64,000 nucleotides of DNA from Solidesulfovibrio aerotolerans (GTDB lineage Bacteria > Desulfobacterota > Desulfovibrionia > Desulfovibrionales > Desulfovibrionaceae), in NCBI RefSeq assembly GCF_009856865.1, contig NZ_WVUD01000005.1:1-64000 (forward strand). Direction: 5' to 3'. This document shows, piece after piece, positions 1 through 64,000 of the stretch (positions are counted from its first letter, which is position 1; the number at the start of each line of letters is the position of its first letter). Below the pieces are notes generated by a model. The model did not search any database, was not told where the DNA came from, and saw only the letters and a list, made by a program, of their open reading frames with translations. The position numbers and the translations under genes were made by a program.

Positions 1-2
1 CC

Positions 3-1367
3 GCACCCAAGCCCGAGCCGGCCCCCGCGCCCAAGCCCGAGCCGGCGCCCGCGCCCAAACCGGCACCCAAAGCGGAACCCAAGCCGGCCCCTGCGCCCAA
101 ACCCGCGCCCAAGCCGGAGCCGGCCGCGCCCCCGGCCGAAGCCGCCAAACCCAAGGTTTCCGCCACCATCCGGGTGGATCATGAGAAACTCGACCATCTC
201 ATGAATCTCATCGGCGAGTTGCTGATTAACCGCAACCGCTTCACCATGCTGGCCCGCGCCCTGGAAGAGGGCAAGGACAGCGGGGCGCACATCGGCCAGC
301 AGCTCACCGAGACCACCTACGCCATGGCGCGCATCTCCGACGATCTGCAAGACACCATCATGAAGGTGCGCATGGTGCCGGTGTCCACGGTTTTCTCGCG
401 CTTTCCGCGTCTGGTGCGCGATCTGTCGCGCAAATCCGGCAAGGAAGTGTCGCTTATTACCGAAGGCGAGGAAACCGAACTCGACAAGTCCGTGGTCGAG
501 GTCATCGGCGATCCGCTGGTCCACCTCATCCGAAACTCCGTGGACCACGGCATCGAAACCGAAGCCGAACGTATCGCTGCCGGCAAGCCGCCCGTGGGCC
601 GGGTCTGGCTGCGCGCCTACCATCGCGGCAACTCCGTGGCCATCGAGATCGAAGATGACGGCAAAGGCATCGACCCGGCCAAGATGCGCGAAGTGGCCGT
701 CAAAAAAAATCTCATGAGCCCGGAAGAAGCCAAGGCCATGGATGACCGCGACGCCATCGATATCATCTTCATGCCCGGCTTTTCCTCGGCCGAGACCATC
801 ACCGACATCTCCGGCCGGGGCGTGGGCATGGACGTGGTGCGCACCAACATTAAAAACCTCAAAGGCACGGTCAATGTCAGCAGCGAAGTGGGCAAGGGCA
901 CCAAGTTCACCCTGTCCCTGCCGCTGACCCTGGCCATCATCGATGCTCTTATGGTGGTCGTCGCCGGCCAGACCTACGCCTTGCCGCTGGATTCCGTCTC
1001 AGAGACCACCAAGATCGAGGTCAAGCGCATGACCGAGGTCAACCGGCGCAAGGCCGTGACCCTTCGCGGCGAAGTCCTGGGCATCGTGGAGCTGTCCGAA
1101 ATTCTGGAACTGCCCCAGAACCAGGACAAGCGCGACATCGTCCCCATCGTCATCCTCCAGGACAATGCCCGCCGCCTGGGGCTTATCGTGGACCGGCTGC
1201 TGGAACGCCAGGAAATCGTTATCAAACCGTTGGGTGCCTACCTGTCCGAATTCGATATGCGCGGCATCTCCGGGGCCACCATCATGGGCGACGGTTCTGT
1301 GGTGCTGATTCTCGATCCCCACGAAATCTATACCATGTCCACCCCGGGCAGCCGCTCCAAAGGGTAG
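3..1367 (+). CDS. cheA: Chemotaxis histidine kinase CheA, C-terminal part
   Basis: The reading frame is already open at the left edge, so only the last 454 codons are present; a GTG at 174 is internal, not the start. CheA autophosphorylates and passes phosphate to CheY/CheB in the cytoplasmic chemoreceptor array. Codons 1-50 form a linker of repeated Pro-Ala-Lys-Glu (units such as KPEPAPAP). Then comes the dimerisation helix (DHEKLDHLMNLIGELL), the ATPase domain with N box HLIRNSVDHGIE, G1 EDDGKGIDP and G2 GRGVGMDVV, and a CheW-like domain over about the last 140 residues. The HPt domain with the phospho-His must lie to the left of the window. It converges on the next gene across a two-way terminator. 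Confidence 0.93.
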   Translation, partial: APKPEPAPAPKPEPAPAPKPAPKAEPKPAPAPKPAPKPEPAAPPAEAAKPKVSATIRVDHEKLDHLMNLIGELLINRNRFTMLARALEEGKDSGAHIGQQLTETTYAMARISDDLQDTIMKVRMVPVSTVFSRFPRLVRDLSRKSGKEVSLITEGEETELDKSVVEVIGDPLVHLIRNSVDHGIETEAERIAAGKPPVGRVWLRAYHRGNSVAIEIEDDGKGIDPAKMREVAVKKNLMSPEEAKAMDDRDAIDIIFMPGFSSAETITDISGRGVGMDVVRTNIKNLKGTVNVSSEVGKGTKFTLSLPLTLAIIDALMVVVAGQTYALPLDSVSETTKIEVKRMTEVNRRKAVTLRGEVLGIVELSEILELPQNQDKRDIVPIVILQDNARRLGLIVDRLLERQEIVIKPLGAYLSEFDMRGISGATIMGDGSVVLILDPHEIYTMSTPGSRSKG

Positions 1368-1418
1368 CCGGTACAATCGGGGCAAAGCCCCAGGCTCCGC
1401 CCGGCAAGGTGCTGCCGC

Positions 1419-1458
1419 AAAAAAGTCCGCTGCCCGGAATTCGGGCAGCGGACTTTTT
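1419..1458. terminator. Bidirectional intrinsic terminator
   Basis: The 12-bp stem GTCCGCTGCCCG / CGGGCAGCGGAC (1425-1436 and 1442-1453) is preceded by an A run and followed by TTTTT, so it can stop transcripts from both sides. It lies between the convergent cheA and the secreted-protein gene at 1504. Confidence 0.85.
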
Positions 1459-1503
1459 GTGCGTGGCGGGGTTGCCCCGAGGCCTGATCGGCCCTGCCGC
1501 CGG

Positions 1504-2007
1504 CTAATCGTCCAGGGAATCTTCCATCCCCGGCCCGGCATTCTGCCCGGGACGCAGCGGCTCGTAGTACAACGCCGACTTGGTGCCCCGGGTGCTGTTG
1601 TTGTATTTGAGCTTCATCTTGATTTGCTTTTCCGGGAAATTCCAGCGCATCACCGTCCAGTCGCCTTCGTTCGTCGTTTTCGGCGTACCGGACAGCTTGG
1701 TGGTGACCTGCTTGATGATTTCAATATCGTCGTGATCGGTCTTCATGATCCGGCTGTAAAGCTTGCCATCCACAACGCCATAGACAATGACGGGAGCCAG
1801 CCGCTCATGGACGCCGAGTTTGCAGGGACCGGTAAAATTGTAATACGAAATGCCGTTGGCTTCACGGAATTTGACGAAATAGCCGTCATCATTCATGGAG
1901 GCCAGCGGTTTGCCATACGGCGGTTTGGCGCAGTCGAACCCGCCGGCAGTGGCGGATGTCGCCAGAAGCAGTGCAAGTATGCCCGTTGCAAAGACGCGAA
2001 ACACCAT
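1504..2007 (-). CDS. Secreted protein of unknown function
   Basis: 167 aa. The ATG at 2007 is chosen because GAGGGAGG lies just upstream and the protein then opens with a clean signal peptide (FRVFATGILALLLATSATA, cleavage near AGG). The frame is open further upstream but that part has no leader character. The mature part has two Cys (FDCAKP, GPCKLG) that may form a disulfide, and a lysine-rich second half. I do not recognise the family. Its layout (a loop ending in a G-x-P turn, then a Trp-rich strand region) loosely resembles the lipoprotein at 55435. Likely periplasmic or exported; single gene with its own terminator. Confidence 0.75.
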   Translation of the reverse strand: MVFRVFATGILALLLATSATAGGFDCAKPPYGKPLASMNDDGYFVKFREANGISYYNFTGPCKLGVHERLAPVIVYGVVDGKLYSRIMKTDHDDIEIIKQVTTKLSGTPKTTNEGDWTVMRWNFPEKQIKMKLKYNNSTRGTKSALYYEPLRPGQNAGPGMEDSLDD

Positions 2008-2191
2008 TGCGGCCTCCCTCGTTGTCTGGATCAGACAGTTCATCAATAAAACAGAGTGTTTTCCTGTAGAGGAAAGGACGCAAGAAGGCAAGGGAATGGC
2101 CGTAGCAGCGGGCAACTTGCAGCACCATGCAGAGCAGAAGCAGGGGGGGCTGCGGCATGCACGGGTCTTGCGGCGGGCATCTGCTGCCGCT

Positions 2192-2785
2192 TCAGGCGGC
2201 CCGGACCGGCGTGCGCGCTCCCACCAATGCCGTCAGCATGGCCGTGAGATTTTTGGCCCTGGTCCGGGACGGGGTGAGGTGCAGATGGACCGTGCCGACC
2301 AGGACGGAGACGATGCGCCGGGCCGTTTCGGCCGTGGCTTCGGTTCGCACGGAGCCGTCCAGGCGGCCCAGCAGCAGCAGGACTTCAAACTGTTTGATCA
2401 CCCGGGCTGTTACGCGCCCCAATTCCCGGGCGCTTTCTCCCTGGGCCGGCAGCAGGGTGGCCGTTGGCGGGCGCAGGATGTCAAGATAGGCCCGAGGCCG
2501 TGTTTCCCAAAAGCGGCAATACGCCTCGCCCAGGCGCAGGAGCATGCCCAGCCCCGACTCCCCGGGAACGACCGGACAGCTGGCCTCGATATGGACGAAC
2601 AGCTCTTCCTGCACCCGGGACAGCACCGCCGCCATGAGGGCATCGCGGCTTTTGAAATGGCGGTAGACCGCTCCCGGGGCCACCCCCAGCCGCCGTACCA
2701 GCGTCTGCGGCCCGATGCCATCCCAGCCGGCTTCGCCAAAAACCCCCACCGCCGTATCCACAAGCGCCTGTCTGGATATGTCCAT
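2192..2785 (-). CDS. TetR-family transcriptional regulator
   Basis: 197 aa. The ATG at 2785 has GGAGGG about 7 nt upstream and puts the helix-turn-helix at residues 8-50, as usual for TetR: DISRQALVDTAVGVFGEAG, then the recognition part VRRLGVAPGAVYRHFKSRD. The ligand-binding part is all-helical and gives no clue to the effector. Longer upstream starts would add a Cys-rich, unlikely extension. TetR proteins usually repress a neighbour or themselves; here neither neighbour is an obvious efflux or lipid target, so the target is unknown. Confidence 0.88.
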   Translation of the reverse strand: MDISRQALVDTAVGVFGEAGWDGIGPQTLVRRLGVAPGAVYRHFKSRDALMAAVLSRVQEELFVHIEASCPVVPGESGLGMLLRLGEAYCRFWETRPRAYLDILRPPTATLLPAQGESARELGRVTARVIKQFEVLLLLGRLDGSVRTEATAETARRIVSVLVGTVHLHLTPSRTRAKNLTAMLTALVGARTPVRAA

Positions 2786-3065
2786 GCCCGCCCTCCAATG
2801 CCGTGCAGCCAATCGGCTACTTTTTTCAATCCATCTTCCATTTAGCGGCATCGCGGCGGGGGAGCAATACAAAATCCAGCCTATGAGCGCAAAAATACTG
2901 CAATGGGTCATAACGCAGCAGTGCCTGGGTAAAAAGTCTCCAGTCTGTGTCATAAATCAACAGCTGGCCCAGGGGCGCGACTGCTGCCGGCACAGCGCTC
3001 TTCAGACCCGGATGCGTCTGCCAACGCAGTGCTCATTGGACCAGGATGCGACTGACAAGACAGTG

Positions 3066-4040
3066 TTATTCGGACTCGGATGGGTCAGAGCGGGGATGGG
3101 CTTTGTCGTAGATGCGCATGATGCGGGCCAGATCGAGATTGGTGTAGCGGGTGGTGGTGGTCAGGCGGGCGTGGCCGAGCAGTTCCTGGACACTGCGCAG
3201 ATCGGCCCCGGATTCCAGCAGATGGGTGGCGAAACTGTGGCGCAGCATGTGGGGATGGGCGTGGCGGGCCAGCCCGGCTGCCTGGGCCAGGGCGTCGATG
3301 ATGCGCCCGGCCTGCCGACGATTCAGGCGCGCCCCCCGGCTGCCGAGAAAGAGCGCCTTTTCCGTCAGGGCCGGGCCAAGTTCCCCGCGCCGGCGCTGGT
3401 AGGCGCGAAGGCGCTCCCGGGAGGCATCGCTTAGGGGAGCCAGGCGCTCTTTGCTGCCCTTGCCCATGACGCGCACGATGCCCTGGGATACGTCCACATC
3501 GTCAAGATTCAGGCCCAGGGCCTCGCTCACCCGCAGCCCTGAGCCGTAGAGCAGTTCGGCCAGGGCCAGATCGCGGCAGGCCTCGATGGAGCCGTCGGCC
3601 GCCGGGGCACCGGGCTCGGGTGTGACCAGGGCCACGGCCTCGTCGGCATTAAGCGCCCGGGGCTGTCGCCGCTCGGCCTTGGGATTTTTAACGCCTGCGG
3701 TCGGGTCCGTGGTGCACCGTTTTTTTTGCAGCAGGTATTTAAAAAAGCCGCGCACGGTGGAGAGCTTGCGCCCCATGGACACCTTGGCCGTGCGCCTGCG
3801 GTGCAGTTCGGCCACAAACCCGCGCACGGCGTCGCGCCCGATGGCCTCGGGGGCATCCAGGGACAGGCCCCGGCCGGCCAGATAGGCGGCAAACTGGGCC
3901 AGATCGCTGGCATAGGCGGCCAGGGTGGCTGGCGCGTAGCCCTTTTGAGCCGCCAGCGTCAGCAGGAAATTCGCCACGGTCCGGGCCGGCTCGGGTGTTG
4001 CCGGCTCAGGCGGGTCAGCCGTGCCGTTTGTCGAGGACAT
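3066..4040 (-). CDS. xerC: Tyrosine recombinase XerC
   Basis: 324 aa, near the usual ~300 aa for XerC/D plus a short Pro-Glu-rich N-terminus. These enzymes resolve chromosome dimers at dif. The core-binding SAM-like domain spans about residues 20-105. The catalytic set is complete: Arg in SGLRVSEALG, Lys in GKGSKER, HxxR in HMLRHSFATH, His in LLGHARLT and Tyr in TTTRYTN. It is the last gene of the long leftward operon; its ATG lies 26 nt inside the end of the GGDEF gene, so it is probably translationally coupled. A role in mobile-element integration is less likely because the gene sits in a conserved-looking housekeeping context. Confidence 0.9.
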   Translation of the reverse strand: MSSTNGTADPPEPATPEPARTVANFLLTLAAQKGYAPATLAAYASDLAQFAAYLAGRGLSLDAPEAIGRDAVRGFVAELHRRRTAKVSMGRKLSTVRGFFKYLLQKKRCTTDPTAGVKNPKAERRQPRALNADEAVALVTPEPGAPAADGSIEACRDLALAELLYGSGLRVSEALGLNLDDVDVSQGIVRVMGKGSKERLAPLSDASRERLRAYQRRRGELGPALTEKALFLGSRGARLNRRQAGRIIDALAQAAGLARHAHPHMLRHSFATHLLESGADLRSVQELLGHARLTTTTRYTNLDLARIMRIYDKAHPRSDPSESE

Positions 4041-4974
4041 AGCAGCTCTTGGGGTTTTCCTTGGCCTTTTTTTTCAGCGTCATGGCCGTTTGCGAGGCTT
4101 CGCCGAAGTGCTTGAGCCGCCCGTCGCGGTTAAAGACCACGGCAATGGAAATGGCCATGAGCGGAAAGGCGCGCCGGTTGCCTTCGCGGTCCACGGACTG
4201 GATAAAGCCCCGGTCGCGATCTTCGGTATCGTAGAAATGGGGCACGATGTTGTCAAAGCTGGCCACCACCGAGGCACACGCCTCCTCCACCCGGTCGATG
4301 GCCATGATATAGACGAAATCGTCGCCGCCCACATGGCCCACAAAGGCCCGGGGGCCGCCCACGGCGCGCACGGTGTTAACGATTATGCGCGCGGTCATCA
4401 TGAGCACCTCATCGCCCCGGGAAAAGCCGTACTTGTCGTTAAACGACTTGAAATAATCCAGATCGGCATAGGCCAGGGCGAAATCCTCCTGGCGGTCAAT
4501 GAGATCCTGGATGCGGCCGATAATCGAGGTGTTGCCCGGCAGCTTGGTCAGCGGATTGGCGTCAAGGGAGCGCGTGGCCCGGGCCAGGGCGAGCGTTACG
4601 CGCGAGCGCAGCATGGCGGCGGTCATGGGGCGGGTCAGCAGTTCGTCCACCTCGGCGGCGCACCAGTCAATGTCCGGGCTTAGCCGGCTTTCGTCCATAA
4701 TGAGCGCCACCGGCAACTGGCGGTAGACGTTTTCGCTTTTGATCATGGCAACGAGATCAAGCCCCGGAATATCGGCCAGTTTTGCATCCACCACCAGCAT
4801 GTCCGGCGGGTCGGTGAAAAGCGCTTCGATGGCACCTTTGCCCCGGGTCTGGACCACCACCTCGGCCTCGGCCGGGGTAAAGGCTGCGGCAAAAAGGGCG
4901 GCCAGTTCCGGGTCGGGACTGAGCACCAGGATTTTCTGGGTGCGGGTAAAGGCGCACAGGGGAGCGGCAGGCAT
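4015..4974 (-). CDS. Receiver-GGDEF protein with GGDDF active site
   Basis: 319 aa. Residues about 13-130 form a CheY-like receiver with the likely phospho-acceptor Asp in MLVVDAKL. Residues about 140-310 form a GGDEF domain (c-di-GMP synthesis) recognised from LTKLPGNTSI and YADLDYFKSFND. The signature reads GGDDF in place of GGDEF/GGEEF and no RxxD inhibitory site is seen five residues upstream, so activity may be reduced; it could act as a sensor instead. It lies just after the HDOD gene (7-nt gap) and overlaps xerC, so it is probably a signalling member of the pilus/competence operon. Confidence 0.85.
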   Translation of the reverse strand: MPAAPLCAFTRTQKILVLSPDPELAALFAAAFTPAEAEVVVQTRGKGAIEALFTDPPDMLVVDAKLADIPGLDLVAMIKSENVYRQLPVALIMDESRLSPDIDWCAAEVDELLTRPMTAAMLRSRVTLALARATRSLDANPLTKLPGNTSIIGRIQDLIDRQEDFALAYADLDYFKSFNDKYGFSRGDEVLMMTARIIVNTVRAVGGPRAFVGHVGGDDFVYIMAIDRVEEACASVVASFDNIVPHFYDTEDRDRGFIQSVDREGNRRAFPLMAISIAVVFNRDGRLKHFGEASQTAMTLKKKAKENPKSCYVLDKRHG

Positions 4975-4981
4975 AGGCGGA

Positions 4982-5821
4982 TCAGGTGAAGCGCAGATCG
5001 GCCAGTTCCACGAACTGGTCGCTTAATTCGTCGAGCAGCTTTTCAAAATCGGCCGGCCGGATTTTAAGGATTTTGAGCGCTTCCGGTTGCAGATAGTTGA
5101 CACCCACATCGCCGGAAAAACCGTATTCAAATACCCGGGCCATGAAGTCGCCGATGTGCACCACGCAGGCCATTTCGGGATAGAGTTGGGCCAGATGGGG
5201 CTTGTGGTGATAGGACAGCCCTTCCTTGATGTTGGCCGGCAGCTTCCAGTGGTCGGCCAGCCAGGCGTTGATGCGGTCGTGGCCAAAGCCCATGACCGCC
5301 CGCTCGGCTTCAAGATAGGAGATGTCACGCTCGGCCACGGTTTGCTCGATTTCGGATTTGAGATCAGGCAGTTGTACCGTGGCCACCACCTTGCCCAGAT
5401 CGTGGAGCAGGCCGGCCACGGCGTATTCTTCGGCGTCTTTGAGCTTGAGCATCCTGGCCACCGAGCCGCAGGCCATGGCACAGCCCAAACTGTGCTCCCA
5501 AAGGCCCACCATGTTCTCGGTCATGACCTCAAAGACCGAGGTCGAGACGATGATCGAGCGCAGGACATTAAAGCCCAAAAGGACAAGGGCGTGGCCGATG
5601 GAACTGATGCGGCCGGGAAAGCCGTAGACCGGCGAGTTGACCATTTTCAGGACTTTGGCCGAGAGCACCTGGTCCATGCTGATCAGCTTGGCCACCTGTT
5701 CGGTGGTGGAGTCGGGCCGCTCGACGAGTTTGGACACCTCTTCGAGCACCTTGGGCAGGGTGGGCAGGTCGCGCACGGCCAGGATGCGGCCTTTGCGTTC
5801 GGTGCGCAGATCCTCGGCCAT
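4982..5821 (-). CDS. HDOD-domain signalling protein
   Basis: 279 aa. Starts at ATG 5821 (MAEDLRTER), one base after the TGA of the gene upstream. The HDOD domain (residues about 17-215) is recognised from LPTLPKVLEEVSKLV, the region VLSAKVLKMVNSPVYG and the HD-like site AGLLHDLGKVV. The HD pair is kept, so weak phosphohydrolase activity cannot be excluded, though most HDOD proteins act as non-enzymatic signalling partners. HDOD proteins often work with c-di-GMP proteins and type IV pili, which fits the GGDEF gene next door and the pilus genes upstream. Confidence 0.86.
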   Translation of the reverse strand: MAEDLRTERKGRILAVRDLPTLPKVLEEVSKLVERPDSTTEQVAKLISMDQVLSAKVLKMVNSPVYGFPGRISSIGHALVLLGFNVLRSIIVSTSVFEVMTENMVGLWEHSLGCAMACGSVARMLKLKDAEEYAVAGLLHDLGKVVATVQLPDLKSEIEQTVAERDISYLEAERAVMGFGHDRINAWLADHWKLPANIKEGLSYHHKPHLAQLYPEMACVVHIGDFMARVFEYGFSGDVGVNYLQPEALKILKIRPADFEKLLDELSDQFVELADLRFT

Positions 5822-5822
5822 G

Positions 5823-6227
5823 TCAGGCGTCCTTGGTCTTGGCTGGTTCGGTGGGTGCCGCCGCCGGTTCCGGCTGGCTGGCGGCCTTGGCCGCCTCGAA
5901 CAGGGCAGCACTGGCAGCGGCCTTCATACGGAAATAATGGTCGAGCAGACGCCTGATCTGCCCCATCCACTTGTCGTCGGGATAGCGTCGAAAGAGGAAT
6001 TCCAGCCGTTCCAGGCGCTTGTCATAGGAGGTGCCACCCGGGGAGCCGTCGAGCCTGACCGGCTCGCCCTCCACCACCACATGGCTCACACCCATGGAAT
6101 CCAAGCGGTCCAGGATGTTCTGGGACAGCTCCGAACCGGCGGCAGCCACGGCAATGCCGTCAGGCCGGGTTACCGGCTTGGCCAGGATCATGCCCGGCTT
6201 GGCCAGGGTCAGGGGAATTTTTTGCAT
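5823..6227 (-). CDS. Conserved hypothetical protein with Ala/Pro-rich tail
   Basis: 134 aa from ATG 6227 (MQKIPLTLAKPGMILAKPVT). The first ~60 residues (KPGMILAKPV, then GSELSQNILDRLDSMGVSHVVVEGE) match the N-terminal beta-strand module often found in front of HD-GYP and HDOD proteins; here it stands alone. The end is low-complexity Ala-Pro-Glu-Lys. It lies 8 nt after dprA and touches the HDOD gene, so it may act as a detached accessory module of that HDOD protein. Function not known. Confidence 0.75.
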   Translation of the reverse strand: MQKIPLTLAKPGMILAKPVTRPDGIAVAAAGSELSQNILDRLDSMGVSHVVVEGEPVRLDGSPGGTSYDKRLERLEFLFRRYPDDKWMGQIRRLLDHYFRMKAAASAALFEAAKAASQPEPAAAPTEPAKTKDA

Positions 6228-6235
6228 GGGCCGCG

Positions 6236-7594
6236 TTATCCTTGCGCTTCCCCGGTGTAGTACATGCCCGGCCATTTCCGCACAAGACCCTTGAGTTCCA
6301 GGAGGACCAGGGCACTGGAGAGATCTTTGGCTGCCACGGCCAGGGACGTTGCCAGGGCGTCGATGTGGCGTTTGGACCCGTCGGCCAAAAGGGTCAACAC
6401 CCCGGATTCGACCGGGGAGAGGCCCTCGGGCACTACCAGGGCGGCCCGGACCGGCGGGTTGGGCGCGTCCGGCCCAGCCGGCAGCAGCGGCCGGGGCGAG
6501 GCTTGCTGCGATGCTTTGCCCGGCGGTTTCCCTGATACGCGGCCGGTCGGCCTTGGCCTTGGTCCCGGTGCAGACCCAGCCACCGCCGCAACCGGGGTGG
6601 GCGACGGGGTCGCTTCCCGGGCCGGACGCCCGGGTGGTGTCGGGCGGCGGGAGTCCACAAACGGGGCCAGCTCCCGGGCCAGACCGGCGACGATGTCCCC
6701 GGCCGACTGCACCAGATGCGCCCCCTGGGAGAGCAGGGCATGGCAGCCGGAAAAGGTCGGCAGATTGACCGGGCCGGGCAGGGCGAACACCTCGCGCCCC
6801 TGCTCCAGGGCCAGCCGGGCTGTTATGAGGCTGCCCGAGCGGTCGGCCGCCTCCACCACCATGACGCCCAGCGACAGGCCGGCGATGATGCGGTTTCGCA
6901 CCGGGAAATTGGCAGCCCGGGGTGGTGTGCCCGGGGCAAATTCGCTGACAATCGCCCCGCCGGCGGCCAGCTCGCGCCACACGTCCAGGTTGGCGTCGGG
7001 ATAGACCAGATCCAGCCCGGTACCAAGGACGGCCACGGACCGGCCCGGCCCGGCCAGCCCGCCCAGATGGGCCTGACGGTCGATGCCGTAGGCCAGCCCG
7101 GAGACCACGGTGATGCCGGCGGCGGAAAGGCCCACGGCAAAATCATAGGCCGCGCCAAAGCCGTAGCGCGAACATTGCCGGGCACCGACCATGGCCACGC
7201 ACGGCCCGGTCAGCAGTTTCGCATCACCTATGACGTAGAGGATGGCCGGCGGATCGGGCAGTTGGCGCAGTTTGCTTGGATAGGCCGCGTGGAAATAGGG
7301 CAGCGGGATCAGCCCCTTGGCCGCTGCTGCGGCGATTTCCGCTTCGGCCGCCGGGGTGGTCAGGCCCCGGGCCAGGGCTCCGGCGGCGGTATCGTCGCAA
7401 AGGCCCTGGGGACCAAAGGACCGGGCATCGGCCAGGGCGGCCTGGGCGCTGTCGTAGCGGTCGAAAATCCGTTTGATGGTGCGCGGACCAATGCCCGGTT
7501 GATGGCGCAGGCGCAGGCAGGCCAGACACTCGGCCACAAATCCGGCGTCGTTGGTCCAGGCATCGACGCCGGGCGCGTCGGGGCGCTCAGTCAT
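6236..7594 (-). CDS. dprA: DNA-processing protein DprA
   Basis: 452 aa. DprA binds incoming single-stranded DNA and loads RecA during natural transformation. An N-terminal helical region (about 20-80, with LRHQPGIGPRTIKRIF) leads to the Rossmann-like core (about 110-310): MVGARQCSRYG, VVSGLAYGIDRQAH, VLGTGLDLVYP, SEFAPGTPP, FPVRNRIIAGLS and EVFALPGPV. A long Pro/Arg-rich linker separates this from a C-terminal winged helix (SPVESGVLTLLADGSKRHID). Its ATG overlaps the stop of the ATPase gene upstream as ATGA. Placement among pilus genes supports a DNA-uptake role. Confidence 0.93.
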   Translation of the reverse strand: MTERPDAPGVDAWTNDAGFVAECLACLRLRHQPGIGPRTIKRIFDRYDSAQAALADARSFGPQGLCDDTAAGALARGLTTPAAEAEIAAAAAKGLIPLPYFHAAYPSKLRQLPDPPAILYVIGDAKLLTGPCVAMVGARQCSRYGFGAAYDFAVGLSAAGITVVSGLAYGIDRQAHLGGLAGPGRSVAVLGTGLDLVYPDANLDVWRELAAGGAIVSEFAPGTPPRAANFPVRNRIIAGLSLGVMVVEAADRSGSLITARLALEQGREVFALPGPVNLPTFSGCHALLSQGAHLVQSAGDIVAGLARELAPFVDSRRPTPPGRPAREATPSPTPVAAVAGSAPGPRPRPTGRVSGKPPGKASQQASPRPLLPAGPDAPNPPVRAALVVPEGLSPVESGVLTLLADGSKRHIDALATSLAVAAKDLSSALVLLELKGLVRKWPGMYYTGEAQG

Positions 7595-9354
7595 TTGGGC
7601 AGCGCCTGCAGCTTCTGGCGGGCCATGCCGGCGAGTTCCGCGTTGGGATAATCGGTCAGATAGCGCTCCAGGGAAGCCCTGGCCGCCGGAGTGTCGCCGG
7701 CTTTTTCCTGAGCCATGGCCATCTTATAGAGCGAATCGGCGGCTTTGTGGTGGCCGGGCCAGCCCTTGGCCACTTTCTCGAAATCCGCAATGGCGGTCTG
7801 GTACTCGCCCCGGGCAAAGGCCCCTTCGCCCACCCAATACAGGGCGTTTGGCGTCAGTGGGCTGTTGGGATTGGCCGTCAGGAACTGGTCAAAGGCGGCC
7901 TTGGCCTCGGCGGTGCGGCCGTTAATCGCCAGTTGCAGGGCCTTATTGTACTCGGCTTTCTGTGTCGGGGTGGCTGTTTCGGCGTTGCCGGGCACGGGCG
8001 AGGCGGGCTTGGCGGCGCTTGGTGCCTCGTCGGCTTTGGCGGCGGGCGGCGATTCGACCGGGGCCGGGGCCGGGGCGACCTTTTGCTGGGCCGGTGGGGC
8101 CGAATTGACCGCAGCAGTCTCGACCTTGGCCCCAGCAGTCTCGACCTTGGCAGCAGCGGCCTCAGCCTTGGCAGCAGCCGGTTCCCCGACTTTGGCCGCC
8201 GGGGACTTGGCCGGCCCGGCCGCTTCCAGGCCCAGGGCCTCTTCAAAGGCCGACTGGCCAGGCAATGCCTGGGCCGGTTTGGCCTTTTCGGCCTGGGGCG
8301 CGGCAGCGATTGCGGCCTTTTCCGGCGTGCCTGGCGCGACCGGTTCCCGGGCCACGGCCTTGGCGGCCGGATCAAAGGCCAGGGCGGTCAACTGGGTTTG
8401 CAGGCGGCCCAGGGCGTCCAGGGCGGCTTGCCGGGCATCGGGCAGGGCCGGGCCGAAATGCAGGGTCAAAGCCACCAGCCCGCCTGCCGCGCCGGCCACA
8501 GCCAGTCGGCGCAGCCACACCCGGCCCGGACCGCACGACTCCCGCCGGGAGGCCCGGCCGACCAAGCCCCAGCCGATGCGCCGTTTGCCAAAGCCCACGG
8601 CCAGCAGCATGGACAGATGGCACAACCGGACGATCTTTCGCGGATAGCCGCCCGTGAGCTTGTGGATGCGGCGCAGGGCCAGCCGGGTAAACACCGCCGG
8701 CACTTTGCCGTCGGGAGTGCACAGGGCCAGCCGGGTTTCGATCATGCGCCGGGTTTGCAGGCGATCCAGCGGTTGCAGGCGGTAGCGGTAATTGACCCGG
8801 TCATCGAGGTTGGGCCGTTCCAGCAAAATCTCCTCGAACTCGGTCTGGGCGAAAATAACGATCTGCAACAGCTTATGCGTGTTGGTCTCGAAGTTGAGCA
8901 ACTCGCGCAACAGTTCCAGGCATTCCGGGGTGATCTTTTGGCCCTCGTCAATGAGCAGCGTCACGATTCGCTGGCCGTCCTGGCTGCGGGTGAGCAGCGA
9001 CGCCTTGAGGGCGTCTTTGAGCAGCGCCGCATCCCGCCCGATTGCGGCGGTGTCCAGGCCGAACAACCGGGCCAGGGAGAGCAGAAATTCCGTGGCCGAA
9101 GGGCAGTAGGGATCATCCAAAAGATGGGCTTCGAGGTCGCCATCCTGGGCCAGGAGCCGGGCGAGTTCACGACTGAGGGTGGTTTTGCCCGTGCCGACCT
9201 CGCCCAGGACCACATTGAGCCCCCGGCGCAGACGCACGGCGATCTCCATGTGCTGCAAGCACTCCAAATGGGTTCTGGACCGATACAGCATATCCGGGTC
9301 CGGCGAGTTGGAAAAGGGTTCCCGTGTCATTCCCAGGGCTTGATAGTAACTCAT
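7591..9354 (-). CDS. ExeA/MshM-like AAA ATPase fused to TPR region
   Basis: 587 aa. ATG 9354 has GGAGGAGG 7 nt upstream. Residues 1-270 form an ExeA/MshM-type AAA domain (YYQALGMTREPFSNSPDPD, Walker A GEVGTGKTT, Walker B VTLLIDEGQ). ExeA-type ATPases help secretins cross peptidoglycan. A membrane segment follows (AVAGAAGGLVALTLHFG), then a ~150-residue Ala/Pro/Lys linker with repeated AKVETA units, and a C-terminal TPR region of the YbgF type (ALYWVGEGAFARGEYQTAIADF). So the ATPase would be cytoplasmic and the TPRs periplasmic. It overlaps dprA and follows the secretin gene. Confidence 0.88.
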   Translation of the reverse strand: MSYYQALGMTREPFSNSPDPDMLYRSRTHLECLQHMEIAVRLRRGLNVVLGEVGTGKTTLSRELARLLAQDGDLEAHLLDDPYCPSATEFLLSLARLFGLDTAAIGRDAALLKDALKASLLTRSQDGQRIVTLLIDEGQKITPECLELLRELLNFETNTHKLLQIVIFAQTEFEEILLERPNLDDRVNYRYRLQPLDRLQTRRMIETRLALCTPDGKVPAVFTRLALRRIHKLTGGYPRKIVRLCHLSMLLAVGFGKRRIGWGLVGRASRRESCGPGRVWLRRLAVAGAAGGLVALTLHFGPALPDARQAALDALGRLQTQLTALAFDPAAKAVAREPVAPGTPEKAAIAAAPQAEKAKPAQALPGQSAFEEALGLEAAGPAKSPAAKVGEPAAAKAEAAAAKVETAGAKVETAAVNSAPPAQQKVAPAPAPVESPPAAKADEAPSAAKPASPVPGNAETATPTQKAEYNKALQLAINGRTAEAKAAFDQFLTANPNSPLTPNALYWVGEGAFARGEYQTAIADFEKVAKGWPGHHKAADSLYKMAMAQEKAGDTPAARASLERYLTDYPNAELAGMARQKLQALPK

Positions 9355-9469
9355 GGCTGCCTCCTCCTGTCGTGTCGTTGCCGGCAATGTCTGCCGTCTC
9401 TCTCATTGTCCCCGGACTCGTCTTGTGCGTCGGGAACCGCTGGCGCGAGGTGCGCCGTTGCCAGCCCGC

Positions 9470-11371
9470 TTAAGGCTTGGGCGTCAAGGCGGCCTCGGCC
9501 ACGGGGGGAAAGCCCCGGGCATCGCCGGCCGGCACGGGTGCGATGGGTTTGTCCTTTAAGATGGTCGGCGTCACGAAGATGTAGATCTCTTCGCGCTTGA
9601 TGCTCGATCCCTTGGTCTTAAAGGCCCAGCCCAGACCCGGGATGTCGCTTAAATAGGGCACGCCGGATTCGTTGTCGCCAATGGTGTCCCGGGTCAGGCC
9701 CGAGATGACGATGGTGTCGCCGTCTTCCACCACCAGATTGGACTGGGTTTCGCGTTTGTAGATAAACGGGTTGCCCTGGACGGTGTTTTGGGTATCGACC
9801 TGATCGTCTTTGACCACGATCTTCATGCGCAGATTGGAGCCGTCCACCACGTGGGGGAGCATTTCGAGCTTGAGGGTGGCATGGGCGAACTGGACGTTGG
9901 TGCCGTTTTGCGAGGTGGAGACGTAGGGCACATCGACGCCGTTTTCCACGAAGGCCGAGAGGTTCTCCATGGTGGTGATGGTGGGGCTGGAGAGGATCTT
10001 GATTTTATTCTCCTCGGCCAGGGCGGTGAGTTGGACTTCCAGCGTGTTGCCGGCGATGTTGCCGAACAGGAAGTTGACGCCGGCACCGGCCGCGCCCAGG
10101 CCCGAGGCCGAGGTCAGGGAATCGTTTAAGGCCGGGAAGTTCATGCCAAACCCCTGGCCGGATGTGCCGCCCGGGAAGATGGGCGAGGCCGTGGCACTCG
10201 AAGCTGCGTCCCCGCTATTTGAATTGGACGCCAGCGATCCCGTTTGTCCCGAGTTGGCCCCCGTACCGATCGTGGATGTAGTCGTTGCGGTATTGCCGGT
10301 GGCGGTCGTCGTGGTGGCGGTGCCGGTCTGGGCCGGGGAAATGCGCATATTGGAGTTTTTGAGCAACCCGCCCCACTGCACGCCGAGCTGGCGGCCGGTT
10401 TCCCGGTCGGTCTGGACGATAAAGGCCTTGAGCTTGACCTGGGGGCGCGGCTTGTCGAGTTCCTCAATAAGCGCCACCAGCCGTTCGGCATCGTCCGGCG
10501 GCCCCTGGATGATAATGGAGTTGCTGTGCTGGTCGGGCACCACCGAACAGTTGAGCTGGCCAGGATTGCGGGCACCGCCGGGGGCGTTGATACTCATGCC
10601 GTCGCCCGTGGCGCTGGTCGGCGTGATGTCACGCACGGTCTCGCCGGGCTTGGGCTGACCGGATTGGCCGTCCTTATTCTGGCCGGCCAGACCCGCCTGG
10701 GCCGTGGAGCCGCACATGGCACTTAAGGTGGCGTAAATTTTAGGAAGCTCGGCGAAATTGATCTCCACCCGGGCCATGACGAACGGTTCGAGCGCCTTGG
10801 CTTTGGTTTTTTCGGCCGAAAGCTTGTTGCTGGCTTCCTTGAGCTTGTTTTGCTGTTCCATGTCGGCCAGGGTCATGACCTTGACGATATCGCCGTCAAC
10901 GGCATAGGCGAGCCCGTTGGCGGATAAAATGCTCGTAAACGTCTCGTCCCAGGGGGCATCGACCACATTGATGTTGATGCGAAGGGCCTTGTCGCCGCCA
11001 GCCGCGCCCGGGATGGCCGAAGAGAGCACCACGTTCTGGTTGGCCGCCCGGGCCATGGCCCGCACCACCGCCACCAGATCGGTGTCGTACATGCGCAGCG
11101 TCACTTTCATGGTGGGGAGCTTCCTGGCCGGTTTGGCCTCGGGCTTCTCCTCTTTCTTGGCCACGATGGCGGCCTTGCTGAATTCCACCTTGCGCGGCCG
11201 GGACACCGGGGTATAGCCCTCGGACTTTTGCGCCATGGTATTCCAGTGCTCGATAAAGGCGTCCTTCTGGGGCTTTTTGACGCAGCCCAGGGGTGCGAGC
11301 AAGGCCACCGCCGTCACCAGGGCCACACCTGCCCGCCCCATCCGCCGCCATGTCTTGGCAAACCCTCGCAT
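9470..11371 (-). CDS. Type IV pilus / MshL-type outer-membrane secretin
   Basis: 633 aa from ATG 11371 (GGGAG 8 nt upstream). An upstream ATG at 11413 overlaps the pilP stop as ATGA and is a possible coupled start adding 14 residues. A lipoprotein signal ends in LLAPLGC. The N-domains bear LPTMKVTLRMYDTDLVAVVRAMA; the secretin core follows, with the Ser/Thr/Gly-rich gate (about 380-430) and the conserved end VPYLSDIPGLGWAFKTKGSS and EIYIFVTPTIL. It forms the outer-membrane channel for the pilus or for DNA. The gene order is typical for MSHA-like pili. Confidence 0.92.
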   Translation of the reverse strand: MRGFAKTWRRMGRAGVALVTAVALLAPLGCVKKPQKDAFIEHWNTMAQKSEGYTPVSRPRKVEFSKAAIVAKKEEKPEAKPARKLPTMKVTLRMYDTDLVAVVRAMARAANQNVVLSSAIPGAAGGDKALRININVVDAPWDETFTSILSANGLAYAVDGDIVKVMTLADMEQQNKLKEASNKLSAEKTKAKALEPFVMARVEINFAELPKIYATLSAMCGSTAQAGLAGQNKDGQSGQPKPGETVRDITPTSATGDGMSINAPGGARNPGQLNCSVVPDQHSNSIIIQGPPDDAERLVALIEELDKPRPQVKLKAFIVQTDRETGRQLGVQWGGLLKNSNMRISPAQTGTATTTTATGNTATTTSTIGTGANSGQTGSLASNSNSGDAASSATASPIFPGGTSGQGFGMNFPALNDSLTSASGLGAAGAGVNFLFGNIAGNTLEVQLTALAEENKIKILSSPTITTMENLSAFVENGVDVPYVSTSQNGTNVQFAHATLKLEMLPHVVDGSNLRMKIVVKDDQVDTQNTVQGNPFIYKRETQSNLVVEDGDTIVISGLTRDTIGDNESGVPYLSDIPGLGWAFKTKGSSIKREEIYIFVTPTILKDKPIAPVPAGDARGFPPVAEAALTPKP

Positions 11372-11409
11372 AGTCGTCTCCCATCCCGCCGCACGCGCAG
11401 CCGGGCTTG

Positions 11410-11901
11410 TCATCGGCTCTGGGACTCCTGCCCGTCGTAGGGAAGCTCCAACTTCTGGCCGTTGGCCAGACTTTCCAACGCCACCTTGTCCGGAGTCACG
11501 GAAAGCACTTTGTAGCCGCCGCCTTCCAGCGTATCGCCAGCCTGGTATTCATAGCCGTCGATGACGGCCAGCCGGCCCGAGCCCAGCTCCACGTAGCCGG
11601 TAAAGCGCGGCATGGCGGCGGATTTCGGCGCCGCCTGCCCATTTGGCAACGGTTTGTCATAAAAAGCAGCCACCTGCCACGGCTTGTCGATGGCTGCCAA
11701 AAGCGCCCCATCGATCACACCCGGGGTGGACTGCCGGGCCATGGTCAGGGCATTTTCCAGGATCTGCGCCGCTTGCGGATTCTGCGCCGGGGCCGAAACC
11801 CCAGGCGTGCCCCCGGGCCTCTCGCCCAAAAACAGCGAGCCAAGCCCGATAGCGGCCACCAAGCCCGTCGCAATAAGGATATTTTTTTCCCGCCGGGTCA
11901 T
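11410..11901 (-). CDS. PilP-like pilus assembly protein
   Basis: 163 aa. One N-terminal membrane anchor (NILIATGLVAAIGLGSLFLG), a Pro/Ala linker, then a small C-terminal beta domain with VELGSGRLAVIDGYEYQAGDTLEGGGYKV-like strands typical of PilP/GspC, which contact the secretin. The ATG has AAGGAG 8 nt upstream. It lies between pilO and the secretin gene, and its stop overlaps a possible start of the secretin gene. Sequence identity to PilP is not obvious by eye; position and architecture make the call. Confidence 0.78.
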   Translation of the reverse strand: MTRREKNILIATGLVAAIGLGSLFLGERPGGTPGVSAPAQNPQAAQILENALTMARQSTPGVIDGALLAAIDKPWQVAAFYDKPLPNGQAAPKSAAMPRFTGYVELGSGRLAVIDGYEYQAGDTLEGGGYKVLSVTPDKVALESLANGQKLELPYDGQESQSR

Positions 11902-11929
11902 GGCGTCGGCTCCTTGTCCAGGTGTCGGC

Positions 11930-12463
11930 TCATTGTACGGCCAGCCAGCACTTCAGCGTGTATTCGCGTCCTTCCCGACCGATAAGCGTCGCGGCAGACT
12001 CCACCTTGACCAGGGGTCCGTACCCGCCAAGCTCCAACATGAAGCGGCGCATGGACTCGGGCTGGCCCATAAGCCCCAAACGGACGGCCAAAAGCCCGTC
12101 CCGGGTCACCGAGGCGGCATCCGGGGACACGGTCACCACCCGCAAACCCAGCGGCGTGGCCATGGCGTCGAACACGGCGGTCAGCCGTCCCACTTCGGCC
12201 ACAGGCAGCTTGGCCTGGCCGCCCACGGCCCCGACGGCCCGCACCTTGGCCTGGGCATCGGCCAGGGTTTTGACCACCGGTTCGAGCTGCCGGCGATCAT
12301 CAAGGGCCAGCCGCAGTTCGGCGGTTTTGTCGGTCAGGGCCGCATTGTTTTGGTATTCCGGCACCAAAAAAACCACGAGAAACCCCAGGGCCACGGCCGC
12401 ACCCACAACCAGGGTGGCCAGAGTGCGGGCCGGCAGGGCTTGTTTGATCTCTGCCAGGGTCAT
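11930..12463 (-). CDS. PilO-like inner-membrane pilus assembly protein
   Basis: 177 aa. A short cytoplasmic start, one membrane helix (TLATLVVGAAVALGFLVVFLV), a coiled-coil stretch (about 38-75, TDKTAELRLALDDRRQLEPV) and a ferredoxin-like C-terminal domain, the PilO plan. PilO pairs with PilN in the inner membrane to form the alignment complex for the pilus. Its ATG overlaps the stop of the pilMN gene as ATGA, so it is made in step with it. Confidence 0.82.
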   Translation of the reverse strand: MTLAEIKQALPARTLATLVVGAAVALGFLVVFLVPEYQNNAALTDKTAELRLALDDRRQLEPVVKTLADAQAKVRAVGAVGGQAKLPVAEVGRLTAVFDAMATPLGLRVVTVSPDAASVTRDGLLAVRLGLMGQPESMRRFMLELGGYGPLVKVESAATLIGREGREYTLKCWLAVQ

Positions 12464-14853
12464 GGCGTGTTCTCCGAAAGCGTAACCGTCAGCACAAACC
12501 GCAGGCCCGTGGCCCCGCCGTCGAGCGCTTCAAGCTCGCTGCGTTTGACCGACACCTCTTCAAAGAGCGGGGAGCCTTCCAGGGCCACGCAGTAGCTGGC
12601 CAGCATGGAGTCGAACAATCGGGCGTCGCCGGTCACCACGCCCTCAAGCACCAGCCGGGCCACCGGGGCATTGAGATCCTTGGCCCCTTGGGGCGGTTTG
12701 GCCCCCGGGGCCTGCTTGGCAAGTGGTTTTTCCGGCGGACCGCACTCCGTGGTCAGCGTCCCCAGGCCGACACCTTCCGGGGCCAGAGACAGAGCCTGTT
12801 CCCAGACGCCCACGATGCGGTTGCGCGACGCATAGGCGCGCATGGACTCGACCTTGGTCCGCAGTTCCTGGGATTTTCGGGCCAAAGCGGTGGCATCCAG
12901 GCCGCTGCCAAAGGACGCAATCTGGGACACCAGGGCGTCACGGTCCCGCTCCAGGCTGCGCCGCTTGGACACCTCTGCAAAGGAGAACAGGGCCATGGCC
13001 GCCAGGACCGCCGCCAGCCCCACCAGAACCGCCTGTTCCAGGAACCGCGAGGCCCGTACCGCCGCCCGTTCCCGGTAGGTGAAAAATGTGCTCGGCGTGA
13101 TGTCCTGATCGGACAGGGCCAGCCCCACCGCCTGGGAATACACGGCCGGCGGCATCGTGCCGCCAAGCGGCATGTCCGGCGGCAGCGCCCGGCCGGCCAG
13201 GACATCCAGGGGTGTGCACGGCAGCCCGATATTGTCGCTGATAAAACCCAGAAACAGCTCGCTGCCGCCAAGCACCCCGGAAACGGTCAGCCGGACCACC
13301 GGGTCGTGGCCCAGGGACTCGCGGTAATGCTTGAGCGTCATTTCCACCTGGCGCACCAGCCGCGAGGCCACCGGGCGCAGCATGTCCATGATGTCCTCAA
13401 GCTCCAGACCGTACCCCGGGTGGCAGTCGTCAAAGGACAGGCAGCCGTAAATGACGGACTCCAGCAACTCCCGGGCATGGCCGGGTTCGATCGTGATGGC
13501 GGCGTTGGCCGGTGCGGCGGGCTGGGGTGCTGCGGCCGGCGCGGGCACCGGTTCGGGTTGCGGCTCGGCATCGAATTCGAGGGTCAGGCCCAGATCGCTT
13601 GTGCCCAGGGCGTCAAGATCAAGCACCATCTCTTCCGGGGGCGCCTGCGGCCCGGCCGGTGCCGGTGCGGACGCCGCAGGAGCCGGGCCAGCCGCGCCCT
13701 TGCGGGATTCCAGGGCCTCCAGCACGGCCTGCTCCATGCCCGACATGGAGGTCTTTATGACCCGCACGAACATCAGGTCGCCGTTGCTGAAAATTTCCAG
13801 GCGCGACCAGTGCTGGCCCACATGCAGGTTGGCCACGGCCCCTGGGGCACCTGCAGCGATGACGCGCCGGCGAAACAGATTCTGGTGGGCAAAGGGTTCC
13901 AGCGTGAGGCCGGTGAGCGGGAAGCCGGCCTTGGCGAAATCGTTGTTGATGACCGTTATGGCATCGCGCGGCGTGGTATAGGCCATGGCCCCCAGGCGGG
14001 TGACACCCTTTTCGGCGATCTCCCCGCGGCGCTCAAAGTCGAACACCACCCCGGCCTCGTCAAAGCCCATGTCCTTTTTGGCCGTCCAGAAAACCGCATT
14101 GTCCACCTGGCGCGAGGCAACCTTGGGAATGGTCACATACTGGAGATTGGCCCGGGCGCTGTGGGCTGCGGCCCAAATTTTCGGCGTCGGTCCAGCGCCG
14201 CACAAGTCCGTCAGCGTGCGTTGCAGCAAGGCCACAAACGCCGGGCTGCCCGGCTCCATCCCGACCGGCACCGCCGCCACTTGCGCTCCCAGCACCACAA
14301 AGCCGGCGTCATGGCCCCGCAGCTTGACGCACACGATCTCGGCCTGGGAGATGTCCACCCCGACGCAGGTGGTTTTGCCAAACGAAAAGAACCCGGCCCG
14401 CTGCCGCACCGGCTTGCTTTTTGCCTTGCCCGCCGGCTTGCTCCGTGCCTTGGCCGCCGGCTTGTCCCCGGCGCTCTCCGCCGGCGTGGCCGCAACGCTC
14501 TGCGTGTCTCCAACACCAGCCGCTGGTGTGGCCGCAGCGGTATCCATGTCCATAACAAGATTTGTCAGCGTACCCGCAACGGTGTCCGTACCCGTCGGCG
14601 TGGCCGCAGCCTTGTCCAGCGGCGTGGTCGCAGCCGGGTCCAGCGGCGTATCCATAACGATGTCCAACGGCGGTAGCGTGCGCGACGCCAGGGCGAATTC
14701 CTCCCCGGGCGGTGCCGGCATCCCGCTCGGCGCCGGCCCGGAAGCGCTCGGCTCCGTGGCAATAGCCTGGCCGGTTTGAGCCGCCTGCCCTGCCGGCTTG
14801 CGGATCAGATCCAAAAGCCGCTGGGTCGGCGTGAGTTTGTCTTGCTTGGCCAC
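12460..14853 (-). CDS. PilM-PilN fusion protein
   Basis: 797 aa from GTG 14853 (GGGAG 8 nt upstream; a TTG at 14958 would give a longer, less likely form). After ~170 low-complexity residues (many Pro/Ala/Thr/Asp) comes the PilM actin-like domain, with FGKTTCVGVDISQAEIVCVK as phosphate-binding strand and a second half from about residue 440. A membrane helix (AVLVGLAAVLAAMALFSFAEV) and coiled coil mark the PilN part near residue 640, followed by a periplasmic domain. PilM and PilN are usually separate proteins that bind through the PilN N-terminus; here they are one chain. First gene of the leftward operon. Confidence 0.87.
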   Translation of the reverse strand: MAKQDKLTPTQRLLDLIRKPAGQAAQTGQAIATEPSASGPAPSGMPAPPGEEFALASRTLPPLDIVMDTPLDPAATTPLDKAAATPTGTDTVAGTLTNLVMDMDTAAATPAAGVGDTQSVAATPAESAGDKPAAKARSKPAGKAKSKPVRQRAGFFSFGKTTCVGVDISQAEIVCVKLRGHDAGFVVLGAQVAAVPVGMEPGSPAFVALLQRTLTDLCGAGPTPKIWAAAHSARANLQYVTIPKVASRQVDNAVFWTAKKDMGFDEAGVVFDFERRGEIAEKGVTRLGAMAYTTPRDAITVINNDFAKAGFPLTGLTLEPFAHQNLFRRRVIAAGAPGAVANLHVGQHWSRLEIFSNGDLMFVRVIKTSMSGMEQAVLEALESRKGAAGPAPAASAPAPAGPQAPPEEMVLDLDALGTSDLGLTLEFDAEPQPEPVPAPAAAPQPAAPANAAITIEPGHARELLESVIYGCLSFDDCHPGYGLELEDIMDMLRPVASRLVRQVEMTLKHYRESLGHDPVVRLTVSGVLGGSELFLGFISDNIGLPCTPLDVLAGRALPPDMPLGGTMPPAVYSQAVGLALSDQDITPSTFFTYRERAAVRASRFLEQAVLVGLAAVLAAMALFSFAEVSKRRSLERDRDALVSQIASFGSGLDATALARKSQELRTKVESMRAYASRNRIVGVWEQALSLAPEGVGLGTLTTECGPPEKPLAKQAPGAKPPQGAKDLNAPVARLVLEGVVTGDARLFDSMLASYCVALEGSPLFEEVSVKRSELEALDGGATGLRFVLTVTLSENTP

Positions 14854-14979
14854 CGTCGCACTCCCGTCGCTGCCGTCCGTCACACCCAGGCCGCCCGCAG
14901 CGACCACACCGTTTCTCCACACCAGGGGCGCAGGCAAAAAAGCCCGCTTCCCGATCAAACCCCTCTTGGGAACAGGCCT

Positions 14980-15165
14980 TTATCCCTGCAACCGCGTCAT
15001 CCGAACTACTTCGTCGTGACAAATCCGCCAGCCACGGCCCACCTTGGCCCCACGAAGCTCATGCACTTTGAGGAGCTTGCGCACCGTCTGGTCACTGCAT
15101 TTGAGCAATCTGGCCACTTCCTGCACCGTGTACGTCTCCTTCACCTCTGCTTGGCGCGTGTGCAT
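14980..15165 (-). CDS. Small excisionase-type helix-turn-helix protein
   Basis: 61 aa from ATG 15165, with AAGGAG 9 nt upstream. The whole protein is a winged HTH of the MerR/excisionase type: YTVQEVARLLKCSDQTVRKLL, then VHELRGAKVGRGWRICHDEV. Such proteins act either as local regulators or as recombination directionality factors. It sits 126 nt ahead of the pilMN start and diverges from pilT, so a regulatory role for the pilus genes is plausible. No recombination site is visible nearby. Confidence 0.8.
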   Translation of the reverse strand: MHTRQAEVKETYTVQEVARLLKCSDQTVRKLLKVHELRGAKVGRGWRICHDEVVRMTRLQG

Positions 15166-15502
15166 CTCGCATCTCTCCTTATCGATAACAAACGATAGCT
15201 GCGATGGCGGCCGACCCAAAAAAAACGCCTGCGTTAAGGCGAATACCCGCATTCCAGACGCCTAGCGTTTCACTTTCTTGTTCATTGGCCGCACCTGTTT
15301 TACTTCATTAAACTTGGAACGATCCTTCCCATCGCCCCGTTCCCCCGCAAAGCCCGATACGACGCCGTCTGGACTGTCCGGCTCGGGGAGACCACCTCGC
15401 TCTCTACAAATTCCATGCCCGGCCTCCCACCGTCGGGGCGATTCCATTTCCAGCCGCTTCCATGCTAGGCATCGCTATCCCGCCCGCAAGGAGCGCCGGC
15501 CC
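15166..15502. other. Divergent intergenic region between HTH gene and pilT
   Basis: No gene of its own. It must hold the promoters for both sides. Features seen are a TATCG/CGATA inverted repeat close to the HTH start (15182-15199), a weak CGCCT/AGGCG hairpin near 15223-15238, and a moderately AT-rich patch at 15277-15315. The AAGGAG at 15488 is the pilT ribosome site. Confidence 0.5.
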
Positions 15503-16576
15503 ATGGCCCAACTCGATGCCTTTTTCAAGATGCTCAAAGACACCGGTGCCTCGGACCTGCACATGGCCAGCGGCTCCCAGCCCATGCTGCGCATAAGCGG
15601 CCGGCTGGAACGCATCAAATACAAGACGCTCGAAGAAGACGAATTAAAAGCCCTGCTCTACGAAATCGCCCCGGAACGCCTCGTTTCCGTCTTTGAAACC
15701 ACCGGCGACCTGGATTTCGCCCACACCGTGCCGGGCGTGGGGCGGCTGCGCTGCAACTACTTTCGCCAGGAACGCGGCGTGGCCGCCGCCTTTCGGGCCA
15801 TCCCCGAAAACGTGCCCACCCTGGCCGAACTCAATCTGCCGGGTATCCTTGGCGAACTGGCCATGCGCCCCAAGGGCCTCATTCTCGTCACCGGCCCCAC
15901 CGGCTCGGGCAAATCCACCACCCTGGCCGCCATGCTGCGCCACGCCGCCGACAACCGGCGCGACCACATCATCACCATCGAAGACCCCATCGAATTCGTG
16001 CACACCTCGTCGAACTGCCTGGTCAACCAGCGCGAGGTCGGCCGGGACACCCGCTCCTTTGCCACGGCCCTGCGCGGGGCCTTGCGCGAAGACCCGGACA
16101 TCATCCTCGTGGGCGAAATGCGCGACCTGGAAACCATCGAACTGGCGCTGGAAGCAGCCGAAACCGGCCATCTCGTGCTCTCCACCCTGCACACAGTCTC
16201 GGCGGCCAAGACCATCGACCGGATCATCGACGTCTTCCCCGGCGACCGGCAGGCGCAAATCCGCTCGGCCCTGTCGGAATCGCTGTCCGCCGTCGTCTCC
16301 CAGACCCTGCTCAAACGCGCCGACGCCCCGGGCCGGGTGCTGGCCATGGAACTGCTGCTGGCCACCACCGCCGTGCGCAACCTCATCCGCGAAAATAAGA
16401 TTTTCCAGATTCCCTCCATCCTGGAAACCAGCAAGTCCCACGGTATGCGCACCTTGGACGACTGCTTGGAGGAACTGCTGGCCAATGGCCGCATCGCCCC
16501 CACCGACGCCTGGAGAAACGCCGTCAATAAGACCCGTTTCGCCGCCAGCGCACCCCAATCGCCGGCCGAGGCCTAA
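15503..16576 (+). CDS. pilT: Twitching motility ATPase PilT
   Basis: 357 aa, normal PilT length. AAGGAG lies 9 nt before the ATG at 15503. PilT hexamers power pilus retraction and, in transformable bacteria, DNA uptake. Seen: the N-terminal PAS-like part (GASDLHMASGSQPMLR), Walker A GPTGSGKSTT, Asp box IITIEDPIEFVH, Walker B EDPDIILVGEMRD and His box AAETGHLVLSTLHT, plus the AIRNLIRE-like stretch AVRNLIRENKIFQIP that is diagnostic for PilT. It starts a rightward unit diverging from the pilMN operon. Confidence 0.95.
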   Translation: MAQLDAFFKMLKDTGASDLHMASGSQPMLRISGRLERIKYKTLEEDELKALLYEIAPERLVSVFETTGDLDFAHTVPGVGRLRCNYFRQERGVAAAFRAIPENVPTLAELNLPGILGELAMRPKGLILVTGPTGSGKSTTLAAMLRHAADNRRDHIITIEDPIEFVHTSSNCLVNQREVGRDTRSFATALRGALREDPDIILVGEMRDLETIELALEAAETGHLVLSTLHTVSAAKTIDRIIDVFPGDRQAQIRSALSESLSAVVSQTLLKRADAPGRVLAMELLLATTAVRNLIRENKIFQIPSILETSKSHGMRTLDDCLEELLANGRIAPTDAWRNAVNKTRFAASAPQSPAEA

Positions 16577-16583
16577 GCACGCT

Positions 16584-17738
16584 ATGCCGCGCCGCATCCT
16601 TGATACCTTGGCGGGAGCCGCCCTGGAGCAGGCACCTGCGGCTTCGGATTTCCTTTTTACGGCCGGTGCGCTGCCTGGAGCACTCATCGATGGCGCGTTT
16701 ACGCCGCTGACCCTGCCGGGCCAAAGCGCGCCGCTGACTCCCCACCAGACCGGGCTGCTGGCCCGGGGACTGCTCGGCGACGCCTGGGGACTGGTCACCG
16801 ATCTGCGCCGCCGGGGCAGCTGCGACGTCAGCTACCGCCATGTGAGCGGCACGCGTTTTCGGGCCAACATCCACCGGGCCGGCGGCAGCATCGGCATCAT
16901 CCTGCGCCGCCTGCCCACCACCCCGGCCAGCCTGGAGAGCCTGGGCCTGCCGCCGGTGCTGTCCCGACTGACCGCCCTGGCCGACGGGCTGGTGCTGGTG
17001 GTCGGGGCCACGGGTTCGGGCAAATCCACCACCCTGGCCGCCCTGGCCACCGCCATCCTGGCTGCCCGGCCGGTCCATGTGGTGACGCTGGAAGACCCCA
17101 TCGAGTGCCTGCTGCCGCCGGGCCGGGGACTGGTCAGCCAGCGCGAACTGGGCACTGATTTCCCAAGCTTTGCCGAGGGGCTGCGCGCCTCCCTGCGCCA
17201 GGCGCCCCATGTCATCGTCCTTGGCGAGGCCCGGGACCGCGACACCGTGGACGCTGCCCTGGCCGCCGCCGAAACCGGCCATCTGGTCCTGGCCACCCTG
17301 CACACCGCCGACTGTGCCGGGGCCATCGAACGTTTGCTGGCCTTTTTCGGTGCCGCCGAGGAAAAGCTCGCCCGCAACCGGCTGGCCGGCTGCCTGCGCT
17401 ATGTCGTGGCCCAGCGCCTGTTGCCGCGCCTGGGCGGCGGCCGCGTGGCCTCGGTGGAAGTGCTCTATGCCAACCTGCGGCTGCGCGAACGCCTCGCTTC
17501 CGGCCAGGACGCCGGCCTCGGGTTTGCCGACATCATCGAGCAGGGCGGGCCGCATGGCATGGTGGGCTTTGACGCCGCAACCGCCGCCCTCTACGCCGCC
17601 GGGCTGGTCAGCCTGGAAGCGGCCCTGGCCAAGGCCTCGGACCGGGCCGCCCTGGCCCGGGCCCTGGACGCCGTCAAAGTCGGGCGTGGCCTGCCCGTCT
17701 CCGACATCACCGGCCTGTCCCTGGAGAGGCCGGCATGA
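16584..17738 (+). CDS. Second PilT/PilU-like secretion ATPase
   Basis: 384 aa, 7 nt after pilT. The ATPase core is complete: Walker A GATGSGKSTT, Asp box VVTLEDPIECLL, Walker B HVIVLGEARD and AAETGHLVLATLHT. The N-terminus is diverged and the PilT tail motif is absent, so it is best seen as a PilU-like accessory retraction ATPase rather than the main motor. Its stop overlaps the next start as ATGA. The ribosome site is weak, consistent with coupling to pilT. Confidence 0.88.
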   Translation: MPRRILDTLAGAALEQAPAASDFLFTAGALPGALIDGAFTPLTLPGQSAPLTPHQTGLLARGLLGDAWGLVTDLRRRGSCDVSYRHVSGTRFRANIHRAGGSIGIILRRLPTTPASLESLGLPPVLSRLTALADGLVLVVGATGSGKSTTLAALATAILAARPVHVVTLEDPIECLLPPGRGLVSQRELGTDFPSFAEGLRASLRQAPHVIVLGEARDRDTVDAALAAAETGHLVLATLHTADCAGAIERLLAFFGAAEEKLARNRLAGCLRYVVAQRLLPRLGGGRVASVEVLYANLRLRERLASGQDAGLGFADIIEQGGPHGMVGFDAATAALYAAGLVSLEAALAKASDRAALARALDAVKVGRGLPVSDITGLSLERPA

Positions 17739-18361
17739 ACGCGCCGACCGTCGTCATTGCCTGCCCCTGCGGCGGCCACAGCCTGACGCTCCCGGCCGAC
17801 AAGCTGCCTGTGGGCGGCCGGGCCGCCTTTGTCTGTCCGGTCTGCCGGGTCCGGCGCTCGGTGGTTCGCACCCGGGCCGGCGTGGAAATCGACGGCCAGC
17901 CGACAGCAGGCCTTGCCGGAGACGCTCCCCTGGCAGGGAAACCGTCGCCAAGCGCTGCCCCGCCAACCGCCCGCATCGCCCTGGCCCTTGTCGCCGATGC
18001 CGGATGGCGCGAGGCGCTCGCCGCCGCGCTGCCGCCGGGCTGGCATGTCCTGGCCCCGGAAACCGCCCCGCAAGCCGTGGTCGATTTCCAGGCCCACGCC
18101 CCGGGGCTGGTCCTGGCCGACGACAGCGCCCCGGCCCTCGCCGTGGCCGCAGTCGTCGCCGCCCTGCCCGGCAGCCACCGCGAAAGCCTCGTGCTGCTGG
18201 CCCTGGTCCCGGCCCCGGAGGCCGATCCGCTCACCACCTTTGCCTGCAGCGCCGATGCGGTTCTTGACAGCCGCGACACTGCCGATCTGGCCGAACGCCT
18301 GCGGGCCGCCTTTGACCGGGCTGCCAGCCTGCCGTCGCTTTTCACCGAGGGGCGCGGCTGA
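17735..18361 (+). CDS. Zinc-ribbon plus receiver-like protein
   Basis: 208 aa. Residues 10-40 carry CPCGG ... CPVCR, a CxC/CxxC zinc ribbon like those at the N-terminus of several myxobacterial and deltaproteobacterial regulators. A short linker leads to a receiver-like domain (about 80-200) with LALVADAG at the start and LVLADDS at the place of the phospho-Asp. Overlap with the ATPase gene (ATGA) and a 2-nt gap to the LytTR gene place it in one operon with the pilus motors. Role unknown; probably regulatory. Confidence 0.75.
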   Translation: MNAPTVVIACPCGGHSLTLPADKLPVGGRAAFVCPVCRVRRSVVRTRAGVEIDGQPTAGLAGDAPLAGKPSPSAAPPTARIALALVADAGWREALAAALPPGWHVLAPETAPQAVVDFQAHAPGLVLADDSAPALAVAAVVAALPGSHRESLVLLALVPAPEADPLTTFACSADAVLDSRDTADLAERLRAAFDRAASLPSLFTEGRG

Positions 18362-18363
18362 CC

Positions 18364-19242
18364 ATGGACCGCATCACCGCCCTGCTCGTCCATCCCGATC
18401 CCGCGGTTCGCACCGCCCTTCGGGAACAACTCGCCACCGTGGATTTCATCCGGGTGTTGGGCGAGGCGGCCGATGCCTACGAGGCTTCGGAACTGTTGCG
18501 TGCCATTCCCTACGGCCTGCTTTTTTGCGGGGTGGAGCTTGGCGGCGAGGTGGGAGGCTTTGAACTGGCCGAAGCCCTGGCCGCGGCCAAACGCCAACCC
18601 GGACTGGTCTTTATCGCCGACGACGAAGCCCGGGCCTTTCGGGCCTTCGAGCTTGGGGCGGCCGATTATCTGCTGTGGCCTTTTACGCCCCAGCGCTTCG
18701 CCCAGACACTTGAGCGTCTGGCCCGGTTCCGGCCGGCCTTTCGCGAAGCCCCGGCCCCGGAATGGCGGGCGACCTCGGCCCCGCGCGACGACGACGATGC
18801 GGCCGATGACGAGGAAACCGTGCGCCTGCCCCTGGAAGAAGACGAAGAGGACCGCTTCCTCTCGGCCCTGCGCCAGGCCTGGGATATCCGCCACGAACGG
18901 CCCGTGGACATCGAAAAGCTGCCCATCACCCTCGACGGGCGCACCATTTTGCTCCCCTACACCCAGATCCTTTTTATCGAGGCCTACGAGGACTATTCCT
19001 TTGTGCACACTGCCGCTCAAAAGCTCCTCACCTCGTATCGCCTTAAAAACCTTGAAGAACGGCTGCGGCCCCACCGTTTTTTCCGGGTGCATCGCAAGTA
19101 TCTGGTCAACCTCGATCAAGTGACCGAAATCGCCACCCTGCCCGGCGGCAATTTCATGCTGCGAACGGCCGGCAAAACCCGCATCGAGCTGCCAATAGGG
19201 CGTCGCCGCATTGGCGAACTCAAGCAGATTCTCGGACTGTAA
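18364..19242 (+). CDS. LytTR-type response regulator with degenerate receiver
   Basis: 292 aa. Residues 1-125 form a receiver fold, but the position of the phospho-acceptor Asp reads LLFCGVEL, so the Asp appears to be lost (Gly). An acidic linker (DDDDAADDEETV) follows, then a LytTR DNA-binding domain (about 185-290: FIEAYEDYSFVHT, LEERLRPHRFFRVHRKYLVNL). LytTR regulators bind paired 9-bp repeats. Without the Asp it may respond to a ligand or partner, possibly the zinc-ribbon protein just upstream, rather than phosphorylation. Confidence 0.87.
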   Translation: MDRITALLVHPDPAVRTALREQLATVDFIRVLGEAADAYEASELLRAIPYGLLFCGVELGGEVGGFELAEALAAAKRQPGLVFIADDEARAFRAFELGAADYLLWPFTPQRFAQTLERLARFRPAFREAPAPEWRATSAPRDDDDAADDEETVRLPLEEDEEDRFLSALRQAWDIRHERPVDIEKLPITLDGRTILLPYTQILFIEAYEDYSFVHTAAQKLLTSYRLKNLEERLRPHRFFRVHRKYLVNLDQVTEIATLPGGNFMLRTAGKTRIELPIGRRRIGELKQILGL

Positions 19243-19273
19243 CGGCCATGCGACACTGCCAAGGAGAAGAACG

Positions 19274-21202
19274 ATGACGCCGACCGGAACGCTGGATGCC
19301 CTGCTCGTGGAACAACGGGTATTTCGGCCGGCCCCGGCCACGATCATCGAGGCCAACGTCAAACCCCACGATCTGGCCGAAGCAACTGCCCTGGCAGCGG
19401 CCGACCCTCTGGCCTATTGGGAAAAGGCCGCCCTGGAACTGGAGTGGCACCGCAAATGGGACGCGGTCCTCGACGACTCCGACGCGCCCTTTTACCGCTG
19501 GTTCCCGGGTGCCCAGGGCAACATCGCCCACAACGCCCTGGACCGGCATGTCCACGCCTGGACCAAAAACAAATTGGCGCTCATCTGGGAGGGCGAGGCC
19601 GGGGATTGCCGCAAATTCACCTATTTTGAGCTCTACCGCGAGGTCAACCGGCTGGCCGGGGCCTTGCGCGCCCTGGGGGTCACGCGCGGGGACCGGGTGT
19701 GTCTGTATCTGCCGCCCATTCCCGAGACGGTTGTGGCCATGCTGGCAGCGGCCAAGATCGGGGCGGTGCATGTGTTCGTCTTTGCCGGCATGTCGGCCAA
19801 GGTCTTGCGCGAACGCATAAACGACTGCCGGGCCAAGGTGCTTATCACGGCTGATGGCTTCTACCGGGGCGGGCGGCTCATCAATTTAAAGACCGTGGTG
19901 GATGAGGCCCTGGCCGGCGTGCGCAGCGACGCGGCCGAAACGGTGGTCATCGTGCGGCGCAGTGGTGATGACATCGACATGCAGGAGCCGCGCGACCTCT
20001 ACTACCATGATCTGCTGCGCCAGGAATCGCCCGAGGCCGCCACGGAAATCATGGAAGCCGACGATCCGCTGTTTTGGCTGCACACCTCCGGCGCTTCCGG
20101 CAAGCCAAAGGCGGTCATCCACGGCCACGGCGGCTATATGGTCGGGGCGCACCACACCTTTCGCACCGTCTTTGACATAAAGCCCACCGACATCCATTTC
20201 TGCACCGCCGATCCCGGCTGGATCACCGGCCACACCTACGGCGTCTACGGGCCGCTTTTAACCGGAGCCACGGTCATCCTCTACGAAGGCCATCCGCTCT
20301 ATCCCCAGGCCGACCGCCTGCCGAGCATCATCGAACGCTACGGGGCCACGATTTTTTACGCCACGCCGACACTCATTCGCATGCTCATGCGCTACGGGCC
20401 ACAGTATCCCAAAAAGCGCGACCTCTCGACCCTGCGCCTGCTCGGCAGCGTGGGCGAACCGCTCGGAGCCGAGGCCTGGATGTGGTTTTACAAGCATTTC
20501 GGCGAATCCAAGTGCCCGCTGCTCGACACCTGGTGGCAGACCGAGACAGGCATGGCCATGATTTCGCCCATGCCGATTTCGGTTTTAAAGCCCGGTTCGG
20601 TGGGCAAGGCGCTCCCTGGCATCGACGCCGATGTGGTGGACGCGGCCGGGCACAGCGTACCGCCTGGGCAGGGCGGCTTTCTGGTGATCAAAAAGCCCTG
20701 GCCGGGAATGCTTCTTGGCCTTGAAGGCGACGCGGCCGGCTATGTGTCGACGTATTGGGAGCAGATTCCGGGCCTGTATTTCGCCGGCGACGTGGCCCGG
20801 CGCGACGAGGACGGCTATTTCTGGATGCAGGGCCGGGCCGACGAGGTGTTAAACATCGCCGGCCACCGGGTGGGCACGGCCGAAGTGGAGGCGGCGCTGA
20901 CATCGCACCGCTTTGTCAGCGAAGCAGCGGTGATCGGCCTGCCGGATAAGATCAAGGGCGAGGTGGCCAAAGCGTTTGTCATCCCCGACCCCGGCTGGGT
21001 GGAGGCGTTTGCCGACGCCGACGCCTTTGGCGCGGAGTTGCGCAGCCACGTGCGCCGCGAACTCGGCCCGATTGTGGTGCTGCGCGCCGTTGAGTTGCGC
21101 GATACCCTGCCCCGGACCAGGAGCGGCAAGATTTTGAGAAGGCAGCTGCGGGCAGAGGAGTTGGGGGAGGGGGTGGAAGGCATCACTGCGACTGACGATT
21201 GA
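19274..21202 (+). CDS. acsA: Acetyl-CoA synthetase family (AMP-forming)
   Basis: 642 aa, close to the ~650 aa of AcsA. It joins acetate (or propionate) to CoA with ATP. ATG 19274 has AGGAG 8 nt upstream. Motifs: HTSGASGKPKAVIHG (ATP-binding loop), TWWQTETGMAM, YFAGDVARRDEDGYFWMQGR, and RTRSGKILRR with the Lys that is acetylated in this family. The N-terminal part (WHRKWDAVLD, YRWFPGAQGNIAHNALDRH) is of the acetyl/propionyl group. Choice between the two acids cannot be made by eye. It stands alone between the LytTR gene and a terminator region. Confidence 0.9.
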   Translation: MTPTGTLDALLVEQRVFRPAPATIIEANVKPHDLAEATALAAADPLAYWEKAALELEWHRKWDAVLDDSDAPFYRWFPGAQGNIAHNALDRHVHAWTKNKLALIWEGEAGDCRKFTYFELYREVNRLAGALRALGVTRGDRVCLYLPPIPETVVAMLAAAKIGAVHVFVFAGMSAKVLRERINDCRAKVLITADGFYRGGRLINLKTVVDEALAGVRSDAAETVVIVRRSGDDIDMQEPRDLYYHDLLRQESPEAATEIMEADDPLFWLHTSGASGKPKAVIHGHGGYMVGAHHTFRTVFDIKPTDIHFCTADPGWITGHTYGVYGPLLTGATVILYEGHPLYPQADRLPSIIERYGATIFYATPTLIRMLMRYGPQYPKKRDLSTLRLLGSVGEPLGAEAWMWFYKHFGESKCPLLDTWWQTETGMAMISPMPISVLKPGSVGKALPGIDADVVDAAGHSVPPGQGGFLVIKKPWPGMLLGLEGDAAGYVSTYWEQIPGLYFAGDVARRDEDGYFWMQGRADEVLNIAGHRVGTAEVEAALTSHRFVSEAAVIGLPDKIKGEVAKAFVIPDPGWVEAFADADAFGAELRSHVRRELGPIVVLRAVELRDTLPRTRSGKILRRQLRAEELGEGVEGITATDD

Positions 21203-21525
21203 AAGTGCAGTTGCTTTTTTCTAGCGAGGCCCAGACCGTCCTCGGGTAGCGCGGCCGAAGCGCCGCCCGCACTATCGACGCCGCCTTGTACCGGATCGCG
21301 CCCGCTCGCCGCACCGTCGCCTCCCATCCCACGCAAAAAGGCCGCAACCCGGTCCAGCCAACGCATCCTGTCTTCCAGGATGCCGCCAAACCCGGTTGCG
21401 GCCTTGAAAAAATCCCCCGATCATGCCCCGCCCCTCGCTCCCTGCGCAGGGGTCCGGGGGGAGCATCCCCCCGGCGGGGTTTGGGGCAGCGCCCCAATCT
21501 TGACTCGTCCGTCTTATCCCGCCCC
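21203..21525. other. Intergenic region after acsA
   Basis: No gene seen. It contains the nested hairpin terminator listed separately and, at 21424-21505, a GC-rich low-complexity stretch (GGGGTCCGGGGGGAGCATCCCC, GGGGCAGCGCCCCA) of the type scattered between genes in these bacteria; a similar stretch is at 35355-35405. Confidence 0.5.
21338..21405 (-). terminator. Nested-hairpin terminator for the minus-strand gene at 21526
   Basis: Outer arms AAGGCCGCAACC (21338-21349) and GGTTGCGGCCTT (21394-21405) enclose a second hairpin, GCATCCTG (21363-21370) with CAGGATGC (21376-21383). On the minus strand the outer stem is followed by a T run (the AAAAA at 21335-21339 read in reverse), so it is oriented to stop the leftward gene. 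Confidence 0.65.
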
Positions 21526-21939
21526 CTAGGGCGACGCGGAGGTTCCCCGATAGGTCGGCGACTTCTCGATCAAATCCGTTAACAACAGCACCATGGACAA
21601 ATCGCGCTTGTTGTCCGGTGTGACAGCCGAAAGAACATAATCTTTGAGTGACGCGCCGGTGGTCGGCAGATCCTGGGGACCGCCCTGCTTGGCGTTATGG
21701 ACCGATTCCATGAAAGACAACAGTAAATAGGGCCAAACATCATCGTAATAGAGGTGGTAGTCCAGAATCTCCTTGATTTTAAGGATCGCGTACAGAATGT
21801 TCTCGATCTCCCGATAATCCCTGGTCCATAAATCCCGGTCGCTGATGTGCGGCCGGCGGGGGGACAGCTCGGTGTCCAATGCTTCCCGGTACGGCCTGCT
21901 CGGCAGTCGGCGAGGTTGAAATTGCAGTATCTGAGCCAT
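21526..21939 (-). CDS. Hypothetical protein
   Basis: 137 aa. ATG 21939 has GGGAG about 9 nt upstream. An Arg/Pro-rich start is followed by a helical stretch (RDYREIENILYAILKIKEILDYHLYYDDVWPYLLLSF) and a charged tail ending in YRGTSASP. No membrane helix, signal peptide or known motif. Single leftward gene with its own terminator. Function not recognised. Confidence 0.65.
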   Translation of the reverse strand: MAQILQFQPRRLPSRPYREALDTELSPRRPHISDRDLWTRDYREIENILYAILKIKEILDYHLYYDDVWPYLLLSFMESVHNAKQGGPQDLPTTGASLKDYVLSAVTPDNKRDLSMVLLLTDLIEKSPTYRGTSASP

Positions 21940-22150
21940 ATGCCTTTCTCCCTGGCGGCAATGTGGTCCGGCGGTCCTGCCAGACTCACGCGTGTACCTC
22001 CCTCTTCGGTCGCTTTCCGGATTCCTTTAGCTCCCAAATGGATAGTTTGTAACGATGCCAATCGCCCAAACGCATTGAAACAAACGATTTCACGCCCGCC
22101 CAGGCCCCAGGTAAAAGGGTGCAATTCAAACCTTTCACCCGGAGGATGCC

Positions 22151-23428
22151 ATGAGCGACGCGGCCCATACGGCCATGTGGGAACGGCTTGATCTGGACAT
22201 CGAAGCCCACGACGCCCTGCTGGCGGTCTTGGGGAAATTTTACGGCGATATCTACTTGGCCCAGGAAGGCCGGCTCAAGGGCGCGGAGTACCTCGATTTC
22301 GTCCTCTCGGAAGTCCATGGCCTGCGCATAAAGGAATTGCAGGACGCCAAGGCCGCCGGGAAAAAGATCGTGGGCACCTTTTGCGTGTTCGTGCCCGAAG
22401 AGCTGACCCTGGCCGCCGGGGCCGTGCAGGTGGGGCTTTGCGCCGGGGCCAAGGCCGGCACCGAACTGGCCGAGACGTTGGTGCCGCGAAACACCTGCGA
22501 TCTCATCAAATCCTTTATCGGCTTCAAGCTGGCCCGCATCTGCCCCTATACCGAATCCTGCGACCTGATCGTCGGCGAGACCACCTGCGACGGCAAGAAA
22601 AAGGCCTACGAGGCCTTTGGCGAACACGTCCCCATGCACGTGATGGAAGTGCCCCAGTGCAAGGCCCCGTGCGACCGCACGCTCTTTCGCGCCGAGCTCG
22701 TGCGCTACAAAGAGGCTCTGGAGCAGCTCACCGGCCAGACCATCACCGCCGAAGCTCTGGCCGAGGCCACCAAAGTCGTCAATGCCAAGCGCCGGGCCTT
22801 GCAGCGTCTGGCCGCCCTGCGCGCCGCCGAGCCGGCCCCCATTTCCGGCCGCGACGCCCTGCTCGTCAACCAGATCAGCTTCTACGACGACCCGGTGCGC
22901 TTTACCGCCAAAATAAACGAACTCTGCGACGAGATCGAAGCCCGCATCACTAAAGGCCAAGGCGTTGCCCCGGCCAAGACCCCGCGCCTGCTCCTGGCCG
23001 GCTGCCCCATGGCCGTGCCCAACTGGAAGCTGCCCTATCTGATCGAAAGCTCCGGCGCAGTCATCGTTGGCGAGGAATCCTGCATCGGCGCGCGCAACAC
23101 CCGCGACTGCACCGACGAAACGCCGGGGAACCTCGACGCCATGCTCGACGCCCTGTGCGACCGCTATATGAAAATCGACTGCGCCTGCTTTACGCCCAAT
23201 ACCGAGCGTCTGGACAATATCGCCGCCATGGCCCGGGATCTCAAGGCCGATGGCGTCATCCACTACGGTTTGCTGTTTTGCCAGCCCTATGCCCATGAGG
23301 CCATGAAAGTGGGCAAGGCCATGGACGCCGCCGGCATTCCCTACCTGTCCATCGAGACGGATTACGGCATGGAAGACGCCGGCCAGCTCAAAACCCGGGT
23401 GGAAGCCTTTGTGGAGACCCTGGCATGA
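22151..23428 (+). CDS. Double-cubane / 2-hydroxyacyl-CoA dehydratase-family protein
   Basis: 425 aa, GGAGG 7 nt before ATG. It belongs to the family of 2-hydroxyglutaryl-CoA dehydratase D-subunits, which includes the stand-alone double-cubane cluster proteins that do ATP-driven low-potential reductions. Candidate cluster Cys: GTFCVFVPEE, RNTCDLIK, YTESCDLIVGETTCDGKKK, PQCKAPCD, and in the second half GCPMAVPN, GEESCIGAR and DCACFTPN. A partner dehydratase C-subunit and CoA-transferase are absent, which favours the double-cubane reductase over amino-acid fermentation. Coupled to its activase by an ATGA overlap. Substrate unknown. Confidence 0.88.
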   Translation: MSDAAHTAMWERLDLDIEAHDALLAVLGKFYGDIYLAQEGRLKGAEYLDFVLSEVHGLRIKELQDAKAAGKKIVGTFCVFVPEELTLAAGAVQVGLCAGAKAGTELAETLVPRNTCDLIKSFIGFKLARICPYTESCDLIVGETTCDGKKKAYEAFGEHVPMHVMEVPQCKAPCDRTLFRAELVRYKEALEQLTGQTITAEALAEATKVVNAKRRALQRLAALRAAEPAPISGRDALLVNQISFYDDPVRFTAKINELCDEIEARITKGQGVAPAKTPRLLLAGCPMAVPNWKLPYLIESSGAVIVGEESCIGARNTRDCTDETPGNLDAMLDALCDRYMKIDCACFTPNTERLDNIAAMARDLKADGVIHYGLLFCQPYAHEAMKVGKAMDAAGIPYLSIETDYGMEDAGQLKTRVEAFVETLA

Positions 23429-24183
23429 CGGAATATGCGGGCCTGGACATCGGCTCGCGCAGCATCAAGCTGGTGGTGCGACGGGGGGGCGCGGTGGCGT
23501 CCTCCCGCCGCCTGCCAACGACCTTTGATCCGCTGGGGCAGCTGGAAAAGCTCTTTGCCCACGGTGTGCCCGAGCGCCTGGCCGTCACCGGCTACGGCCG
23601 GGAACTGGCCCGGGAGCGCTACCCCCAGGCCCGCGCCCTGACCGAAATAAAAGCCCACGCCCTGGGTGCCGGGAGCCTTTTCCCCCAGGCGGCGACGCTG
23701 CTCGACATCGGCGGCCAGGACACCAAGGCCGTGGCGCTGCTCCCGGGCGGCAAGGTCGGGCGTTTTGAAATGAACGACCGCTGCGCCGCCGGCACCGGCA
23801 AATTCCTGGAATATACAGCCACGGTCTTTGGCCTGTCGGTTGCGGACTTCGGCCGGCTGGCCCTGACCGGTAACGACGCCCCGCTCATCAGTTCCATGTG
23901 CACGGTCTTTGCCGAGACCGAGGCAACGACGCTCATGGCCCGGGGCGTGTCCCCGGCCAACATAGCCCTGGGGCTGCACCGCGCCGTGGTGGCGCGCACC
24001 ATGGCCATGCTCGGCCGGGTGGGGCTGACCGCGCCGCTGGTCTTTGTGGGCGGGGTGGCGCGCAACCCGTGCATCGTTCGTCTGTTGGCCGACGCTCTGG
24101 GCCAGGAGCCGCTGCTCCCGGCCGAACCGGACCTGACCGGGGCGCTCGGCGCGGCCCTGTGGCTGGAAACGACGGCGGCCTGA
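23425..24183 (+). CDS. Dehydratase activase (BadF/HgdC-type ATPase)
   Basis: 252 aa, usual length for HgdC-like activators. ASKHA fold: phosphate loops LDIGSRSIKLVV and LLDIGGQDTKAV. The two Cys that bind the intersubunit [4Fe-4S] cluster are present in RCAAGTGKFLE and SSMCTVFAETE; the adenosine motif is FVGGVARNP. It would hydrolyse ATP to push electrons into the double-cubane protein. ATG overlaps the upstream stop (ATGA), so the two are made together. Confidence 0.92.
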   Translation: MTEYAGLDIGSRSIKLVVRRGGAVASSRRLPTTFDPLGQLEKLFAHGVPERLAVTGYGRELARERYPQARALTEIKAHALGAGSLFPQAATLLDIGGQDTKAVALLPGGKVGRFEMNDRCAAGTGKFLEYTATVFGLSVADFGRLALTGNDAPLISSMCTVFAETEATTLMARGVSPANIALGLHRAVVARTMAMLGRVGLTAPLVFVGGVARNPCIVRLLADALGQEPLLPAEPDLTGALGAALWLETTAA

Positions 24184-24734
24184 ACCCGCGCAGTCCGCCC
24201 ACTGCCCCCCCGGTCGGCCCCTGCCCGCGCCAGTCCACCCCTGCCTGCCGGTCCAAATCTACCCGCCGGTCGGCCCCGCCCGCGCTGGTCCGACGCTGCC
24301 AGCCGGTCGGCCCCTGCCCGCGCTGGTCCAATCCCTTCCGCGACGGTCCAACGCTGCAGCGGGTCAGCCGCTGCCCACACAGGCCCAACGCTCCCCGCCG
24401 GTCGGCCTCTCTGTCTGTACAGGTCCGATCCTGCCCGCGCCGGCCCAACCCGGTCTGCAGCCGCCTGCCGACCGGCATCCATCAAAACAAGTAACCATCC
24501 AGATTTATTAGAACTTACAAAAATCAAACCGTGTAACCCAATTCCACAAGCAGCCGACAGGACTCTTGCCGGACCAATTAGTTTCCATGAACAATAATTT
24601 ATAATTTGTAACTTGTTTTACCGTTTGACCCGGCGTACCTCGTTGCCATGACAACTTCCGGTACGCCGCCGGAGGTTGCCGGTGCCTCGATGGCAGTTCG
24701 CTTGATCCTGCCTGATTTCCTGGAGGAAGGACGT
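24184..24734. other. Long non-coding stretch before the porin gene
   Basis: No convincing gene. 24187-24470 is a degenerate tandem repeat (separate entry). 24485-24620 is AT-rich and probably holds the porin promoter. The AGGAAGG at 24723-24730 is the ribosome site of the porin. Confidence 0.55.
24187..24470. repeat. Degenerate 18-21-bp tandem repeat
   Basis: About 14 units of 18-21 bp, each starting near C/T-GGTC and ending in a C-rich part; the best kept unit reads CGGTCGGCCCCTGCCCGCGC and recurs with few changes near 24211, 24270 and 24303. Other units begin TGGTCC or CAGTCC. The array directly follows the stop of the activase gene. On the minus strand it can be read as Gly-Arg-Ala-rich codons but with no start or ribosome site. 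Confidence 0.7.
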
Positions 24735-26207
24735 ATGAAAAAGTTTGGATGTCTCGCTTTGACCGCTTCGCTGCTTTTCGGAGCAGCCGCTGTGGCCGGG
24801 GCCGCCACCGAAGTCAAAATGACTGGTGACGCCCGCGTGTATGGCAATTTCTTTAGCGCGCGCAACTTCACCGGCTGGAACAAGGCCGGAACCAAGACCG
24901 AGGATTCCTTTGAAATCTGGGAACGCTTCCGCTTGCGTTCCGATTTCATCGCCAACGAAGGCGTGAAATTCCGTCTGGGCATCAAGGTGGAAGACACCTG
25001 GGGCCATGGAACCTTCACCGCCGCCAACCCGGAAACCTCCATACAGGTCGATCTGGCCTATCTGCAGTTCAAGGTTCCCGGTTGCCAGGACATCGAAGTG
25101 ACCGCCGGTTTGCAGGACGTGAACCTGCCCCAGAGCGGCCTGTTCTTCGGAAGCCCGGTCTGGAGCGACAAGATGGCCGCCTTGACCATCAAAGCGCCGC
25201 TCATTGACAACACCCTGTCGATCATGACCGGCTTTGGCCGTCTGATTGACACCAACCGCACCTACGACAACACGACCACCCAGGTGGCCGACGAGTTGGA
25301 CGCCTATTTCCTGGCCCTGCCCGTCACCCTGGAAGGCTTTAAGGCCACCCCCTGGGGCATGGTCGCCGTGGCCGGCCGCAACGCCAACTACGGCTTCAAG
25401 GACACCACCGACACGGTGGATACCGGCAACAGCTTTGCCAACACCCTGGTCTCGGCCGGCAGCTCGGCCAATATGACCAGCAACTACGGCACGGGCCGCT
25501 GGAAGAACGGCCAGAACCCCTACTACTGGGTCGGCGGCGCGTTTGAAGTGACCGCCCTTGACCCGGTACGCTTCTATGCCGACGTCATCTACGGAGCCGG
25601 CGCAACAGGCGACACCAAGGGTGCCAAGCGCGAAGGCTGGATGGTTGACGGCGGTGCGGAATACACCGGCCTGGACATGGTTACCCCGCAGGTCTTTGCC
25701 TTCTGGTCCACGGGCGAGGACAAGTCCACGTCCAACGGTTCCGAGCGGATGCCCTACATGCGCTCCACCTGGGGACCGGGCAACAGCTTCCTGTTCGACG
25801 ACAGCCAGGAACTCGGCAAGGGTTCCAACATGTACGTGTCGCCGGTGGGCAACTACGGCATCGGTGCTTCGCTTAATAAGATGTCGTTTCTCCAAGACCT
25901 GTCCCACCGCCTGACCTTCGTCTACCTGCGCGGCAACAACTCGGCCCGGGCCATCCGGTATGCCCGCAACACGTTTGCCAACGACTACTTCACCATGGGC
26001 CACGACCTGACCACCAACGAATACCTCATGGGCCTGAACTTCGACACGAAGTACATGATCTATGAAAACCTCGCTGCGGTCATGGAAACGGGCTGGGCCC
26101 ATGGCCAGTTCCAGGAAAGCGTCTGGGGCCATCGCCTGGTGCATCAGGCCAGCGAGAACGGCAACAACGCCTGGAAGGTGGCGCTTGGCCTGACCTATAA
26201 GTTCTAG
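24735..26207 (+). CDS. Outer-membrane porin (Desulfovibrio-type homotrimeric porin)
   Basis: 490 aa. ATG 24735 (MKKFGCLALTASLLFG) has GGAGGAAGG upstream. Signal peptide cleaves near VAGAATEVKM. The rest alternates short strands rich in aromatic and polar residues and ends in GLTYKF, a C-terminal Phe as needed for beta-barrel insertion. It looks like the abundant general porin of Desulfovibrio species. A strong terminator follows, as expected for a highly expressed single gene. Confidence 0.88.
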   Translation: MKKFGCLALTASLLFGAAAVAGAATEVKMTGDARVYGNFFSARNFTGWNKAGTKTEDSFEIWERFRLRSDFIANEGVKFRLGIKVEDTWGHGTFTAANPETSIQVDLAYLQFKVPGCQDIEVTAGLQDVNLPQSGLFFGSPVWSDKMAALTIKAPLIDNTLSIMTGFGRLIDTNRTYDNTTTQVADELDAYFLALPVTLEGFKATPWGMVAVAGRNANYGFKDTTDTVDTGNSFANTLVSAGSSANMTSNYGTGRWKNGQNPYYWVGGAFEVTALDPVRFYADVIYGAGATGDTKGAKREGWMVDGGAEYTGLDMVTPQVFAFWSTGEDKSTSNGSERMPYMRSTWGPGNSFLFDDSQELGKGSNMYVSPVGNYGIGASLNKMSFLQDLSHRLTFVYLRGNNSARAIRYARNTFANDYFTMGHDLTTNEYLMGLNFDTKYMIYENLAAVMETGWAHGQFQESVWGHRLVHQASENGNNAWKVALGLTYKF

Positions 26208-26231
26208 CGAACAGATTGCCATCGGCGCATC

Positions 26232-26261
26232 AAAGGGGGGCCTTTCGGCCCCCCTTTTTTT
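26232..26261 (+). terminator. Intrinsic terminator of the porin gene
   Basis: Stem AAAGGGGGGCC / GGCCCCCCTTT with TTTC loop, followed by a run of T. It begins 25 nt after the porin stop. Confidence 0.92.
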
Positions 26262-26283
26262 GGGCGCGTCCGGTCAGGCGCAC

Positions 26284-26316
26284 CAAAAAAAACGGGGGGA
26301 CAGCGCCCCCCCGTTT
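26284..26316 (-). terminator. Intrinsic terminator of the small secreted protein
   Basis: Stem ACGGGGGG / CCCCCCCGT with loop ACAGCG; the A run at 26285-26292 gives a T tail on the minus strand. It lies 45 nt after the stop of the gene at 26361. Confidence 0.85.
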
Positions 26317-26360
26317 AAGCCAAACAGTCTGCCGGCAGCCACGGCAGAAACCAACGCGCT

Positions 26361-26708
26361 CTATTCGAATTCAAGCTCCAGATCGGTTTCACAGAAATCG
26401 AACTTGGCGGCCTTTGTTTCCGAGCCGTCCGCATAGACCACTTTGATCCACTGTTCGCAATCCTGGGTATTGGTGTGGCCGGCCCATACCAGCTTGGCTG
26501 TGGCTCCTGGCTTTATCATAGTGCCAACATCAAAGGAACCCCACTTGCCACCAGCCTCCTTGACCAGCACTTTTGTAATGCCGACACTCGTTTTGTTATG
26601 AACCTTGAAGGAATAATCATCTGCCGCAACAGCAATACCTTGAAAGGCAAAGAAGGACACAACAAGCAAAAGAATACATTTTTGAGACCAGCGCATTTTA
26701 GAAAACAA
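26361..26708 (-). CDS. Small secreted protein of unknown function
   Basis: 115 aa. The best ribosome site (GGAAAGGAG) sits 6 nt before a TTG at 26708, but 18 nt before the first ATG (26696), so TTG is preferred. Signal peptide CILLLVVSFFAFQGIAVAA; mature part begins ADDYSFKVHNKT. The mature domain is ~85 residues of beta-strand pattern with two Cys (TQDCEQW, FDFCETD), probably a disulfide, and an acidic end. Family not recognised. Confidence 0.75.
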   Translation of the reverse strand: MFSKMRWSQKCILLLVVSFFAFQGIAVAADDYSFKVHNKTSVGITKVLVKEAGGKWGSFDVGTMIKPGATAKLVWAGHTNTQDCEQWIKVVYADGSETKAAKFDFCETDLELEFE

Positions 26709-27217
26709 AGTAAACTCCTTTCCTTAGTTACTATGACAATTATGCCCAAGTTCGCCTTCGCCAAATGCCAAATCACAATAAAAAACGGTAACACATTTTT
26801 ATATTGTAACGACTCCATTAAATTCGTCAACCCACCCGCTCCCCCTCACCAGCACCGCTCGGCACCCTGTACAAAGCAAGCGGCGCGTACCACAGCCACC
26901 ACCTGCCAAACCGCTGCACCGATCCAGTCGCCACACCAATATTTACGGTCAAATCGTCCCGATGCCACCCCCTGGGCCGGCGACCGCACGGCGGGTTTAG
27001 GAGCAGCCCCAAAAGGCCGCTTCCATCTTCCCGCCCCGCACTCCCCGGCCGCCGGGGCATCTTCCCGGACCAGGGGATTGGCGCTATACTGCCGCACGGC
27101 CCGGCCGAGGCGACATGGCCGGTGGCGACAGTTGACGCCGCGCCCCGGGCAACGCACACTGCGTCAGACCGCCCTGCCGGCGGCCGCGTCCCCATCGCCA
27201 GCCAAGGAGGTTTCCCA
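26709..27217. other. Intergenic region, promoter side of two divergent genes
   Basis: No gene supported. 26709-26830 is AT-rich and is the likely promoter zone of the leftward secreted protein. 26830-27200 is GC-rich without clear codon bias on either strand. Ends with AAGGAGG, the ribosome site of ridA. Confidence 0.5.
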
Positions 27218-27598
27218 ATGTCCAAGCAAGTCGTTGTCGCCGAAGGTTCCTCGCCGCCCATCGGCCCCTATTCCCTCGGCGTGTGGGCCGGTGATCTGCT
27301 CTTCGTCTCGGGCCAGACCCCCATCGATCCGGCCACCGGGGCGGTGGTCCCCGGCTCGGTGACGGACCAGGCGCACCAGACCATCAAAAACGTCCGCACC
27401 GTCCTTACAGCCGCCGGCCTGACCCTGGACAATGTGGTCAAAGCCACGCTGTTCATTAAAGACATGGACAATTTTGCGGCCATAAACGAAGTCTACGCCA
27501 GCTATTTCGCCCAGCCCTACCCGGCGCGTTCCTGCGTCGAGGTGGCCAGACTCCCCCGGGACGTGCTGGTCGAGCTTGAGGTCGTGGCCGCGCGCTAG
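27218..27598 (+). CDS. ridA: RidA-family enamine/imine deaminase
   Basis: 126 aa, exact family length. ATG follows AAGGAGG by 7 nt. RidA hydrolyses reactive 2-aminoacrylate-type enamines from PLP enzymes. Motifs: APIGPYS-like SPPIGPYSLG, LLFVSGQTPIDPATG, VVKATLFIKDMDNFAAINEVY and the catalytic-Arg stretch YPARSCVEVARLPRDVLVELE. Trimeric cytoplasmic protein. Stands alone. Confidence 0.95.
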   Translation: MSKQVVVAEGSSPPIGPYSLGVWAGDLLFVSGQTPIDPATGAVVPGSVTDQAHQTIKNVRTVLTAAGLTLDNVVKATLFIKDMDNFAAINEVYASYFAQPYPARSCVEVARLPRDVLVELEVVAAR

Positions 27599-27663
27599 TG
27601 CCGCGTTTGCGAAATTGCCACTATGGTCTGCATAGCGGTAAAATACTTAATTTACTGCACTTA

Positions 27664-27693
27664 TTTACAAAAAACATAAATGTTTTTTGTGAA
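27664..27693. promoter_or_regulatory. Palindrome upstream of the TunR-like gene, candidate operator
   Basis: Arms TTTACAAAAAACAT (27664-27677) and ATGTTTTTTGTGAA (27680-27693) pair at 13 of 14 positions around a 2-nt centre. Position about 70 nt before the tunR start fits an autoregulatory site; the AT-rich arms with no following T run argue against a terminator for ridA. Confidence 0.6.
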
Positions 27694-27766
27694 CGCTACG
27701 CTAGAACGTGACTTTGCGGGCCTGCCCGTAACATTTCGACCGCACAGATGGAGGCGGGGAGGTTTG

Positions 27767-28846
27767 ATGGACGAGACGAATAATGCCGCGCCCGAGTCGG
27801 GGGGCAAGCGGTTTCGCGCGGCCCGGATTTTTTCCGTGCCCGATGATGTCAAATTTCTCGACACCTTGGAGCTGACCCGGCTCTCCGAGGCTTTTTCCGC
27901 TTGGACGACCCGGGCCGGACGGCCGGATGTGGCGGTTTCACGCAACCGGGTGCGGCTGATTTATCTCATGCTGCGCCACACCGGGGCGCGCCTGGGCGAG
28001 GTGCTGGCCGTTAACGACCGCAGCGACGTCAATCTGGAAAACCTGTCGGTGATGCTGGGCGGCGGCGAGGAAGGGCCGGGCCGCGAGGTGCAGATTCCGG
28101 CGGAACTGGGCGAAGCCCTGGCCGCCGTCTTTGACGATCCGGCCTACGCCAGCCTTCGCGGGGGGCTTTTTCGCCTGGACCAGGGCCATGTGCGGCGCAA
28201 ATTCTACGAACGGGCCGAGGAATGCGGCTTCACCAAGGAGCTGGTCAACCCCAGCACCATCCGCCGCTCCCGGGCCGTGGAACTGTTGCGCGACGATGTG
28301 CCCCTGCCCGTGGTCCAGCGCATCCTGGGCCATTCCACCGCGGATTTGACCGCCGCCTTTCTCCATCTGCCCGAAGATCAACGGCGCAAGGTGGAGCGCC
28401 AAGTGCTCACCCGGGAAACCCGGCGCACCAGCGCCCGAAACGCCTTTTTCGGCCGGGTGGCCCGGGTGCAGCGCGGCGACATCCAGTCCATCGTCACCGT
28501 CGAAAGCCTGGGCGGCCATGCCGTCAGCTCGATTATCACCAACGAGAGCCTCAAAAACCTGGGTGTTACCGAAGGCAGCTTCGTCACCGCCGAGATCAAG
28601 GCTCCCTGGGTGGTGCTGGAGGCTGCCGTCGATATGCCGCGCTCCACAGCCGGCAACCGCTTCCTGGGCGATGTGGAGCTGATCCGCCTGGGTGAACTGA
28701 CCAGCGAGGTCATCGTGGCTCTGTCCGACGACACCCGGCTGTGTGCGGTCATAACGACCCAAAGCGCCCGGGAGCTGGCCTTGGCCGAGGGACAGAAAGT
28801 CTGGGCCATGTTTACCGCCTTCGCCGTGGTGCTCCACGTGGAGTAG
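27767..28846 (+). CDS. tunR: TunR-like tungstate/molybdate-responsive regulator
   Basis: 359 aa, GGGGAGG 5 nt before ATG 27767. Residues ~20-215 have the tyrosine-recombinase catalytic fold (YLMLRHTGARLGEVL, VVQRILGHSTADLTAAFLHL) but the nucleophile Tyr position is Phe (AAFLHL) and the HxxR box reads STIRRSRAVELL, so it cannot recombine DNA. Two TOBE/MOP modules follow (~220-285 and ~290-358: RNAFFGRVARVQRG, LGDVELIRLGELTSEV), which bind oxyanions. This is the TunR architecture described in Desulfovibrio, controlling tungstate and molybdate uptake. No transporter gene is next to it, so it acts at a distance. Confidence 0.87.
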   Translation: MDETNNAAPESGGKRFRAARIFSVPDDVKFLDTLELTRLSEAFSAWTTRAGRPDVAVSRNRVRLIYLMLRHTGARLGEVLAVNDRSDVNLENLSVMLGGGEEGPGREVQIPAELGEALAAVFDDPAYASLRGGLFRLDQGHVRRKFYERAEECGFTKELVNPSTIRRSRAVELLRDDVPLPVVQRILGHSTADLTAAFLHLPEDQRRKVERQVLTRETRRTSARNAFFGRVARVQRGDIQSIVTVESLGGHAVSSIITNESLKNLGVTEGSFVTAEIKAPWVVLEAAVDMPRSTAGNRFLGDVELIRLGELTSEVIVALSDDTRLCAVITTQSARELALAEGQKVWAMFTAFAVVLHVE

Positions 28847-28878
28847 GCCGCAGCGGCAGGCGCAAACCGGAGTGGGCC

Positions 28879-29298
28879 ATGAAAAAATGCATCGTGTGCC
28901 TGGACGGCTCCCAGCCGTCGTTTCGCGCCCTGGAACGGGCCTTGGACGAGGCCGGCTGCGGCGTGGCCGATATCCTGGCCGTCACCGTGGTCGAGGCGCT
29001 GACTTTTTTCGATTGCAGCGCCACCGACTGCGACAAGGCCTTCGCCACCATCCTGCGCGAGCCGAAAAAGATCCTGGCCGAAGCCGAGGAGATCGCCCGT
29101 TCCCGGGGCGTGACCATCCGCACCCGCTACGAACCGGGCCGCCCGGCCGAAACCGTGGCCCGCATCGCCCGGGAAGAAGGGGCCGCCGAAGTCTTTATCG
29201 GCAGCCGGGGCAAGGACGACGTGGAAAATATGCTGCTGGGCAGCGTGTCCATGCGGCTGGTGCAGATCGCACCCTGCACGGTGGTGGTGGTGCGCTAA
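28879..29298 (+). CDS. Universal stress protein (UspA family)
   Basis: 139 aa. ATG has GGAG 8 nt upstream. Starts KKCIVCLDGSQPSFRALERAL and ends with the ATP-binding motif GSRGKDDVENMLLGSVSMRLV, so it is likely of the ATP-binding UspFG/UspA-like class. Cytoplasmic dimer in stress resistance. It is 32 nt after the TunR-like gene and may share its transcript. The 3' end faces the autotransporter gene with only 18 nt between. Confidence 0.9.
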   Translation: MKKCIVCLDGSQPSFRALERALDEAGCGVADILAVTVVEALTFFDCSATDCDKAFATILREPKKILAEAEEIARSRGVTIRTRYEPGRPAETVARIAREEGAAEVFIGSRGKDDVENMLLGSVSMRLVQIAPCTVVVVR

Positions 29299-29316
29299 CG
29301 CGCTAGCCGCAGCGCC

Positions 29317-32118
29317 TTAAAACGTCAGCCGCAGCCCGACAGACAGGGCCATATCCGAGCGCGCGCCCCCGGCCAGACCGTCAAAGCGGGCGTTTATGGC
29401 CCGGCCGGCCGCACCGCCAAGGGTCAGCCCGGCCCCGAACCGGGCCTGATCACGATCCGAAGCGCCGCCGGAAACGGCAAATTGCTCCTGCGGCGCGCCG
29501 GCAAAGGCCGCCCGGACCAGCGGTGCCGTGTCGCCGTATTCGTGCCGCCAGCCGCCCCAGATGTCCGGCGTAAGTGTCCATCCCCCCACTTCAAAAGCCT
29601 TTTGCAGCCGCAGCCCCAGCACCGAGGCCAGGGACGTGCTGTCACTGGCCGGGAAAGCCAGATTGGCCGCCCCGGCCCCGGATTCGCCGTAGGCGTTGCG
29701 GTGCAGGCCCAGGTATTGGGCCTCGACAAACGGCTCGGCCACCAGGGCGTTCCCCAATTCCACCGTGCGCCCGGCCCGCAGATAGGCCAACAGCTCCTGC
29801 ATGGTGCTTTGGCTTGCGGCCGTACTTGACCAGACCGCCCGCTCGGTATGCAGCCGGTGCGCGCCGTAGGCAACCATGGCGTCCAGGCTGTACGGGGCGA
29901 AATCCAGGGAAACATACGGCCCAACGCGCCAGATATGGTCGTCGCTGGTCCCTGTGCCGCCGTAAAAATCGGCCCGCGACCAGGCATAGCCGCCAACCAG
30001 TCCCAGCCGCACACCGGGATACGCCCGGACGCCGACCCCGCCCATGGCCCCGGTCAGGGAACTGGCGTAGCCCGGGGCGTCGCCGCTGGCCATCCCCTGG
30101 CCCTTGGCCCCGTAGACCGAGGCAAAGACTTCCACCGGGCCTTCAACGGCCAGCCCCGGCCCGCCTGCGTTCGCCGCCGGCAGGGCCGCCTGCAGGGGGC
30201 TTACCCCAAAGGCCGCCCGCCCGGCAGCGGCAGACTGGCCCAGGTCGGCCAGATCGGGCAGGCCCGGAGACTGGTCGGCAAAGCCCGTCGGGGCCAGCCC
30301 CCCGGCCCCGACGACAGGCCCCGTCGCTCCCCGAAGCCCGCCCATGCGGGCGGCAAAGGCGCTGCTAAAGGCCGAGGCCGCGTCCACCGACAGCACCATG
30401 GCCCGGGTCTGGGGGCCGGGCATAAGCCGCGCCGTCAGGCCGGCCGGGTCGCCGGACTGATCCAGCAGACCAATAAGCCCTTCCATGGCCGGATTGACCG
30501 TCGTGGTGATGCCGTCGAGAGCCGCACCCAGGGACGGGTTGGCAGCAGACCGGGTGTACCAGCCCAGGTCGCGAAGCCCGGTCACGGTCAGGTTGGACCC
30601 ATCCGAGGTGGAGGAAAAGCGCACCATGGGCAGATTGCTGGAAACGGCCGGCCCGGCGGCCGGCCCGGCCAGGGAACCGGCCTCGATGAGCCGGTAGGAC
30701 TGGCCGTTGGCCACATAGCCGGACGTATCAAAGGTCAGGGCCAGGGCGGTGTCGCCCCCCAGGCGCACGGACTCGACCCCTGCCACCGACACGGGCGAGA
30801 TCCCCAGGGGCGAGAGGCTAAAGGCCAGGGTGGACGCCCCGGACGTGGTCAGGCTGTCAACGCCGGCCCCCAGGTCGATGCGGCCGGAAACCCTGCCGCC
30901 GAGCACCTCCAGCCGGTCGTTGCCGCCAGCGGTCTGGACAGCGTACGCGCCGCCGGCCAGGCTCCCGGAAGTGACGATGGTCGTATCCCCGGCGTCGGCC
31001 CGAACGGCCGTGCCCGGCGAAGCAATGGTCCCAGGATTATCGAGCCTGTTGCCAGGGCCATACGCTTCGGCCATGGCCCCGGCACTTGGCGCCTGGCCCA
31101 GGAAAAGGACGGCCACGTTTTCGGTGCCGGCCAGACCGAACTTGGCCGTGGTTGCGCCGGTGATGGTGCCGCTGTTGGTGACGCTATAGCCGGGCGAAGA
31201 GATAAGCAGCCCCTGGCCGCCCGAGACGACGGCCCCGGCCCCGATGGCAACCGTATCGCCGCGCGGCTGAAACGAGCGGCCGGCCCAGAGGGTGTCCAGA
31301 TTGCCGGTGACGGCAAAATCACCGGACCCGTTGCCGGCAGTGTAGAGATACGAGGTCAGGGAATAGATGGCATAGACTGAATATCTTGAGCTACCGGGCA
31401 GAATAAATTCCGACAGGCCCTGAATGTCGGCCAGGGTGTCGCCGTGGCCCCAGCGGTAGGTGTAGCCGAGCTGGGTCCAGGGGAAATGGCTCGCGCCGTA
31501 GGCCGAGGCTTCCCAGTTGGCGTAGTAGGCGGTGAAATTGGCAAAGGCCGCGTCACTCATGCCGGCCGGGCGGACGAAGGCGGCGGCGCTGCCAAGGGAA
31601 GTCGGCTGTGTGGCGATGGACGGGTCTTTGGTCGGCCGCTGGATGGAATCGAGGCTCGGCGTGACGAGCATCTCGACGATGGTGTCGTTGCTGTTGGAAG
31701 CCGGCATGCCCAAAGCCTGGGACGTCGCCAGCTTGGCGTCGGCCGCCGTGACGCCCGTTTGCGACCAGTAGGATTTCAGTTCGCCGCCAACGGTCACCCA
31801 GGTGGCGCTGGAACTGGCGGAGCCATACACGCTCATGGTTTTGCCGGGGTAGGCGCTGGTGTAATAGGATGATTTGGTGAAGGTGGCGGCCACCACCTTG
31901 CCGTCCACGTAGGTGTTGCCATCGCCGGTCCCGGCCCCGGTGATGACTTTGAGATTCCTCACCGTCCAGGGTCCGGGGTTGGCGGCGTTGGCCCGGGCCT
32001 CGGCCACGGCCGCATCATAGGCGTCGTCGGCTGCGGCAGGGGAGCCGCCCAAGCCAACCAGCAGGAGCACCAGGACAAGCACGGGAAAAGACCGTCGCAA
32101 TGCTCTCGGGTCAGGCAT
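29317..32118 (-). CDS. Autotransporter (type V secreted) protein
   Basis: 933 aa, AAGGAG 6 nt before ATG. Signal peptide VLVLVLLLVGLGGSPAAADD. The passenger (~30-640) is Gly/Ser/Thr-rich with beta-helix-like repeats (TNSGTITGATTAKFG, LDNPGTIASPGTAV). The last ~270 residues form the autotransporter barrel (VEVFASVYGAKGQGMA, VGLRLTF at the very end, terminal Phe). The passenger's first 250 residues (YYTSAYPGKTMSVYGSAS) are not repeat-like and match nothing I recognise. No protease or adhesin motif is seen. Single gene. Confidence 0.88.
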   Translation of the reverse strand: MPDPRALRRSFPVLVLVLLLVGLGGSPAAADDAYDAAVAEARANAANPGPWTVRNLKVITGAGTGDGNTYVDGKVVAATFTKSSYYTSAYPGKTMSVYGSASSSATWVTVGGELKSYWSQTGVTAADAKLATSQALGMPASNSNDTIVEMLVTPSLDSIQRPTKDPSIATQPTSLGSAAAFVRPAGMSDAAFANFTAYYANWEASAYGASHFPWTQLGYTYRWGHGDTLADIQGLSEFILPGSSRYSVYAIYSLTSYLYTAGNGSGDFAVTGNLDTLWAGRSFQPRGDTVAIGAGAVVSGGQGLLISSPGYSVTNSGTITGATTAKFGLAGTENVAVLFLGQAPSAGAMAEAYGPGNRLDNPGTIASPGTAVRADAGDTTIVTSGSLAGGAYAVQTAGGNDRLEVLGGRVSGRIDLGAGVDSLTTSGASTLAFSLSPLGISPVSVAGVESVRLGGDTALALTFDTSGYVANGQSYRLIEAGSLAGPAAGPAVSSNLPMVRFSSTSDGSNLTVTGLRDLGWYTRSAANPSLGAALDGITTTVNPAMEGLIGLLDQSGDPAGLTARLMPGPQTRAMVLSVDAASAFSSAFAARMGGLRGATGPVVGAGGLAPTGFADQSPGLPDLADLGQSAAAGRAAFGVSPLQAALPAANAGGPGLAVEGPVEVFASVYGAKGQGMASGDAPGYASSLTGAMGGVGVRAYPGVRLGLVGGYAWSRADFYGGTGTSDDHIWRVGPYVSLDFAPYSLDAMVAYGAHRLHTERAVWSSTAASQSTMQELLAYLRAGRTVELGNALVAEPFVEAQYLGLHRNAYGESGAGAANLAFPASDSTSLASVLGLRLQKAFEVGGWTLTPDIWGGWRHEYGDTAPLVRAAFAGAPQEQFAVSGGASDRDQARFGAGLTLGGAAGRAINARFDGLAGGARSDMALSVGLRLTF

Positions 32119-32243
32119 GGGACACTCCTTGCGGCCGGATGGTGATAATTTTTTCCTGTTAGTTCAATCACCTCCAGGAGTCAAGCACCCTGCAGTTTCT
32201 TTGGCCCCTGACCGCCACGCCGCAACGGCCGGGCGGCCCCCCC

Positions 32244-32281
32244 AAAAAATGCGCCCGCCCCGAAATCCTCGGGGCGGGCGC
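32244..32281 (-). terminator. Intrinsic terminator of nrfHA
   Basis: Stem GCGCCCGCCCCG (32251-32262) / CGGGGCGGGCGC (32270-32281); the A run at 32244-32249 is a T tail on the minus strand. It lies 28 nt after the nrfA stop. Confidence 0.9.
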
Positions 32282-32309
32282 TGGAAACGCATTCTGGTCC
32301 CGGCGTGGC

Positions 32310-33776
32310 CTAGAACCGGTCCTGGACGCCCATGGGGTCTTTAAACTCCTGGTCGGGCTGTCCGGGCAGCTTCTTGGTGCCCCGGCCTTCCAGGTACTTG
32401 GACAGTTCCAGATCGACCTTTATGGGCACGTCGATGCCGGCCTTGGTCAGAATCTGGCGCAGATAGGCCTCGGCCTTTATGGCAAAAGCAATGGAGTCGC
32501 CCAAAACGCGCATGGCTTCGGTGGGGTTGTGAAAGCCCATGGAGTTTTCCGCGCCAATATACAGCGAGCGGTAGAAGGCTTCCTCGTAGTAGTCCTTGGC
32601 CTTGTCGTAAAGGGCCTGGTCAAAGGTCTTGCCGTCTTGCCTGGCCTTGTGCACGGCCTCAAACAGCTTGGCCGTGGCAGCGGTGGCGTTGCCGGCCCGA
32701 ATCTGCAGCGAGACGGTGCGGTCCTGGATGGTGGTCACCTGCTGCTTGAGCCACTCCGGCGTCTCGGTGTGGCACTGGATGCAGGCCTTCATGTCGTTTT
32801 TCAGCGGCGACGTCACCCGGTGGTCGGAAATCTTGCGCACGCCCACCTTGGTATAGGGCATGTGGCAGTCGGCGCAGGCCGCCCCGGCCTTCCAGTGGAC
32901 GCTGTTGTTGGAGAAAAATTCAAATTCGGGGTGGCGGATAAATCCCAGCTTGAAGCCCGTGACGCTCTGCTTCCATTCGCGGTAGACATCGTCGCTGCGG
33001 ATCTTTTTGATCACATCCTCAACGGCGATGCCGCCCCATTTGCCGTACTGCCAGGGGAAAATCAAGCCCACAGACTGCATGTCCTTGTCTTTGGGGATGC
33101 TGTAGGTGACATGGCACTGGGCGCAGACCACCGAACGCATTTCCTGGCGGGTCAGCTTCTTCCAGTCCACGCCCAGGCCCTCCAGGGCCGGGACCAGGGT
33201 AAAGCCCCGCGAAACAGTCAGGCTCATGTCCTTGTTGTTGTGGCAGTCGATGCAGGCCACGCCCAAGGTCTGAAATTTTTCAGGAATCTTGGCCAGCACT
33301 TCCTTAAAGGGCAGCTTGTAATAGTCAACGCCCATTTCCTTGACGAGCAGCGGTGCGTAGGGCGTTTTGCAGCTTAAGCACACGCCGCCGGCTTTGAGGC
33401 GGGAGGCGTCCACTTCGAGCTGGTCGCGCAGCATATAGGCGTGGCCGCGCGGCTCGTTGTATTCCACACCAAAGCCCCAGCCGTTAAACAGCAGGGCCAT
33501 GTAGGGAAATTCGGCCAGCTTGTCGTAGGTGATGCGGTCGGCGTCAAAGCCGCGTTTGTATTTGCTCTTGCCGGCGGCCGTCGGCTCCTCGGTCATCTTC
33601 CAGGTCTCGTACTCTTCGGGATAGGCCTTGCCCCACACGGCCGGATCGATTTCGCCGTCGGGAATGACAACGGTCTTGACCGGCTCGGGTTTGGGTGGCG
33701 AGCAGGCGTACGGAACAAACAGGAACGTGGCCAGCGCTGCGCCAAGCGCCATTTTATAGAGTATTTTTCCCCGCAT
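32310..33776 (-). CDS. nrfA: Cytochrome c nitrite reductase NrfA (ammonia-forming)
   Basis: 488 aa. Reduces nitrite to ammonium with six electrons in the periplasm. Of two ATGs (33782, 33776) the second has GAGAGGG 6 nt upstream and is chosen. Signal/anchor segment LATFLFVPYACSPP; the Cys suggests a lipoprotein form. Hemes: active-site CLSCK with Lys ligand, then CIDCH, CAQCH, CADCH and CIQCH, five in all. Catalytic stretch with Tyr/His: VCAQCHVTYSIP and the HWKAGAACADCHMPYTK region. Lies 33 nt after nrfH. In sulfate reducers it mainly detoxifies nitrite. Confidence 0.97.
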   Translation of the reverse strand: MRGKILYKMALGAALATFLFVPYACSPPKPEPVKTVVIPDGEIDPAVWGKAYPEEYETWKMTEEPTAAGKSKYKRGFDADRITYDKLAEFPYMALLFNGWGFGVEYNEPRGHAYMLRDQLEVDASRLKAGGVCLSCKTPYAPLLVKEMGVDYYKLPFKEVLAKIPEKFQTLGVACIDCHNNKDMSLTVSRGFTLVPALEGLGVDWKKLTRQEMRSVVCAQCHVTYSIPKDKDMQSVGLIFPWQYGKWGGIAVEDVIKKIRSDDVYREWKQSVTGFKLGFIRHPEFEFFSNNSVHWKAGAACADCHMPYTKVGVRKISDHRVTSPLKNDMKACIQCHTETPEWLKQQVTTIQDRTVSLQIRAGNATAATAKLFEAVHKARQDGKTFDQALYDKAKDYYEEAFYRSLYIGAENSMGFHNPTEAMRVLGDSIAFAIKAEAYLRQILTKAGIDVPIKVDLELSKYLEGRGTKKLPGQPDQEFKDPMGVQDRF

Positions 33777-33809
33777 GGTCATCCCTCTCTCGGCCGGAGC
33801 CGGTTGGCG

Positions 33810-34271
33810 TTAACGCGTGAAGGGCACGCCGGCGTGCCGGTGCATGACCCGGCGATGGCAGTCCCAGCAATACCGCTTCTGATCGATCATCTCCACGGCC
33901 GTCTCGTGGCAACGCACGCAGTTGGCCTGGACCACCGCCTTGCCATGGGCGGAAATCCGAATGTCGTCAGGCACCCGGCCCGAGTGAAAGACCACCACAT
34001 CCTTCATGCCGTCGATGCTTTTCCAGACATAGTGGTTGGCCAGGTTGTCGTTTGGCAGATGGCAGTCCACGCAGCGTATGCGTTTGTGCGCCCCCTGGTG
34101 GAACCAGGCCTCATACTGGGCCTCCATGACATGGCAGGAAGCGCAGAAATCGGGCGTCTCGGACTTGGCCAACAGCCCCGGCGGTCCCAGGGCCAGAAAC
34201 AGCCCCACGCCAACGACCACAAGCCCGACAACGACAAGGAGCCGCACGCCCCCTTTGCCGGCATGTCCCAT
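33810..34271 (-). CDS. nrfH: NrfH, membrane tetraheme quinol dehydrogenase
   Basis: 153 aa. Passes electrons from menaquinol to NrfA. One N-terminal membrane helix (LLVVVGLVVVGVGLFLALG) anchors a periplasmic domain with four heme sites: CASCHVM (heme 1, Met-type), CVDCH, CVRCH and CWDCH. NapC/NirT family. GGAGAGG precedes the ATG by 5 nt. First gene of the nrfHA operon. Confidence 0.97.
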   Translation of the reverse strand: MGHAGKGGVRLLVVVGLVVVGVGLFLALGPPGLLAKSETPDFCASCHVMEAQYEAWFHQGAHKRIRCVDCHLPNDNLANHYVWKSIDGMKDVVVFHSGRVPDDIRISAHGKAVVQANCVRCHETAVEMIDQKRYCWDCHRRVMHRHAGVPFTR

Positions 34272-34663
34272 GGTCCCTCTCCTCGCTAAAAGGTTTTGGG
34301 ACTATGCTACGATAGCCAAGCCGGCATGACAATGCGACAAGCGAAAATAACAGCTGTATACAAAAAGATAATCAAACGCATCAGGCCAGCAGGAGTGGCG
34401 CAAAAACGTTGCGCTTAACCTGTCTGTTGCGTGGAGGGCGGGCCGCTGCCACAATCGGCTGGCAGGGGAACGACTGATTTGATCAAAAATGCAAAACGGT
34501 TTTTTTGATGCAGCTGGTGGGGGAAAAGGCCGGGCCGGCCAGTCGCCGGAATACTCCGGCGCTGGCCCGATTGCTGGATGGGGCTCACCGAAGTCAGCCA
34601 CGTTGCGGCGGTGTGCAGGAATGCCCCGGCACCGGCCTGCTTGTTGGATGGGACGGGAAAAGG
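34272..34663. other. Upstream region of nrfHA
   Basis: No gene supported. The part nearest nrfH (34300-34385) is comparatively AT-rich and should hold the promoter. A sequence at 34396-34412 looks like a sigma-54 element but has 12 instead of 10 bases between GG and GC, so I do not call it. No clear Fnr/HcpR dyad was found by eye. Confidence 0.45.
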
Positions 34664-35065
34664 CTAAAGGGCGCGGCCGCCCTCTTCCTGGCGCAGCCCC
34701 CGGCAGGCCTCACAGCGGGCCAGCAGCGTCTGGGCGAGCCACATGCCGAGAAAAACACCCACGGCATTGGCCACGGCGTCCAGCATGCTCGAAGCCCGGC
34801 CCGGCACAAACGACTGGCCCCATTCGATCAGGCCGCCCAGCGGAACCATGCAGTAGGCGGCGTTGCGGGCGGTTTCGCCCTTGGCAAAGGCCACCAGCGG
34901 CAAGGCGCCAAGCCAAGCATAGCACAACAAATGATACACCTTGTCGGCGTTCCAGAATTTAACCGGCAACTCCAGGCCGGGCAACAGCGACAGATAGACC
35001 GTGGAGGCTATGGAAAAAAGCCACACGGCCATGACAGCCCGGCGAAACAACACAATGCGGTTCAT
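34664..35065 (-). CDS. VanZ-like membrane protein
   Basis: 133 aa from ATG 35065, with AAGGA 6 nt upstream. Four membrane helices, of which the first is AVMAVWLFSIASTVYLSLLPG. The VanZ-like signature is spread over NADKVYHLLCYAWLGALPLVAF, GLIEWGQSFVPGRASSMLDAVANAVGVFLG. VanZ relatives occur in many bacteria without any link to glycopeptide resistance. The Arg/Glu-rich tail is cytoplasmic. Function unknown. Confidence 0.82.
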   Translation of the reverse strand: MNRIVLFRRAVMAVWLFSIASTVYLSLLPGLELPVKFWNADKVYHLLCYAWLGALPLVAFAKGETARNAAYCMVPLGGLIEWGQSFVPGRASSMLDAVANAVGVFLGMWLAQTLLARCEACRGLRQEEGGRAL

Positions 35066-35435
35066 TCTGATTCCTTCATGCCTCCGGCGGCCGGGGGGGG
35101 AGGCGCCTGTTAGAAGAATGCCTCCGGCGGCCAAAGGGGTGGCCCCTTTGGAATCCCACCTGGAAGGCAAGGGGTTTACGGGGAACAACGTCTGTCGCTG
35201 CAACGCAGTCTCCCCTAGAAATTTTCCCCTTGAGGGGTCCTGGGGAATATCCCCCGGCTGGCAGAGCAACGGTGGCTCTCGTCAAGCGCCCCCTCGACTG
35301 TCCCGGTCACAGCTGCCAGATTGCCAGCCAACGCCAAAAACCCCTTGAAATATTTCTCCCTTTCAGGGGGTCCGGGGGGGATGATCCCCCCCGGCCGCCG
35401 GAGGCCTCTTCGCCTCGCCTTCCACTCTTCTCCCC
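35066..35435. other. Intergenic region with GC-rich repeat elements
   Basis: No gene. 35080-35405 is bounded by a perfect inverted repeat (separate entry). Inside are a further copy of GCCTCCGGCGGCC (35120-35132), a hairpin CCAAAGGGG/CCCCTTTGG (35131-35151) and G/C-run stretches. It looks like an assembly of dispersed intergenic repeats. Confidence 0.55.
35080..35405. repeat. 20-bp perfect inverted repeat enclosing 286 bp
   Basis: GCCTCCGGCGGCCGGGGGGG at 35080-35099 is the exact reverse complement of 35386-35405. No ORF of note lies between. Could be a REP-like or MITE-like element, or two copies of a dispersed repeat in opposite orientation. Confidence 0.75.
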
Positions 35436-36290
35436 CTATCGCCCGGCCATGGCGCGCAGGCGGCGGATGCGTTCTTCGGTGGGCGGATGGGTGGAAAACA
35501 GCGAGGCCATGGACACGCCGGCAAAGGGGTTGACGATGAACATGTTTTCCGTGGCCGGGCTGGCGTTCATGGGGATTTGCCGGGAATAGGTATCGAGCTT
35601 GCCGAGTGCTCCGGCCAGGGCCAGGGGGGTGCCGGACAGTTCGGCTCCGGCGGCGTCGGCCAGATATTCGCGCGAGCGGGAGATGGCCATTTGAATAAGC
35701 GATGCGGCGATGGGGGCCAGAATCGCCATGAGCAGGCCGCCGAGCACGCCCGAGCCGCCGCCTTCCTCGTCGCTGCTGCGGGAACCGCCGAAGATGGAGG
35801 CCCATTGCAGCATATTGGCCAGCATCATGACGGCACCGCCGAGCACGGCGGCGATGGACTGGACCAGGATGTCGCGGTTTTTGATATGACCCAGTTCGTG
35901 GGCGATAACGCCGCGCAGTTCTTCGGGCGAGAGCAGGCGCATAAGCCCCTGGGTGACGGCCACCACGCCGTGTTCGGGATCGCGGCCCGTGGCAAAGGCG
36001 TTGGGGGCTTCCTGGGGGATGAGCATGACGCGGGGTTTGGGGATGCCGCCGTTTCGGGCCAGTTCTTCGACCATGGCGTGCAGCCCGGGGGCGTCGGCCG
36101 GGGACAGTTCGCGGGCCTGATACATGGACAGCACGATTTTGTCGGAAAACCAGTAGCTGCCCAGGTTCATGGCCAAGGCCAGGGCAAAGGCGATAACGAG
36201 TCCGGAGCGGCCGCCCATGGCTTGGCCGACAATGCAGAAAAGGACGGTGAGCAATCCGAGGAGCAGGGCGGTTTTTATCTGGCTGGTCAT
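35436..36290 (-). CDS. htpX: Membrane metalloprotease HtpX
   Basis: 284 aa, near the usual length. M48 family zinc protease that degrades damaged membrane proteins. Four membrane segments: [52 protein letters not shown] and [18 protein letters not shown]. Zinc site HELGH with the downstream Glu in [12 protein letters not shown]. Typical C-terminus [15 protein letters not shown]. Single gene. Confidence 0.94.
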
Positions 36291-37182
36291 GATGCGGTGG
36301 TCCTCCTGGCAAGGAAAGACCTCGCCCGGTCCGTGTGGGCCAGGCGAGGTCGCTTACTCATCGTGTTCGTATATTGCCGAAACCAAGTTCACAACCGTCG
36401 CGGCGTCGGATTGTTCCGGTCTTTGCGGCCGGTCCGCGCCCGAAGCACCCGGCAGGAAGGTATCTCCCCCCGCCCGGCGGGTTCCGGAGAGAACCTCCGG
36501 TTCCCGACTTCGCGGCGAGTCATCTCGCCGGGAGTGGGTTTCTGTGTGGTTTTGGCGCGACGTTCGCGCAAACTTTGTTCGCGGGTTTCCGTACTTCCGG
36601 GACCATTCCCCTGGGCGACGCCTCCTCCCCCGAGGGGGCTGCGTGTCGCGTACTCTGGGGCTATGGGCGATCGGGCAAGTCCTTTCGCCTTTACGGCCTT
36701 TTACCGGCCGTTCCTGCGGGCGACTCAATTCGCCGATTATGCACCTATCTGACCCATCGGCGTAAACCTCCACCTTGCGCCTTGGCGCGTTGTCTCGGTC
36801 CAATCCTCTCCCGGGTGGGAAGCCGGCGGGTCTCCGTGCGGCCCTTGTGCGCCGCGGCGCCGACATCCAGGCATGTGATCGACTGTCCTTGCATTCTGGC
36901 TGGCCGGCTCAGGCCGGTTCGCCATCCTACTGGGGCGACTCGATTCGCCGGGTATGGGAAACGGCATTCGTGACGGCGGTTCCTCCTGCTGGGGTTCGCC
37001 TCTTTCGAGGTTGCCGTTGATTCTCAAACTAATCCTTCCCGGCCGCTTGTAAAGTGAATTTTAGCTAAATTCCGGCCCGGGAAAAAACAGCCTGCGGCGG
37101 CGCGCAGGCAACGATTGACACGAAGCAACGCTTCGGGCCACCTCGCCAGGAGTAACCACTCGCCACGCCCAAGGAGCGCCCC
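36291..37182. other. 892-bp region of unexplained structured sequence
   Basis: No ordinary gene recognised. The minus strand has open frames at 36354-36866 and 36737-37027, but they overlap in different frames and give Arg/Pro/Gly-rich products without family resemblance. Three GGCGA-N6-TCGCC hairpins are present (36514-36529, 36719-36734, 36934-36949), plus a CCGGC/GCCGG hairpin (36904-36917), and an intrinsic terminator closes the left end. The most economical reading is an unannotated minus-strand transcript, either a structured RNA or a decayed gene. At 37055-37070 the TTTTAGCTAAA dyad is the likely control zone. Confidence 0.45.
36318..36351 (-). terminator. Intrinsic terminator ending a leftward transcript
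   Basis: GACCTCGCC (36318-36326) pairs with GGCGAGGTC (36343-36351). On the minus strand a T-rich tail follows (TTTCCTT). No recognised gene reads into it, so it marks the 3' end of the unexplained transcript in 36354-37030. Confidence 0.65.
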
Positions 37183-38169
37183 ATGCCCAGCCGTCCACGC
37201 ATCGTCGTCACCCGGGCCATCCCCGAACCCGGCCTGGACCTCTTGCGCCGCCACGCCGCGGTCTGGGTCAACCCCGAGGACCGCCCGCTGACCCGCGACG
37301 AACTGCTCACCCAGGCGGCCACGGCCCACGGGGTCATGGGCCTTTTGACCGACCGCATCGACGCCGGCTTTTTCGAGGCCGCGCCACTGCTTCGCGGCTA
37401 CGCCAACTACGCCGTGGGCTATGACAACATCGACGTGCCCGAGGCCACGCGCCGCGGCCTGCCCGTGTCCAACACCCCGGACGTGCTGACCCTGGCCACG
37501 GCCGAACTGGCCTTTGGCCTGCTGCTGGCTGCGGCCCGCCAGATCGTGGCCGCCGACGCCGTCATGCGCTCAGGTAACTGGCCGGGCTGGGGACCGCTGC
37601 AATTTATCGGCACGCAGTTAACGGGCCGCACCCTGGGCATTTTCGGCCCGGGGCGCATCGGGCTGGCTCTCGCCAGGCTCTCGCGCGGGTTTGACATGCC
37701 CATCGTGGCCTGCGGCGGCCGCAAACCCAACGACACCCTGGTGCGGGAACTGGGGGCCAGGTATCTGCCCTTCGAGGACTTTTTGGCCACGGCCGACGTC
37801 ATCGCCATCACCGCCCCCCTGACCCCACAGACCCGCCACGCCTTTGACGCCGCCGCCTTTGCCCGAATGAAGCCGACGGCCATCCTGGTCAACACCGGAC
37901 GCGGCCCCATCATCGACGAGGCCGCCCTGGTGACCGCGCTGGCGCACGGCCAAATCGCTGCCGCGGGCCTGGACGTCTACGAATTCGAGCCGCGTATGGC
38001 CGAGGGGCTGGCCGCGCTCAAAAATGTGGTCATAACACCCCACATCGGCTCGGCCACCCGGACAGCCCGCGACGGCATGGCCGTCCTGGCCGCCCAGAAT
38101 CTGCTGGCCATGCTGGACGGCACCACGCCGCCCACCTGTTTAAACCCCGAAGTGCTCGCCCGATCTTGA
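37183..38169 (+). CDS. D-2-hydroxyacid dehydrogenase (glycerate/hydroxypyruvate type)
   Basis: 328 aa. NAD(P)-dependent reduction of a 2-keto acid such as hydroxypyruvate or glyoxylate. NAD loop GIFGPGRIGLALARL; catalytic Arg in VNTGRGPIID, Glu in DVYEFEP and His in TPHIGSAT. The N-terminal part (YAVGYDNIDVPEATRRGLPVSNTPDVLT) is typical. CACGCCCAAGGAG precedes ATG. Exact substrate not decidable by eye. Stands alone before the CBS-transporter pair. Confidence 0.9.
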   Translation: MPSRPRIVVTRAIPEPGLDLLRRHAAVWVNPEDRPLTRDELLTQAATAHGVMGLLTDRIDAGFFEAAPLLRGYANYAVGYDNIDVPEATRRGLPVSNTPDVLTLATAELAFGLLLAAARQIVAADAVMRSGNWPGWGPLQFIGTQLTGRTLGIFGPGRIGLALARLSRGFDMPIVACGGRKPNDTLVRELGARYLPFEDFLATADVIAITAPLTPQTRHAFDAAAFARMKPTAILVNTGRGPIIDEAALVTALAHGQIAAAGLDVYEFEPRMAEGLAALKNVVITPHIGSATRTARDGMAVLAAQNLLAMLDGTTPPTCLNPEVLARS

Positions 38170-38242
38170 CATTTTTCGCAAATCCGGCGCATCCCTAGGG
38201 CGCGACCCAGGCACCGACGTTGCCGCGTCGCAAGGAGCAATT

Positions 38243-38692
38243 ATGCGCGTACGCGAAATGATGCGGGATACCCTGGCGACCGTCGGCCCCGATGCCTCCT
38301 TTGCCACCCTCACCGCTGCCCATCGCCGCCGCGATTCCAGGCTGGTCTACGTGGTGGACGCGGCCGGGAAGCTGCTTGGCGTGGTGAGCTGCTACGACCT
38401 TCTGCGGGCCGCCCTGCCCTTTTTCGTCGATTCCAACCTGGCCCGGGCGCTGCCTGAAGACGCCGCTGTCGTCTGCGAGGGCTTTGCCGCCTGCCGCAAC
38501 AAAACCGCTGCCGACGTCATGAATCGCCAGGTTGTCTCGGTTGGCCAGGACGATTCCTTTTTTGCCGCCGAGGTTTTGTTTACCGAAGGCAAGTTTAACG
38601 TGTTGCCGGTGGTTGACGCCGAGGGCCGGGTCGTGGGCGAAATCACCCGCCGGCGCATCCTCGATTTCCTGGCCAGACGCTGCGGCCTGTAG
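38243..38692 (+). CDS. Tandem CBS-domain protein
   Basis: 149 aa made of two CBS domains (about 1-60 and 85-148: VREMMRDTLATVGPDASF, then AADVMNRQVVSVGQDDSF). CBS pairs bind adenosine nucleotides and gate partner proteins. AAGGAG 7 nt before ATG 38243. It is 18 nt ahead of an ion-transporter gene, so it probably senses energy state for that transporter. Confidence 0.9.
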   Translation: MRVREMMRDTLATVGPDASFATLTAAHRRRDSRLVYVVDAAGKLLGVVSCYDLLRAALPFFVDSNLARALPEDAAVVCEGFAACRNKTAADVMNRQVVSVGQDDSFFAAEVLFTEGKFNVLPVVDAEGRVVGEITRRRILDFLARRCGL

Positions 38693-38710
38693 CACGGAGA
38701 AAGGTTCCCT

Positions 38711-40048
38711 ATGTTCTGGATCGCCACCGCCATCTTTGTCGCGGCCTATGTCGTCATCGTCTCGGAAAAGATCAACAAGACCAAGGTGGCCCTTTTCGGC
38801 GCGGCGCTGACCCTGGCCACCAAGGTGCTCACCCAGCACGACGCCTTCCACGACGCCGATCTGGGTGTGGACTGGAACGTGGTCTTTTTGCTCATTTCCA
38901 TGATGATCATGGTCAACATCATGACCAAGACGGGCGTGTTCCAGTACGTGGCCGTCAAAGCCGCCAAGATCGCCAAGGGCGAACCCTTTGCCATCATGGC
39001 CATTTTTGCCGTGGTCACGGCCGTGGCCTCGGCCTTTTTGGACAACGTCACCACCGTCCTGCTTCTGGCCCCGGTCACACTCCTGGTGGCCCAGGAGCTG
39101 GAAATCGACCCCGTGCCCTATCTTATCACCGAAGCGCTGGCCTCCAACATTGGCGGCACGGCAACGCTCATCGGCGATCCGCCCAACATCATGATCGCCT
39201 CCAAGGCCGGCCTTGATTTCATGGATTTCCTCATCCACCTCGCCCCGGCCATCGTCGTTATCATGGCGGCCTGGATGCTGGCCTGGAAGGTTATCTTCGG
39301 CAAACGCCTGACCGTTGGCGCGGCCCAGAAAGCCCGCATCCTGGCCATGGACGAGCGGGCGCTGATCCGCGACCCGGCGCTGCTCAAAAAAAGCGGCCTG
39401 ATCCTCGGCCTGACCATCGCGGGCTTTACCCTGCACGGCTTTCTCGGCTTCGAGCCGGCCACCATCGCCCTGCTCGGGGCCTCCACCCTGCTCCTGGTCT
39501 CTGGCCAAGATCCGCAGAAGGTGCTTGAGGAAGTGGAGTGGCCCACCATCTTTTTTTTCATCGGCCTGTTCATCATCATCGGCGGCACGGTCAAAGCCGG
39601 GCTGATCGGGGTCTTTTCCCAGAAGGTCATCGCCCTGACCAACCCCACCCAGGACTCCATGCTGGTTCTGTCCATGGTCATGGTCTGGTTTTCCGGCATC
39701 GCCTCGGCCATCGTTGACAACATTCCCTTTGTGGCCACCATGAATCCGCTGTTGGCCGAACTGGCCGAGAAGGTTCTCGGCCCGGCCACCGGCCTGTCCG
39801 GCCCGGCCCTGTACACCCATCCGACCATGCTGCCGGTGTGGTGGGCCTTGGCCCTGGGGGCGTGTCTTGGCGGCAACGGCACGGCCATCGGGGCCTCGGC
39901 CAACGTCATCGTGGTCGGGCTGTCCCAAAAGGCCGGCCACACCATCACCTTTGCCCGTTTTTTCAAATACGGCGCGCCGGTGACCTTGGGCACCATCACC
40001 ATCGCCATGGGCTACATCTATCTGCGCTACTACGTCCTTCGCTGGTAG
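38711..40048 (+). CDS. ArsB/NhaD-superfamily permease
   Basis: 445 aa, about 11-12 membrane helices. Ion-transporter superfamily signature in both halves: SAFLDNVTTVLLLAPVT with SNIGGTATLIGDPPNIMIA, and ASAIVDNIPFVATMNPL with GACLGGNGTAIGASANVI. These hairpins bind the substrate in NhaD-type Na+/H+ antiporters and related anion carriers. A central loop (about 195-230) is cytoplasmic. Substrate not decidable; Na+/H+ exchange or dicarboxylate transport are both possible. CBS gene upstream is a likely regulator. Confidence 0.87.
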   Translation: MFWIATAIFVAAYVVIVSEKINKTKVALFGAALTLATKVLTQHDAFHDADLGVDWNVVFLLISMMIMVNIMTKTGVFQYVAVKAAKIAKGEPFAIMAIFAVVTAVASAFLDNVTTVLLLAPVTLLVAQELEIDPVPYLITEALASNIGGTATLIGDPPNIMIASKAGLDFMDFLIHLAPAIVVIMAAWMLAWKVIFGKRLTVGAAQKARILAMDERALIRDPALLKKSGLILGLTIAGFTLHGFLGFEPATIALLGASTLLLVSGQDPQKVLEEVEWPTIFFFIGLFIIIGGTVKAGLIGVFSQKVIALTNPTQDSMLVLSMVMVWFSGIASAIVDNIPFVATMNPLLAELAEKVLGPATGLSGPALYTHPTMLPVWWALALGACLGGNGTAIGASANVIVVGLSQKAGHTITFARFFKYGAPVTLGTITIAMGYIYLRYYVLRW

Positions 40049-40445
40049 CCCTGACGCCGAGACGGCGCACGGTGTCCGGGCCCCCTGCCCAGGCCACCGT
40101 CGTCGCCAGCGGACCGGCCACGCCTCCTGGCCTTGTCCCTGCCCCTGCCCCCGGACGCAGCACCCTGACTCTGGAACACATTGGCCGGCCGGTTCGCCGG
40201 GCGAACGCTTCGCCCGGCCGGGCGTTACCCTTACCCGCTCCCCTCCCCCTGGCTCACGGATTCCATTATTTCTGGAACGACTCCGCCCTATTCCACAGCT
40301 TCGGGCTCAAAAATCCAGCTCTATAAAAAATACTGAACTTTTTAAGTGCGATAGAAGAATCCGGCGGGTTGGCACGCGCTATGCTTAGGAGAACAGCATG
40401 AGTCGCCAGGAAGCAACAAACATTTTACATACGGAGAATAAGACC
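40049..40445. other. Intergenic region before the Flp pilin gene
   Basis: No gene seen. A perfect 10-bp hairpin, GCCGGGCGAA/TTCGCCCGGC with loop CGC, lies at 40196-40218 without a T run. 40320-40350 is AT-rich, suited to activator binding or bending, and the sigma-54 promoter of the pilin follows. Confidence 0.55.
40370..40385 (+). promoter_or_regulatory. Sigma-54 (RpoN) promoter of the pilin gene
   Basis: TGGCACGCGCTATGCT has GG and GC separated by exactly 10 bases, matching TGGCAC-N5-TTGCW well in the -24 part. Predicted start of transcription is near 40396. That leaves the ATG at 40398 without a leader, and so supports the ATG at 40446. Confidence 0.75.
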
Positions 40446-40619
40446 ATGCTGACCACCATCGCCGCTTTCATCCGGGACGAAGAAGGTGCCACGGCCGTTG
40501 AATACGGGCTCATGGCCGCTCTGATCGCCGCTGTCATCATCGCCGCCGTCACCAGCATCGGCTCCAACCTCAAGGACGTTTTCGACAACGTTGCCAGCAA
40601 GCTGACCGTCGCCTCCTAA
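40446..40619 (+). CDS. Flp/Fap-type (Tad) pilin
   Basis: 57 aa. Type IVb prepilin: a short leader with charged residues (MLTTIAAFIRDEEG), cleavage between G and A, then mature ATAVEYGLMAALIAAVIIAAV with the Glu at +5 needed for assembly. CGGAG lies 9 nt before ATG 40446. An upstream ATG at 40398 also has AGGAG, but that site is upstream of the predicted sigma-54 start. Tad assembly genes are not in the window. A strong terminator follows. Confidence 0.92.
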   Translation: MLTTIAAFIRDEEGATAVEYGLMAALIAAVIIAAVTSIGSNLKDVFDNVASKLTVAS

Positions 40620-40639
40620 GGCCCACATGTTTTGCCGCC

Positions 40640-40674
40640 AAAAGGCCGTCTCCCGGCGAGGAGACGGCCTTTTT
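40640..40674 (+). terminator. Intrinsic terminator of the pilin gene
   Basis: AAAAGGCCGTCTCC / GGAGACGGCCTTTT stem with CGGCGA loop and T tail, 20 nt after the pilin stop. Confidence 0.93.
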
Positions 40675-40829
40675 GTTGCGCAGCCAACACCTTTTGGCCC
40701 CAGCGATACGGCCCGCAACACCCCCGGACACGAACCTTTTCGTTTGCTGCAGACAGCACCCTTTGGCATGGTTTCCTAGCGAGGAGCCATTCAGGCACGT
40801 CAACCCCCACCCGCCAAGGGAGAACAGCC

Positions 40830-41039
40830 ATGAGCTTCACCGTCCACGCCCCCTCCCCAACGACCGAGGAACCCCGGTTCGACTGCATCTTTTGCGACAA
40901 ACCGGCGCTGGTGTCCTCTGAAGCAGCCCGCACGGAAACCACCCGGACAGTGGAAGTGTTCTGCCGCCACTGCGGGGCCAGAAAGACCATGGGCACCCGT
41001 AAAAATACCGACGGCTCGCTCTGGGAAATGGCCGACTAG
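40830..41039 (+). CDS. Small zinc-finger-like protein
   Basis: 69 aa, AAGGGAG 8 nt before ATG. Two CxxC pairs 27 residues apart (DCIFCDKP and FCRHCGARK) suggest one zinc ribbon. No other domain. Probably a small regulator or nucleic-acid binding protein; no family name is claimed. Followed by a hairpin terminator. Confidence 0.72.
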   Translation: MSFTVHAPSPTTEEPRFDCIFCDKPALVSSEAARTETTRTVEVFCRHCGARKTMGTRKNTDGSLWEMAD

Positions 41040-41082
41040 CTCCCCGCGCCACGTCCACAGCCGTGGGGTACGCACCAACGAC

Positions 41083-41109
41083 AACGGCCTCCTGTGCAGG
41101 AGGCCGTTT
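41083..41109. terminator. Hairpin between convergent small genes
   Basis: AACGGCCTCCT / AGGAGGCCGTT with loop GTGC, 45 nt after the zinc-finger gene; only TTT follows, so it is a moderate terminator. It may serve both the gene at 40830 and that at 41126. Confidence 0.7.
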
Positions 41110-41125
41110 GGCGTAAACGCTTACC

Positions 41126-41434
41126 CTACCAGCCGTAGCGCGGCGGCGGAGGATAATAATAGGCCGGCGGAGGATAGTAGCCGGGAGGCGGCGGGTAATA
41201 CCCGGGAGGCGGCGGATAATACACCGGCGGCGGTGCGGCGTAGACCCGAGGCGGCGGGGCGTAATACGGCGCAGCCAGCAAGCCGCCGACGACGCCGCCA
41301 ACTATCCCGGCCCCGAGGGCGACTCCCAGCCCGGGGCCAGGCCCATAATACCCCCCCCTGCGCGGTTGCGCAGAAGCGACGCTTGCTGCCAGCAGCAGGC
41401 TGGTCAGGGCCAGCAGGAGAATTTTCTTGTACAT
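41126..41434 (-). CDS. Exported glycine-zipper protein with Tyr-Pro repeats
   Basis: 102 aa. ATG 41434 with GAGGA 9 nt upstream. Signal peptide KILLLALTSLLLAASVASA; then a glycine zipper (GLGVALGAGIVGGVVGGLL) that could insert in a membrane; then a tail of YYPPPPG-type repeats (three to five units) to the end. Similar small Gly-zipper/Pro-Tyr proteins are envelope components of unknown role. Single leftward gene. Confidence 0.78.
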   Translation of the reverse strand: MYKKILLLALTSLLLAASVASAQPRRGGYYGPGPGLGVALGAGIVGGVVGGLLAAPYYAPPPRVYAAPPPVYYPPPPGYYPPPPGYYPPPAYYYPPPPRYGW

Positions 41435-41566
41435 ACGCTGTATCCTCGAACCTCTTGCCCATGTTTCAGGTTGCGGCCCTTGGGCAGGGCCTGCCTGAGA
41501 GATAAGCACGAACTGTCCGTTGACCAGGACGACCTGGGTGGACCAGAGACGAGGGAGCGACGGCCG

Positions 41567-41830
41567 TTAGCGCGCCGCGCCGGCAACGCCGCCCAACTCC
41601 GGCGGTCTTTTCCAGGAAATTTCCAGATGAAAGGTTTCGGCGTCCTTGTTGGTGGCGGCTTTGACGACCACGTTGACGCGCGGGCACGGATGCAGGAGGA
41701 GGGCTTCGTCCCCAACCTGCACGGCAAGCTTCCCGTTTTTCATGTCGGCAATGAGCTGTTCCAGGACGACACTCAGGTCGGCACACTGCATGACACCTTC
41801 GATCTTGATCTTTTGCTTGTCCTTTTCCAC
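41567..41830 (-). CDS. Amphi-Trp domain protein
   Basis: 87 aa. GTG start at 41830 with AGGAGG 8 nt upstream. KIKIEGVMQCADLSVVLEQLIADMKNGKLAVQ and the end FHLEISWKRP match the small amphi-Trp domain, named for its amphipathic strands and conserved Trp. Function of the family is unknown. It lies 23 nt after the gene at 41854 in the same direction, so it is probably the third gene of the ParA operon. Confidence 0.8.
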   Translation of the reverse strand: MEKDKQKIKIEGVMQCADLSVVLEQLIADMKNGKLAVQVGDEALLLHPCPRVNVVVKAATNKDAETFHLEISWKRPPELGGVAGAAR

Positions 41831-41853
41831 GAAACGAGCCTCCTGGCTAACGC

Positions 41854-42963
41854 TTAGCCGGTAATTTCAAACGCGACGCAGCGCCCCTGGGCCAGCCGCA
41901 CAGACCCGCCGCGTCCCAGGACAAACGTGACCAGCGGTTTGAGCGCCTCCAGACCCAGACGGACTTGCGGCAAGCGGTTGCGGAAAAAATCGCCATTGTC
42001 GAAGAGTTCCAGGACGTGCCTGTCGGCTGCGCCTTTGCGCAGGCGGGCCGTCAACACCGGCAACGGACCGCAATCCTCCCCCGGGCGACAGGCAAACTGA
42101 TCCGGCCGGGCCGTGGGCAGGACGATGCGTTGCAGGGCGTGGCTGAAATACAGGATTTTTTCCACCGGCACGGCACCGGCGGCAGCATCGACCACAACGT
42201 GCAGGGCACCCGGATCGTCGGGGACAAAGGCATCGAGGACGCTGCGAAAAAAGAGCGTCAACGCGTGTTCTCCCTGGAGCAGGGAATCCGGCTCGCAGGA
42301 GGCACTGGCAGCGTCACTGTGCGCCAGCGGCGTCTCGTGCGGCGCAGGAGACGCCACCGGGGCAGCATACGGCGCGACAGACGGGATGGCCGGTTCGGTT
42401 GGCGGCTGGAAGGCCATACCGAGCGCATCCGGTTGCGACGGCACCGTCAGCACCGACGGCGCGGCTGACGCGGCGTCTGTCGGCGCAGCCGGTTCGGTTG
42501 GCGGCTGGAAGGCCGCACCGAGCGCATCCGGTTGCGACGGCACCGTCAACACCGGCGGCGCGGCAGACTCAGAGGCTGTCGGCGCAGCCGGTTCGGTTGG
42601 CGGCTGAAACGCCGCACCGAGCGCATCCGGTTGCGACGGCACCGTCAGCACCGACGGCGCGGCAGACGCGGCGGCTGGCTCGGGGGCGGCCGGCGACGGC
42701 TCCCCGGCCGCAGCTTCCTGGACCTCGGCCATAGCAAGCGGCCCCCCGGGCGCGACCGCGGCCTCGGCCACCGGCGCGAGCGTTTCCGGTGTTTGCAGAT
42801 TGCGGGTGTCGTCAGCCTGTGGCGGTGTCGCCGAGGCCTCAGGTGCCAAAGGCTGGCCGGCCCCGGCGGCCTTTTTTTTCGCAGGCTTGCGGCCGGCAGC
42901 AGGAGTTTTGGGCTTGGCTGCGTCTTGCAAAGGATCACGGCCGAGACGGGAACGTGTTGCCAT
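41854..42963 (-). CDS. Repeat-bearing protein with degenerate HATPase-like C-terminus, ParA partner
   Basis: 369 aa, 9 nt after parA. N-terminus is Lys/Ala/Pro-rich. Residues about 95-190 are three tandem 33-aa copies built on VLTVPSQPDALGAAFQPPTEP, then a Ser/Ala/Pro linker. The last ~140 residues (from HALTLFFRSVLDAFVPDD) form a compact domain. Strand-helix order and LELFDNGDFF, VRLGLEALKPLVTFVLGRGGSV recall the G boxes of a histidine-kinase ATPase but the glycines needed for ATP are missing. May be a cargo or adaptor for ParA. Family call is an inference. Confidence 0.65.
   Translation of the reverse strand: MATRSRLGRDPLQDAAKPKTPAAGRKPAKKKAAGAGQPLAPEASATPPQADDTRNLQTPETLAPVAEAAVAPGGPLAMAEVQEAAAGEPSPAAPEPAAASAAPSVLTVPSQPDALGAAFQPPTEPAAPTASESAAPPVLTVPSQPDALGAAFQPPTEPAAPTDAASAAPSVLTVPSQPDALGMAFQPPTEPAIPSVAPYAAPVASPAPHETPLAHSDAASASCEPDSLLQGEHALTLFFRSVLDAFVPDDPGALHVVVDAAAGAVPVEKILYFSHALQRIVLPTARPDQFACRPGEDCGPLPVLTARLRKGAADRHVLELFDNGDFFRNRLPQVRLGLEALKPLVTFVLGRGGSVRLAQGRCVAFEITG
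42391..42687. repeat. Three 99-bp tandem repeats inside the ParA-partner gene
   Basis: Copies begin at 42391, 42490 and 42589 (each starting CGGTTCGGTT) and differ at few positions. The period of 99 keeps the frame and gives the three 33-aa protein repeats. Confidence 0.9.
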
Positions 42964-42972
42964 ACGACATCC

Positions 42973-43776
42973 TTATTGCCGGGCGGCGGCTGCCCCGCCC
43001 GGAGTTGGTTGGCCGAGTCGAACCGCCAGTTCCCGGCACAGAGCGGTAAAATCCGCCGCCCCGGCGCTTCGTGGCGCATACCTGAAAATATCCTGCCCAA
43101 AGCTGGGTGCTTCGGCCAGGGCGATGTTTTCCCGAATCGCCGTGGCGAACGCCGTCCCGGGGAAATGCTGCCGCACCAACTCCCGGACCTCGCGGTGCAG
43201 GCGCTTTTGGGCGCTGTAGCGGTTGAGCACGACACCGACCACGTCCGGCCCGCCCGACGTCCCCGACAACTCGGCCAACGTCTCCATAAGCCAGGCCAGA
43301 CTTTGCATGGCCAAAAAATCCGGGGTCATGGGCACCAGCACCCCGGTTGCCGCCGCCAGCACCTGGCGCGTCAGCGGCCCCAGATGGGGCGGGCAATCAA
43401 TGATGACGATATCGACCCCGGGCAGCGTGTCCAGGGCGCTTGCAAGCTTGTGCGACCCAACCGCAGCTCCGGCCAGCCGCGTTTCCGTTGCGGCCAGGGC
43501 GGCGCTGCCGGGCAACAGGTGCAATTGCCCCAGGTCGGCCACGGCCTGGGCCAAGGTGAGCCGCCCGTCCAGGACGCCGGCCAGTCCGTCGAGGTCTGCC
43601 GCGACCAGCCCCAGGGAGGCGGTCAGATGGGCTTGCGGATCGGCGTCCACGGCCAGCACGCGCCAGCCCAGCCGGGCCAGCCCGGCGGCCAGATTGACAC
43701 TGCAGGTGGTCTTGCCCACCCCGCCTTTGTGGTTGAGGCAGGCGAGGCGCGGGATATGGCTCACGGGAGGGTGCAT
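42973..43776 (-). CDS. ParA/Soj-family ATPase
   Basis: 267 aa. Deviant Walker A NHKGGVGKTTCSVNLA, Walker A' VDADPQAHLT and Walker B VIIDCPPHLG, the ParA/MinD set. Such ATPases position DNA or protein arrays. No ParB gene or parS site lies beside it, and the operon partners are the repeat protein and the amphi-Trp protein, so protein positioning (chemoreceptor or pilus machinery) is more likely than plasmid partition. No clear Shine-Dalgarno; a Pho-box-like sequence ends 22 nt before the start. Confidence 0.9.
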   Translation of the reverse strand: MHPPVSHIPRLACLNHKGGVGKTTCSVNLAAGLARLGWRVLAVDADPQAHLTASLGLVAADLDGLAGVLDGRLTLAQAVADLGQLHLLPGSAALAATETRLAGAAVGSHKLASALDTLPGVDIVIIDCPPHLGPLTRQVLAAATGVLVPMTPDFLAMQSLAWLMETLAELSGTSGGPDVVGVVLNRYSAQKRLHREVRELVRQHFPGTAFATAIRENIALAEAPSFGQDIFRYAPRSAGAADFTALCRELAVRLGQPTPGGAAAARQ

Positions 43777-43798
43777 TGGCCCAGAATGCCCCGGGCCT

Positions 43799-43816
43799 GT
43801 GACATTTTAACGACAG
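43799..43816 (-). promoter_or_regulatory. Pho-box-like sequence upstream of parA
   Basis: Minus strand CTGTCGTTAAAATGTCAC: two 7-bp repeats (CTGTCGT, ATGTCAC) with 4 bp between, the layout of a PhoB site (CTGTCAT-N4-CTGTCAT). It ends 22 nt from the parA ATG. It is also partly palindromic (CCTGT/ACAGG), so another factor is possible. Confidence 0.45.
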
Positions 43817-43846
43817 GGGCCGCACAGGCGCTGTTTCGACGCCGCA

Positions 43847-43864
43847 ACGTCACGGACCGGTCAT
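43847..43864 (+). promoter_or_regulatory. Pho-box-like sequence upstream of the radical SAM gene
   Basis: ACGTCACGGACCGGTCAT: repeats ACGTCAC and CGGTCAT around GGAC, 11-bp period. It shares GTCACGGA with the sites at 47879 and 49053. It ends 56 nt before the GTG at 43921. Confidence 0.5.
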
Positions 43865-43920
43865 GGCCCTGCACCCGCAGGCCGCTAGAGGCTTAAGCAA
43901 AACGCCGCTGCGAGGGAACC

Positions 43921-45180
43921 GTGTCGATTTTACAAATTTTGCGCCAAAAGGGGCGGCCCCGGCAGGTCGTCGTGCAACTGACCAACCGCTGCAATGCCCA
44001 CTGCGCCCAATGCGGCATGCGTGCCACCGCCGGCGGGGCGCGCGGCGACATGGAAATCGATACGGCCAAGAAAATCATCGACCGCTGCGCCGCCCTTGGT
44101 GTCTCGGCCTTGTCCTTTACCGGCGGCGAACCACTGTTGTGCGATACGCGGTTGTGCACGCTGCTGACCTACGCCGGCCAGGCCGGCATCCGCTATCTGC
44201 GCACCGGCACCAATGGCTACCGCTTTGCCAACCCCGGCGCGCCGGGCTTCTCGGACCGCGTGGCCCGGCTGGCCGACGCCCTGGCCCGCACCCCGGTGCG
44301 AAACGTCTGGATCAGCCTGGATTCGGCCGATGCAGCCACCCACGAGGCCAACCGGGGCTTTCCCGGCCTGATCGAGGGCCTGGCCCGCGCCTTGCCCCTG
44401 TTCCATGACCGGGGCATCTATCCCACGGCCAATCTGGCCATCAACCGCCTGATGGGCGGCCCTGATGCCGTGCAAGGCCGCGATGATGCGGCCTTGTACG
44501 CTGCCGCCGGCGCGGCCCTGACCCGTTTTTTCACCACGGCGGCAGGACTGGGCTTTACCATCGCCAACTGCTGCTATCCCATGAGCGACGCCGACCAGGA
44601 GCACGGCACGACAGCGGAATACGCCGCCAGTTCGGCTGATGGCCGGGTGACGTTTGGGGCCTGGGAAAAGGCTGCCCTGTTTCGGGCCGTGCTGGACACC
44701 GTGCCGCGCAACCGGGACAAGCTGCGCATCTTCACGCCGCAAAGCGCCGTCTATGCCCTGTGGCGGCACTATGCCGGTGCCCCACGCGCAACCCGACCGT
44801 GCCTGGGCGGGGTGAGCTTTTTTTATGTGAACCGCTTCGGCGACACCTTTCCCTGCGGCTACCGGGGAACGGAGAACCTGGGGCCGTTCTGGAAGATGCG
44901 CGAGGACCAGCTGGCCGGCACGCCCCATTGCCGCATCTGCGATTGGGAGTGCTTTCGCGACCCCAGCGAACTGCTGGCACCGTTTGAAGACCTCCTGGCC
45001 GGGCCGGCCGGCTGGGGCCGGCTCCTTCGGGCCGACCGGCGGCAGCTCGGCTATTGGCTGTCTGATCTGCGCTATTACAAAGCCTGCGGCGACTTTGACG
45101 GCCGCCGGCCGCCTGAGCCGGCCAGGCTGGCGCGGTATGCCGGACAATCTGGCGCAGCACCCGGCCCCGGGCAGGCGTAA
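43921..45180 (+). CDS. Radical SAM protein with C-terminal cysteine motif
   Basis: 419 aa from GTG 43921 (GAGGGAA 3-8 nt upstream). The [4Fe-4S] motif NRCNAHCAQCGMR sits at residues 22-34 and the SAM-binding stretch is FTGGEPLL. A C-terminal Cys cluster (RPCLGG, FPCGYRG, HCRICDWECF) resembles a SPASM/twitch domain for an extra cluster. Such proteins modify peptides or small metabolites. No precursor peptide is seen nearby. It ends at a two-way terminator facing the glycosyltransferase gene. Reaction unknown. Confidence 0.87.
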   Translation: MSILQILRQKGRPRQVVVQLTNRCNAHCAQCGMRATAGGARGDMEIDTAKKIIDRCAALGVSALSFTGGEPLLCDTRLCTLLTYAGQAGIRYLRTGTNGYRFANPGAPGFSDRVARLADALARTPVRNVWISLDSADAATHEANRGFPGLIEGLARALPLFHDRGIYPTANLAINRLMGGPDAVQGRDDAALYAAAGAALTRFFTTAAGLGFTIANCCYPMSDADQEHGTTAEYAASSADGRVTFGAWEKAALFRAVLDTVPRNRDKLRIFTPQSAVYALWRHYAGAPRATRPCLGGVSFFYVNRFGDTFPCGYRGTENLGPFWKMREDQLAGTPHCRICDWECFRDPSELLAPFEDLLAGPAGWGRLLRADRRQLGYWLSDLRYYKACGDFDGRRPPEPARLARYAGQSGAAPGPGQA

Positions 45181-45211
45181 GGCCAGCCCCCGCGCCTTTC
45201 CCCCACCAAAC

Positions 45212-45241
45212 AAAAGCCCGCCGGTTCCCCGACGGGCTTTT
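45212..45241. terminator. Bidirectional intrinsic terminator
   Basis: AAAAGCCCG / CGGGCTTTT arms (45213-45221 and 45233-45241), between the convergent radical SAM and PHP-glycosyltransferase genes. Confidence 0.85.
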
Positions 45242-45274
45242 GCAGTCCGGGCCTGCGGTCGGGAACCCCGGCCC

Positions 45275-47764
45275 TTAGCCGGCCGAGAGTAACGGCATCG
45301 GCTCCGCTGCCACCGCCGCCATCCCGTGGTTGCGGCCGGTTGCGGCGTCGGTGTCAACCGGCGGCATCGATTCGTACATCCGCCAGAACTGCTCAAAGGC
45401 CGTCTCAATGGTGCGGGTTTCGGCATAGGTCCGGGCGGCCCGGCCCATGGCCTGCAGGCGTTTGGGGTCGGCAACGAGCCGCACCAGGGCCTGATACAGG
45501 GCCTCGGCGTCCCCGGCCGGCACCACCAGACCGGTTTCGCCGGGCAGGATGTTCTCCATGGGGCCGCCCTGGTCCGAGACGATGATGGGCAGACCCGAAG
45601 CCTGAGCCTCCAGGACCACGTTGCCAAAGGTGTCGGTGGCACTCGGGAAGACGAAGAGATCGCAGGTGGCAAAAAGGGCCGTCAGCTCCTCGCCCTCGCG
45701 GTAGCCGGTAAAGACCGTGGGTGTGCCGTCCAGCAGGCCGCGCAGGGCATCGAGATACGGCCCGTCGCCGACGATGGTGAGGACCGCCTTGGGGAACCGG
45801 GTCACCAGCCGGCGAAAGGCAGCGGCCAGCAGATGCAGGTCTTTTTCCCGGGACACCCGGCCGGCATACAGCAGACGCGGGCCGTCTCCCAGCTCGAACG
45901 CCTCGGCCACGGCCTCGGACCGGTTGTCCGGCGAGAACTGGACCACATCCACGCCTCTGGGGAAAAGCCGCAGCTTGGCCGGGTCGAGCCCCTTTTCCTC
46001 CAGCTCCCGGCCGGTTTCCCGGGACGGTACATAGACGTAGTCCATCTGATTGTAATACCAGATGATAAATTTCCAGGTCAGGTCTTCCATGGCCTCGTCG
46101 CCGGTGAGAATCTGGGCGTACTGGGGAATGGCCGTGTGGTAGGTGCCATAGATCGGCAGGCGTAGCGTCTTGGCGATGGACAGGGCGGCCAGACCGATCA
46201 ACCCCGGAGTGGCCGAATGGATGTGGGTGAAGTTGCCGGCGTAGACGAAGTCGAGCATCTCCAAAAGCGGCGGATAAAAGAGCTTTTGCTCCGGATATTC
46301 ATCGAGACAGTAGACGCCGATGGGCTTGAAATTTTTCACCCCCGGCTCAAAGACGCGCGGGCCGTTATCGCACGTGACGATGGTCAGTTTCCGGCCGGTC
46401 TTAAGGGCCAGTTTGGCCTGCTGGCGCAACGTGCCCGAAACACCGTTTATCTCGTGGAAGGTATCGGTGAAATGGGCCACCCGGGCTCCGGCGTCCTGGC
46501 CGGTGTTGCCAAGCAGCGCCTCCCGGGCCTGGCTGCTAAAGGCCCGGTCCTTGGTGAAAATGGAATAGGCCAGAAAATAGGGGGCCAGCATGGTATACAG
46601 CGCCCCGGCCGAACCCAGGGAACCGAAAATGTCGAACACATTGGCACCGCTGACGTGGTCGAGCAGCGTTCCGGCAAAATGGGTGGCCACCTGGTTGGTG
46701 GCCCGGTTGACGAAGGAAAACCAGCCGTTTTCCAGATTCTCACCGTTTAAAACCCCGACCTGGGCGAATTCCATCAGGGTCGGGTCGGACCGGATCAGGG
46801 ATTCGGTCTCCAGCCGGATCAGATCGCGCAACGGCGTATTGGCCGTGGCCCGACGGCGGGACAGCCCGCGCAGGATCCGGGTGCGCAGGCGAAAGGCCAG
46901 TCCGACGCTGCCGTGGACGCCGGGTTCCAGGAAGCGGTCCACCACTTTGAGTGTCACGTCCTTGTCCAGGAAGCGTTCGATGCCGAAACGGTGTTTGTAG
47001 TATTGGTAGGCGATGCTGTAGAGGTTGCGGGCCATGGTGCGCGGGGTGCTGGATGCGCCGCGCGCCGTGGCGGCACCGTTTTCCAGGCCGTCGAGAAATT
47101 GGGCGAGGTCGGTTGCCCCTTCCACCTGGGTGTAGGTGGTGGCGATGGTCAGGGCGCTGTGGTCGTCGGAGCCGCCGATCAGGTTCTTGCGCCAGGGCTG
47201 GGCATAGCCGGGGTCGATGGCGTGCTTTTCGGCCAGACGCCAGATGACGGCGGCGTCAAGGCCGGGGATAATGTCGCGCAGGCACTCGTTTTGCCAGGCG
47301 TCGCGGGCTCCGTTAATTTCAAAGTTGCGAAAGAGCAGCAGCATTTTTTCAAAATTTTCCACAGTCATGCGATCGTTGACCCCGAAGAGCGGATGGGCTA
47401 CCGCGTGGTGGATGCCTTCCTGGCGCAGGTACCCGACGAGATCATAGATATTTTCGCGCAGGCGCTGCATCTCGCGATGCTTGTTCTCGTCAATGTCATA
47501 GACCAGGACATGGACTTTGCAGTGGTCTTCGGGGAAATACGACGTTACTTCCTCACTCATGAAGGTTCCCGGCAGATGGGCAATGGCCAAGGAGCCGTCA
47601 ATACAGTTGTGGTCGGAAATCGTCACCAGCCCCATGCCTTTTCGTCTGGCTTCGTCGTAGATGAGCGCGGGTTCCGTGAAGCTTTCCGGGCAGTTTATTT
47701 TCTGCAATACCCATTGGGACGGCCGCGCGGAAAACTTGGAGTGCACGTGCAAATCGACTTTCAT
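45275..47764 (-). CDS. PHP-domain / GT4 glycosyltransferase fusion
   Basis: 829 aa. Residues 1-260 form a PHP metal-phosphoesterase domain with the metal motifs MKVDLHVHSKFS, TISDHNC, HAVAHPLFG and GGSDDHSAL. The middle ~150 residues are helical and unassigned. The last ~400 residues are a family-4 glycosyltransferase: HSATPGLIGLAALSIAKTL, GTYHTAIPQYA, FPRGVDVVQFSP, LLYAGRVSREKDLHLLAAAF and FPSATDTFGNVVLEAQASGLPII. The GT part resembles those that glycosylate diacylglycerol or phosphatidylinositol-like acceptors. Fusion to PHP is unusual. Faces the Pho-box-like site at 47879 across its promoter region. Confidence 0.9.
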   Translation of the reverse strand: MKVDLHVHSKFSARPSQWVLQKINCPESFTEPALIYDEARRKGMGLVTISDHNCIDGSLAIAHLPGTFMSEEVTSYFPEDHCKVHVLVYDIDENKHREMQRLRENIYDLVGYLRQEGIHHAVAHPLFGVNDRMTVENFEKMLLLFRNFEINGARDAWQNECLRDIIPGLDAAVIWRLAEKHAIDPGYAQPWRKNLIGGSDDHSALTIATTYTQVEGATDLAQFLDGLENGAATARGASSTPRTMARNLYSIAYQYYKHRFGIERFLDKDVTLKVVDRFLEPGVHGSVGLAFRLRTRILRGLSRRRATANTPLRDLIRLETESLIRSDPTLMEFAQVGVLNGENLENGWFSFVNRATNQVATHFAGTLLDHVSGANVFDIFGSLGSAGALYTMLAPYFLAYSIFTKDRAFSSQAREALLGNTGQDAGARVAHFTDTFHEINGVSGTLRQQAKLALKTGRKLTIVTCDNGPRVFEPGVKNFKPIGVYCLDEYPEQKLFYPPLLEMLDFVYAGNFTHIHSATPGLIGLAALSIAKTLRLPIYGTYHTAIPQYAQILTGDEAMEDLTWKFIIWYYNQMDYVYVPSRETGRELEEKGLDPAKLRLFPRGVDVVQFSPDNRSEAVAEAFELGDGPRLLYAGRVSREKDLHLLAAAFRRLVTRFPKAVLTIVGDGPYLDALRGLLDGTPTVFTGYREGEELTALFATCDLFVFPSATDTFGNVVLEAQASGLPIIVSDQGGPMENILPGETGLVVPAGDAEALYQALVRLVADPKRLQAMGRAARTYAETRTIETAFEQFWRMYESMPPVDTDAATGRNHGMAAVAAEPMPLLSAG

Positions 47765-47878
47765 GTTTTTTCCTTACAAGAGGTGACTCTGGTGCTACGG
47801 TGTTCTCCAAGCCTCTACGTCTCCTTTGTTGCGGTACAGTAGCGATTAGCCGCAGTTTTCAGTTCACCCAAGGACGTT

Positions 47879-47896
47879 TTGTCACGGAAACGTCAC
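47879..47896. promoter_or_regulatory. Pho-box-like sequence between the PHP-GT and CorA-like genes
   Basis: TTGTCACGGAAACGTCAC: 7-4-7 repeats TTGTCAC / ACGTCAC. It lies 114 nt from the PHP-GT start and 131 nt from the CorA-like start and could serve either. Shares 15 identical nt, TGTCACGGAAACGTC, with the site upstream of btaA. Confidence 0.6.
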
Positions 47897-48027
47897 TTGC
47901 CTAAACCTTCCTTCTGGCACATTTTATAAGGATTGTTCCACTGATACTAGGCTTCTACGGCGTCTGGCAAACAGCACCTGTTCACCCGCCCTGGCGGTCA
48001 AACTCTTCCTGTGGATAGGCTCGCACG

Positions 48028-48981
48028 ATGTTAACGATACACAGCAACGCTCCTGAAAACGCCGGCGAATCCGACAGCGCCCTGCGCTACACCTGGATCA
48101 ATCTGGTCGACCCCAATCCTGACGAAATCGCGAAGGCCCTGGCCCTGGCCCCGCTGGGCGCGGAGTTCATCGGGCATGCCCTGGACCAACACGAGTGCCC
48201 GCGCATCGAATCCGAGGACGAGAGCACCATGGTCGTCATCCGGGCACCCTATCTTGAGACGCGCTACGGCGACGAACGGCGCTCCACAGTCCCCATCGGT
48301 ATCATCTTATCCCAGTCCGTTATCACCACCATTTGCCGCGTGGACGACGCAGCCATCCAGCTGCGGCTGCACAACTGCGGCCAATCCACCTGCCTGCTGC
48401 GGATTGAACAGCATTTGTGCCACGTCATCAAAGAAATCTCGATGCTCTTTATGCGCTATCTCAAGGAGATTTCAGCAGAAATCCAGGAATTGGAACACGA
48501 TCTGGCCGATACGCGCTCCAATGAAGACCTCAAGTTACTGCTCAATTTGCAAAAAACAGTCACGTATTTTCATTCTGCCTTAAAGACCAATGACTTTATT
48601 ATCGACAGAATCATGCGCAAGGGCCTGCCCGTGGGCGCAACCACTAAACTCGCCTTTTCAGAAGACGAGGTGGACGGACTGGACTACGCCTTGACCGAAA
48701 CGCGCCAGGGCATTTATATGTCAAAGATTTTCACAGAAGTCTTGCGCTCCATTGCTGACGTTTATTCCTCGATCATCTCCAACAGCGTCAACGAGATCAT
48801 GAAGGTTTTGACGTCATTGACCGTCATCATCATGATCCCCACATTCATTACCAGTTTTTACGGCATGAACATCGAATTGCCTTTTCAGCATGACACCACA
48901 GCCATATCCATCGTGTCTGCCATAAGCATCGTGCTCACTATTTCTATTATTATCATCATGAAAGTGCGCAAGATCCTGTAG
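48028..48981 (+). CDS. CorA-like divalent cation transporter
   Basis: 317 aa, usual for CorA. A long cytoplasmic part with helices (about 110-240) ends in two membrane helices: EIMKVLTSLTVIIMIPTFITSFYG and AISIVSAISIVLTISIIIIM. The YGMN loop motif lies between them (FYGMNIELPF), the ion entry signature. Mg2+ or Co2+ uptake; related family members export. A Pho-box-like site is 131 nt upstream. Confidence 0.9.
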   Translation: MLTIHSNAPENAGESDSALRYTWINLVDPNPDEIAKALALAPLGAEFIGHALDQHECPRIESEDESTMVVIRAPYLETRYGDERRSTVPIGIILSQSVITTICRVDDAAIQLRLHNCGQSTCLLRIEQHLCHVIKEISMLFMRYLKEISAEIQELEHDLADTRSNEDLKLLLNLQKTVTYFHSALKTNDFIIDRIMRKGLPVGATTKLAFSEDEVDGLDYALTETRQGIYMSKIFTEVLRSIADVYSSIISNSVNEIMKVLTSLTVIIMIPTFITSFYGMNIELPFQHDTTAISIVSAISIVLTISIIIIMKVRKIL

Positions 48982-49052
48982 ACCGCCAGCCGCCTCCACA
49001 GGTACGGCGCACCTGCCGCCAGACCGTGCCCGGCCACGGCAAACAGCCGCCA

Positions 49053-49070
49053 GTGTCACGGAAACGTCGC
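49053..49070 (+). promoter_or_regulatory. Pho-box-like sequence upstream of btaAB
   Basis: GTGTCACGGAAACGTCGC: 7-4-7 repeats GTGTCAC / ACGTCGC, 37 nt before the btaA ATG. A -10-like TATAGA follows at 49094-49099, giving room for a transcription start inside the short leader. Confidence 0.62.
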
Positions 49071-49107
49071 TTTTTCCGTCCATCCTTCCCGGGTATAGAC
49101 GGTTTTT

Positions 49108-50277
49108 ATGAAGCAACAGCCAAAGCTCACCCAGCGTCTGCAAGACGCCTTTTTCGGTCTCGTCTACCGCAACCGCCTCATCTACAACACCTGCTGGGAA
49201 GATCCCCGCCTGGATCGCCGGCTCCTGGGTCTGACCAGCGCCTCGCGGGTGGCGGTCATCACCTCGGCCGGGGACAATGCCCTGGACTATCTGCTGGATG
49301 ATCCGGCCCAGGTCGATTGCGTGGATCTTAATTTCCGGCAAAACGCCCTGCTCGAACTCAAGCGCGGCCTTTTTCTCCACGGCACCTTTGAAGAGCTTTT
49401 CAGCTTTTTCGGCGACGGCGGCGGTCCGAACTGCGCCGCGATCTACGCCCGGATAAGAAAGCATCTGCCCGCCTATGCCGCCGCCTACTGGGACGACAAC
49501 ATCGGCTATTTCAAGGCCGGCCGGCTGTCGCGGTCGTTTTACTACCACGGCGCTTCCGGGGTGGTGGCCTTTGCCTTCTCGCGGCTGCTGGGCCTTATAA
49601 AACCCCGGGTGCGCCGGGAAATCCCCCGGCTGCTGGCCGCCCGGACCCCTGACGAGCAGCGCCGTGCCTACGCCGCCATCGAGCCGGCCTTCTGGGACCG
49701 GCTCTCGCGCTGGCTGGTCGGCCGGCCGGAACTCATGGCGCTTCTTGGCGTGCCCCAGCCGCAGATCCGGCTTATCCGCGACTCCCACCCGGGCGGCCTG
49801 GAGGGCTTTGTCCGGGACAAGGTGCGCCAGGTGTTCACCGAAGTGCCCATGGCTGAAAATTACTTCTGGCGTGTCTACATGACCGGCCGCTACACCCGGG
49901 AATGCTGTCCCGAATATCTCAAGGAAGCCAACTTCGCCGTCATCCGGGAGCGCCTGCCCCGCCTTTTCATCCACACCGAATCGTTAAGTGATTTGCTGGG
50001 CCGCAAGAAAGGCTTTTACAGCCACATTGTCCTGCTCGACCATCAGGACTGGCTGGCCCACCACAACCCCCAGGCCCTGGCCGAGGAATGGGACGGCATT
50101 TTCGCTGCTGCCGCGCCCCAAGCCAAGCTCTTGATGCGCTCGGCCGGCCTGGATGTCTCGTTTGTGCCGGACGCGGCCCGCCAGCGGTTGCGCTTTTTGC
50201 CCGAACTGACCCAGCCCCTGCACGCCGCCGACCGGGTCGGCACCTATGGCAGCCAGCATCTGGCCGTGGTGGGCTGA
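49108..50277 (+). CDS. btaA: BtaA-like S-adenosylmethionine:diacylglycerol 3-amino-3-carboxypropyl transferase
   Basis: 389 aa. Family DUF3419/BtaA. Makes diacylglyceryl-homoserine, the first step of betaine lipid (DGTS) synthesis at the inner membrane. Typical stretches: VYRNRLIYNTCWEDPRLDRR, VITSAGDNALDYLLD, VDCVDLNFRQNALLELKRG, FYYHGASG, and FSHIVLLDH-like YSHIVLLDHQDW. Stop overlaps the start of the methyltransferase gene (TGATG). In Rhodobacter and Sinorhizobium the pair replaces phospholipids under phosphate limitation. The start has no strong ribosome site but the frame is unambiguous. Confidence 0.88.
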   Translation: MKQQPKLTQRLQDAFFGLVYRNRLIYNTCWEDPRLDRRLLGLTSASRVAVITSAGDNALDYLLDDPAQVDCVDLNFRQNALLELKRGLFLHGTFEELFSFFGDGGGPNCAAIYARIRKHLPAYAAAYWDDNIGYFKAGRLSRSFYYHGASGVVAFAFSRLLGLIKPRVRREIPRLLAARTPDEQRRAYAAIEPAFWDRLSRWLVGRPELMALLGVPQPQIRLIRDSHPGGLEGFVRDKVRQVFTEVPMAENYFWRVYMTGRYTRECCPEYLKEANFAVIRERLPRLFIHTESLSDLLGRKKGFYSHIVLLDHQDWLAHHNPQALAEEWDGIFAAAAPQAKLLMRSAGLDVSFVPDAARQRLRFLPELTQPLHAADRVGTYGSQHLAVVG

Positions 50278-50909
50278 TGGAATGCTCGGCCGCCGGCCTT
50301 AAAGGCTATTACCGGCTCCATGCCGGCATCTATGATGCGACCCGGTGGAGTTTCCTGTTTGACCGCGCCCGTCTGCTTGAACTCTCCTGTGCGGCCTTGG
50401 CCGCCACCGGCCGGGAGCACGGGGCGCGGGTGGCGGAAGTGGGCTGCGGCACGGGGCGCAATCTGCGCGCCCTGGCCCGCATGTTGCCCACGGCCCGTCT
50501 GACCGGGCTGGACCTGTGCCCGCCCATGCTGGCCCGGGCGCGCAAGGCAACAGCCACGGCAGCGGATCGGGTGACCCTGGCTTGCGGTGCCTACGGCCCG
50601 GACAGCCTGGGGCACAACTCCCAGGATCTCATCGTTTTTTCCTATGCCCTGACCATGTTTAATCCCGGCTTTGAAGCTGCCGTGGAAACGGCCTGGCTGC
50701 ATGTACGCCCGGGTGGAATTGTGGCTGTGGTTGATTTCAACGATTCGCCGTTCCCGTGGTTTCGCACCTGGATGGGCCTGAACCACGTACGCCTGGACGG
50801 CCATCTGCCGCCGCTTTTGGCCGCCCGGTTGACCACCCTGTCCTATGAAACCAAACCGGCCTACGCTGGACTGTGGCGGCACTTCTGCTTTCTGGGGCGC
50901 AAAGGATAG
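50277..50909 (+). CDS. btaB: BtaB-like S-adenosylmethionine methyltransferase
   Basis: 210 aa, close to bacterial BtaB. It would add three methyl groups to the homoserine head group to give the betaine lipid. SAM motif VAEVGCGTGRNLRALA, motif II-like LTGLDLCPPML, and DLIVFSYALTMF. ATG overlaps the btaA stop. Tied to btaA by context; on its own it would only be called a class I methyltransferase. Confidence 0.85.
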   Translation: MECSAAGLKGYYRLHAGIYDATRWSFLFDRARLLELSCAALAATGREHGARVAEVGCGTGRNLRALARMLPTARLTGLDLCPPMLARARKATATAADRVTLACGAYGPDSLGHNSQDLIVFSYALTMFNPGFEAAVETAWLHVRPGGIVAVVDFNDSPFPWFRTWMGLNHVRLDGHLPPLLAARLTTLSYETKPAYAGLWRHFCFLGRKG

Positions 50910-51024
50910 TCGTTGCCACGCCAGCCTGGGGTTGGCATAAACGGCGTCTGCGCGAAGCCGCTCGGGGAACACGCCGTTTCTATCCCCACCTGCGTCACGA
51001 GTATGGCCGCGGCCGAGAGAGGGC

Positions 51025-51660
51025 ATGCGAATACAGAAAAATATCGCGCTATTTGAACGGCTCTGGCTTGGCTCCCTGGCCATTGGCCTTTTGCTGTTTG
51101 TCTTTGACGGCAAAGCGGCAAATCCGTTTATCAGCACTGATCTCATGTTCGTCTTTCAAGTGCTTGCAGCCGCGTCAAATGCCTGGATCGTCCTGCTCGT
51201 CTCTCGAAAAAAAAGTAAAACAGCACGCTATTTGGTCTTCATTTCATTTGTCGCCGGAGCAGCCATGGATCTGCCCGGCCTGATCGATATGTCGGTTCGC
51301 GGTATGCAATGGCTCTTGACTGCCGCGCAATACGCCATGCAAGCCGTCGGCCTGTATTATCTCGTGACGGCCAAAAGCGTAAACCCCAGCCGCCACGCCG
51401 AATCGGCAGTAGCGAATTCGAAAATACTCGACTGCGCCCTGGGGTTGCTTGAATCGGAGAAATACACTGCCGCCATAACATTGTTTACCGGCATAATCGA
51501 GTCAGACCCAGGCAACCTTGATGCCTATTGCGGACGGGGAATCTGCTTTATGCGCCTGGGCAATACCGAGAAAGGACTGGCAGACATACGCTTGGCCGCC
51601 TTGCAGGGAAACATCCCGGCTCTGGCCTTGTTGCGGCAAGAGGATCGGGCCAGGCCGTAA
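51025..51660 (+). CDS. Membrane protein with a short TPR domain
   Basis: 211 aa. Four membrane segments in residues 10-115 (LWLGSLAIGLLLFVF, FVFQVLAAASNAWIVLLV, YLVFISFVAGAAMDLPGL, WLLTAAQYAMQAVGLYYLVT) followed by about two TPR units (ALGLLESEKYTAAITLFTGIIESDPGNLDAYCGRG). The topology puts the TPRs on one side of the inner membrane for protein contact. Role unknown. Its 3' end is partly duplicated downstream. Confidence 0.78.
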   Translation: MRIQKNIALFERLWLGSLAIGLLLFVFDGKAANPFISTDLMFVFQVLAAASNAWIVLLVSRKKSKTARYLVFISFVAGAAMDLPGLIDMSVRGMQWLLTAAQYAMQAVGLYYLVTAKSVNPSRHAESAVANSKILDCALGLLESEKYTAAITLFTGIIESDPGNLDAYCGRGICFMRLGNTEKGLADIRLAALQGNIPALALLRQEDRARP

Positions 51661-51733
51661 ACGCCGGCATCCGTTCAGGCGCGCCGTTTCGGCCAGTTGA
51701 TGCGGCAAGAGGCTCGCACCAGGCCATAAACGG
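51630..51733. repeat. Imperfect 36-bp direct duplication at a gene end
   Basis: The last 30 nt of the TPR gene with its stop and a few bases beyond (51630-51665) recur at 51698-51733 with 5 mismatches; both start TTG-TGCGGCAAGAGG and end TAAACG. Looks like a tandem duplication remnant. Confidence 0.6.
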
Positions 51734-51827
51734 GCCGCAGGCGCTCTGGCGAAACCCGAGACAGCACTTAGCACAGCCCGGCGCAAACGTTATCACGACG
51801 AACGGCCTGTACCAAATGCACCACCGG

Positions 51828-52595
51828 CTATATCCACTCAAAATCCGCGATATAATTCTTCAATTCTTCCAGATCCATACCCTTCACTTTGTCATACTCC
51901 TTGCAATTATCATTAAAATAAGGATTTTTCACAGGATGGCTGTCTTGATAGCGCGGATGGTGTAAATGATACATATGTCCGCTCACAACTTTTTTCTGAA
52001 AATCGAGCATCGCCATGCGATGCAACAGTTCGCGGTCCTCATGCCCCCACGACTTAAAATACTCATTGTAATAGCCAGCTTCGGCAATGCTCTTTTTATC
52101 AAAAAAGACCAGCCCTCCGGTCCCGTCTTCGTACAGCACGTTGCAACTGCCTGGAGCTGGGAATTGCTTGGGAGAATGCAAAAAATTGGGGATCAAAGAC
52201 TCTGGCACGTCAAGAAACAAGCCGCTGTAAGGCAATGAGACAGCAACCCCGTCCAGGACAAACTGATACGCCCGCCGTATATTTGCCGGATGGCAAATCG
52301 TATCAGCATCCGTAATGGCCACAACGTCTGTGCGGCTCTTTTTTATGAGCACATTGAGATACTTGGTCCGATGAAAGAAATCGCTGCCATCTTCTATAAA
52401 CTCATATTTTATAGTATCTTTATACAGATTGATCTGTTGTTCAAAATGTCTGGTTTTTCCGATCTCCAGCATTAATATAGCAGCGTCAAAATGTTTAATT
52501 AAAAAATTCAGTACGATATTTAAGTTTCGCACTCTTTCAAGAGAATCGTATTTAACCAGAATAAGAAACGAGGCATTTCGCAAATCATATTTCAT
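51828..52595 (-). CDS. Galactosyltransferase-like glycosyltransferase
   Basis: 255 aa. ATG 52595 with GAGAGG 7 nt upstream. GT-A fold: nucleotide part FLILVKYDSLERVRNLNIVL; DxD-like metal site AITDADTICHP; and the conserved acceptor motif GGLVFFDKKSIAEAGYYNE ... WGHEDRELLHRM, as in the GT7/N-acetyllactosamine group. Base composition is more AT-rich than its neighbours, suggesting transfer. Substrate not known; likely cell-surface sugar. Confidence 0.85.
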   Translation of the reverse strand: MKYDLRNASFLILVKYDSLERVRNLNIVLNFLIKHFDAAILMLEIGKTRHFEQQINLYKDTIKYEFIEDGSDFFHRTKYLNVLIKKSRTDVVAITDADTICHPANIRRAYQFVLDGVAVSLPYSGLFLDVPESLIPNFLHSPKQFPAPGSCNVLYEDGTGGLVFFDKKSIAEAGYYNEYFKSWGHEDRELLHRMAMLDFQKKVVSGHMYHLHHPRYQDSHPVKNPYFNDNCKEYDKVKGMDLEELKNYIADFEWI

Positions 52596-53213
52596 ATACG
52601 GCCTCTCTCCCACAGCGCGCTGGCCGCACAATGCTTGTCGCCAGCGGCAGCAAGCACTGTGCGGCCTCTCTCATTGCGTGCGACGGCATCACCGTGCGTA
52701 TCGGTGACCGCACAAAAACGGTTTCGCAACCCGCCACCCATTTTCCGCTTCCGGCTCTGTTCGGCCGCCAGCATGATTCGCATTTAAATAATCAGATTGG
52801 ACAAGTTCTCTCGTTTCAGGGGACAGGCCGCTCCATTTCCCTACCAAATAACGGTTGGCTACGAGAATAGCTCATTTTTGTAAGCTAGCCAATGGAATCC
52901 AGCCCCTACCAATTGAGTCCCCACTTATAGAAATTGAATCTTATGCCTTTTTCTGTCCCACACTTCGAAATACGAAAGCTGCGCAGCAGGTTCCTGCCAA
53001 CCCCCATACTCCTCCCCTGACAAGCGCAGCCTGCGCTCGCAGACTCCACGCCAAGGCCGGAGTTATACATGCTCTTGCTTGATCGAATATGGGGTTCGAC
53101 GCTTTTTGACAAGGCGACAGCCATTCGGTAGTGAGAAAAATGTGGGAAGCTTACGTTGTCTGGCGTAATTGTTTTGGAACGGTGAATCACATCCATCTTG
53201 GTGGAGGGGATCT
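52596..53213. other. 618-bp intergenic region
   Basis: No gene seen. It contains a long near-perfect hairpin at 52623-52665: GCCGCACAATGCTTG and CAAGCACTGTGCGGC pair at 14 of 15 positions. The rest is mixed, with an AT-rich patch around 52860-52960. GTGGAGGGG at 53201-53209 is the ribosome site of the protease gene. Confidence 0.55.
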
Positions 53214-54785
53214 ATGAATCTGCCCTGCTCTCCATGCGTGTGGCGTCGTACCCGGCATCGACACGGTCTTGTCGGCAGTGTCCTGGCATTTGCGTTGCTT
53301 GTTGCAGCGTTTGCCGCACCAGCCTGGGCCGCTCCGACCTCGGCTGCCCAGGCCCTGGCTGTGGTTTCAGGCTGGCTGTCCCTGGAGGCCGCACCCCTGG
53401 GAGCACCCCTGGTCGGGCAGGCCGCTGCAGTGGCGGCCTATGGCGACATTGCCGGATTGCCCGCGTATTATGTTGTGACCTTGGACGGGCAGGGCTTGGT
53501 CATCGTGCCGGCTGACGACGAAGTAGAGCCTATCGTGGCCTTCTCCCCGTCCGGCCAGTTCGACCCGTCCGAGGCCAACCCCTTCGGCGCTTTGGTCTCC
53601 AACGACATCCCTGGCCGGGTCATGGCCGTGCGCCAGCCGACGGACAAGCTCGCGGCCCAGGCCGCCAGCGAAGCCCAGGCCAAGTGGTCGAGGCTCCTGG
53701 GGACTGCAAGCGCGACCGCCCAGACGGAACAGGGCATTCCCACCATCAACGATGTGCGCGTCAGCCCGCTTGTCGCCACCACCTGGGGCCAGGATACGGC
53801 TGGCGGGGTCAATACCTACAACATCTACACGCCAGGCAATCGTGTCTGCGGCTGCGTGGCCACGGCCATGGCCCAGCTCATGCGGTTCCACCAATTCCCC
53901 ACGGCCGGCGTCGGGACCGCCTCATATACCATTTCTGTATGCGAAGTAGCATCCTCCAGGGCGCTTCGGGGCGGCAACGGTTCCGGCGGGGCCTACGACT
54001 GAGCCAACATGCCGCTTGGCCCCGACGCATCGACTTCCGAAACCCAGCGCAACGCCATCGGCGCGCTCACCGCCGATGCCGGAGTCTCGGTGAACATGGA
54101 TTATTGCCAAAGTTCCGGCACAGATACCTTAACGGCCGCCGCTGCATTCAAGAACACCTTTGGCTACACCAATGCAGCCACTGCCTATGATTCCGGAAAC
54201 AACCTGCCGGCCACGGCCCGCAACACCATGGTCAACGCCAATCTGGATGCCGGCTACCCGGTGTTGTTCGGCATCACCGGTGACGGCGGACATGCCATTG
54301 TCGGCGACGGCTACGGCTACAATACCGCAACGCTCTACCATCATCTGAACATGGGCTGGAGCGGTTCCGACAACGTATGGTATAATCTGCCGACTATCCG
54401 CACAGACGGCTCCATTTTCACGTCGGTCTACAAGGCCGTCTATAATGTCTATGTTACGGGCAGTGGCGAGATCATCAGCGGCCGGGTGCTCGACGGCGAG
54501 GCAAATCCGGTCAACGGGGCCACGGTGACCGCCACTCGGTCAGGCGGCGGCACCTATACCGCCACCACCAACGCCAAGGGCATCTACGCCCTGGCCAAGG
54601 TCCCGGCCGCCTCTACCTATACCGTGGCCGTGACCAAAAGCGGTTACACCTTTGCCTCGAAACAGGCCGTCACGGCGACCTCGACGGACGACTCCACCAC
54701 CACGGGCAACGTCTGGGGCCTTGATTTTGCCGACACCTCGGCCGTACGGACACAAGCACCTGCGTATCTGCTGTTGCTGCAGTAG
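53214..54785 (+). pseudogene. C10-family cysteine protease gene with an in-frame TGA
   Basis: 523 codons with one internal stop (TGA, 54000-54002); the frame is the same on both sides. Signal peptide SVLAFALLVAAFAAPAWA; prodomain (YYVVTLDGQGLVIVPADDEVEPIVAFSP); protease domain with the Cys motif RVCGCVATAMAQLMRFHQF; after the stop the catalytic His stretch GGHAIVGDGYG and NMGWSGSDNVWYNLP; then a CarboxypepD-like beta-sandwich (ISGRVLDGEANPVNGATVTATR). In the family the stop position is Trp in YDWxNM; here YD-TGA-ANM, so TGG to TGA is the simplest event. A truncated product would keep Cys but lose His. Readthrough is possible. Confidence 0.82.
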
Positions 54786-55030
54786 GGACCCGGCGGCCGC
54801 GTCGGATGGACCGCCCTTTCGGCAGAGCTTCCGTGAGGAAAGCTCGTGAAGTCGGCCGTGGGGGAGAGAATGCTTTCCTTCGGCTCTGAGGCGATGCGCT
54901 GGCTTGTGACATGGCTGCGGCCCACGCCGCCAGGCGGCATGTTTGCCCCCGCGCTTTGCCCGCTTTTGGCGAACAGGGGAAAACACAGTGCTTTTTGAAG
55001 CCCAGCCACAACCTCTTGGACAAAAAAAGA

Positions 55031-55058
55031 GGGGTTGCAGCCGTTTGGCTGCAACCCC
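55031..55058 (-). terminator. Terminator of the former tRNA gene
   Basis: Perfect 12-bp stem GGGGTTGCAGCC / GGCTGCAACCCC with loop GTTT. The A run at 55022-55028 is the T tail on the minus strand. It sits 8 nt beyond the CCA end of the tRNA fragment, normal for a tRNA transcript. Confidence 0.85.
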
Positions 55059-55066
55059 TGAAATCT

Positions 55067-55084
55067 TGGTGCCGAAGGGGAGAA
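55067..55084 (-). other. 3' fragment of a tRNA (Leu-like), probable attachment site of the island
   Basis: Minus strand TTCTCCCCTTCGGCACCA has the T-stem 3' strand, a 7-nt acceptor strand CTTCGGC, discriminator A and CCA. Its acceptor partner would be GCCGAAG, as in many bacterial tRNA-Leu. The expected 5' T-stem strand GGGAG is missing; the sequence turns AT-rich exactly there. This is what integration into a tRNA 3' end leaves behind. The restored tRNA should lie beyond the right edge. Confidence 0.72.
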
Positions 55085-55374
55085 CCGAATTAGCTTTGTA
55101 TATAATAATCATACAAGACCCTAGATTTATTGGAAAAATTTATCGAAAACTCAACTTCAACACCACTATTTTATTCGAATGCATGTACACACAAACTGTA
55201 CCTTGACATTCTAATTAAATCAATACGTTATTCAGAATCACTGCTTTACTACTAGTAAGAGTAAACTTTTGGCTTTAAAATTGACACCGGTCCTCATCAT
55301 TGCTTGCATTTCGACCGGAGCCTTAACTAGGCAAATACTTAAAATCTGACCGAAACGATCACGAACCGAACCTT

Positions 55375-55416
55375 AAAAAGCGCAAAAGCCCCAAGGCTAT
55401 AGAGGCTTTTGCGCTT
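55375..55416 (-). terminator. Intrinsic terminator of the island lipoprotein gene
   Basis: AAGCGCAAAAGCC (55378-55390) pairs perfectly with GGCTTTTGCGCTT (55404-55416); the A run at 55375-55379 is the T tail in minus direction. It lies 18 nt after the stop. Confidence 0.88.
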
Positions 55417-55434
55417 GCAATGCTTATACAAAAG

Positions 55435-56043
55435 CTACTTAAAATCACTACATTCTGTAGCAATATTTTTTACGCCTTTCTGGTTCAATTGATTAGCATC
55501 AGATTGCTGGCGATACTCATTTGTTTGAATATTAACCCAAGACAATCCAGATGATTTATCTTCCTTTGCACCCAACTCAAGTGTATATTTATCGTCAACC
55601 CACCTCGACAAATCAAATGCAATGGATTTACCATCATCAAGAACCATTGTTCTCTTGCAAATTTTTTGTGGAACACCGAATTTCTTAATCATACTTTTTT
55701 TAAGCGAATCAACAGATTCGTTTTTAACTAAAATATTTATACTTTTGACCAGTCCATCATTTTGGTCAAAATTATATTTTATCGTTTCAACACTGTTTCC
55801 CAAAAAAGGGACCAGTTGCATTTTAAAAGCGTCCTGGCGATACTGAGCATATCCTTTAAAAGAAGTATTTCCCGTATTATTATTTTTTATATCATCAGGC
55901 AAAGGCTGAAAAAGGTGAACGCTATTGAACGTATTCACGATTGGTTCTGGCTTAGCATTAGGATTATCACTACTTGATGAGCCACAACCAACCAAACAGC
56001 AAAGGGCAATAAATAACACCGTGCAAAAAATAGTTTTATGCAT
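55435..56043 (-). CDS. Island lipoprotein of unknown function
   Basis: 202 aa. AAGGAG 6 nt before ATG. Lipoprotein signal ends in CCLVGC, followed by a Ser/Asn/Pro linker, so it is anchored in a membrane. The mature domain has strands and a helix (DSLKKSMIKKFGVPQ) and two Cys (QKICKRT, TECSDF). A G-x-P turn after a helix followed by an aromatic strand recalls the secreted protein at 1504, a faint likeness only. Single gene; AT-rich codons like the rest of the island. Confidence 0.78.
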   Translation of the reverse strand: MHKTIFCTVLFIALCCLVGCGSSSSDNPNAKPEPIVNTFNSVHLFQPLPDDIKNNNTGNTSFKGYAQYRQDAFKMQLVPFLGNSVETIKYNFDQNDGLVKSINILVKNESVDSLKKSMIKKFGVPQKICKRTMVLDDGKSIAFDLSRWVDDKYTLELGAKEDKSSGLSWVNIQTNEYRQQSDANQLNQKGVKNIATECSDFK

Positions 56044-56183
56044 TTAACACTCCTTTTTTTAAATAAAGACCAAAACAAATCAAATGTCAAGCACTCCTAT
56101 ATATCATACTGATTTTATGTGGATAGCCCCCCCCCTCATCTTCTTTTACCGAATCTCTAATGTCCACAAAAGTATACGTACCT

Positions 56184-56285
56184 GGACCTTTTTAGACGAC
56201 CGTGGTTGCTGGATCGAACTTGTCTAATAAGGTCCAAAAATAAAAGTAGACACCAATTCTAACATTTGCTAAAACCTTCTTAGAC
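56184..56285. promoter_or_regulatory. Repeats upstream of the serine recombinase, candidate res site
   Basis: Three related 12-14-bp motifs: GGACCTTTTTAGAC (56184-56197), its inverted form GTCTAATAAGGTCC (56222-56235) and ACCTTCTTAGAC (56274-56285). First and second form an inverted pair with 24 nt between. Arrangement and place, just before a resolvase/invertase gene, suggest recombinase binding sites. Confidence 0.55.
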
Positions 56286-56305
56286 AAATCAAGGAGGACA
56301 CCACC

Positions 56306-56878
56306 ATGACCGGACAACACGTAGGATACATTAGGACCAGTGCCACAGACCAAAATTTGGCAAGACAGCTTGACGGTATCAACTTAGATCGTCTTTTTGA
56401 AGAACAAGCCAGTGCCAAGGATACCAAGCGCCCCGTGCTCCAGGAATGCCTTGCATACGTTCGCACTGGAGATTTTTTACACGTCCACAGCGTTGACAGG
56501 CTATGCCGCAACCTATCGGATTTACTTAACATCGTCACCGAACTTGTAAATAAAGGGGTTTGTATAAAATTCCATAAAGAAAATCTTAGTTTTGGGTGCG
56601 GTGAATCAGATTCTATTTCAAAGTTAATGTTGTCTATTCTCGGTGCGGTTGCCGGATTTGAACGGGATATGATAAAAGAACGACAACGCGAAGGTATCGC
56701 GATTGCTAAAAGGCAGGGGAAGCACCTTGGCCGGAAATCAATTCTCGATGAAAATCAAATCACTCAATTGATGGCACGTATTAGTGGTGGCGAAGATAAA
56801 TCGGCATTGGCGCGTGAATACGGTGTATCAAGAGCAACGTTGTATAATGTAATCGGCAGGAAAGAAAAAAAGCAATGA
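56306..56878 (+). CDS. Serine recombinase (resolvase/invertase type)
   Basis: 190 aa, normal size for a small resolvase. GGAGG 10 nt before ATG. Catalytic Ser in YIRTSATDQNLARQLDG at residue ~12; HVHSVDRLCRNLSDL holds the conserved Arg pair; the dimer helix is in LMLSILGAVAGFERDMIKERQREG. A C-terminal Hin-like HTH (TQLMARISGGEDKSALAREYGVSRATLYNVI) binds DNA. Would resolve element dimers or invert a segment. Overlaps the next small gene by ATGA. Confidence 0.93.
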   Translation: MTGQHVGYIRTSATDQNLARQLDGINLDRLFEEQASAKDTKRPVLQECLAYVRTGDFLHVHSVDRLCRNLSDLLNIVTELVNKGVCIKFHKENLSFGCGESDSISKLMLSILGAVAGFERDMIKERQREGIAIAKRQGKHLGRKSILDENQITQLMARISGGEDKSALAREYGVSRATLYNVIGRKEKKQ

Positions 56879-57111
56879 GTAATAACAAACCATTCAAGAC
56901 CACTTGGGCCGGGATGAACGATAAAATCCACACCCCTAAGCTCACGCGGTCGGTCGGTAAGACGGGGTTTGAAGCAAATGATGCGCGTCTTGAAATGGAA
57001 AAATCTAAAAGTATCAGCACCAATAAAATACATGATCCAGATTTTGACATTTCGCCTAATCATAAGTGGTTGATGATTCGTCTATTTCTGAAGCAAATGC
57101 ACCACCAATAA
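56875..57111 (+). CDS. Small hypothetical protein, coupled to the recombinase
   Basis: 78 aa. ATG overlaps the recombinase stop (ATGA). Basic first half (KPFKTTWAGMNDKIHTPKLTRS) and an amphipathic end. No known motif. Coupling is the main reason to call it; the last 15 codons run into a GC-rich segment and may not be original. Confidence 0.5.
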   Translation: MSNNKPFKTTWAGMNDKIHTPKLTRSVGKTGFEANDARLEMEKSKSISTNKIHDPDFDISPNHKWLMIRLFLKQMHHQ

Positions 57112-57450
57112 CATTCCCGGCCGCCACCCCGCATAATTCGCCATTAGCGCCGCCCTGGTGCGTTTCATTTCCGGGCGACCCAATCATCACCCCGACCATT
57201 TCGGGCCGTCCTGGTGGCCCATATCCACGCATTTTCCAGCCACTACCCGCCGAGGCCCAAGCCGCGCATCATCCCGGACCATTTCCGGGTGGTGGTATAT
57301 TTTATCCATTCAATTTATCATTTCCAATTTTGGCATCTATTACCATGTTAAAAATTATTTGCTTTCAACGCTTGTCACTTTCACTTGTCATTTTCATTCT
57401 TATCATTAGGTGGCGGTAAAACATTTACAAAACAATACTGGAGGAACTGA
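57112..57450 (+). other. GC-rich leader segment before the island operon
   Basis: 57115-57300 is strikingly GC-rich inside the AT-rich island. Frames are open but overlap the preceding gene and have Pro/Gly-rich products, so I do not call a gene. It carries the paired CCATT hairpins listed separately. The last 130 nt are AT-rich and give GGAGG at 57439 for the next gene. Confidence 0.5.
57191..57289 (+). promoter_or_regulatory. Two hairpins with identical CCATT loops
   Basis: CCCGA-CCATT-TCGGG at 57191-57205 and CCCGGA-CCATT-TCCGGG at 57273-57289. The stems differ by one base pair that is added on both sides, so pairing is kept. Each is preceded by ATCATC. Could be RNA binding sites or a leader regulating the following operon. 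Confidence 0.5.
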
Positions 57451-58062
57451 ATGAGCAAAGAAAATGATATATTTATGAACCTGGGGTTAATAGATAAAAT
57501 AGTTTGGGAACAAGCAACATCCGACACTGAAACTATTATAATAATGCCATCACGAGATGACACATATGACGTAATGAGCAAAACAGGATATAAAAGTGTA
57601 TCCCATTTTGCAAATTACAAAATCAACAATGACCACATTGACATACTACAAAAATCAAAAGTCGAAACAATTGTACTGTTATCATTGCCAAACTACCAAG
57701 AACTTGCATTTAAACTAATCAACGAAGGCTATACAATAGTCATTTTAAACCAATCCATTAAAGATATCACCAACTCTACAATAGATAGTATCCACAAAAG
57801 TATCAAGACTAAATCAACGCCATACTATGATTATATATACAGTGAGTTTGCTAGATCCAATGACGTTCTAACATTCCCGGCAAAATTAGAAAGCTTTCTG
57901 ACCCAACTAATTGAAAAAATTGATTTTAACCGTGCCAATCATATACCATTCAACAATTTTTTGATTCATATGCTTGGCTTGGACAACGGATGCGGCGAAC
58001 CACTGCTTTTCAATTTGATAAAAAAATCATTGATAACTACTTTAAACAAAAGAGGTAAATAA
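57451..58062 (+). CDS. Island protein of unknown function
   Basis: 203 aa. GGAGG 6 nt before ATG. The first 110 residues alternate strands and helices (ETIIIMPSRDDTYDVMSKTG, VETIVLLSLPNYQELAFKLI, YTIVILNQS), like a Rossmann-type fold without a P-loop. The C-terminal half is helical. No membrane helix. First of a rightward set; the next gene starts 1 nt after its stop. Not recognised. Confidence 0.7.
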   Translation: MSKENDIFMNLGLIDKIVWEQATSDTETIIIMPSRDDTYDVMSKTGYKSVSHFANYKINNDHIDILQKSKVETIVLLSLPNYQELAFKLINEGYTIVILNQSIKDITNSTIDSIHKSIKTKSTPYYDYIYSEFARSNDVLTFPAKLESFLTQLIEKIDFNRANHIPFNNFLIHMLGLDNGCGEPLLFNLIKKSLITTLNKRGK

Positions 58063-58063
58063 A

Positions 58064-58312
58064 ATGAAACTGAAAAAGAAATCAGGCCAAAGAGTTAATA
58101 TAAGCAAAACAAAGGGGCTTGCCCTGTCACTTTCTGCACAATCGATCATGTTAGAGAGGGTTAAATTCAAAATTGAAATGAAAAAATTGCTCAATTTATT
58201 AAGTAGTTACGGGCTATCCATTATCAGCCTGGAACAAATCAGTCTGTTAAACCAGTCGTTGTCCGACGTCGTAAAGCGTCACGAAGATCTGATCGCCAAA
58301 AGGAGAAAGTAA
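58064..58312 (+). CDS. Small basic island protein
   Basis: 82 aa, AAAGAGGT 6-13 nt before ATG. Very Lys/Arg-rich at both ends (KLKKKSGQRVNISKTKG; VKRHEDLIAKRRK) with a helical Leu/Ser-rich middle. Probably nucleic-acid binding or an adaptor. Tight spacing on both sides (1 and 4 nt) places it in the operon. Not recognised. Confidence 0.65.
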   Translation: MKLKKKSGQRVNISKTKGLALSLSAQSIMLERVKFKIEMKKLLNLLSSYGLSIISLEQISLLNQSLSDVVKRHEDLIAKRRK

Positions 58313-58316
58313 AATA

Positions 58317-58649
58317 ATGCCAGCGAATAAAGAAACTACCAAACGCATCAACGTATATCTAACTATTGCACAGCATAATGCTATTAGTAGGTTTGTCAAA
58401 ACAAATGGAGTGTCATTATCATCTTTATATTCTATGATGACAGATTCATTTTTATCAAATGAAACCAATCACAGTAACACCTGGATATTATCGCCTGATA
58501 GCAAACCATTAACAAAAATCACACCCACCGACAAATCATGCATTACAACCGAACAACTTACTGAAATTATTAACGATAATACCAGGGACGATTACGCTAT
58601 GGAAATCGCAAGTGTCTGGAATTTATTTAATAATTCGTTGATTGAATAA
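58317..58649 (+). CDS. Island protein with ribbon-helix-helix-like N-terminus
   Basis: 110 aa, AGGAG 8 nt before ATG. Residues 8-50 (TKRINVYLTIAQHNAISRFVKTNGVSLSSLYSMMTDSFL) have the strand-helix-helix pattern of CopG/Arc DNA-binding proteins. The tail is polar. Possible regulator of the operon, though the family match is by pattern only. A hairpin follows. Confidence 0.62.
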   Translation: MPANKETTKRINVYLTIAQHNAISRFVKTNGVSLSSLYSMMTDSFLSNETNHSNTWILSPDSKPLTKITPTDKSCITTEQLTEIINDNTRDDYAMEIASVWNLFNNSLIE

Positions 58650-58652
58650 GAA

Positions 58653-58678
58653 TTGCCGGGCTGATATGGACCCGGCAA
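58653..58678 (+). terminator. Hairpin between island genes
   Basis: TTGCCGGG / CCCGGCAA with a 10-nt loop; no T run follows, so partial termination or mRNA processing is more likely than full stop. Confidence 0.5.
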
Positions 58679-58703
58679 CTCAATATAAAAGGAAACAACA
58701 CCA

Positions 58704-59156
58704 TTGAAGTTAAATAATGTTTTTATAGAAAAATTAATTTTAAAAGTAAACAAATTGCACCCACGATTGAATAGTCTGGTGCCACCACCAATTCACCGAA
58801 ATGGTATCAGCGTATTGACCATTTCCAGGTACCCTACTGGCGTTCACTCTGTTATAGATATGCACCCCAAGTGTAATTTGAATCAATTGAATATCAACAA
58901 TTTCTTATATGATTTCCTGGAATGGATAATCAAAACAATTATATTGCTTGATTCCACTTATCTCAAACTTAGCACTAGTACAAGTACATATATGATATTA
59001 AATCTACCAGTGCAATTGATTAAAGGCGTAAGCGATTTGCTCGGTCCATTCAACACCGAGCGATATCACACCACTATACCATTTAATAATTCTCCATTAA
59101 ATTTTTACAAAATATTTTGCCATGTTCAGCGTCGTTTATTTTCACAAATTACATAA
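58704..59156 (+). CDS. Island protein of unknown function
   Basis: 150 aa from a TTG at 58704 (AAAGGA about 11 nt upstream); no ATG is well placed, so the start is uncertain. Contains VPPPIHRNGISVLTISRYPTG and a hydrophobic helix WIIKTIILLDSTYLKL that may be buried or membrane-associated. No known motif. Same direction as its neighbours. Confidence 0.58.
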   Translation: MKLNNVFIEKLILKVNKLHPRLNSLVPPPIHRNGISVLTISRYPTGVHSVIDMHPKCNLNQLNINNFLYDFLEWIIKTIILLDSTYLKLSTSTSTYMILNLPVQLIKGVSDLLGPFNTERYHTTIPFNNSPLNFYKIFCHVQRRLFSQIT

Positions 59157-59200
59157 AAAGATGGCAATTAAATATGATTTAATATATAAATAATACAAAT

Positions 59201-59232
59201 ACCGCCATACAATGTGCAAATTATATGGCGGT
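59201..59232 (+). promoter_or_regulatory. Hairpin upstream of the gene at 59254
   Basis: ACCGCCATA / TATGGCGGT, 9-bp perfect stem, 14-nt loop, followed by TAAAACAAAGGAG (ribosome site). May act as an attenuator or protect the mRNA end. Confidence 0.5.
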
Positions 59233-59253
59233 TAAAACAAAGGAGATACTATT

Positions 59254-59940
59254 ATGACCACGCTTGATAAATATAACGTAGTTTTTAACATTTTGCAAGA
59301 CAAACTAAACCAACTATCTGAAAACAACAATGAAATATCTTGCGGCATAGATCAGATTGAAGGAATTTGGCATTCTAATGCCAACACCGTAAATTCAATC
59401 ACAAATCAAATGCATCTTAATGGTGACAAGTTTGTATTATTAATTTCAAAAAAATCACTTGTATGCCATACCATTAAATATGGTACTGGATTTAAAATTA
59501 CATTAACTCCTGAAAATATAATATTTACATTTACATCAAATTTTTTGAGAAAGATTGGATCGCCTAGCGTTACCATTAAGTGCGTCCAATACTTTTTTTC
59601 ATCCACCGGCATTGACTATACAACTGATTATATTGAAAAAAAATTACAGACAAACTACGTAGAATCCTATACAGACATCTTGTCTACTCCAACCGTTTTA
59701 AAAGACTTAAATAAATTATGCAAATTGATTCATACCGATTTGCTTGGCGAAGCGCCCCCACCAATCAAACGAATTAAAATTGACCAGTTGATAAATCACC
59801 GTTCCGCGCAGGATGAAATACAAGCTCGTGCCGGGGACAATCTGAAGTTACTGCAACCATTTTATTCTGAAAATGAAAATGGTGAAATCAAAAAAATGCT
59901 CGTTGCCGTGCAAAAATCTACAATAAACTATATCAAATAA
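59254..59940 (+). CDS. Island protein of unknown function
   Basis: 228 aa. AAAGGAG 9 nt before ATG. N-terminal helix (YNVVFNILQDKLNQLSENN), a central beta-rich part with KFVLLISKKSLVC, and a charged C-terminal third (PPPIKRIKIDQLINHRSAQDE). The reading frame one base back stays open past its stop into the next gene, so the two may be one gene split by a frameshift (see findings). Not recognised. Confidence 0.68.
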   Translation: MTTLDKYNVVFNILQDKLNQLSENNNEISCGIDQIEGIWHSNANTVNSITNQMHLNGDKFVLLISKKSLVCHTIKYGTGFKITLTPENIIFTFTSNFLRKIGSPSVTIKCVQYFFSSTGIDYTTDYIEKKLQTNYVESYTDILSTPTVLKDLNKLCKLIHTDLLGEAPPPIKRIKIDQLINHRSAQDEIQARAGDNLKLLQPFYSENENGEIKKMLVAVQKSTINYIK

Positions 59941-60032
59941 CTAAGTGTTATAAAAAAACCCGGCATTGGTGGAAATGGTACAAAGAGTATTTCAATTTTT
60001 CAGATCATGAATTTCAAATCTTTGACAAACTA

Positions 60033-60566
60033 ATGCAAGATTTACCCCCAAGTTATCTAAAAAAAATTTATAAAAAATTTATCTCAAATTCATTTTCTAT
60101 TGTACGCCTGGAGTACTGTTTAACCGGAAGCTACATTAAGCAAATAATAAAAAAAACAGGTGATGTACGCTATGAGCAATTCAGTTACCTTATCAATTGC
60201 TTAAATAATTTTGCAGATTTATTTTTATTGTCAAGTGCTACATGGGAACCAGAAATCATCTCAGATGATGCAAAATATCATTTACTTCCTATTGTTTCAG
60301 ATGCAAAAACTAAAATTATTAATGGTGCATACAAATCAATGCCACCCATTATAGAGGAAGATGAAAACTTAATGGAGAAAGTAAAAATACAAAAAGAAAG
60401 ACAGCTAAATGGTTACTGTACAGGTATCAGCAATATATATTATAACTCGGGTGATTATACAAAGAATGCGGATGAGCGCATTAAGTTGTTACAGGACAGC
60501 ATGGCAAATCTATCCAGGTTAATGGAGACTGGCCAAGAGATTATCAAAGAGCTGCGTGATAAATAA
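60033..60566 (+). CDS. Island protein of unknown function, start unclear
   Basis: 177 aa from ATG 60033, which has no Shine-Dalgarno. The same frame is open back to 59886 with protein-like sequence (HWWKWYKEYFNFSDHEFQIF) but no ATG, GTG or TTG, which suggests that translation enters from the gene upstream by a -1 shift, or that a base was lost. The visible part is helical and ends in a coiled-coil-like stretch (LLQDSMANLSRLMETGQEIIKEL). Last gene of the rightward set. Confidence 0.62.
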   Translation: MQDLPPSYLKKIYKKFISNSFSIVRLEYCLTGSYIKQIIKKTGDVRYEQFSYLINCLNNFADLFLLSSATWEPEIISDDAKYHLLPIVSDAKTKIINGAYKSMPPIIEEDENLMEKVKIQKERQLNGYCTGISNIYYNSGDYTKNADERIKLLQDSMANLSRLMETGQEIIKELRDK

Positions 60567-60659
60567 ATCAGTTAAGGTCAGCATCGGTGGGTAACCATTT
60601 TACCAGCACAAGACTAGTGCCACCATACCAGTGTAACCAACCGAAATAATTATTTATCA

Positions 60660-60693
60660 GCGGGCACCATTTAAAAAAAGGTGCCCGCTCTTT
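60660..60693 (+). terminator. Intrinsic terminator of the rightward island operon
   Basis: GCGGGCACC (60660-60668) / GGTGCCCGC (60680-60688) followed by TCTTT; the loop is A-rich. It separates the rightward genes from the convergent methyltransferase gene. Confidence 0.8.
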
Positions 60694-60702
60694 AATGGTC
60701 AG

Positions 60703-62298
60703 TTAAATAGCTACCGCAACATTACTTTCATCATCACAAAAAAGATTACAGTAAGCAGTGTTATAAAAATTTTCATCAATTTCCGCACCAGCTATCAATC
60801 TATTTTTGTTCAAACAAGCCTTCAGAATGGTTCCTGAGCCACAAAAAGGGTCTATAATCAGATCATTTGGCGAAGAAACTGCATCCACGATAGATTCAAT
60901 CATTTCAATTGGCTTTTGCATTGGATGCAAGCGATTTGACGGCACAGGATACACAAAACAATTATATGCACCTGTAAGCCAAACAGGATTCCCTTTTTTA
61001 AAAATAAAAAAATGCTCACATTTATTTAGCGGTGATGATATCAAATTTCCTTGCCCGTGCCCGTTCTTTACCCATGTCATCTGGTCGCTAAGTGTAAATT
61101 GTGCATTCACAAAAGCAGTAACTACAGGTACAATAAATTTTGGAGAGTAGAATACAACAACATACGAATTTTTTTTCATTTTTGCATACAAATTCTTTGC
61201 AAGATTTTCATACAATTTCATAGCTTGTTCTGGTATATCATTAACGATTGGAGACGTATTACTTATTCCAATATCATGGAAATTTATCCCGAATGGAGGG
61301 TCACTGATACATGCGGTCACACTTTCATCCGCAAGACTTTTAACAAATTCAATCGCATCACAATTGACGAAATTCTTATCAGTGTGATTATTTACATTTA
61401 AAATATCACGACAATGATTAATTATTTGACGAAAATTAAAAAAAGTGCGCCCACCCTGGACACGGAATGCATTTTCATTCAACCATTGCTTTAAATCGTT
61501 TATTTCATCACCACGCCCGCTTTCCATTAATACTTCTACAGTTTTATTCAATTCTCTAAATGTAGGCTTGATCGTCATTTCACCCGTTTGGTCCTTTAGA
61601 CTCATTTCCACCATTTTAGAAAAAGGGAAGAAACAATCGCGCCAAACTTGATTATTTTCAATGCTTTCAACAGTTTTAACAAGATTAATGGATTTAGTCA
61701 ATTTCTCTGCATCAGTGTTATTGGCTATATATTTTGCGAATGAAAACCATGTTTCATTAGGAAAATTTTTAATTTTGCATAAAACAGAACATTTACGAGC
61801 TAAAGATCTTTTTTCATCACAATTCAAATTATTTTCTACATGTTTATATATAGTGGCGGCACTGATATATTTTGACAATGACCCCTTATCTATCCCAGTA
61901 CATCTACATAACCTTGTTCTATCACTAACATTCCCACGTCCTCCCAAACCATTTTCTATCAATAGTCCCGCCAATCCAACAACCAATGGGGTCAGTTCGT
62001 GTTGGGTATTTTCACTTAAAAATTCATAAATTCCATCAGTTTCAGAAATATTTTTAACAATACATGGCAGCTTTTCAATTCCAATTTTTTTTGCAAGAAT
62101 ATATCTCAAATTCCCATTGACAATTTGATATTGGTTATTTCCTATTTCACGGACAATGATTGCGTGACTTAAGTCCAAATTTCCATTTTCTTCTATATCC
62201 TTACGAATTTTGTTGATTATATGCTCTTCATAAAAATCACTTCTATCACAGGGGGGTGCACTGATATTTTCAATGTTAATCATTCTTATTTGATTCAT
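60703..62298 (-). CDS. ParB-domain / DNA methyltransferase fusion
   Basis: 531 aa. Residues 1-110 are a ParB/Srx-like domain (ENISAPPCDRSDFYEEHI, IVNGNLRYILAKKIGIEKLPCIV) and ~115-165 a ParB-like HTH (CRCTGIDKGSLSKYISAATIYK). From ~320 to the end is a methyltransferase with catalytic motif ISDPPFGINFHD before SAM motif DPFCGSGTILKA, the beta-class order for N6-adenine or N4-cytosine enzymes. No restriction enzyme gene is adjacent, so it is an orphan methylase. Such fusions occur in phages and mobile elements. ATG 62298 lacks a strong Shine-Dalgarno. Confidence 0.88.
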   Translation of the reverse strand: MNQIRMINIENISAPPCDRSDFYEEHIINKIRKDIEENGNLDLSHAIIVREIGNNQYQIVNGNLRYILAKKIGIEKLPCIVKNISETDGIYEFLSENTQHELTPLVVGLAGLLIENGLGGRGNVSDRTRLCRCTGIDKGSLSKYISAATIYKHVENNLNCDEKRSLARKCSVLCKIKNFPNETWFSFAKYIANNTDAEKLTKSINLVKTVESIENNQVWRDCFFPFSKMVEMSLKDQTGEMTIKPTFRELNKTVEVLMESGRGDEINDLKQWLNENAFRVQGGRTFFNFRQIINHCRDILNVNNHTDKNFVNCDAIEFVKSLADESVTACISDPPFGINFHDIGISNTSPIVNDIPEQAMKLYENLAKNLYAKMKKNSYVVVFYSPKFIVPVVTAFVNAQFTLSDQMTWVKNGHGQGNLISSPLNKCEHFFIFKKGNPVWLTGAYNCFVYPVPSNRLHPMQKPIEMIESIVDAVSSPNDLIIDPFCGSGTILKACLNKNRLIAGAEIDENFYNTAYCNLFCDDESNVAVAI

Positions 62299-62419
62299 TG
62301 CAACGTCCCGCCCTTGACCTTTTTCAAAAATTTATATATAAGAATCAGGATAATGTCAATTCAATTCCCGTTAAACTGTTGAAAATTTCAACGGTTTTAT
62401 CGGTAACTTATTGAAATTC

Positions 62420-64000
62420 CTAGCGAACAATAAATTTGGATCGCAAGACGTGTGAAAAGTCAACAGCATCAAAATTAATTTTAACTATTATATTTTCATA
62501 TAATACACTTGGCGAGAATTCATTAGCATAAACATCAGCAGTAATATCATTAAGTGCGTGCCCTAAAATTCTTTTATACATGTGCTCATCCAAGTTCAGT
62601 CTAACCTTATTCTGCTTACAAAAATTGGCGTACGTCTTTCTAAAAGAATGAAAATTTACACTTCCATTATCAAGCCTCAAACCATTTTTGAGACGCATAA
62701 ACCAATTGACCAAAGCAGCATTATATTTATTAGAACTTGATAGTTTTAACTCTGGAAATAAGCGGGCATTTCGTGACCTCCGTAATTTATTGACATATTT
62801 CAACAACTCCAACTCGGTCAATAAAAATGGATGGATTGGTATTAGTCTTCTGGACGCTTCATTTTTTATCTGCTTGTCAGGCATATTGTTATTTACGTCA
62901 AATACCCAAACGCCTTCTACTTCACGGATATCATCTAGATACAATTGACATATTTCATTAGATCGCGCGCCCGTAAACAATGCAATCAATGGAATCCAAT
63001 AACGATAAGCAAAATTATTATTATCATTTTCTGCATGCACTGATGACGAAAATATTTTATTTAATTCATCGCTTGTAAATGGACGAGCGTCTTTTTTCAT
63101 CTCATTGCCACCAACTTGCCGAATCATACCTGGAACAACTGGATTACGTTCGATAAACGCTTCGCGAACAGCATAATTAAAATAACTTTGCAGAACACCA
63201 AGATACTTATTGACTGTTGTCAATGATATTCTTTCTTCTTCAGGGATTTCAATTTCTTGCAATTCTTTGATTGTTTTGTTTTTGTATTCTTTATGCTTTA
63301 TTCTGTTTTTTGGCAATTTCAACAGCAATTGACGATAATCACGAATCACTGCACCATTTATTTCATCTACAGGCACATCACCAGCAAATTCAATAAAAAA
63401 ATTAAATATAGCTCTAAACTCATTAAAACTTGCTTCACGCTTATGTTCGACTTCAATTTTTTCTTTTTGAAATTTTTCCCAAATACATGTCAACGAGTGC
63501 TTAGATTTATTTGTTTTTTCTTGTAATTCAATAACTGATTTTTCGTTACTATCATTCTTTGCCTTTAAAACATATTCATTCATTGCGTGTTCAAATGTTT
63601 CAAGCGATATTTCCCCATCAACTTTTTCTACTTCGTTATGATACAACTTATTATAGTTTAAGATTACACCGTGTTTCAATATTTTGTACTGATTTGATTC
63701 TTTGTCAATTTCAACGCTCAATTCATTCAAGAACCCGTCAATTATTTCTTCTACCACAATATCATTTTCTCTTTTTTGAAGAAGTCTGTTGAAATACCCC
63801 TTGCCATATTTAATGGCATTGCATTTTTCTTCAAATTGCCCATCCGTCATCATTCCACTATCAAATATAGCGGCGTTTTCGTTCACTCTCTGAATATGAT
63901 TAAGATGCTTCTTTATAATTTCACGAATCATTTCAATGCTTAATTCATCCATTATTTTTCCTCCATTTTCCCGCAGCATACCGAACAAGCTATCGACCTG
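62420..64000 (-). CDS. int: Tyrosine integrase of the island, N-terminus beyond the right edge
   Basis: At least 526 codons; the frame is open to the window edge (QVDSLFGMLREN), and that stretch is like the N-terminal helix of long phage integrases, so the gene likely continues. An internal ATG at 63952 has GGAGG but would cut this helix. Core-binding domain ~180-300. Catalytic set: Arg in FTGARSNEICQL, Lys in KNEASRRLIPIH, HxxR in FHSFRKTYA, His in RILGHALNDIT and Tyr in TADVYANEF. Probably catalyses integration at the tRNA relic at 55067. Confidence 0.92.
   Translation of the reverse strand, partial: QVDSLFGMLRENGGKIMDELSIEMIREIIKKHLNHIQRVNENAAIFDSGMMTDGQFEEKCNAIKYGKGYFNRLLQKRENDIVVEEIIDGFLNELSVEIDKESNQYKILKHGVILNYNKLYHNEVEKVDGEISLETFEHAMNEYVLKAKNDSNEKSVIELQEKTNKSKHSLTCIWEKFQKEKIEVEHKREASFNEFRAIFNFFIEFAGDVPVDEINGAVIRDYRQLLLKLPKNRIKHKEYKNKTIKELQEIEIPEEERISLTTVNKYLGVLQSYFNYAVREAFIERNPVVPGMIRQVGGNEMKKDARPFTSDELNKIFSSSVHAENDNNNFAYRYWIPLIALFTGARSNEICQLYLDDIREVEGVWVFDVNNNMPDKQIKNEASRRLIPIHPFLLTELELLKYVNKLRRSRNARLFPELKLSSSNKYNAALVNWFMRLKNGLRLDNGSVNFHSFRKTYANFCKQNKVRLNLDEHMYKRILGHALNDITADVYANEFSPSVLYENIIVKINFDAVDFSHVLRSKFIVR

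Follow-up and report, generated by a model that had tools for sequence, protein, structure and literature searches.

Candidate PhoB boxes associate a radical SAM gene and a PHP-glycosyltransferase with putative betaine lipid genes in Solidesulfovibrio aerotolerans

Four Pho-box-like sites are interspersed among putative betaine lipid genes (btaAB), a corA-like gene, a gene encoding an unusual PHP-glycosyltransferase, a radical SAM gene and a parA-like gene in the 64,000-nucleotide stretch of S. aerotolerans DNA analysed here (the window; Table 1). This arrangement raised the question of whether these genes belong to a common response to phosphate starvation and, if so, which of them would take part in the remodelling of membrane lipids.

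Table 1. Features of the locus, in order of position in the window. Bits for sites are matrix scores, ranked where given among the 128,000 window positions; Pfam matches are given for genes.
Feature	Positions	Strand	Description
Small Amphi-Trp-like ORF	41567..41830	-	Behind the 369-aa ORF; PF20068, 24.1 bits, under the cut-off of 27
369-aa ORF	41854..42963	-	Behind parA; no known domain, no Pfam match
parA-like ATPase	42973..43776	-	PF13614, 118.2 bits
Pho-box-like site 1	43799..43816	-	CTGTCGTTAAAATGTCAC = CTGTCGT-TAAA-ATGTCAC; points to parA; 10.1 bits, 4th
Pho-box-like site 2	43847..43864	+	ACGTCACGGACCGGTCAT = ACGTCAC-GGAC-CGGTCAT; before radical SAM gene; 6.8 bits, ranked lower
Radical SAM protein, 419 aa	43921..45180	+	Uncharacterised family; PF04055, 49.4 bits
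PHP-glycosyltransferase, 829 aa	45275..47764	-	N-terminal PHP-like domain, middle part, GT4 glycosyltransferase; PF13692/PF00534/PF13439
Weak direct repeat	47828..47844	-	CGCTAC-N5-CGCAAC, 11-bp period; toward PHP-glycosyltransferase; 6.8 bits, p 0.079
Pho-box-like site 3	47879..47896	+	TTGTCACGGAAACGTCAC = TTGTCAC-GGAA-ACGTCAC; between PHP-glycosyltransferase and corA, faces corA; 17.3 bits, 1st
corA-like Mg2+/Co2+ transporter	48028..48981	+	PF01544, 155.8 bits
Pho-box-like site 4	49053..49070	+	GTGTCACGGAAACGTCGC = GTGTCAC-GGAA-ACGTCGC; before btaAB; 9.2 bits, 5th
btaA (DUF3419 family)	49108..50277	+	PF11899, 338.8 bits
btaB-like methyltransferase	50277..50909	+	PF13649, 58.6 bits

The 7-4-7 layout and 11-bp period originally described for the four 18-bp sites were confirmed at all four by sequence reading. 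The 15-mer common to sites 3 and 4, TGTCACGGAAACGTC, was present exactly twice in the window, and GTCACGGA, described as shared with them by site 2, was found there. Allowing up to 2 mismatches, 2 occurrences of TGTCACGGAAACGTC were found vs. 0.04 expected in the window, and 2 matches were seen in none of 100 dinucleotide shuffles. Site 3 strictly matched the Desulfovibrio PhoB box pattern (two direct (c/t)GT(n)AC half-sites with an 11-bp period), and sites 1, 2 and 4 were spaced in this way but deviated from the pattern once or twice in one of their half-sites. CGACGC, a possible third half-site, was located 11 bp upstream of site 2, and a -10-like TATAGA 23 bp downstream of site 4. Each site had been described as lying in front of a gene or gene pair: parA, the radical SAM gene, corA and btaA were indeed faced by their boxes, but the PHP-glycosyltransferase was faced by none.

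The scoring matrix was built from 60 phoB and pstS promoters of the family (58 yielding a site), with the window excluded; it was seeded with the general Pho-box pattern, and its promoters came from the closest genomes (30 of the 124 with phoB and 30 of the 118 with pstS). The p-values of upstream sites given below ignore the relatedness of the genomes. Per strand, letter shuffles of the window contained 2.9 positions scoring 9 bits or more (about 5.8 when both strands are counted) vs. 5 in the window, and about 0.5 positions of at least 16 bits vs. 1. Positions of at least 9 bits were thus no commoner in the window than in shuffles, so that score alone left sites 1, 2 and 4 at chance level and only site 3 stood out from shuffled sequence; as candidates, the other three were raised above chance by the shared 15-mer, their position before genes and their conservation in relatives. 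In the whole genome (4.61 Mb), TGTCAYNNNNNYGTCRY had 11 matches vs. 2 for the backwards pattern; the 11 include sites 3 and 4 as well as the boxes of phoB and pstB-phoU. Four matches that fell inside ORFs (C80:13089, C85, C79:63394 and C96) were set aside; by eye, the ORF at C80:13089 resembles a DNA ligase, and the one at C96 carries a metallophosphoesterase domain. Pattern matches C80:27155, C83 and C139 were near a molybdate-transporter-like gene, hisG and a D5-type gene.

The motif was present at the genome's own phosphate promoters: before the phoB-phoR-pstB genes on contig C72 (GTGTCACACAATCGTCAC, 25.0 bits), before pstS (24.0 bits) and before pstB-phoU (TTGTCACGGAAATGTCGC, 9.4 bits). 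A lack of the motif at pst and pho promoters had been named as an observation that would count against the original prediction, and the contrary was found. A PhoB orthologue (E<=1e-60) was detected in 124 of 149 genomes, and once in this one. In the accessible portions of the work on D. vulgaris, the PhoB box is given as a repeated (c/t)GT(n)AC (PMC3333781), with which the four-site motif agrees, and pstS is PhoB-dependent (PMC3333781, PMC6456213). The D. vulgaris Pho regulon (DVU1083) resembles the one proposed here, as far as these portions go, in the 11-bp-period direct repeat before pstS and phoB, in the presence of phoU among the targets, and in the HD/EAL genes reported as PhoB targets there, an EAL-GGDEF gene lying between the box and pstB in one relative (L196). 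It differs in that lipid-synthesis genes, which carry boxes here, are unnamed among the D. vulgaris PhoB targets in these portions (PMC3333781, PMC6456213). No publication on the Pho regulon together with lipid remodeling in Desulfovibrio was found in the open literature. On sequence grounds, the sites are best read as PhoB boxes, at which we infer PhoB binding and induction.

All 9 same-genus genomes had the site 3 box, without change of orientation (p 0.001-0.013). In all 8 other genomes of the genus it sits between the PHP-glycosyltransferase and a divergent pstB operon and faces pstB, with phoU behind pstB in 7 of them. Its orientation and this divergent operon ruled out the simple assignment of the 47879 box to the PHP-glycosyltransferase. 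In S. aerotolerans, a class II aminoacyl-tRNA synthetase gene, a PocR-type histidine kinase, a box, pstB and phoU were found together on C11 without the PHP gene; along with its promoter block and a box copy, that gene was apparently relocated from the pstB-phoU locus to the radical SAM/btaAB locus. The weak repeat directed toward the PHP-glycosyltransferase lies 10 bp before a -10-like TAGAGG, and the block containing it was conserved in the alignment of the 9 same-genus genomes; of the other 8, 5 had this repeat as their best forward site (p 0.043-0.066) and 3 had a different one. Upstream tests of the PHP gene covered 30 loci, the closest among the 80 genomes with the gene. Outside the genus, a forward site at p<0.05 vs. 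random stretches was seen in 12 of 21 loci, 7 of the 21 exceeded 95% of control upstream regions, and the overall excess was significant (p 2e-9, 21 loci, kinship ignored). Ten further loci gave 5 at p<0.05, one of them a repeat of a genome; no forward site at p<0.05 was seen in further loci L226 and L248, which have a phoB-like gene next door. Among the 7 genomes of genus g29 having the PHP gene, a phoB-like gene was located 0.6-0.7 kb upstream of it in 3, and pstS 4-6 kb from it in 3 others.

PHP phosphoesterases are recognised by HxH, DH, E, H and DxH residues, and PHP-type residues H6, H8, D51, H52, E72, H124, D200 and H202 were invariant in 16 of 16 aligned proteins (alignment A3). No PHP profile scored above its cut-off, PHP_C being the only match (16.4 bits vs. 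21.3, E 0.0065; at E<=0.01 in 2 of 19 full-length members), and PDB 3e0f matched the domain at E 0.081; these residues and weak profile matches are what point to a putative PHP fold. GT4 domains were present in 19 of 19 full-length members (alignment A2, from 30 PHP loci). The best family match of the protein was a phospholipid glycosyltransferase (130.6 bits, under the cut-off of 480), and the best solved match a phosphatidylinositol mannoside mannosyltransferase. In Pseudomonas and Methylosinus, an Agt-type diacylglycerol glycosyltransferase works with a separate phospholipase, PlcP. The logic, phosphate removal plus addition of a sugar to diacylglycerol, is possibly common to both systems, though the phosphoesterase-like domain here appears fused to the glycosyltransferase. 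‘PHP domain’ did not occur among the 10 matches listed, out of 60, on glycosyltransferase, phosphate starvation and glycolipid in the open literature.

The PHP-glycosyltransferase might instead lie outside PhoB control: the box would serve corA in S. aerotolerans and, in its relatives, the pstB operon, while the protein would have a different role, for instance in making an exopolysaccharide or envelope glycan. The box is oriented away from the gene in 9 of 9 genomes and the GT4 part also resembles many glycan transferases; however, this explanation is unlikely given that the PHP gene adjoins phosphate genes in two genera, that the box was retained after the apparent move to a new neighbour, that an 11-bp forward repeat precedes the -10-like element, that forward sites are in excess in other genera, and that the best family and solved matches of the protein are a phospholipid glycosyltransferase and a phosphatidylinositol mannoside mannosyltransferase.

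For the radical SAM gene, upstream tests covered 30 loci, the closest among the 32 genomes with the gene. The best forward site was significant (p<0.05) in 8 of 9 same-genus loci (0.052 in the ninth) and, across the family, in 22 of 30. Over the 30 loci, scores were higher than in 199 control upstream regions (p 1e-11, kinship ignored), and the excess held with one locus per genus (p 5e-7, 10 of 14 genera; g6 and three genera whose fetched copy lies behind the PHP gene were left out). By this stricter control, 15 of the 30 loci, and 6 of the 10 genera, lay above the 95% mark of control upstream regions. Five copies lie directly behind the PHP gene; the 4 of them that were scored showed no group excess (L153 site, p 0.050), and the g43 radical SAM-btaAB operons had marginal sites (p 0.047-0.067). 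On the parA side, each of the 9 same-genus loci had a box in the place and direction of site 1 (p 0.002-0.017 each), with parA present in 8 of 9 and an ORF related to the Amphi-Trp-like one (cluster c7) in 7 of the other 8 radical SAM regions of the genus. The parA site leads to no known lipid gene, and parA and its partners showed no lipid function, so that the original wording was not supported on this point; a lipid role for parA itself was ruled out, as it encodes a ParA-type ATPase without a lipid domain.

Independently of the sites, gene neighbourhoods joined the radical SAM gene to the PHP-glycosyltransferase and btaAB. Radical SAM relatives were restricted to genomes with the PHP-glycosyltransferase (32 of 32), itself present in 80 of 149; they were near it in 10 of the 32 and directly before btaAB in 3 others. 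The grouping of both genes with lipid genes was upheld to this extent, but the 47879 box taken to support it faces corA. Were sites 3 and 4 PhoB boxes of corA and btaAB, and sites 1 and 2 products of chance, the radical SAM gene would be tied to lipid genes by neighbourhood only. In favour of this, site 2 scores 6.8 bits and site 1 10.1 bits, and each strand of shuffled 64-kb sequence yields 1.75 positions that reach 10 bits; but chance is an improbable source of a parA-facing box in every genus locus, of a significant radical-SAM-facing box in 8 of 9, and of an upstream excess that persists across 10 genera sampled once each. It is more improbable still that the motif is that of a different OmpR-family regulator whose box is similar: g29 genomes do have a second phoB-like gene, adjoining the PHP gene in 3, but this genome has one PhoB only at E<=1e-60, and the motif precedes phoB itself and pstS.

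The window radical SAM protein carries both PF04055 and CxxxCxxC, the hallmarks of the superfamily, and CxxxCxxC was invariant in 27 of 27 aligned proteins (alignment A1: the window protein and 26 of 29 other fetched loci; L143, L147 and L160 were excluded because their matched stretches contain stop codons). It reached no curated NCBIfam radical SAM family cut-off (best 78.1 bits vs. 500). BlsE, AhbD and Tes were the nearest solved or curated relatives and share the radical SAM core; the BlsE match covered the core only (profile positions 7-165), and the protein is far under the NCBIfam cut-offs. Radical SAM and betaine lipid are mentioned together in 4 publications of the open literature.

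The btaAB pair consists of a DUF3419 BtaA gene followed by a methyltransferase gene, and the betaine lipid is its predicted product. Among 12 btaA upstream loci scored, 9 of them aligned, a box was found at the aligned place in 6 of 9 same-genus genomes including this one, and a three-unit array further upstream in 3 of 9 (by eye). The 15-mer had been expected to persist in relatives that keep btaAB: the exact sequence drifted, but the Pho-type half-sites stayed. The boxes carry CGTCGC or CGTCGT, which are rare in the matrix, so that the aligned box, where it was the best forward site (4 genomes), scored only 4.8-9.2 bits; one half-site was degenerate (GCGACAC) in 2 of 9 genomes. In the 3 g43 loci with btaA behind the radical SAM gene, the matrix gave no btaA site above -3 bits. 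Taken as a whole, the original interpretation was supported by the pst and pho promoters, the half-sites kept in relatives and the gene neighbourhoods.

In Sinorhizobium meliloti, betaine lipid synthesis is reportedly phosphate-controlled through phoB. The likeness lies in betaine lipid genes under phosphate control, here predicted; the difference is that the hosts are Solidesulfovibrio-like sulfate reducers, in which a radical SAM gene adjoins or precedes btaA. In D. alaskensis G20, phosphate limitation leads to the replacement of phospholipids by glycolipids and ornithine lipids (PMC5193443). The Agt homologue Dde_3613, a glycosyltransferase needed there for low-phosphate glycolipids, is likened to the PHP-glycosyltransferase by description, and as a counterpart of OlsF this genome too has a PF13444 (OlsB-type domain) gene, OlsF-like by length, with a weak site (9.6 bits) 90 bp upstream of the first in-frame ATG of note. 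In that paper, betaine lipid appears in reference titles only (PMC5193443), and no publication on betaine lipid together with btaA in Desulfovibrio was found in the open literature.

We consider it likely that the sites are PhoB boxes which turn on the phosphate transporters together with btaAB, the radical SAM gene, corA, the parA operon and, probably, the PHP-glycosyltransferase. Under low phosphate, PhoR would phosphorylate PhoB, which would bind the four boxes and induce these genes; btaAB would then supply a betaine lipid, and the PHP-glycosyltransferase a glycolipid, in place of phospholipids, and the radical SAM protein would act in the same membrane change. The switch sequence, together with co-travel with lipid genes in relatives, suggests that the radical SAM and PHP enzymes help to save phosphate. 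A speculative and doubtful extension of this is that sulfate reducers possess a new branch for the synthesis of phosphorus-free membranes. A single protein, the PHP-glycosyltransferase, would then carry out the replacement, its PHP domain stripping phosphate from phosphatidate or a phospholipid and its GT4 part next adding a sugar to the diacylglycerol; the betaine lipid or glycolipid would be modified in its head group or backbone by the radical SAM enzyme.

The main reading would tie two proteins, a radical SAM enzyme of an uncharacterised family and a conserved PHP-glycosyltransferase, to a known stress response, which offers a condition (low phosphate) and a read-out (lipids) for both. If this holds, these genes could be the source of some lipids in phosphate-poor anoxic waters and sediments, and on-demand production of betaine lipid would extend to these sulfate reducers.

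The four Pho-box-like 18-bp sites predicted at 43799, 43847, 47879 and 49053 (sites 1 to 4, pointing to parA, a radical SAM gene, corA and btaA, respectively) were present as originally described, and the 15-mer common to sites 3 and 4 occurred twice in the window versus 0.04 times expected, well above chance. The window comes from contig C117; the genome measures 4.61 Mb and is 99.99% complete. A Pho-box matrix, seeded with the general pattern YGTCAY-N5-YGTCAY, was built from 30 phoB and 30 pstS promoters of the family (58 of the 60 contributed), with the window excluded so that the motif was not judged against itself. Its consensus, YGT(C/A)AC(A/C)nAAYYGT(A/C)AC, agreed with the D. vulgaris PhoB box as it appears in an excerpt of PMC3333781, and GTGTCACACAATCGTCAC was exact in the phoB promoters of all 9 genomes of the genus. 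On both strands of the window, site 3 ranked first, site 1 fourth and site 4 fifth, while site 2 scored 6.8 bits. Positions of at least 9 bits were not in excess (5 in the window vs. about 5.8 in shuffled sequence), so score alone singled out only site 3; the case for sites 1, 2 and 4 rests on conservation and context.

Coordinates of the genes neighbouring the Pho-box-like sites in the window
Feature	Positions	Strand	Content
parA operon	41567-43816		parA, 369-aa ORF without known domain, small Amphi-Trp-like ORF; includes Pho-box-like site
parA	42973-43776	-	
Radical SAM gene	43921-45180	+	
PHP-glycosyltransferase gene	45275-47764	-	
corA	48028-48981	+	
btaA	49108-50277	+	
btaB	50277-50909	+	

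The phosphate genes of the same genome, proposed as a check of the motif, were marked: phoB-phoR-pstB (25.0 bits) and pstS (24.0 bits) followed the top two sites among 187 kb scanned, and TTGTCACGGAAATGTCGC, near-identical to sites 3 and 4, was found at the pstB-phoU genes on contig C11 (9.4 bits). Pfam identifies the pstB of phoB-phoR-pstB as an ABC ATPase; the gene was named by resemblance. A further Pho-box-like site (12.3 bits; L096 5212-5229) precedes a phytase-like gene by 64 bp, in the opposite orientation.

Every genome of the genus (9 of 9) kept the parA-facing box. The btaAB box occupied the aligned position in 6 of the 9, its first half being degenerate in two of these, and the other three had, by eye, a three-unit array, YGTCNC-N5-CGTCAC-N5-CGNCGC, further upstream of btaA (13.4-14.1 bits). 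An array of this kind was also present in L013-L015 (two MAGs, one of Solidesulfovibrio and one of Desulfovibrio, and S. alcoholivorans; p 0.006 each); the aligned box of Desulfovibrio sp. DV (L012) gave p 0.059. The closest named relatives found for BtaA were from Desulfovibrio sp. DV (82%) and Solidesulfovibrio (75%), records of the own genome being possibly excluded, which places the window in a sulfate reducer of the Desulfovibrionaceae near Solidesulfovibrio. A galactosyltransferase-like ORF (PF02709, window 51828-52631) lies 3' of btaAB.

Close relatives of the radical SAM gene (E below 1e-99) were found in 32 of the 149 genomes, all 32 of which carried the PHP-glycosyltransferase gene (PHP gene; E below 1e-120; 80 of 149 genomes; Fisher p 7e-11, genomes counted irrespective of descent). 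Both genes lay at most 3 kb apart in 10 of the 32 (6 genera), the radical SAM gene was directly ahead of btaA-btaB on the same strand in three genomes of genus g43, and the 12 genomes with a close btaA (E below 1e-130) all had it. Upstream of 30 of the 32 relatives, the best forward Pho-box score had a median of 10.1 bits vs. 2.5 in the 199 upstream regions used as controls (p 1e-11); 22 of 30 reached p<0.05 against random stretches and 15 of 30 exceeded 95% of the controls. Taking one relative per genus (10 genera) gave p 5e-7, and 6 of the 10 lay above the 95% mark. Five copies were directly behind the PHP gene, and the four scored had a median of -0.2 bits with none above the mark, as expected from a promoter shared with the PHP gene; one of these copies (L153) gave p 0.050 against random stretches.

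The radical SAM protein matched no curated family over the cut-off. CxxxCxxC was invariant in the 27 aligned sequences, as were cysteines 218, 294, 312, 337, 340, 344 and 389, the later of which resemble a SPASM-type arrangement. BlsE was the nearest solved structure by sequence, the match covering only the core. In genus g41 (L242-L244) the radical SAM gene had other recurring neighbours (gene clusters c21 and c29).

Site 3 had been read as marking the PHP gene/corA pair; the box is conserved there, about 115-165 bp before the PHP gene throughout the genus (9 of 9 genomes), but is directed away from that gene in all of them. It faced corA only in the window's genome. In the other 8, pstB was among the genes that it faced and was followed by phoU in 7; the contig of the remaining one, L200, breaks off within pstB. 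Between box and pstB, 4 of these 8 had a member of a single gene cluster, which in locus L196 encodes an EAL-GGDEF protein. Contig C11 carries genes for a class II aminoacyl-tRNA synthetase and a PocR-type histidine kinase, a Pho box, pstB and phoU (L094 3211-9004), and lacks the PHP gene there, unlike relatives such as L196, whose PHP gene is flanked by genes of these synthetase and kinase clusters. This locus is likely a remnant of the ancestral PHP-gene locus, and the PHP gene therefore appears to have moved, with promoter block and box, to a position beside the radical SAM gene and btaAB. The site-3 box was nearer consensus than the C11 sequence (17.4 vs. 11.7 bits, softened matrix; C11 sequence read in L107-L111). 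Toward the PHP gene, a weaker 11-bp repeat (CGCTAC-N5-CGCAAC in the window) lies 10 bp before a -10-like TAGAGG.

Among the 7 PHP-carrying genomes of genus g29, a phoB-like gene was 0.6-0.7 kb upstream of the PHP gene in three (G061, G083, G134; in G134 a 56% identical corA adjoins them) and pstS was 4-6 kb away in three others (G098, G110, G144). Because of these linkages to pstB/phoU, the phoB-like gene and pstS, the PHP gene is likely under phosphate control despite the orientation of the box. In L226, L248 and G061:C23 of this genus, the phoB-like gene just upstream of the PHP gene is a second one; the PHP upstream regions of L226 and L248 showed no Pho box.

GT4 domains were present in all 19 PHP-glycosyltransferases, making this assignment certain; the best relatives of this part act on membrane lipids, and others on other glycans. 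In the N-terminal 260 residues, PHP-domain profile support was weak; the metal-binding residues of PHP phosphoesterases were kept in 16 of 16 sequences, a motif that we take to denote a PHP phosphoesterase-like domain. In D. alaskensis G20, a mutant in the Agt homologue Dde_3613 is described, in an excerpt of PMC5193443, as being without glycolipids at low phosphate.

From the sites and linkages observed, we infer that low phosphate would act through PhoR on PhoB, which would bind the boxes and induce transcription of btaAB, the radical SAM gene, corA, the parA operon and probably the PHP gene; the putative products, betaine lipid and glycolipid, would take the place of phospholipids, and phosphate would be saved. 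An olsF-like gene with a weak Pho-box-like site is also present in the genome and, by analogy with G20, would give ornithine lipid. The idea of a phosphate-starvation lipid-remodelling group holds overall, with the corrections described; this kind of system was already known, and what is new is the linked radical SAM family and the PHP fusion.
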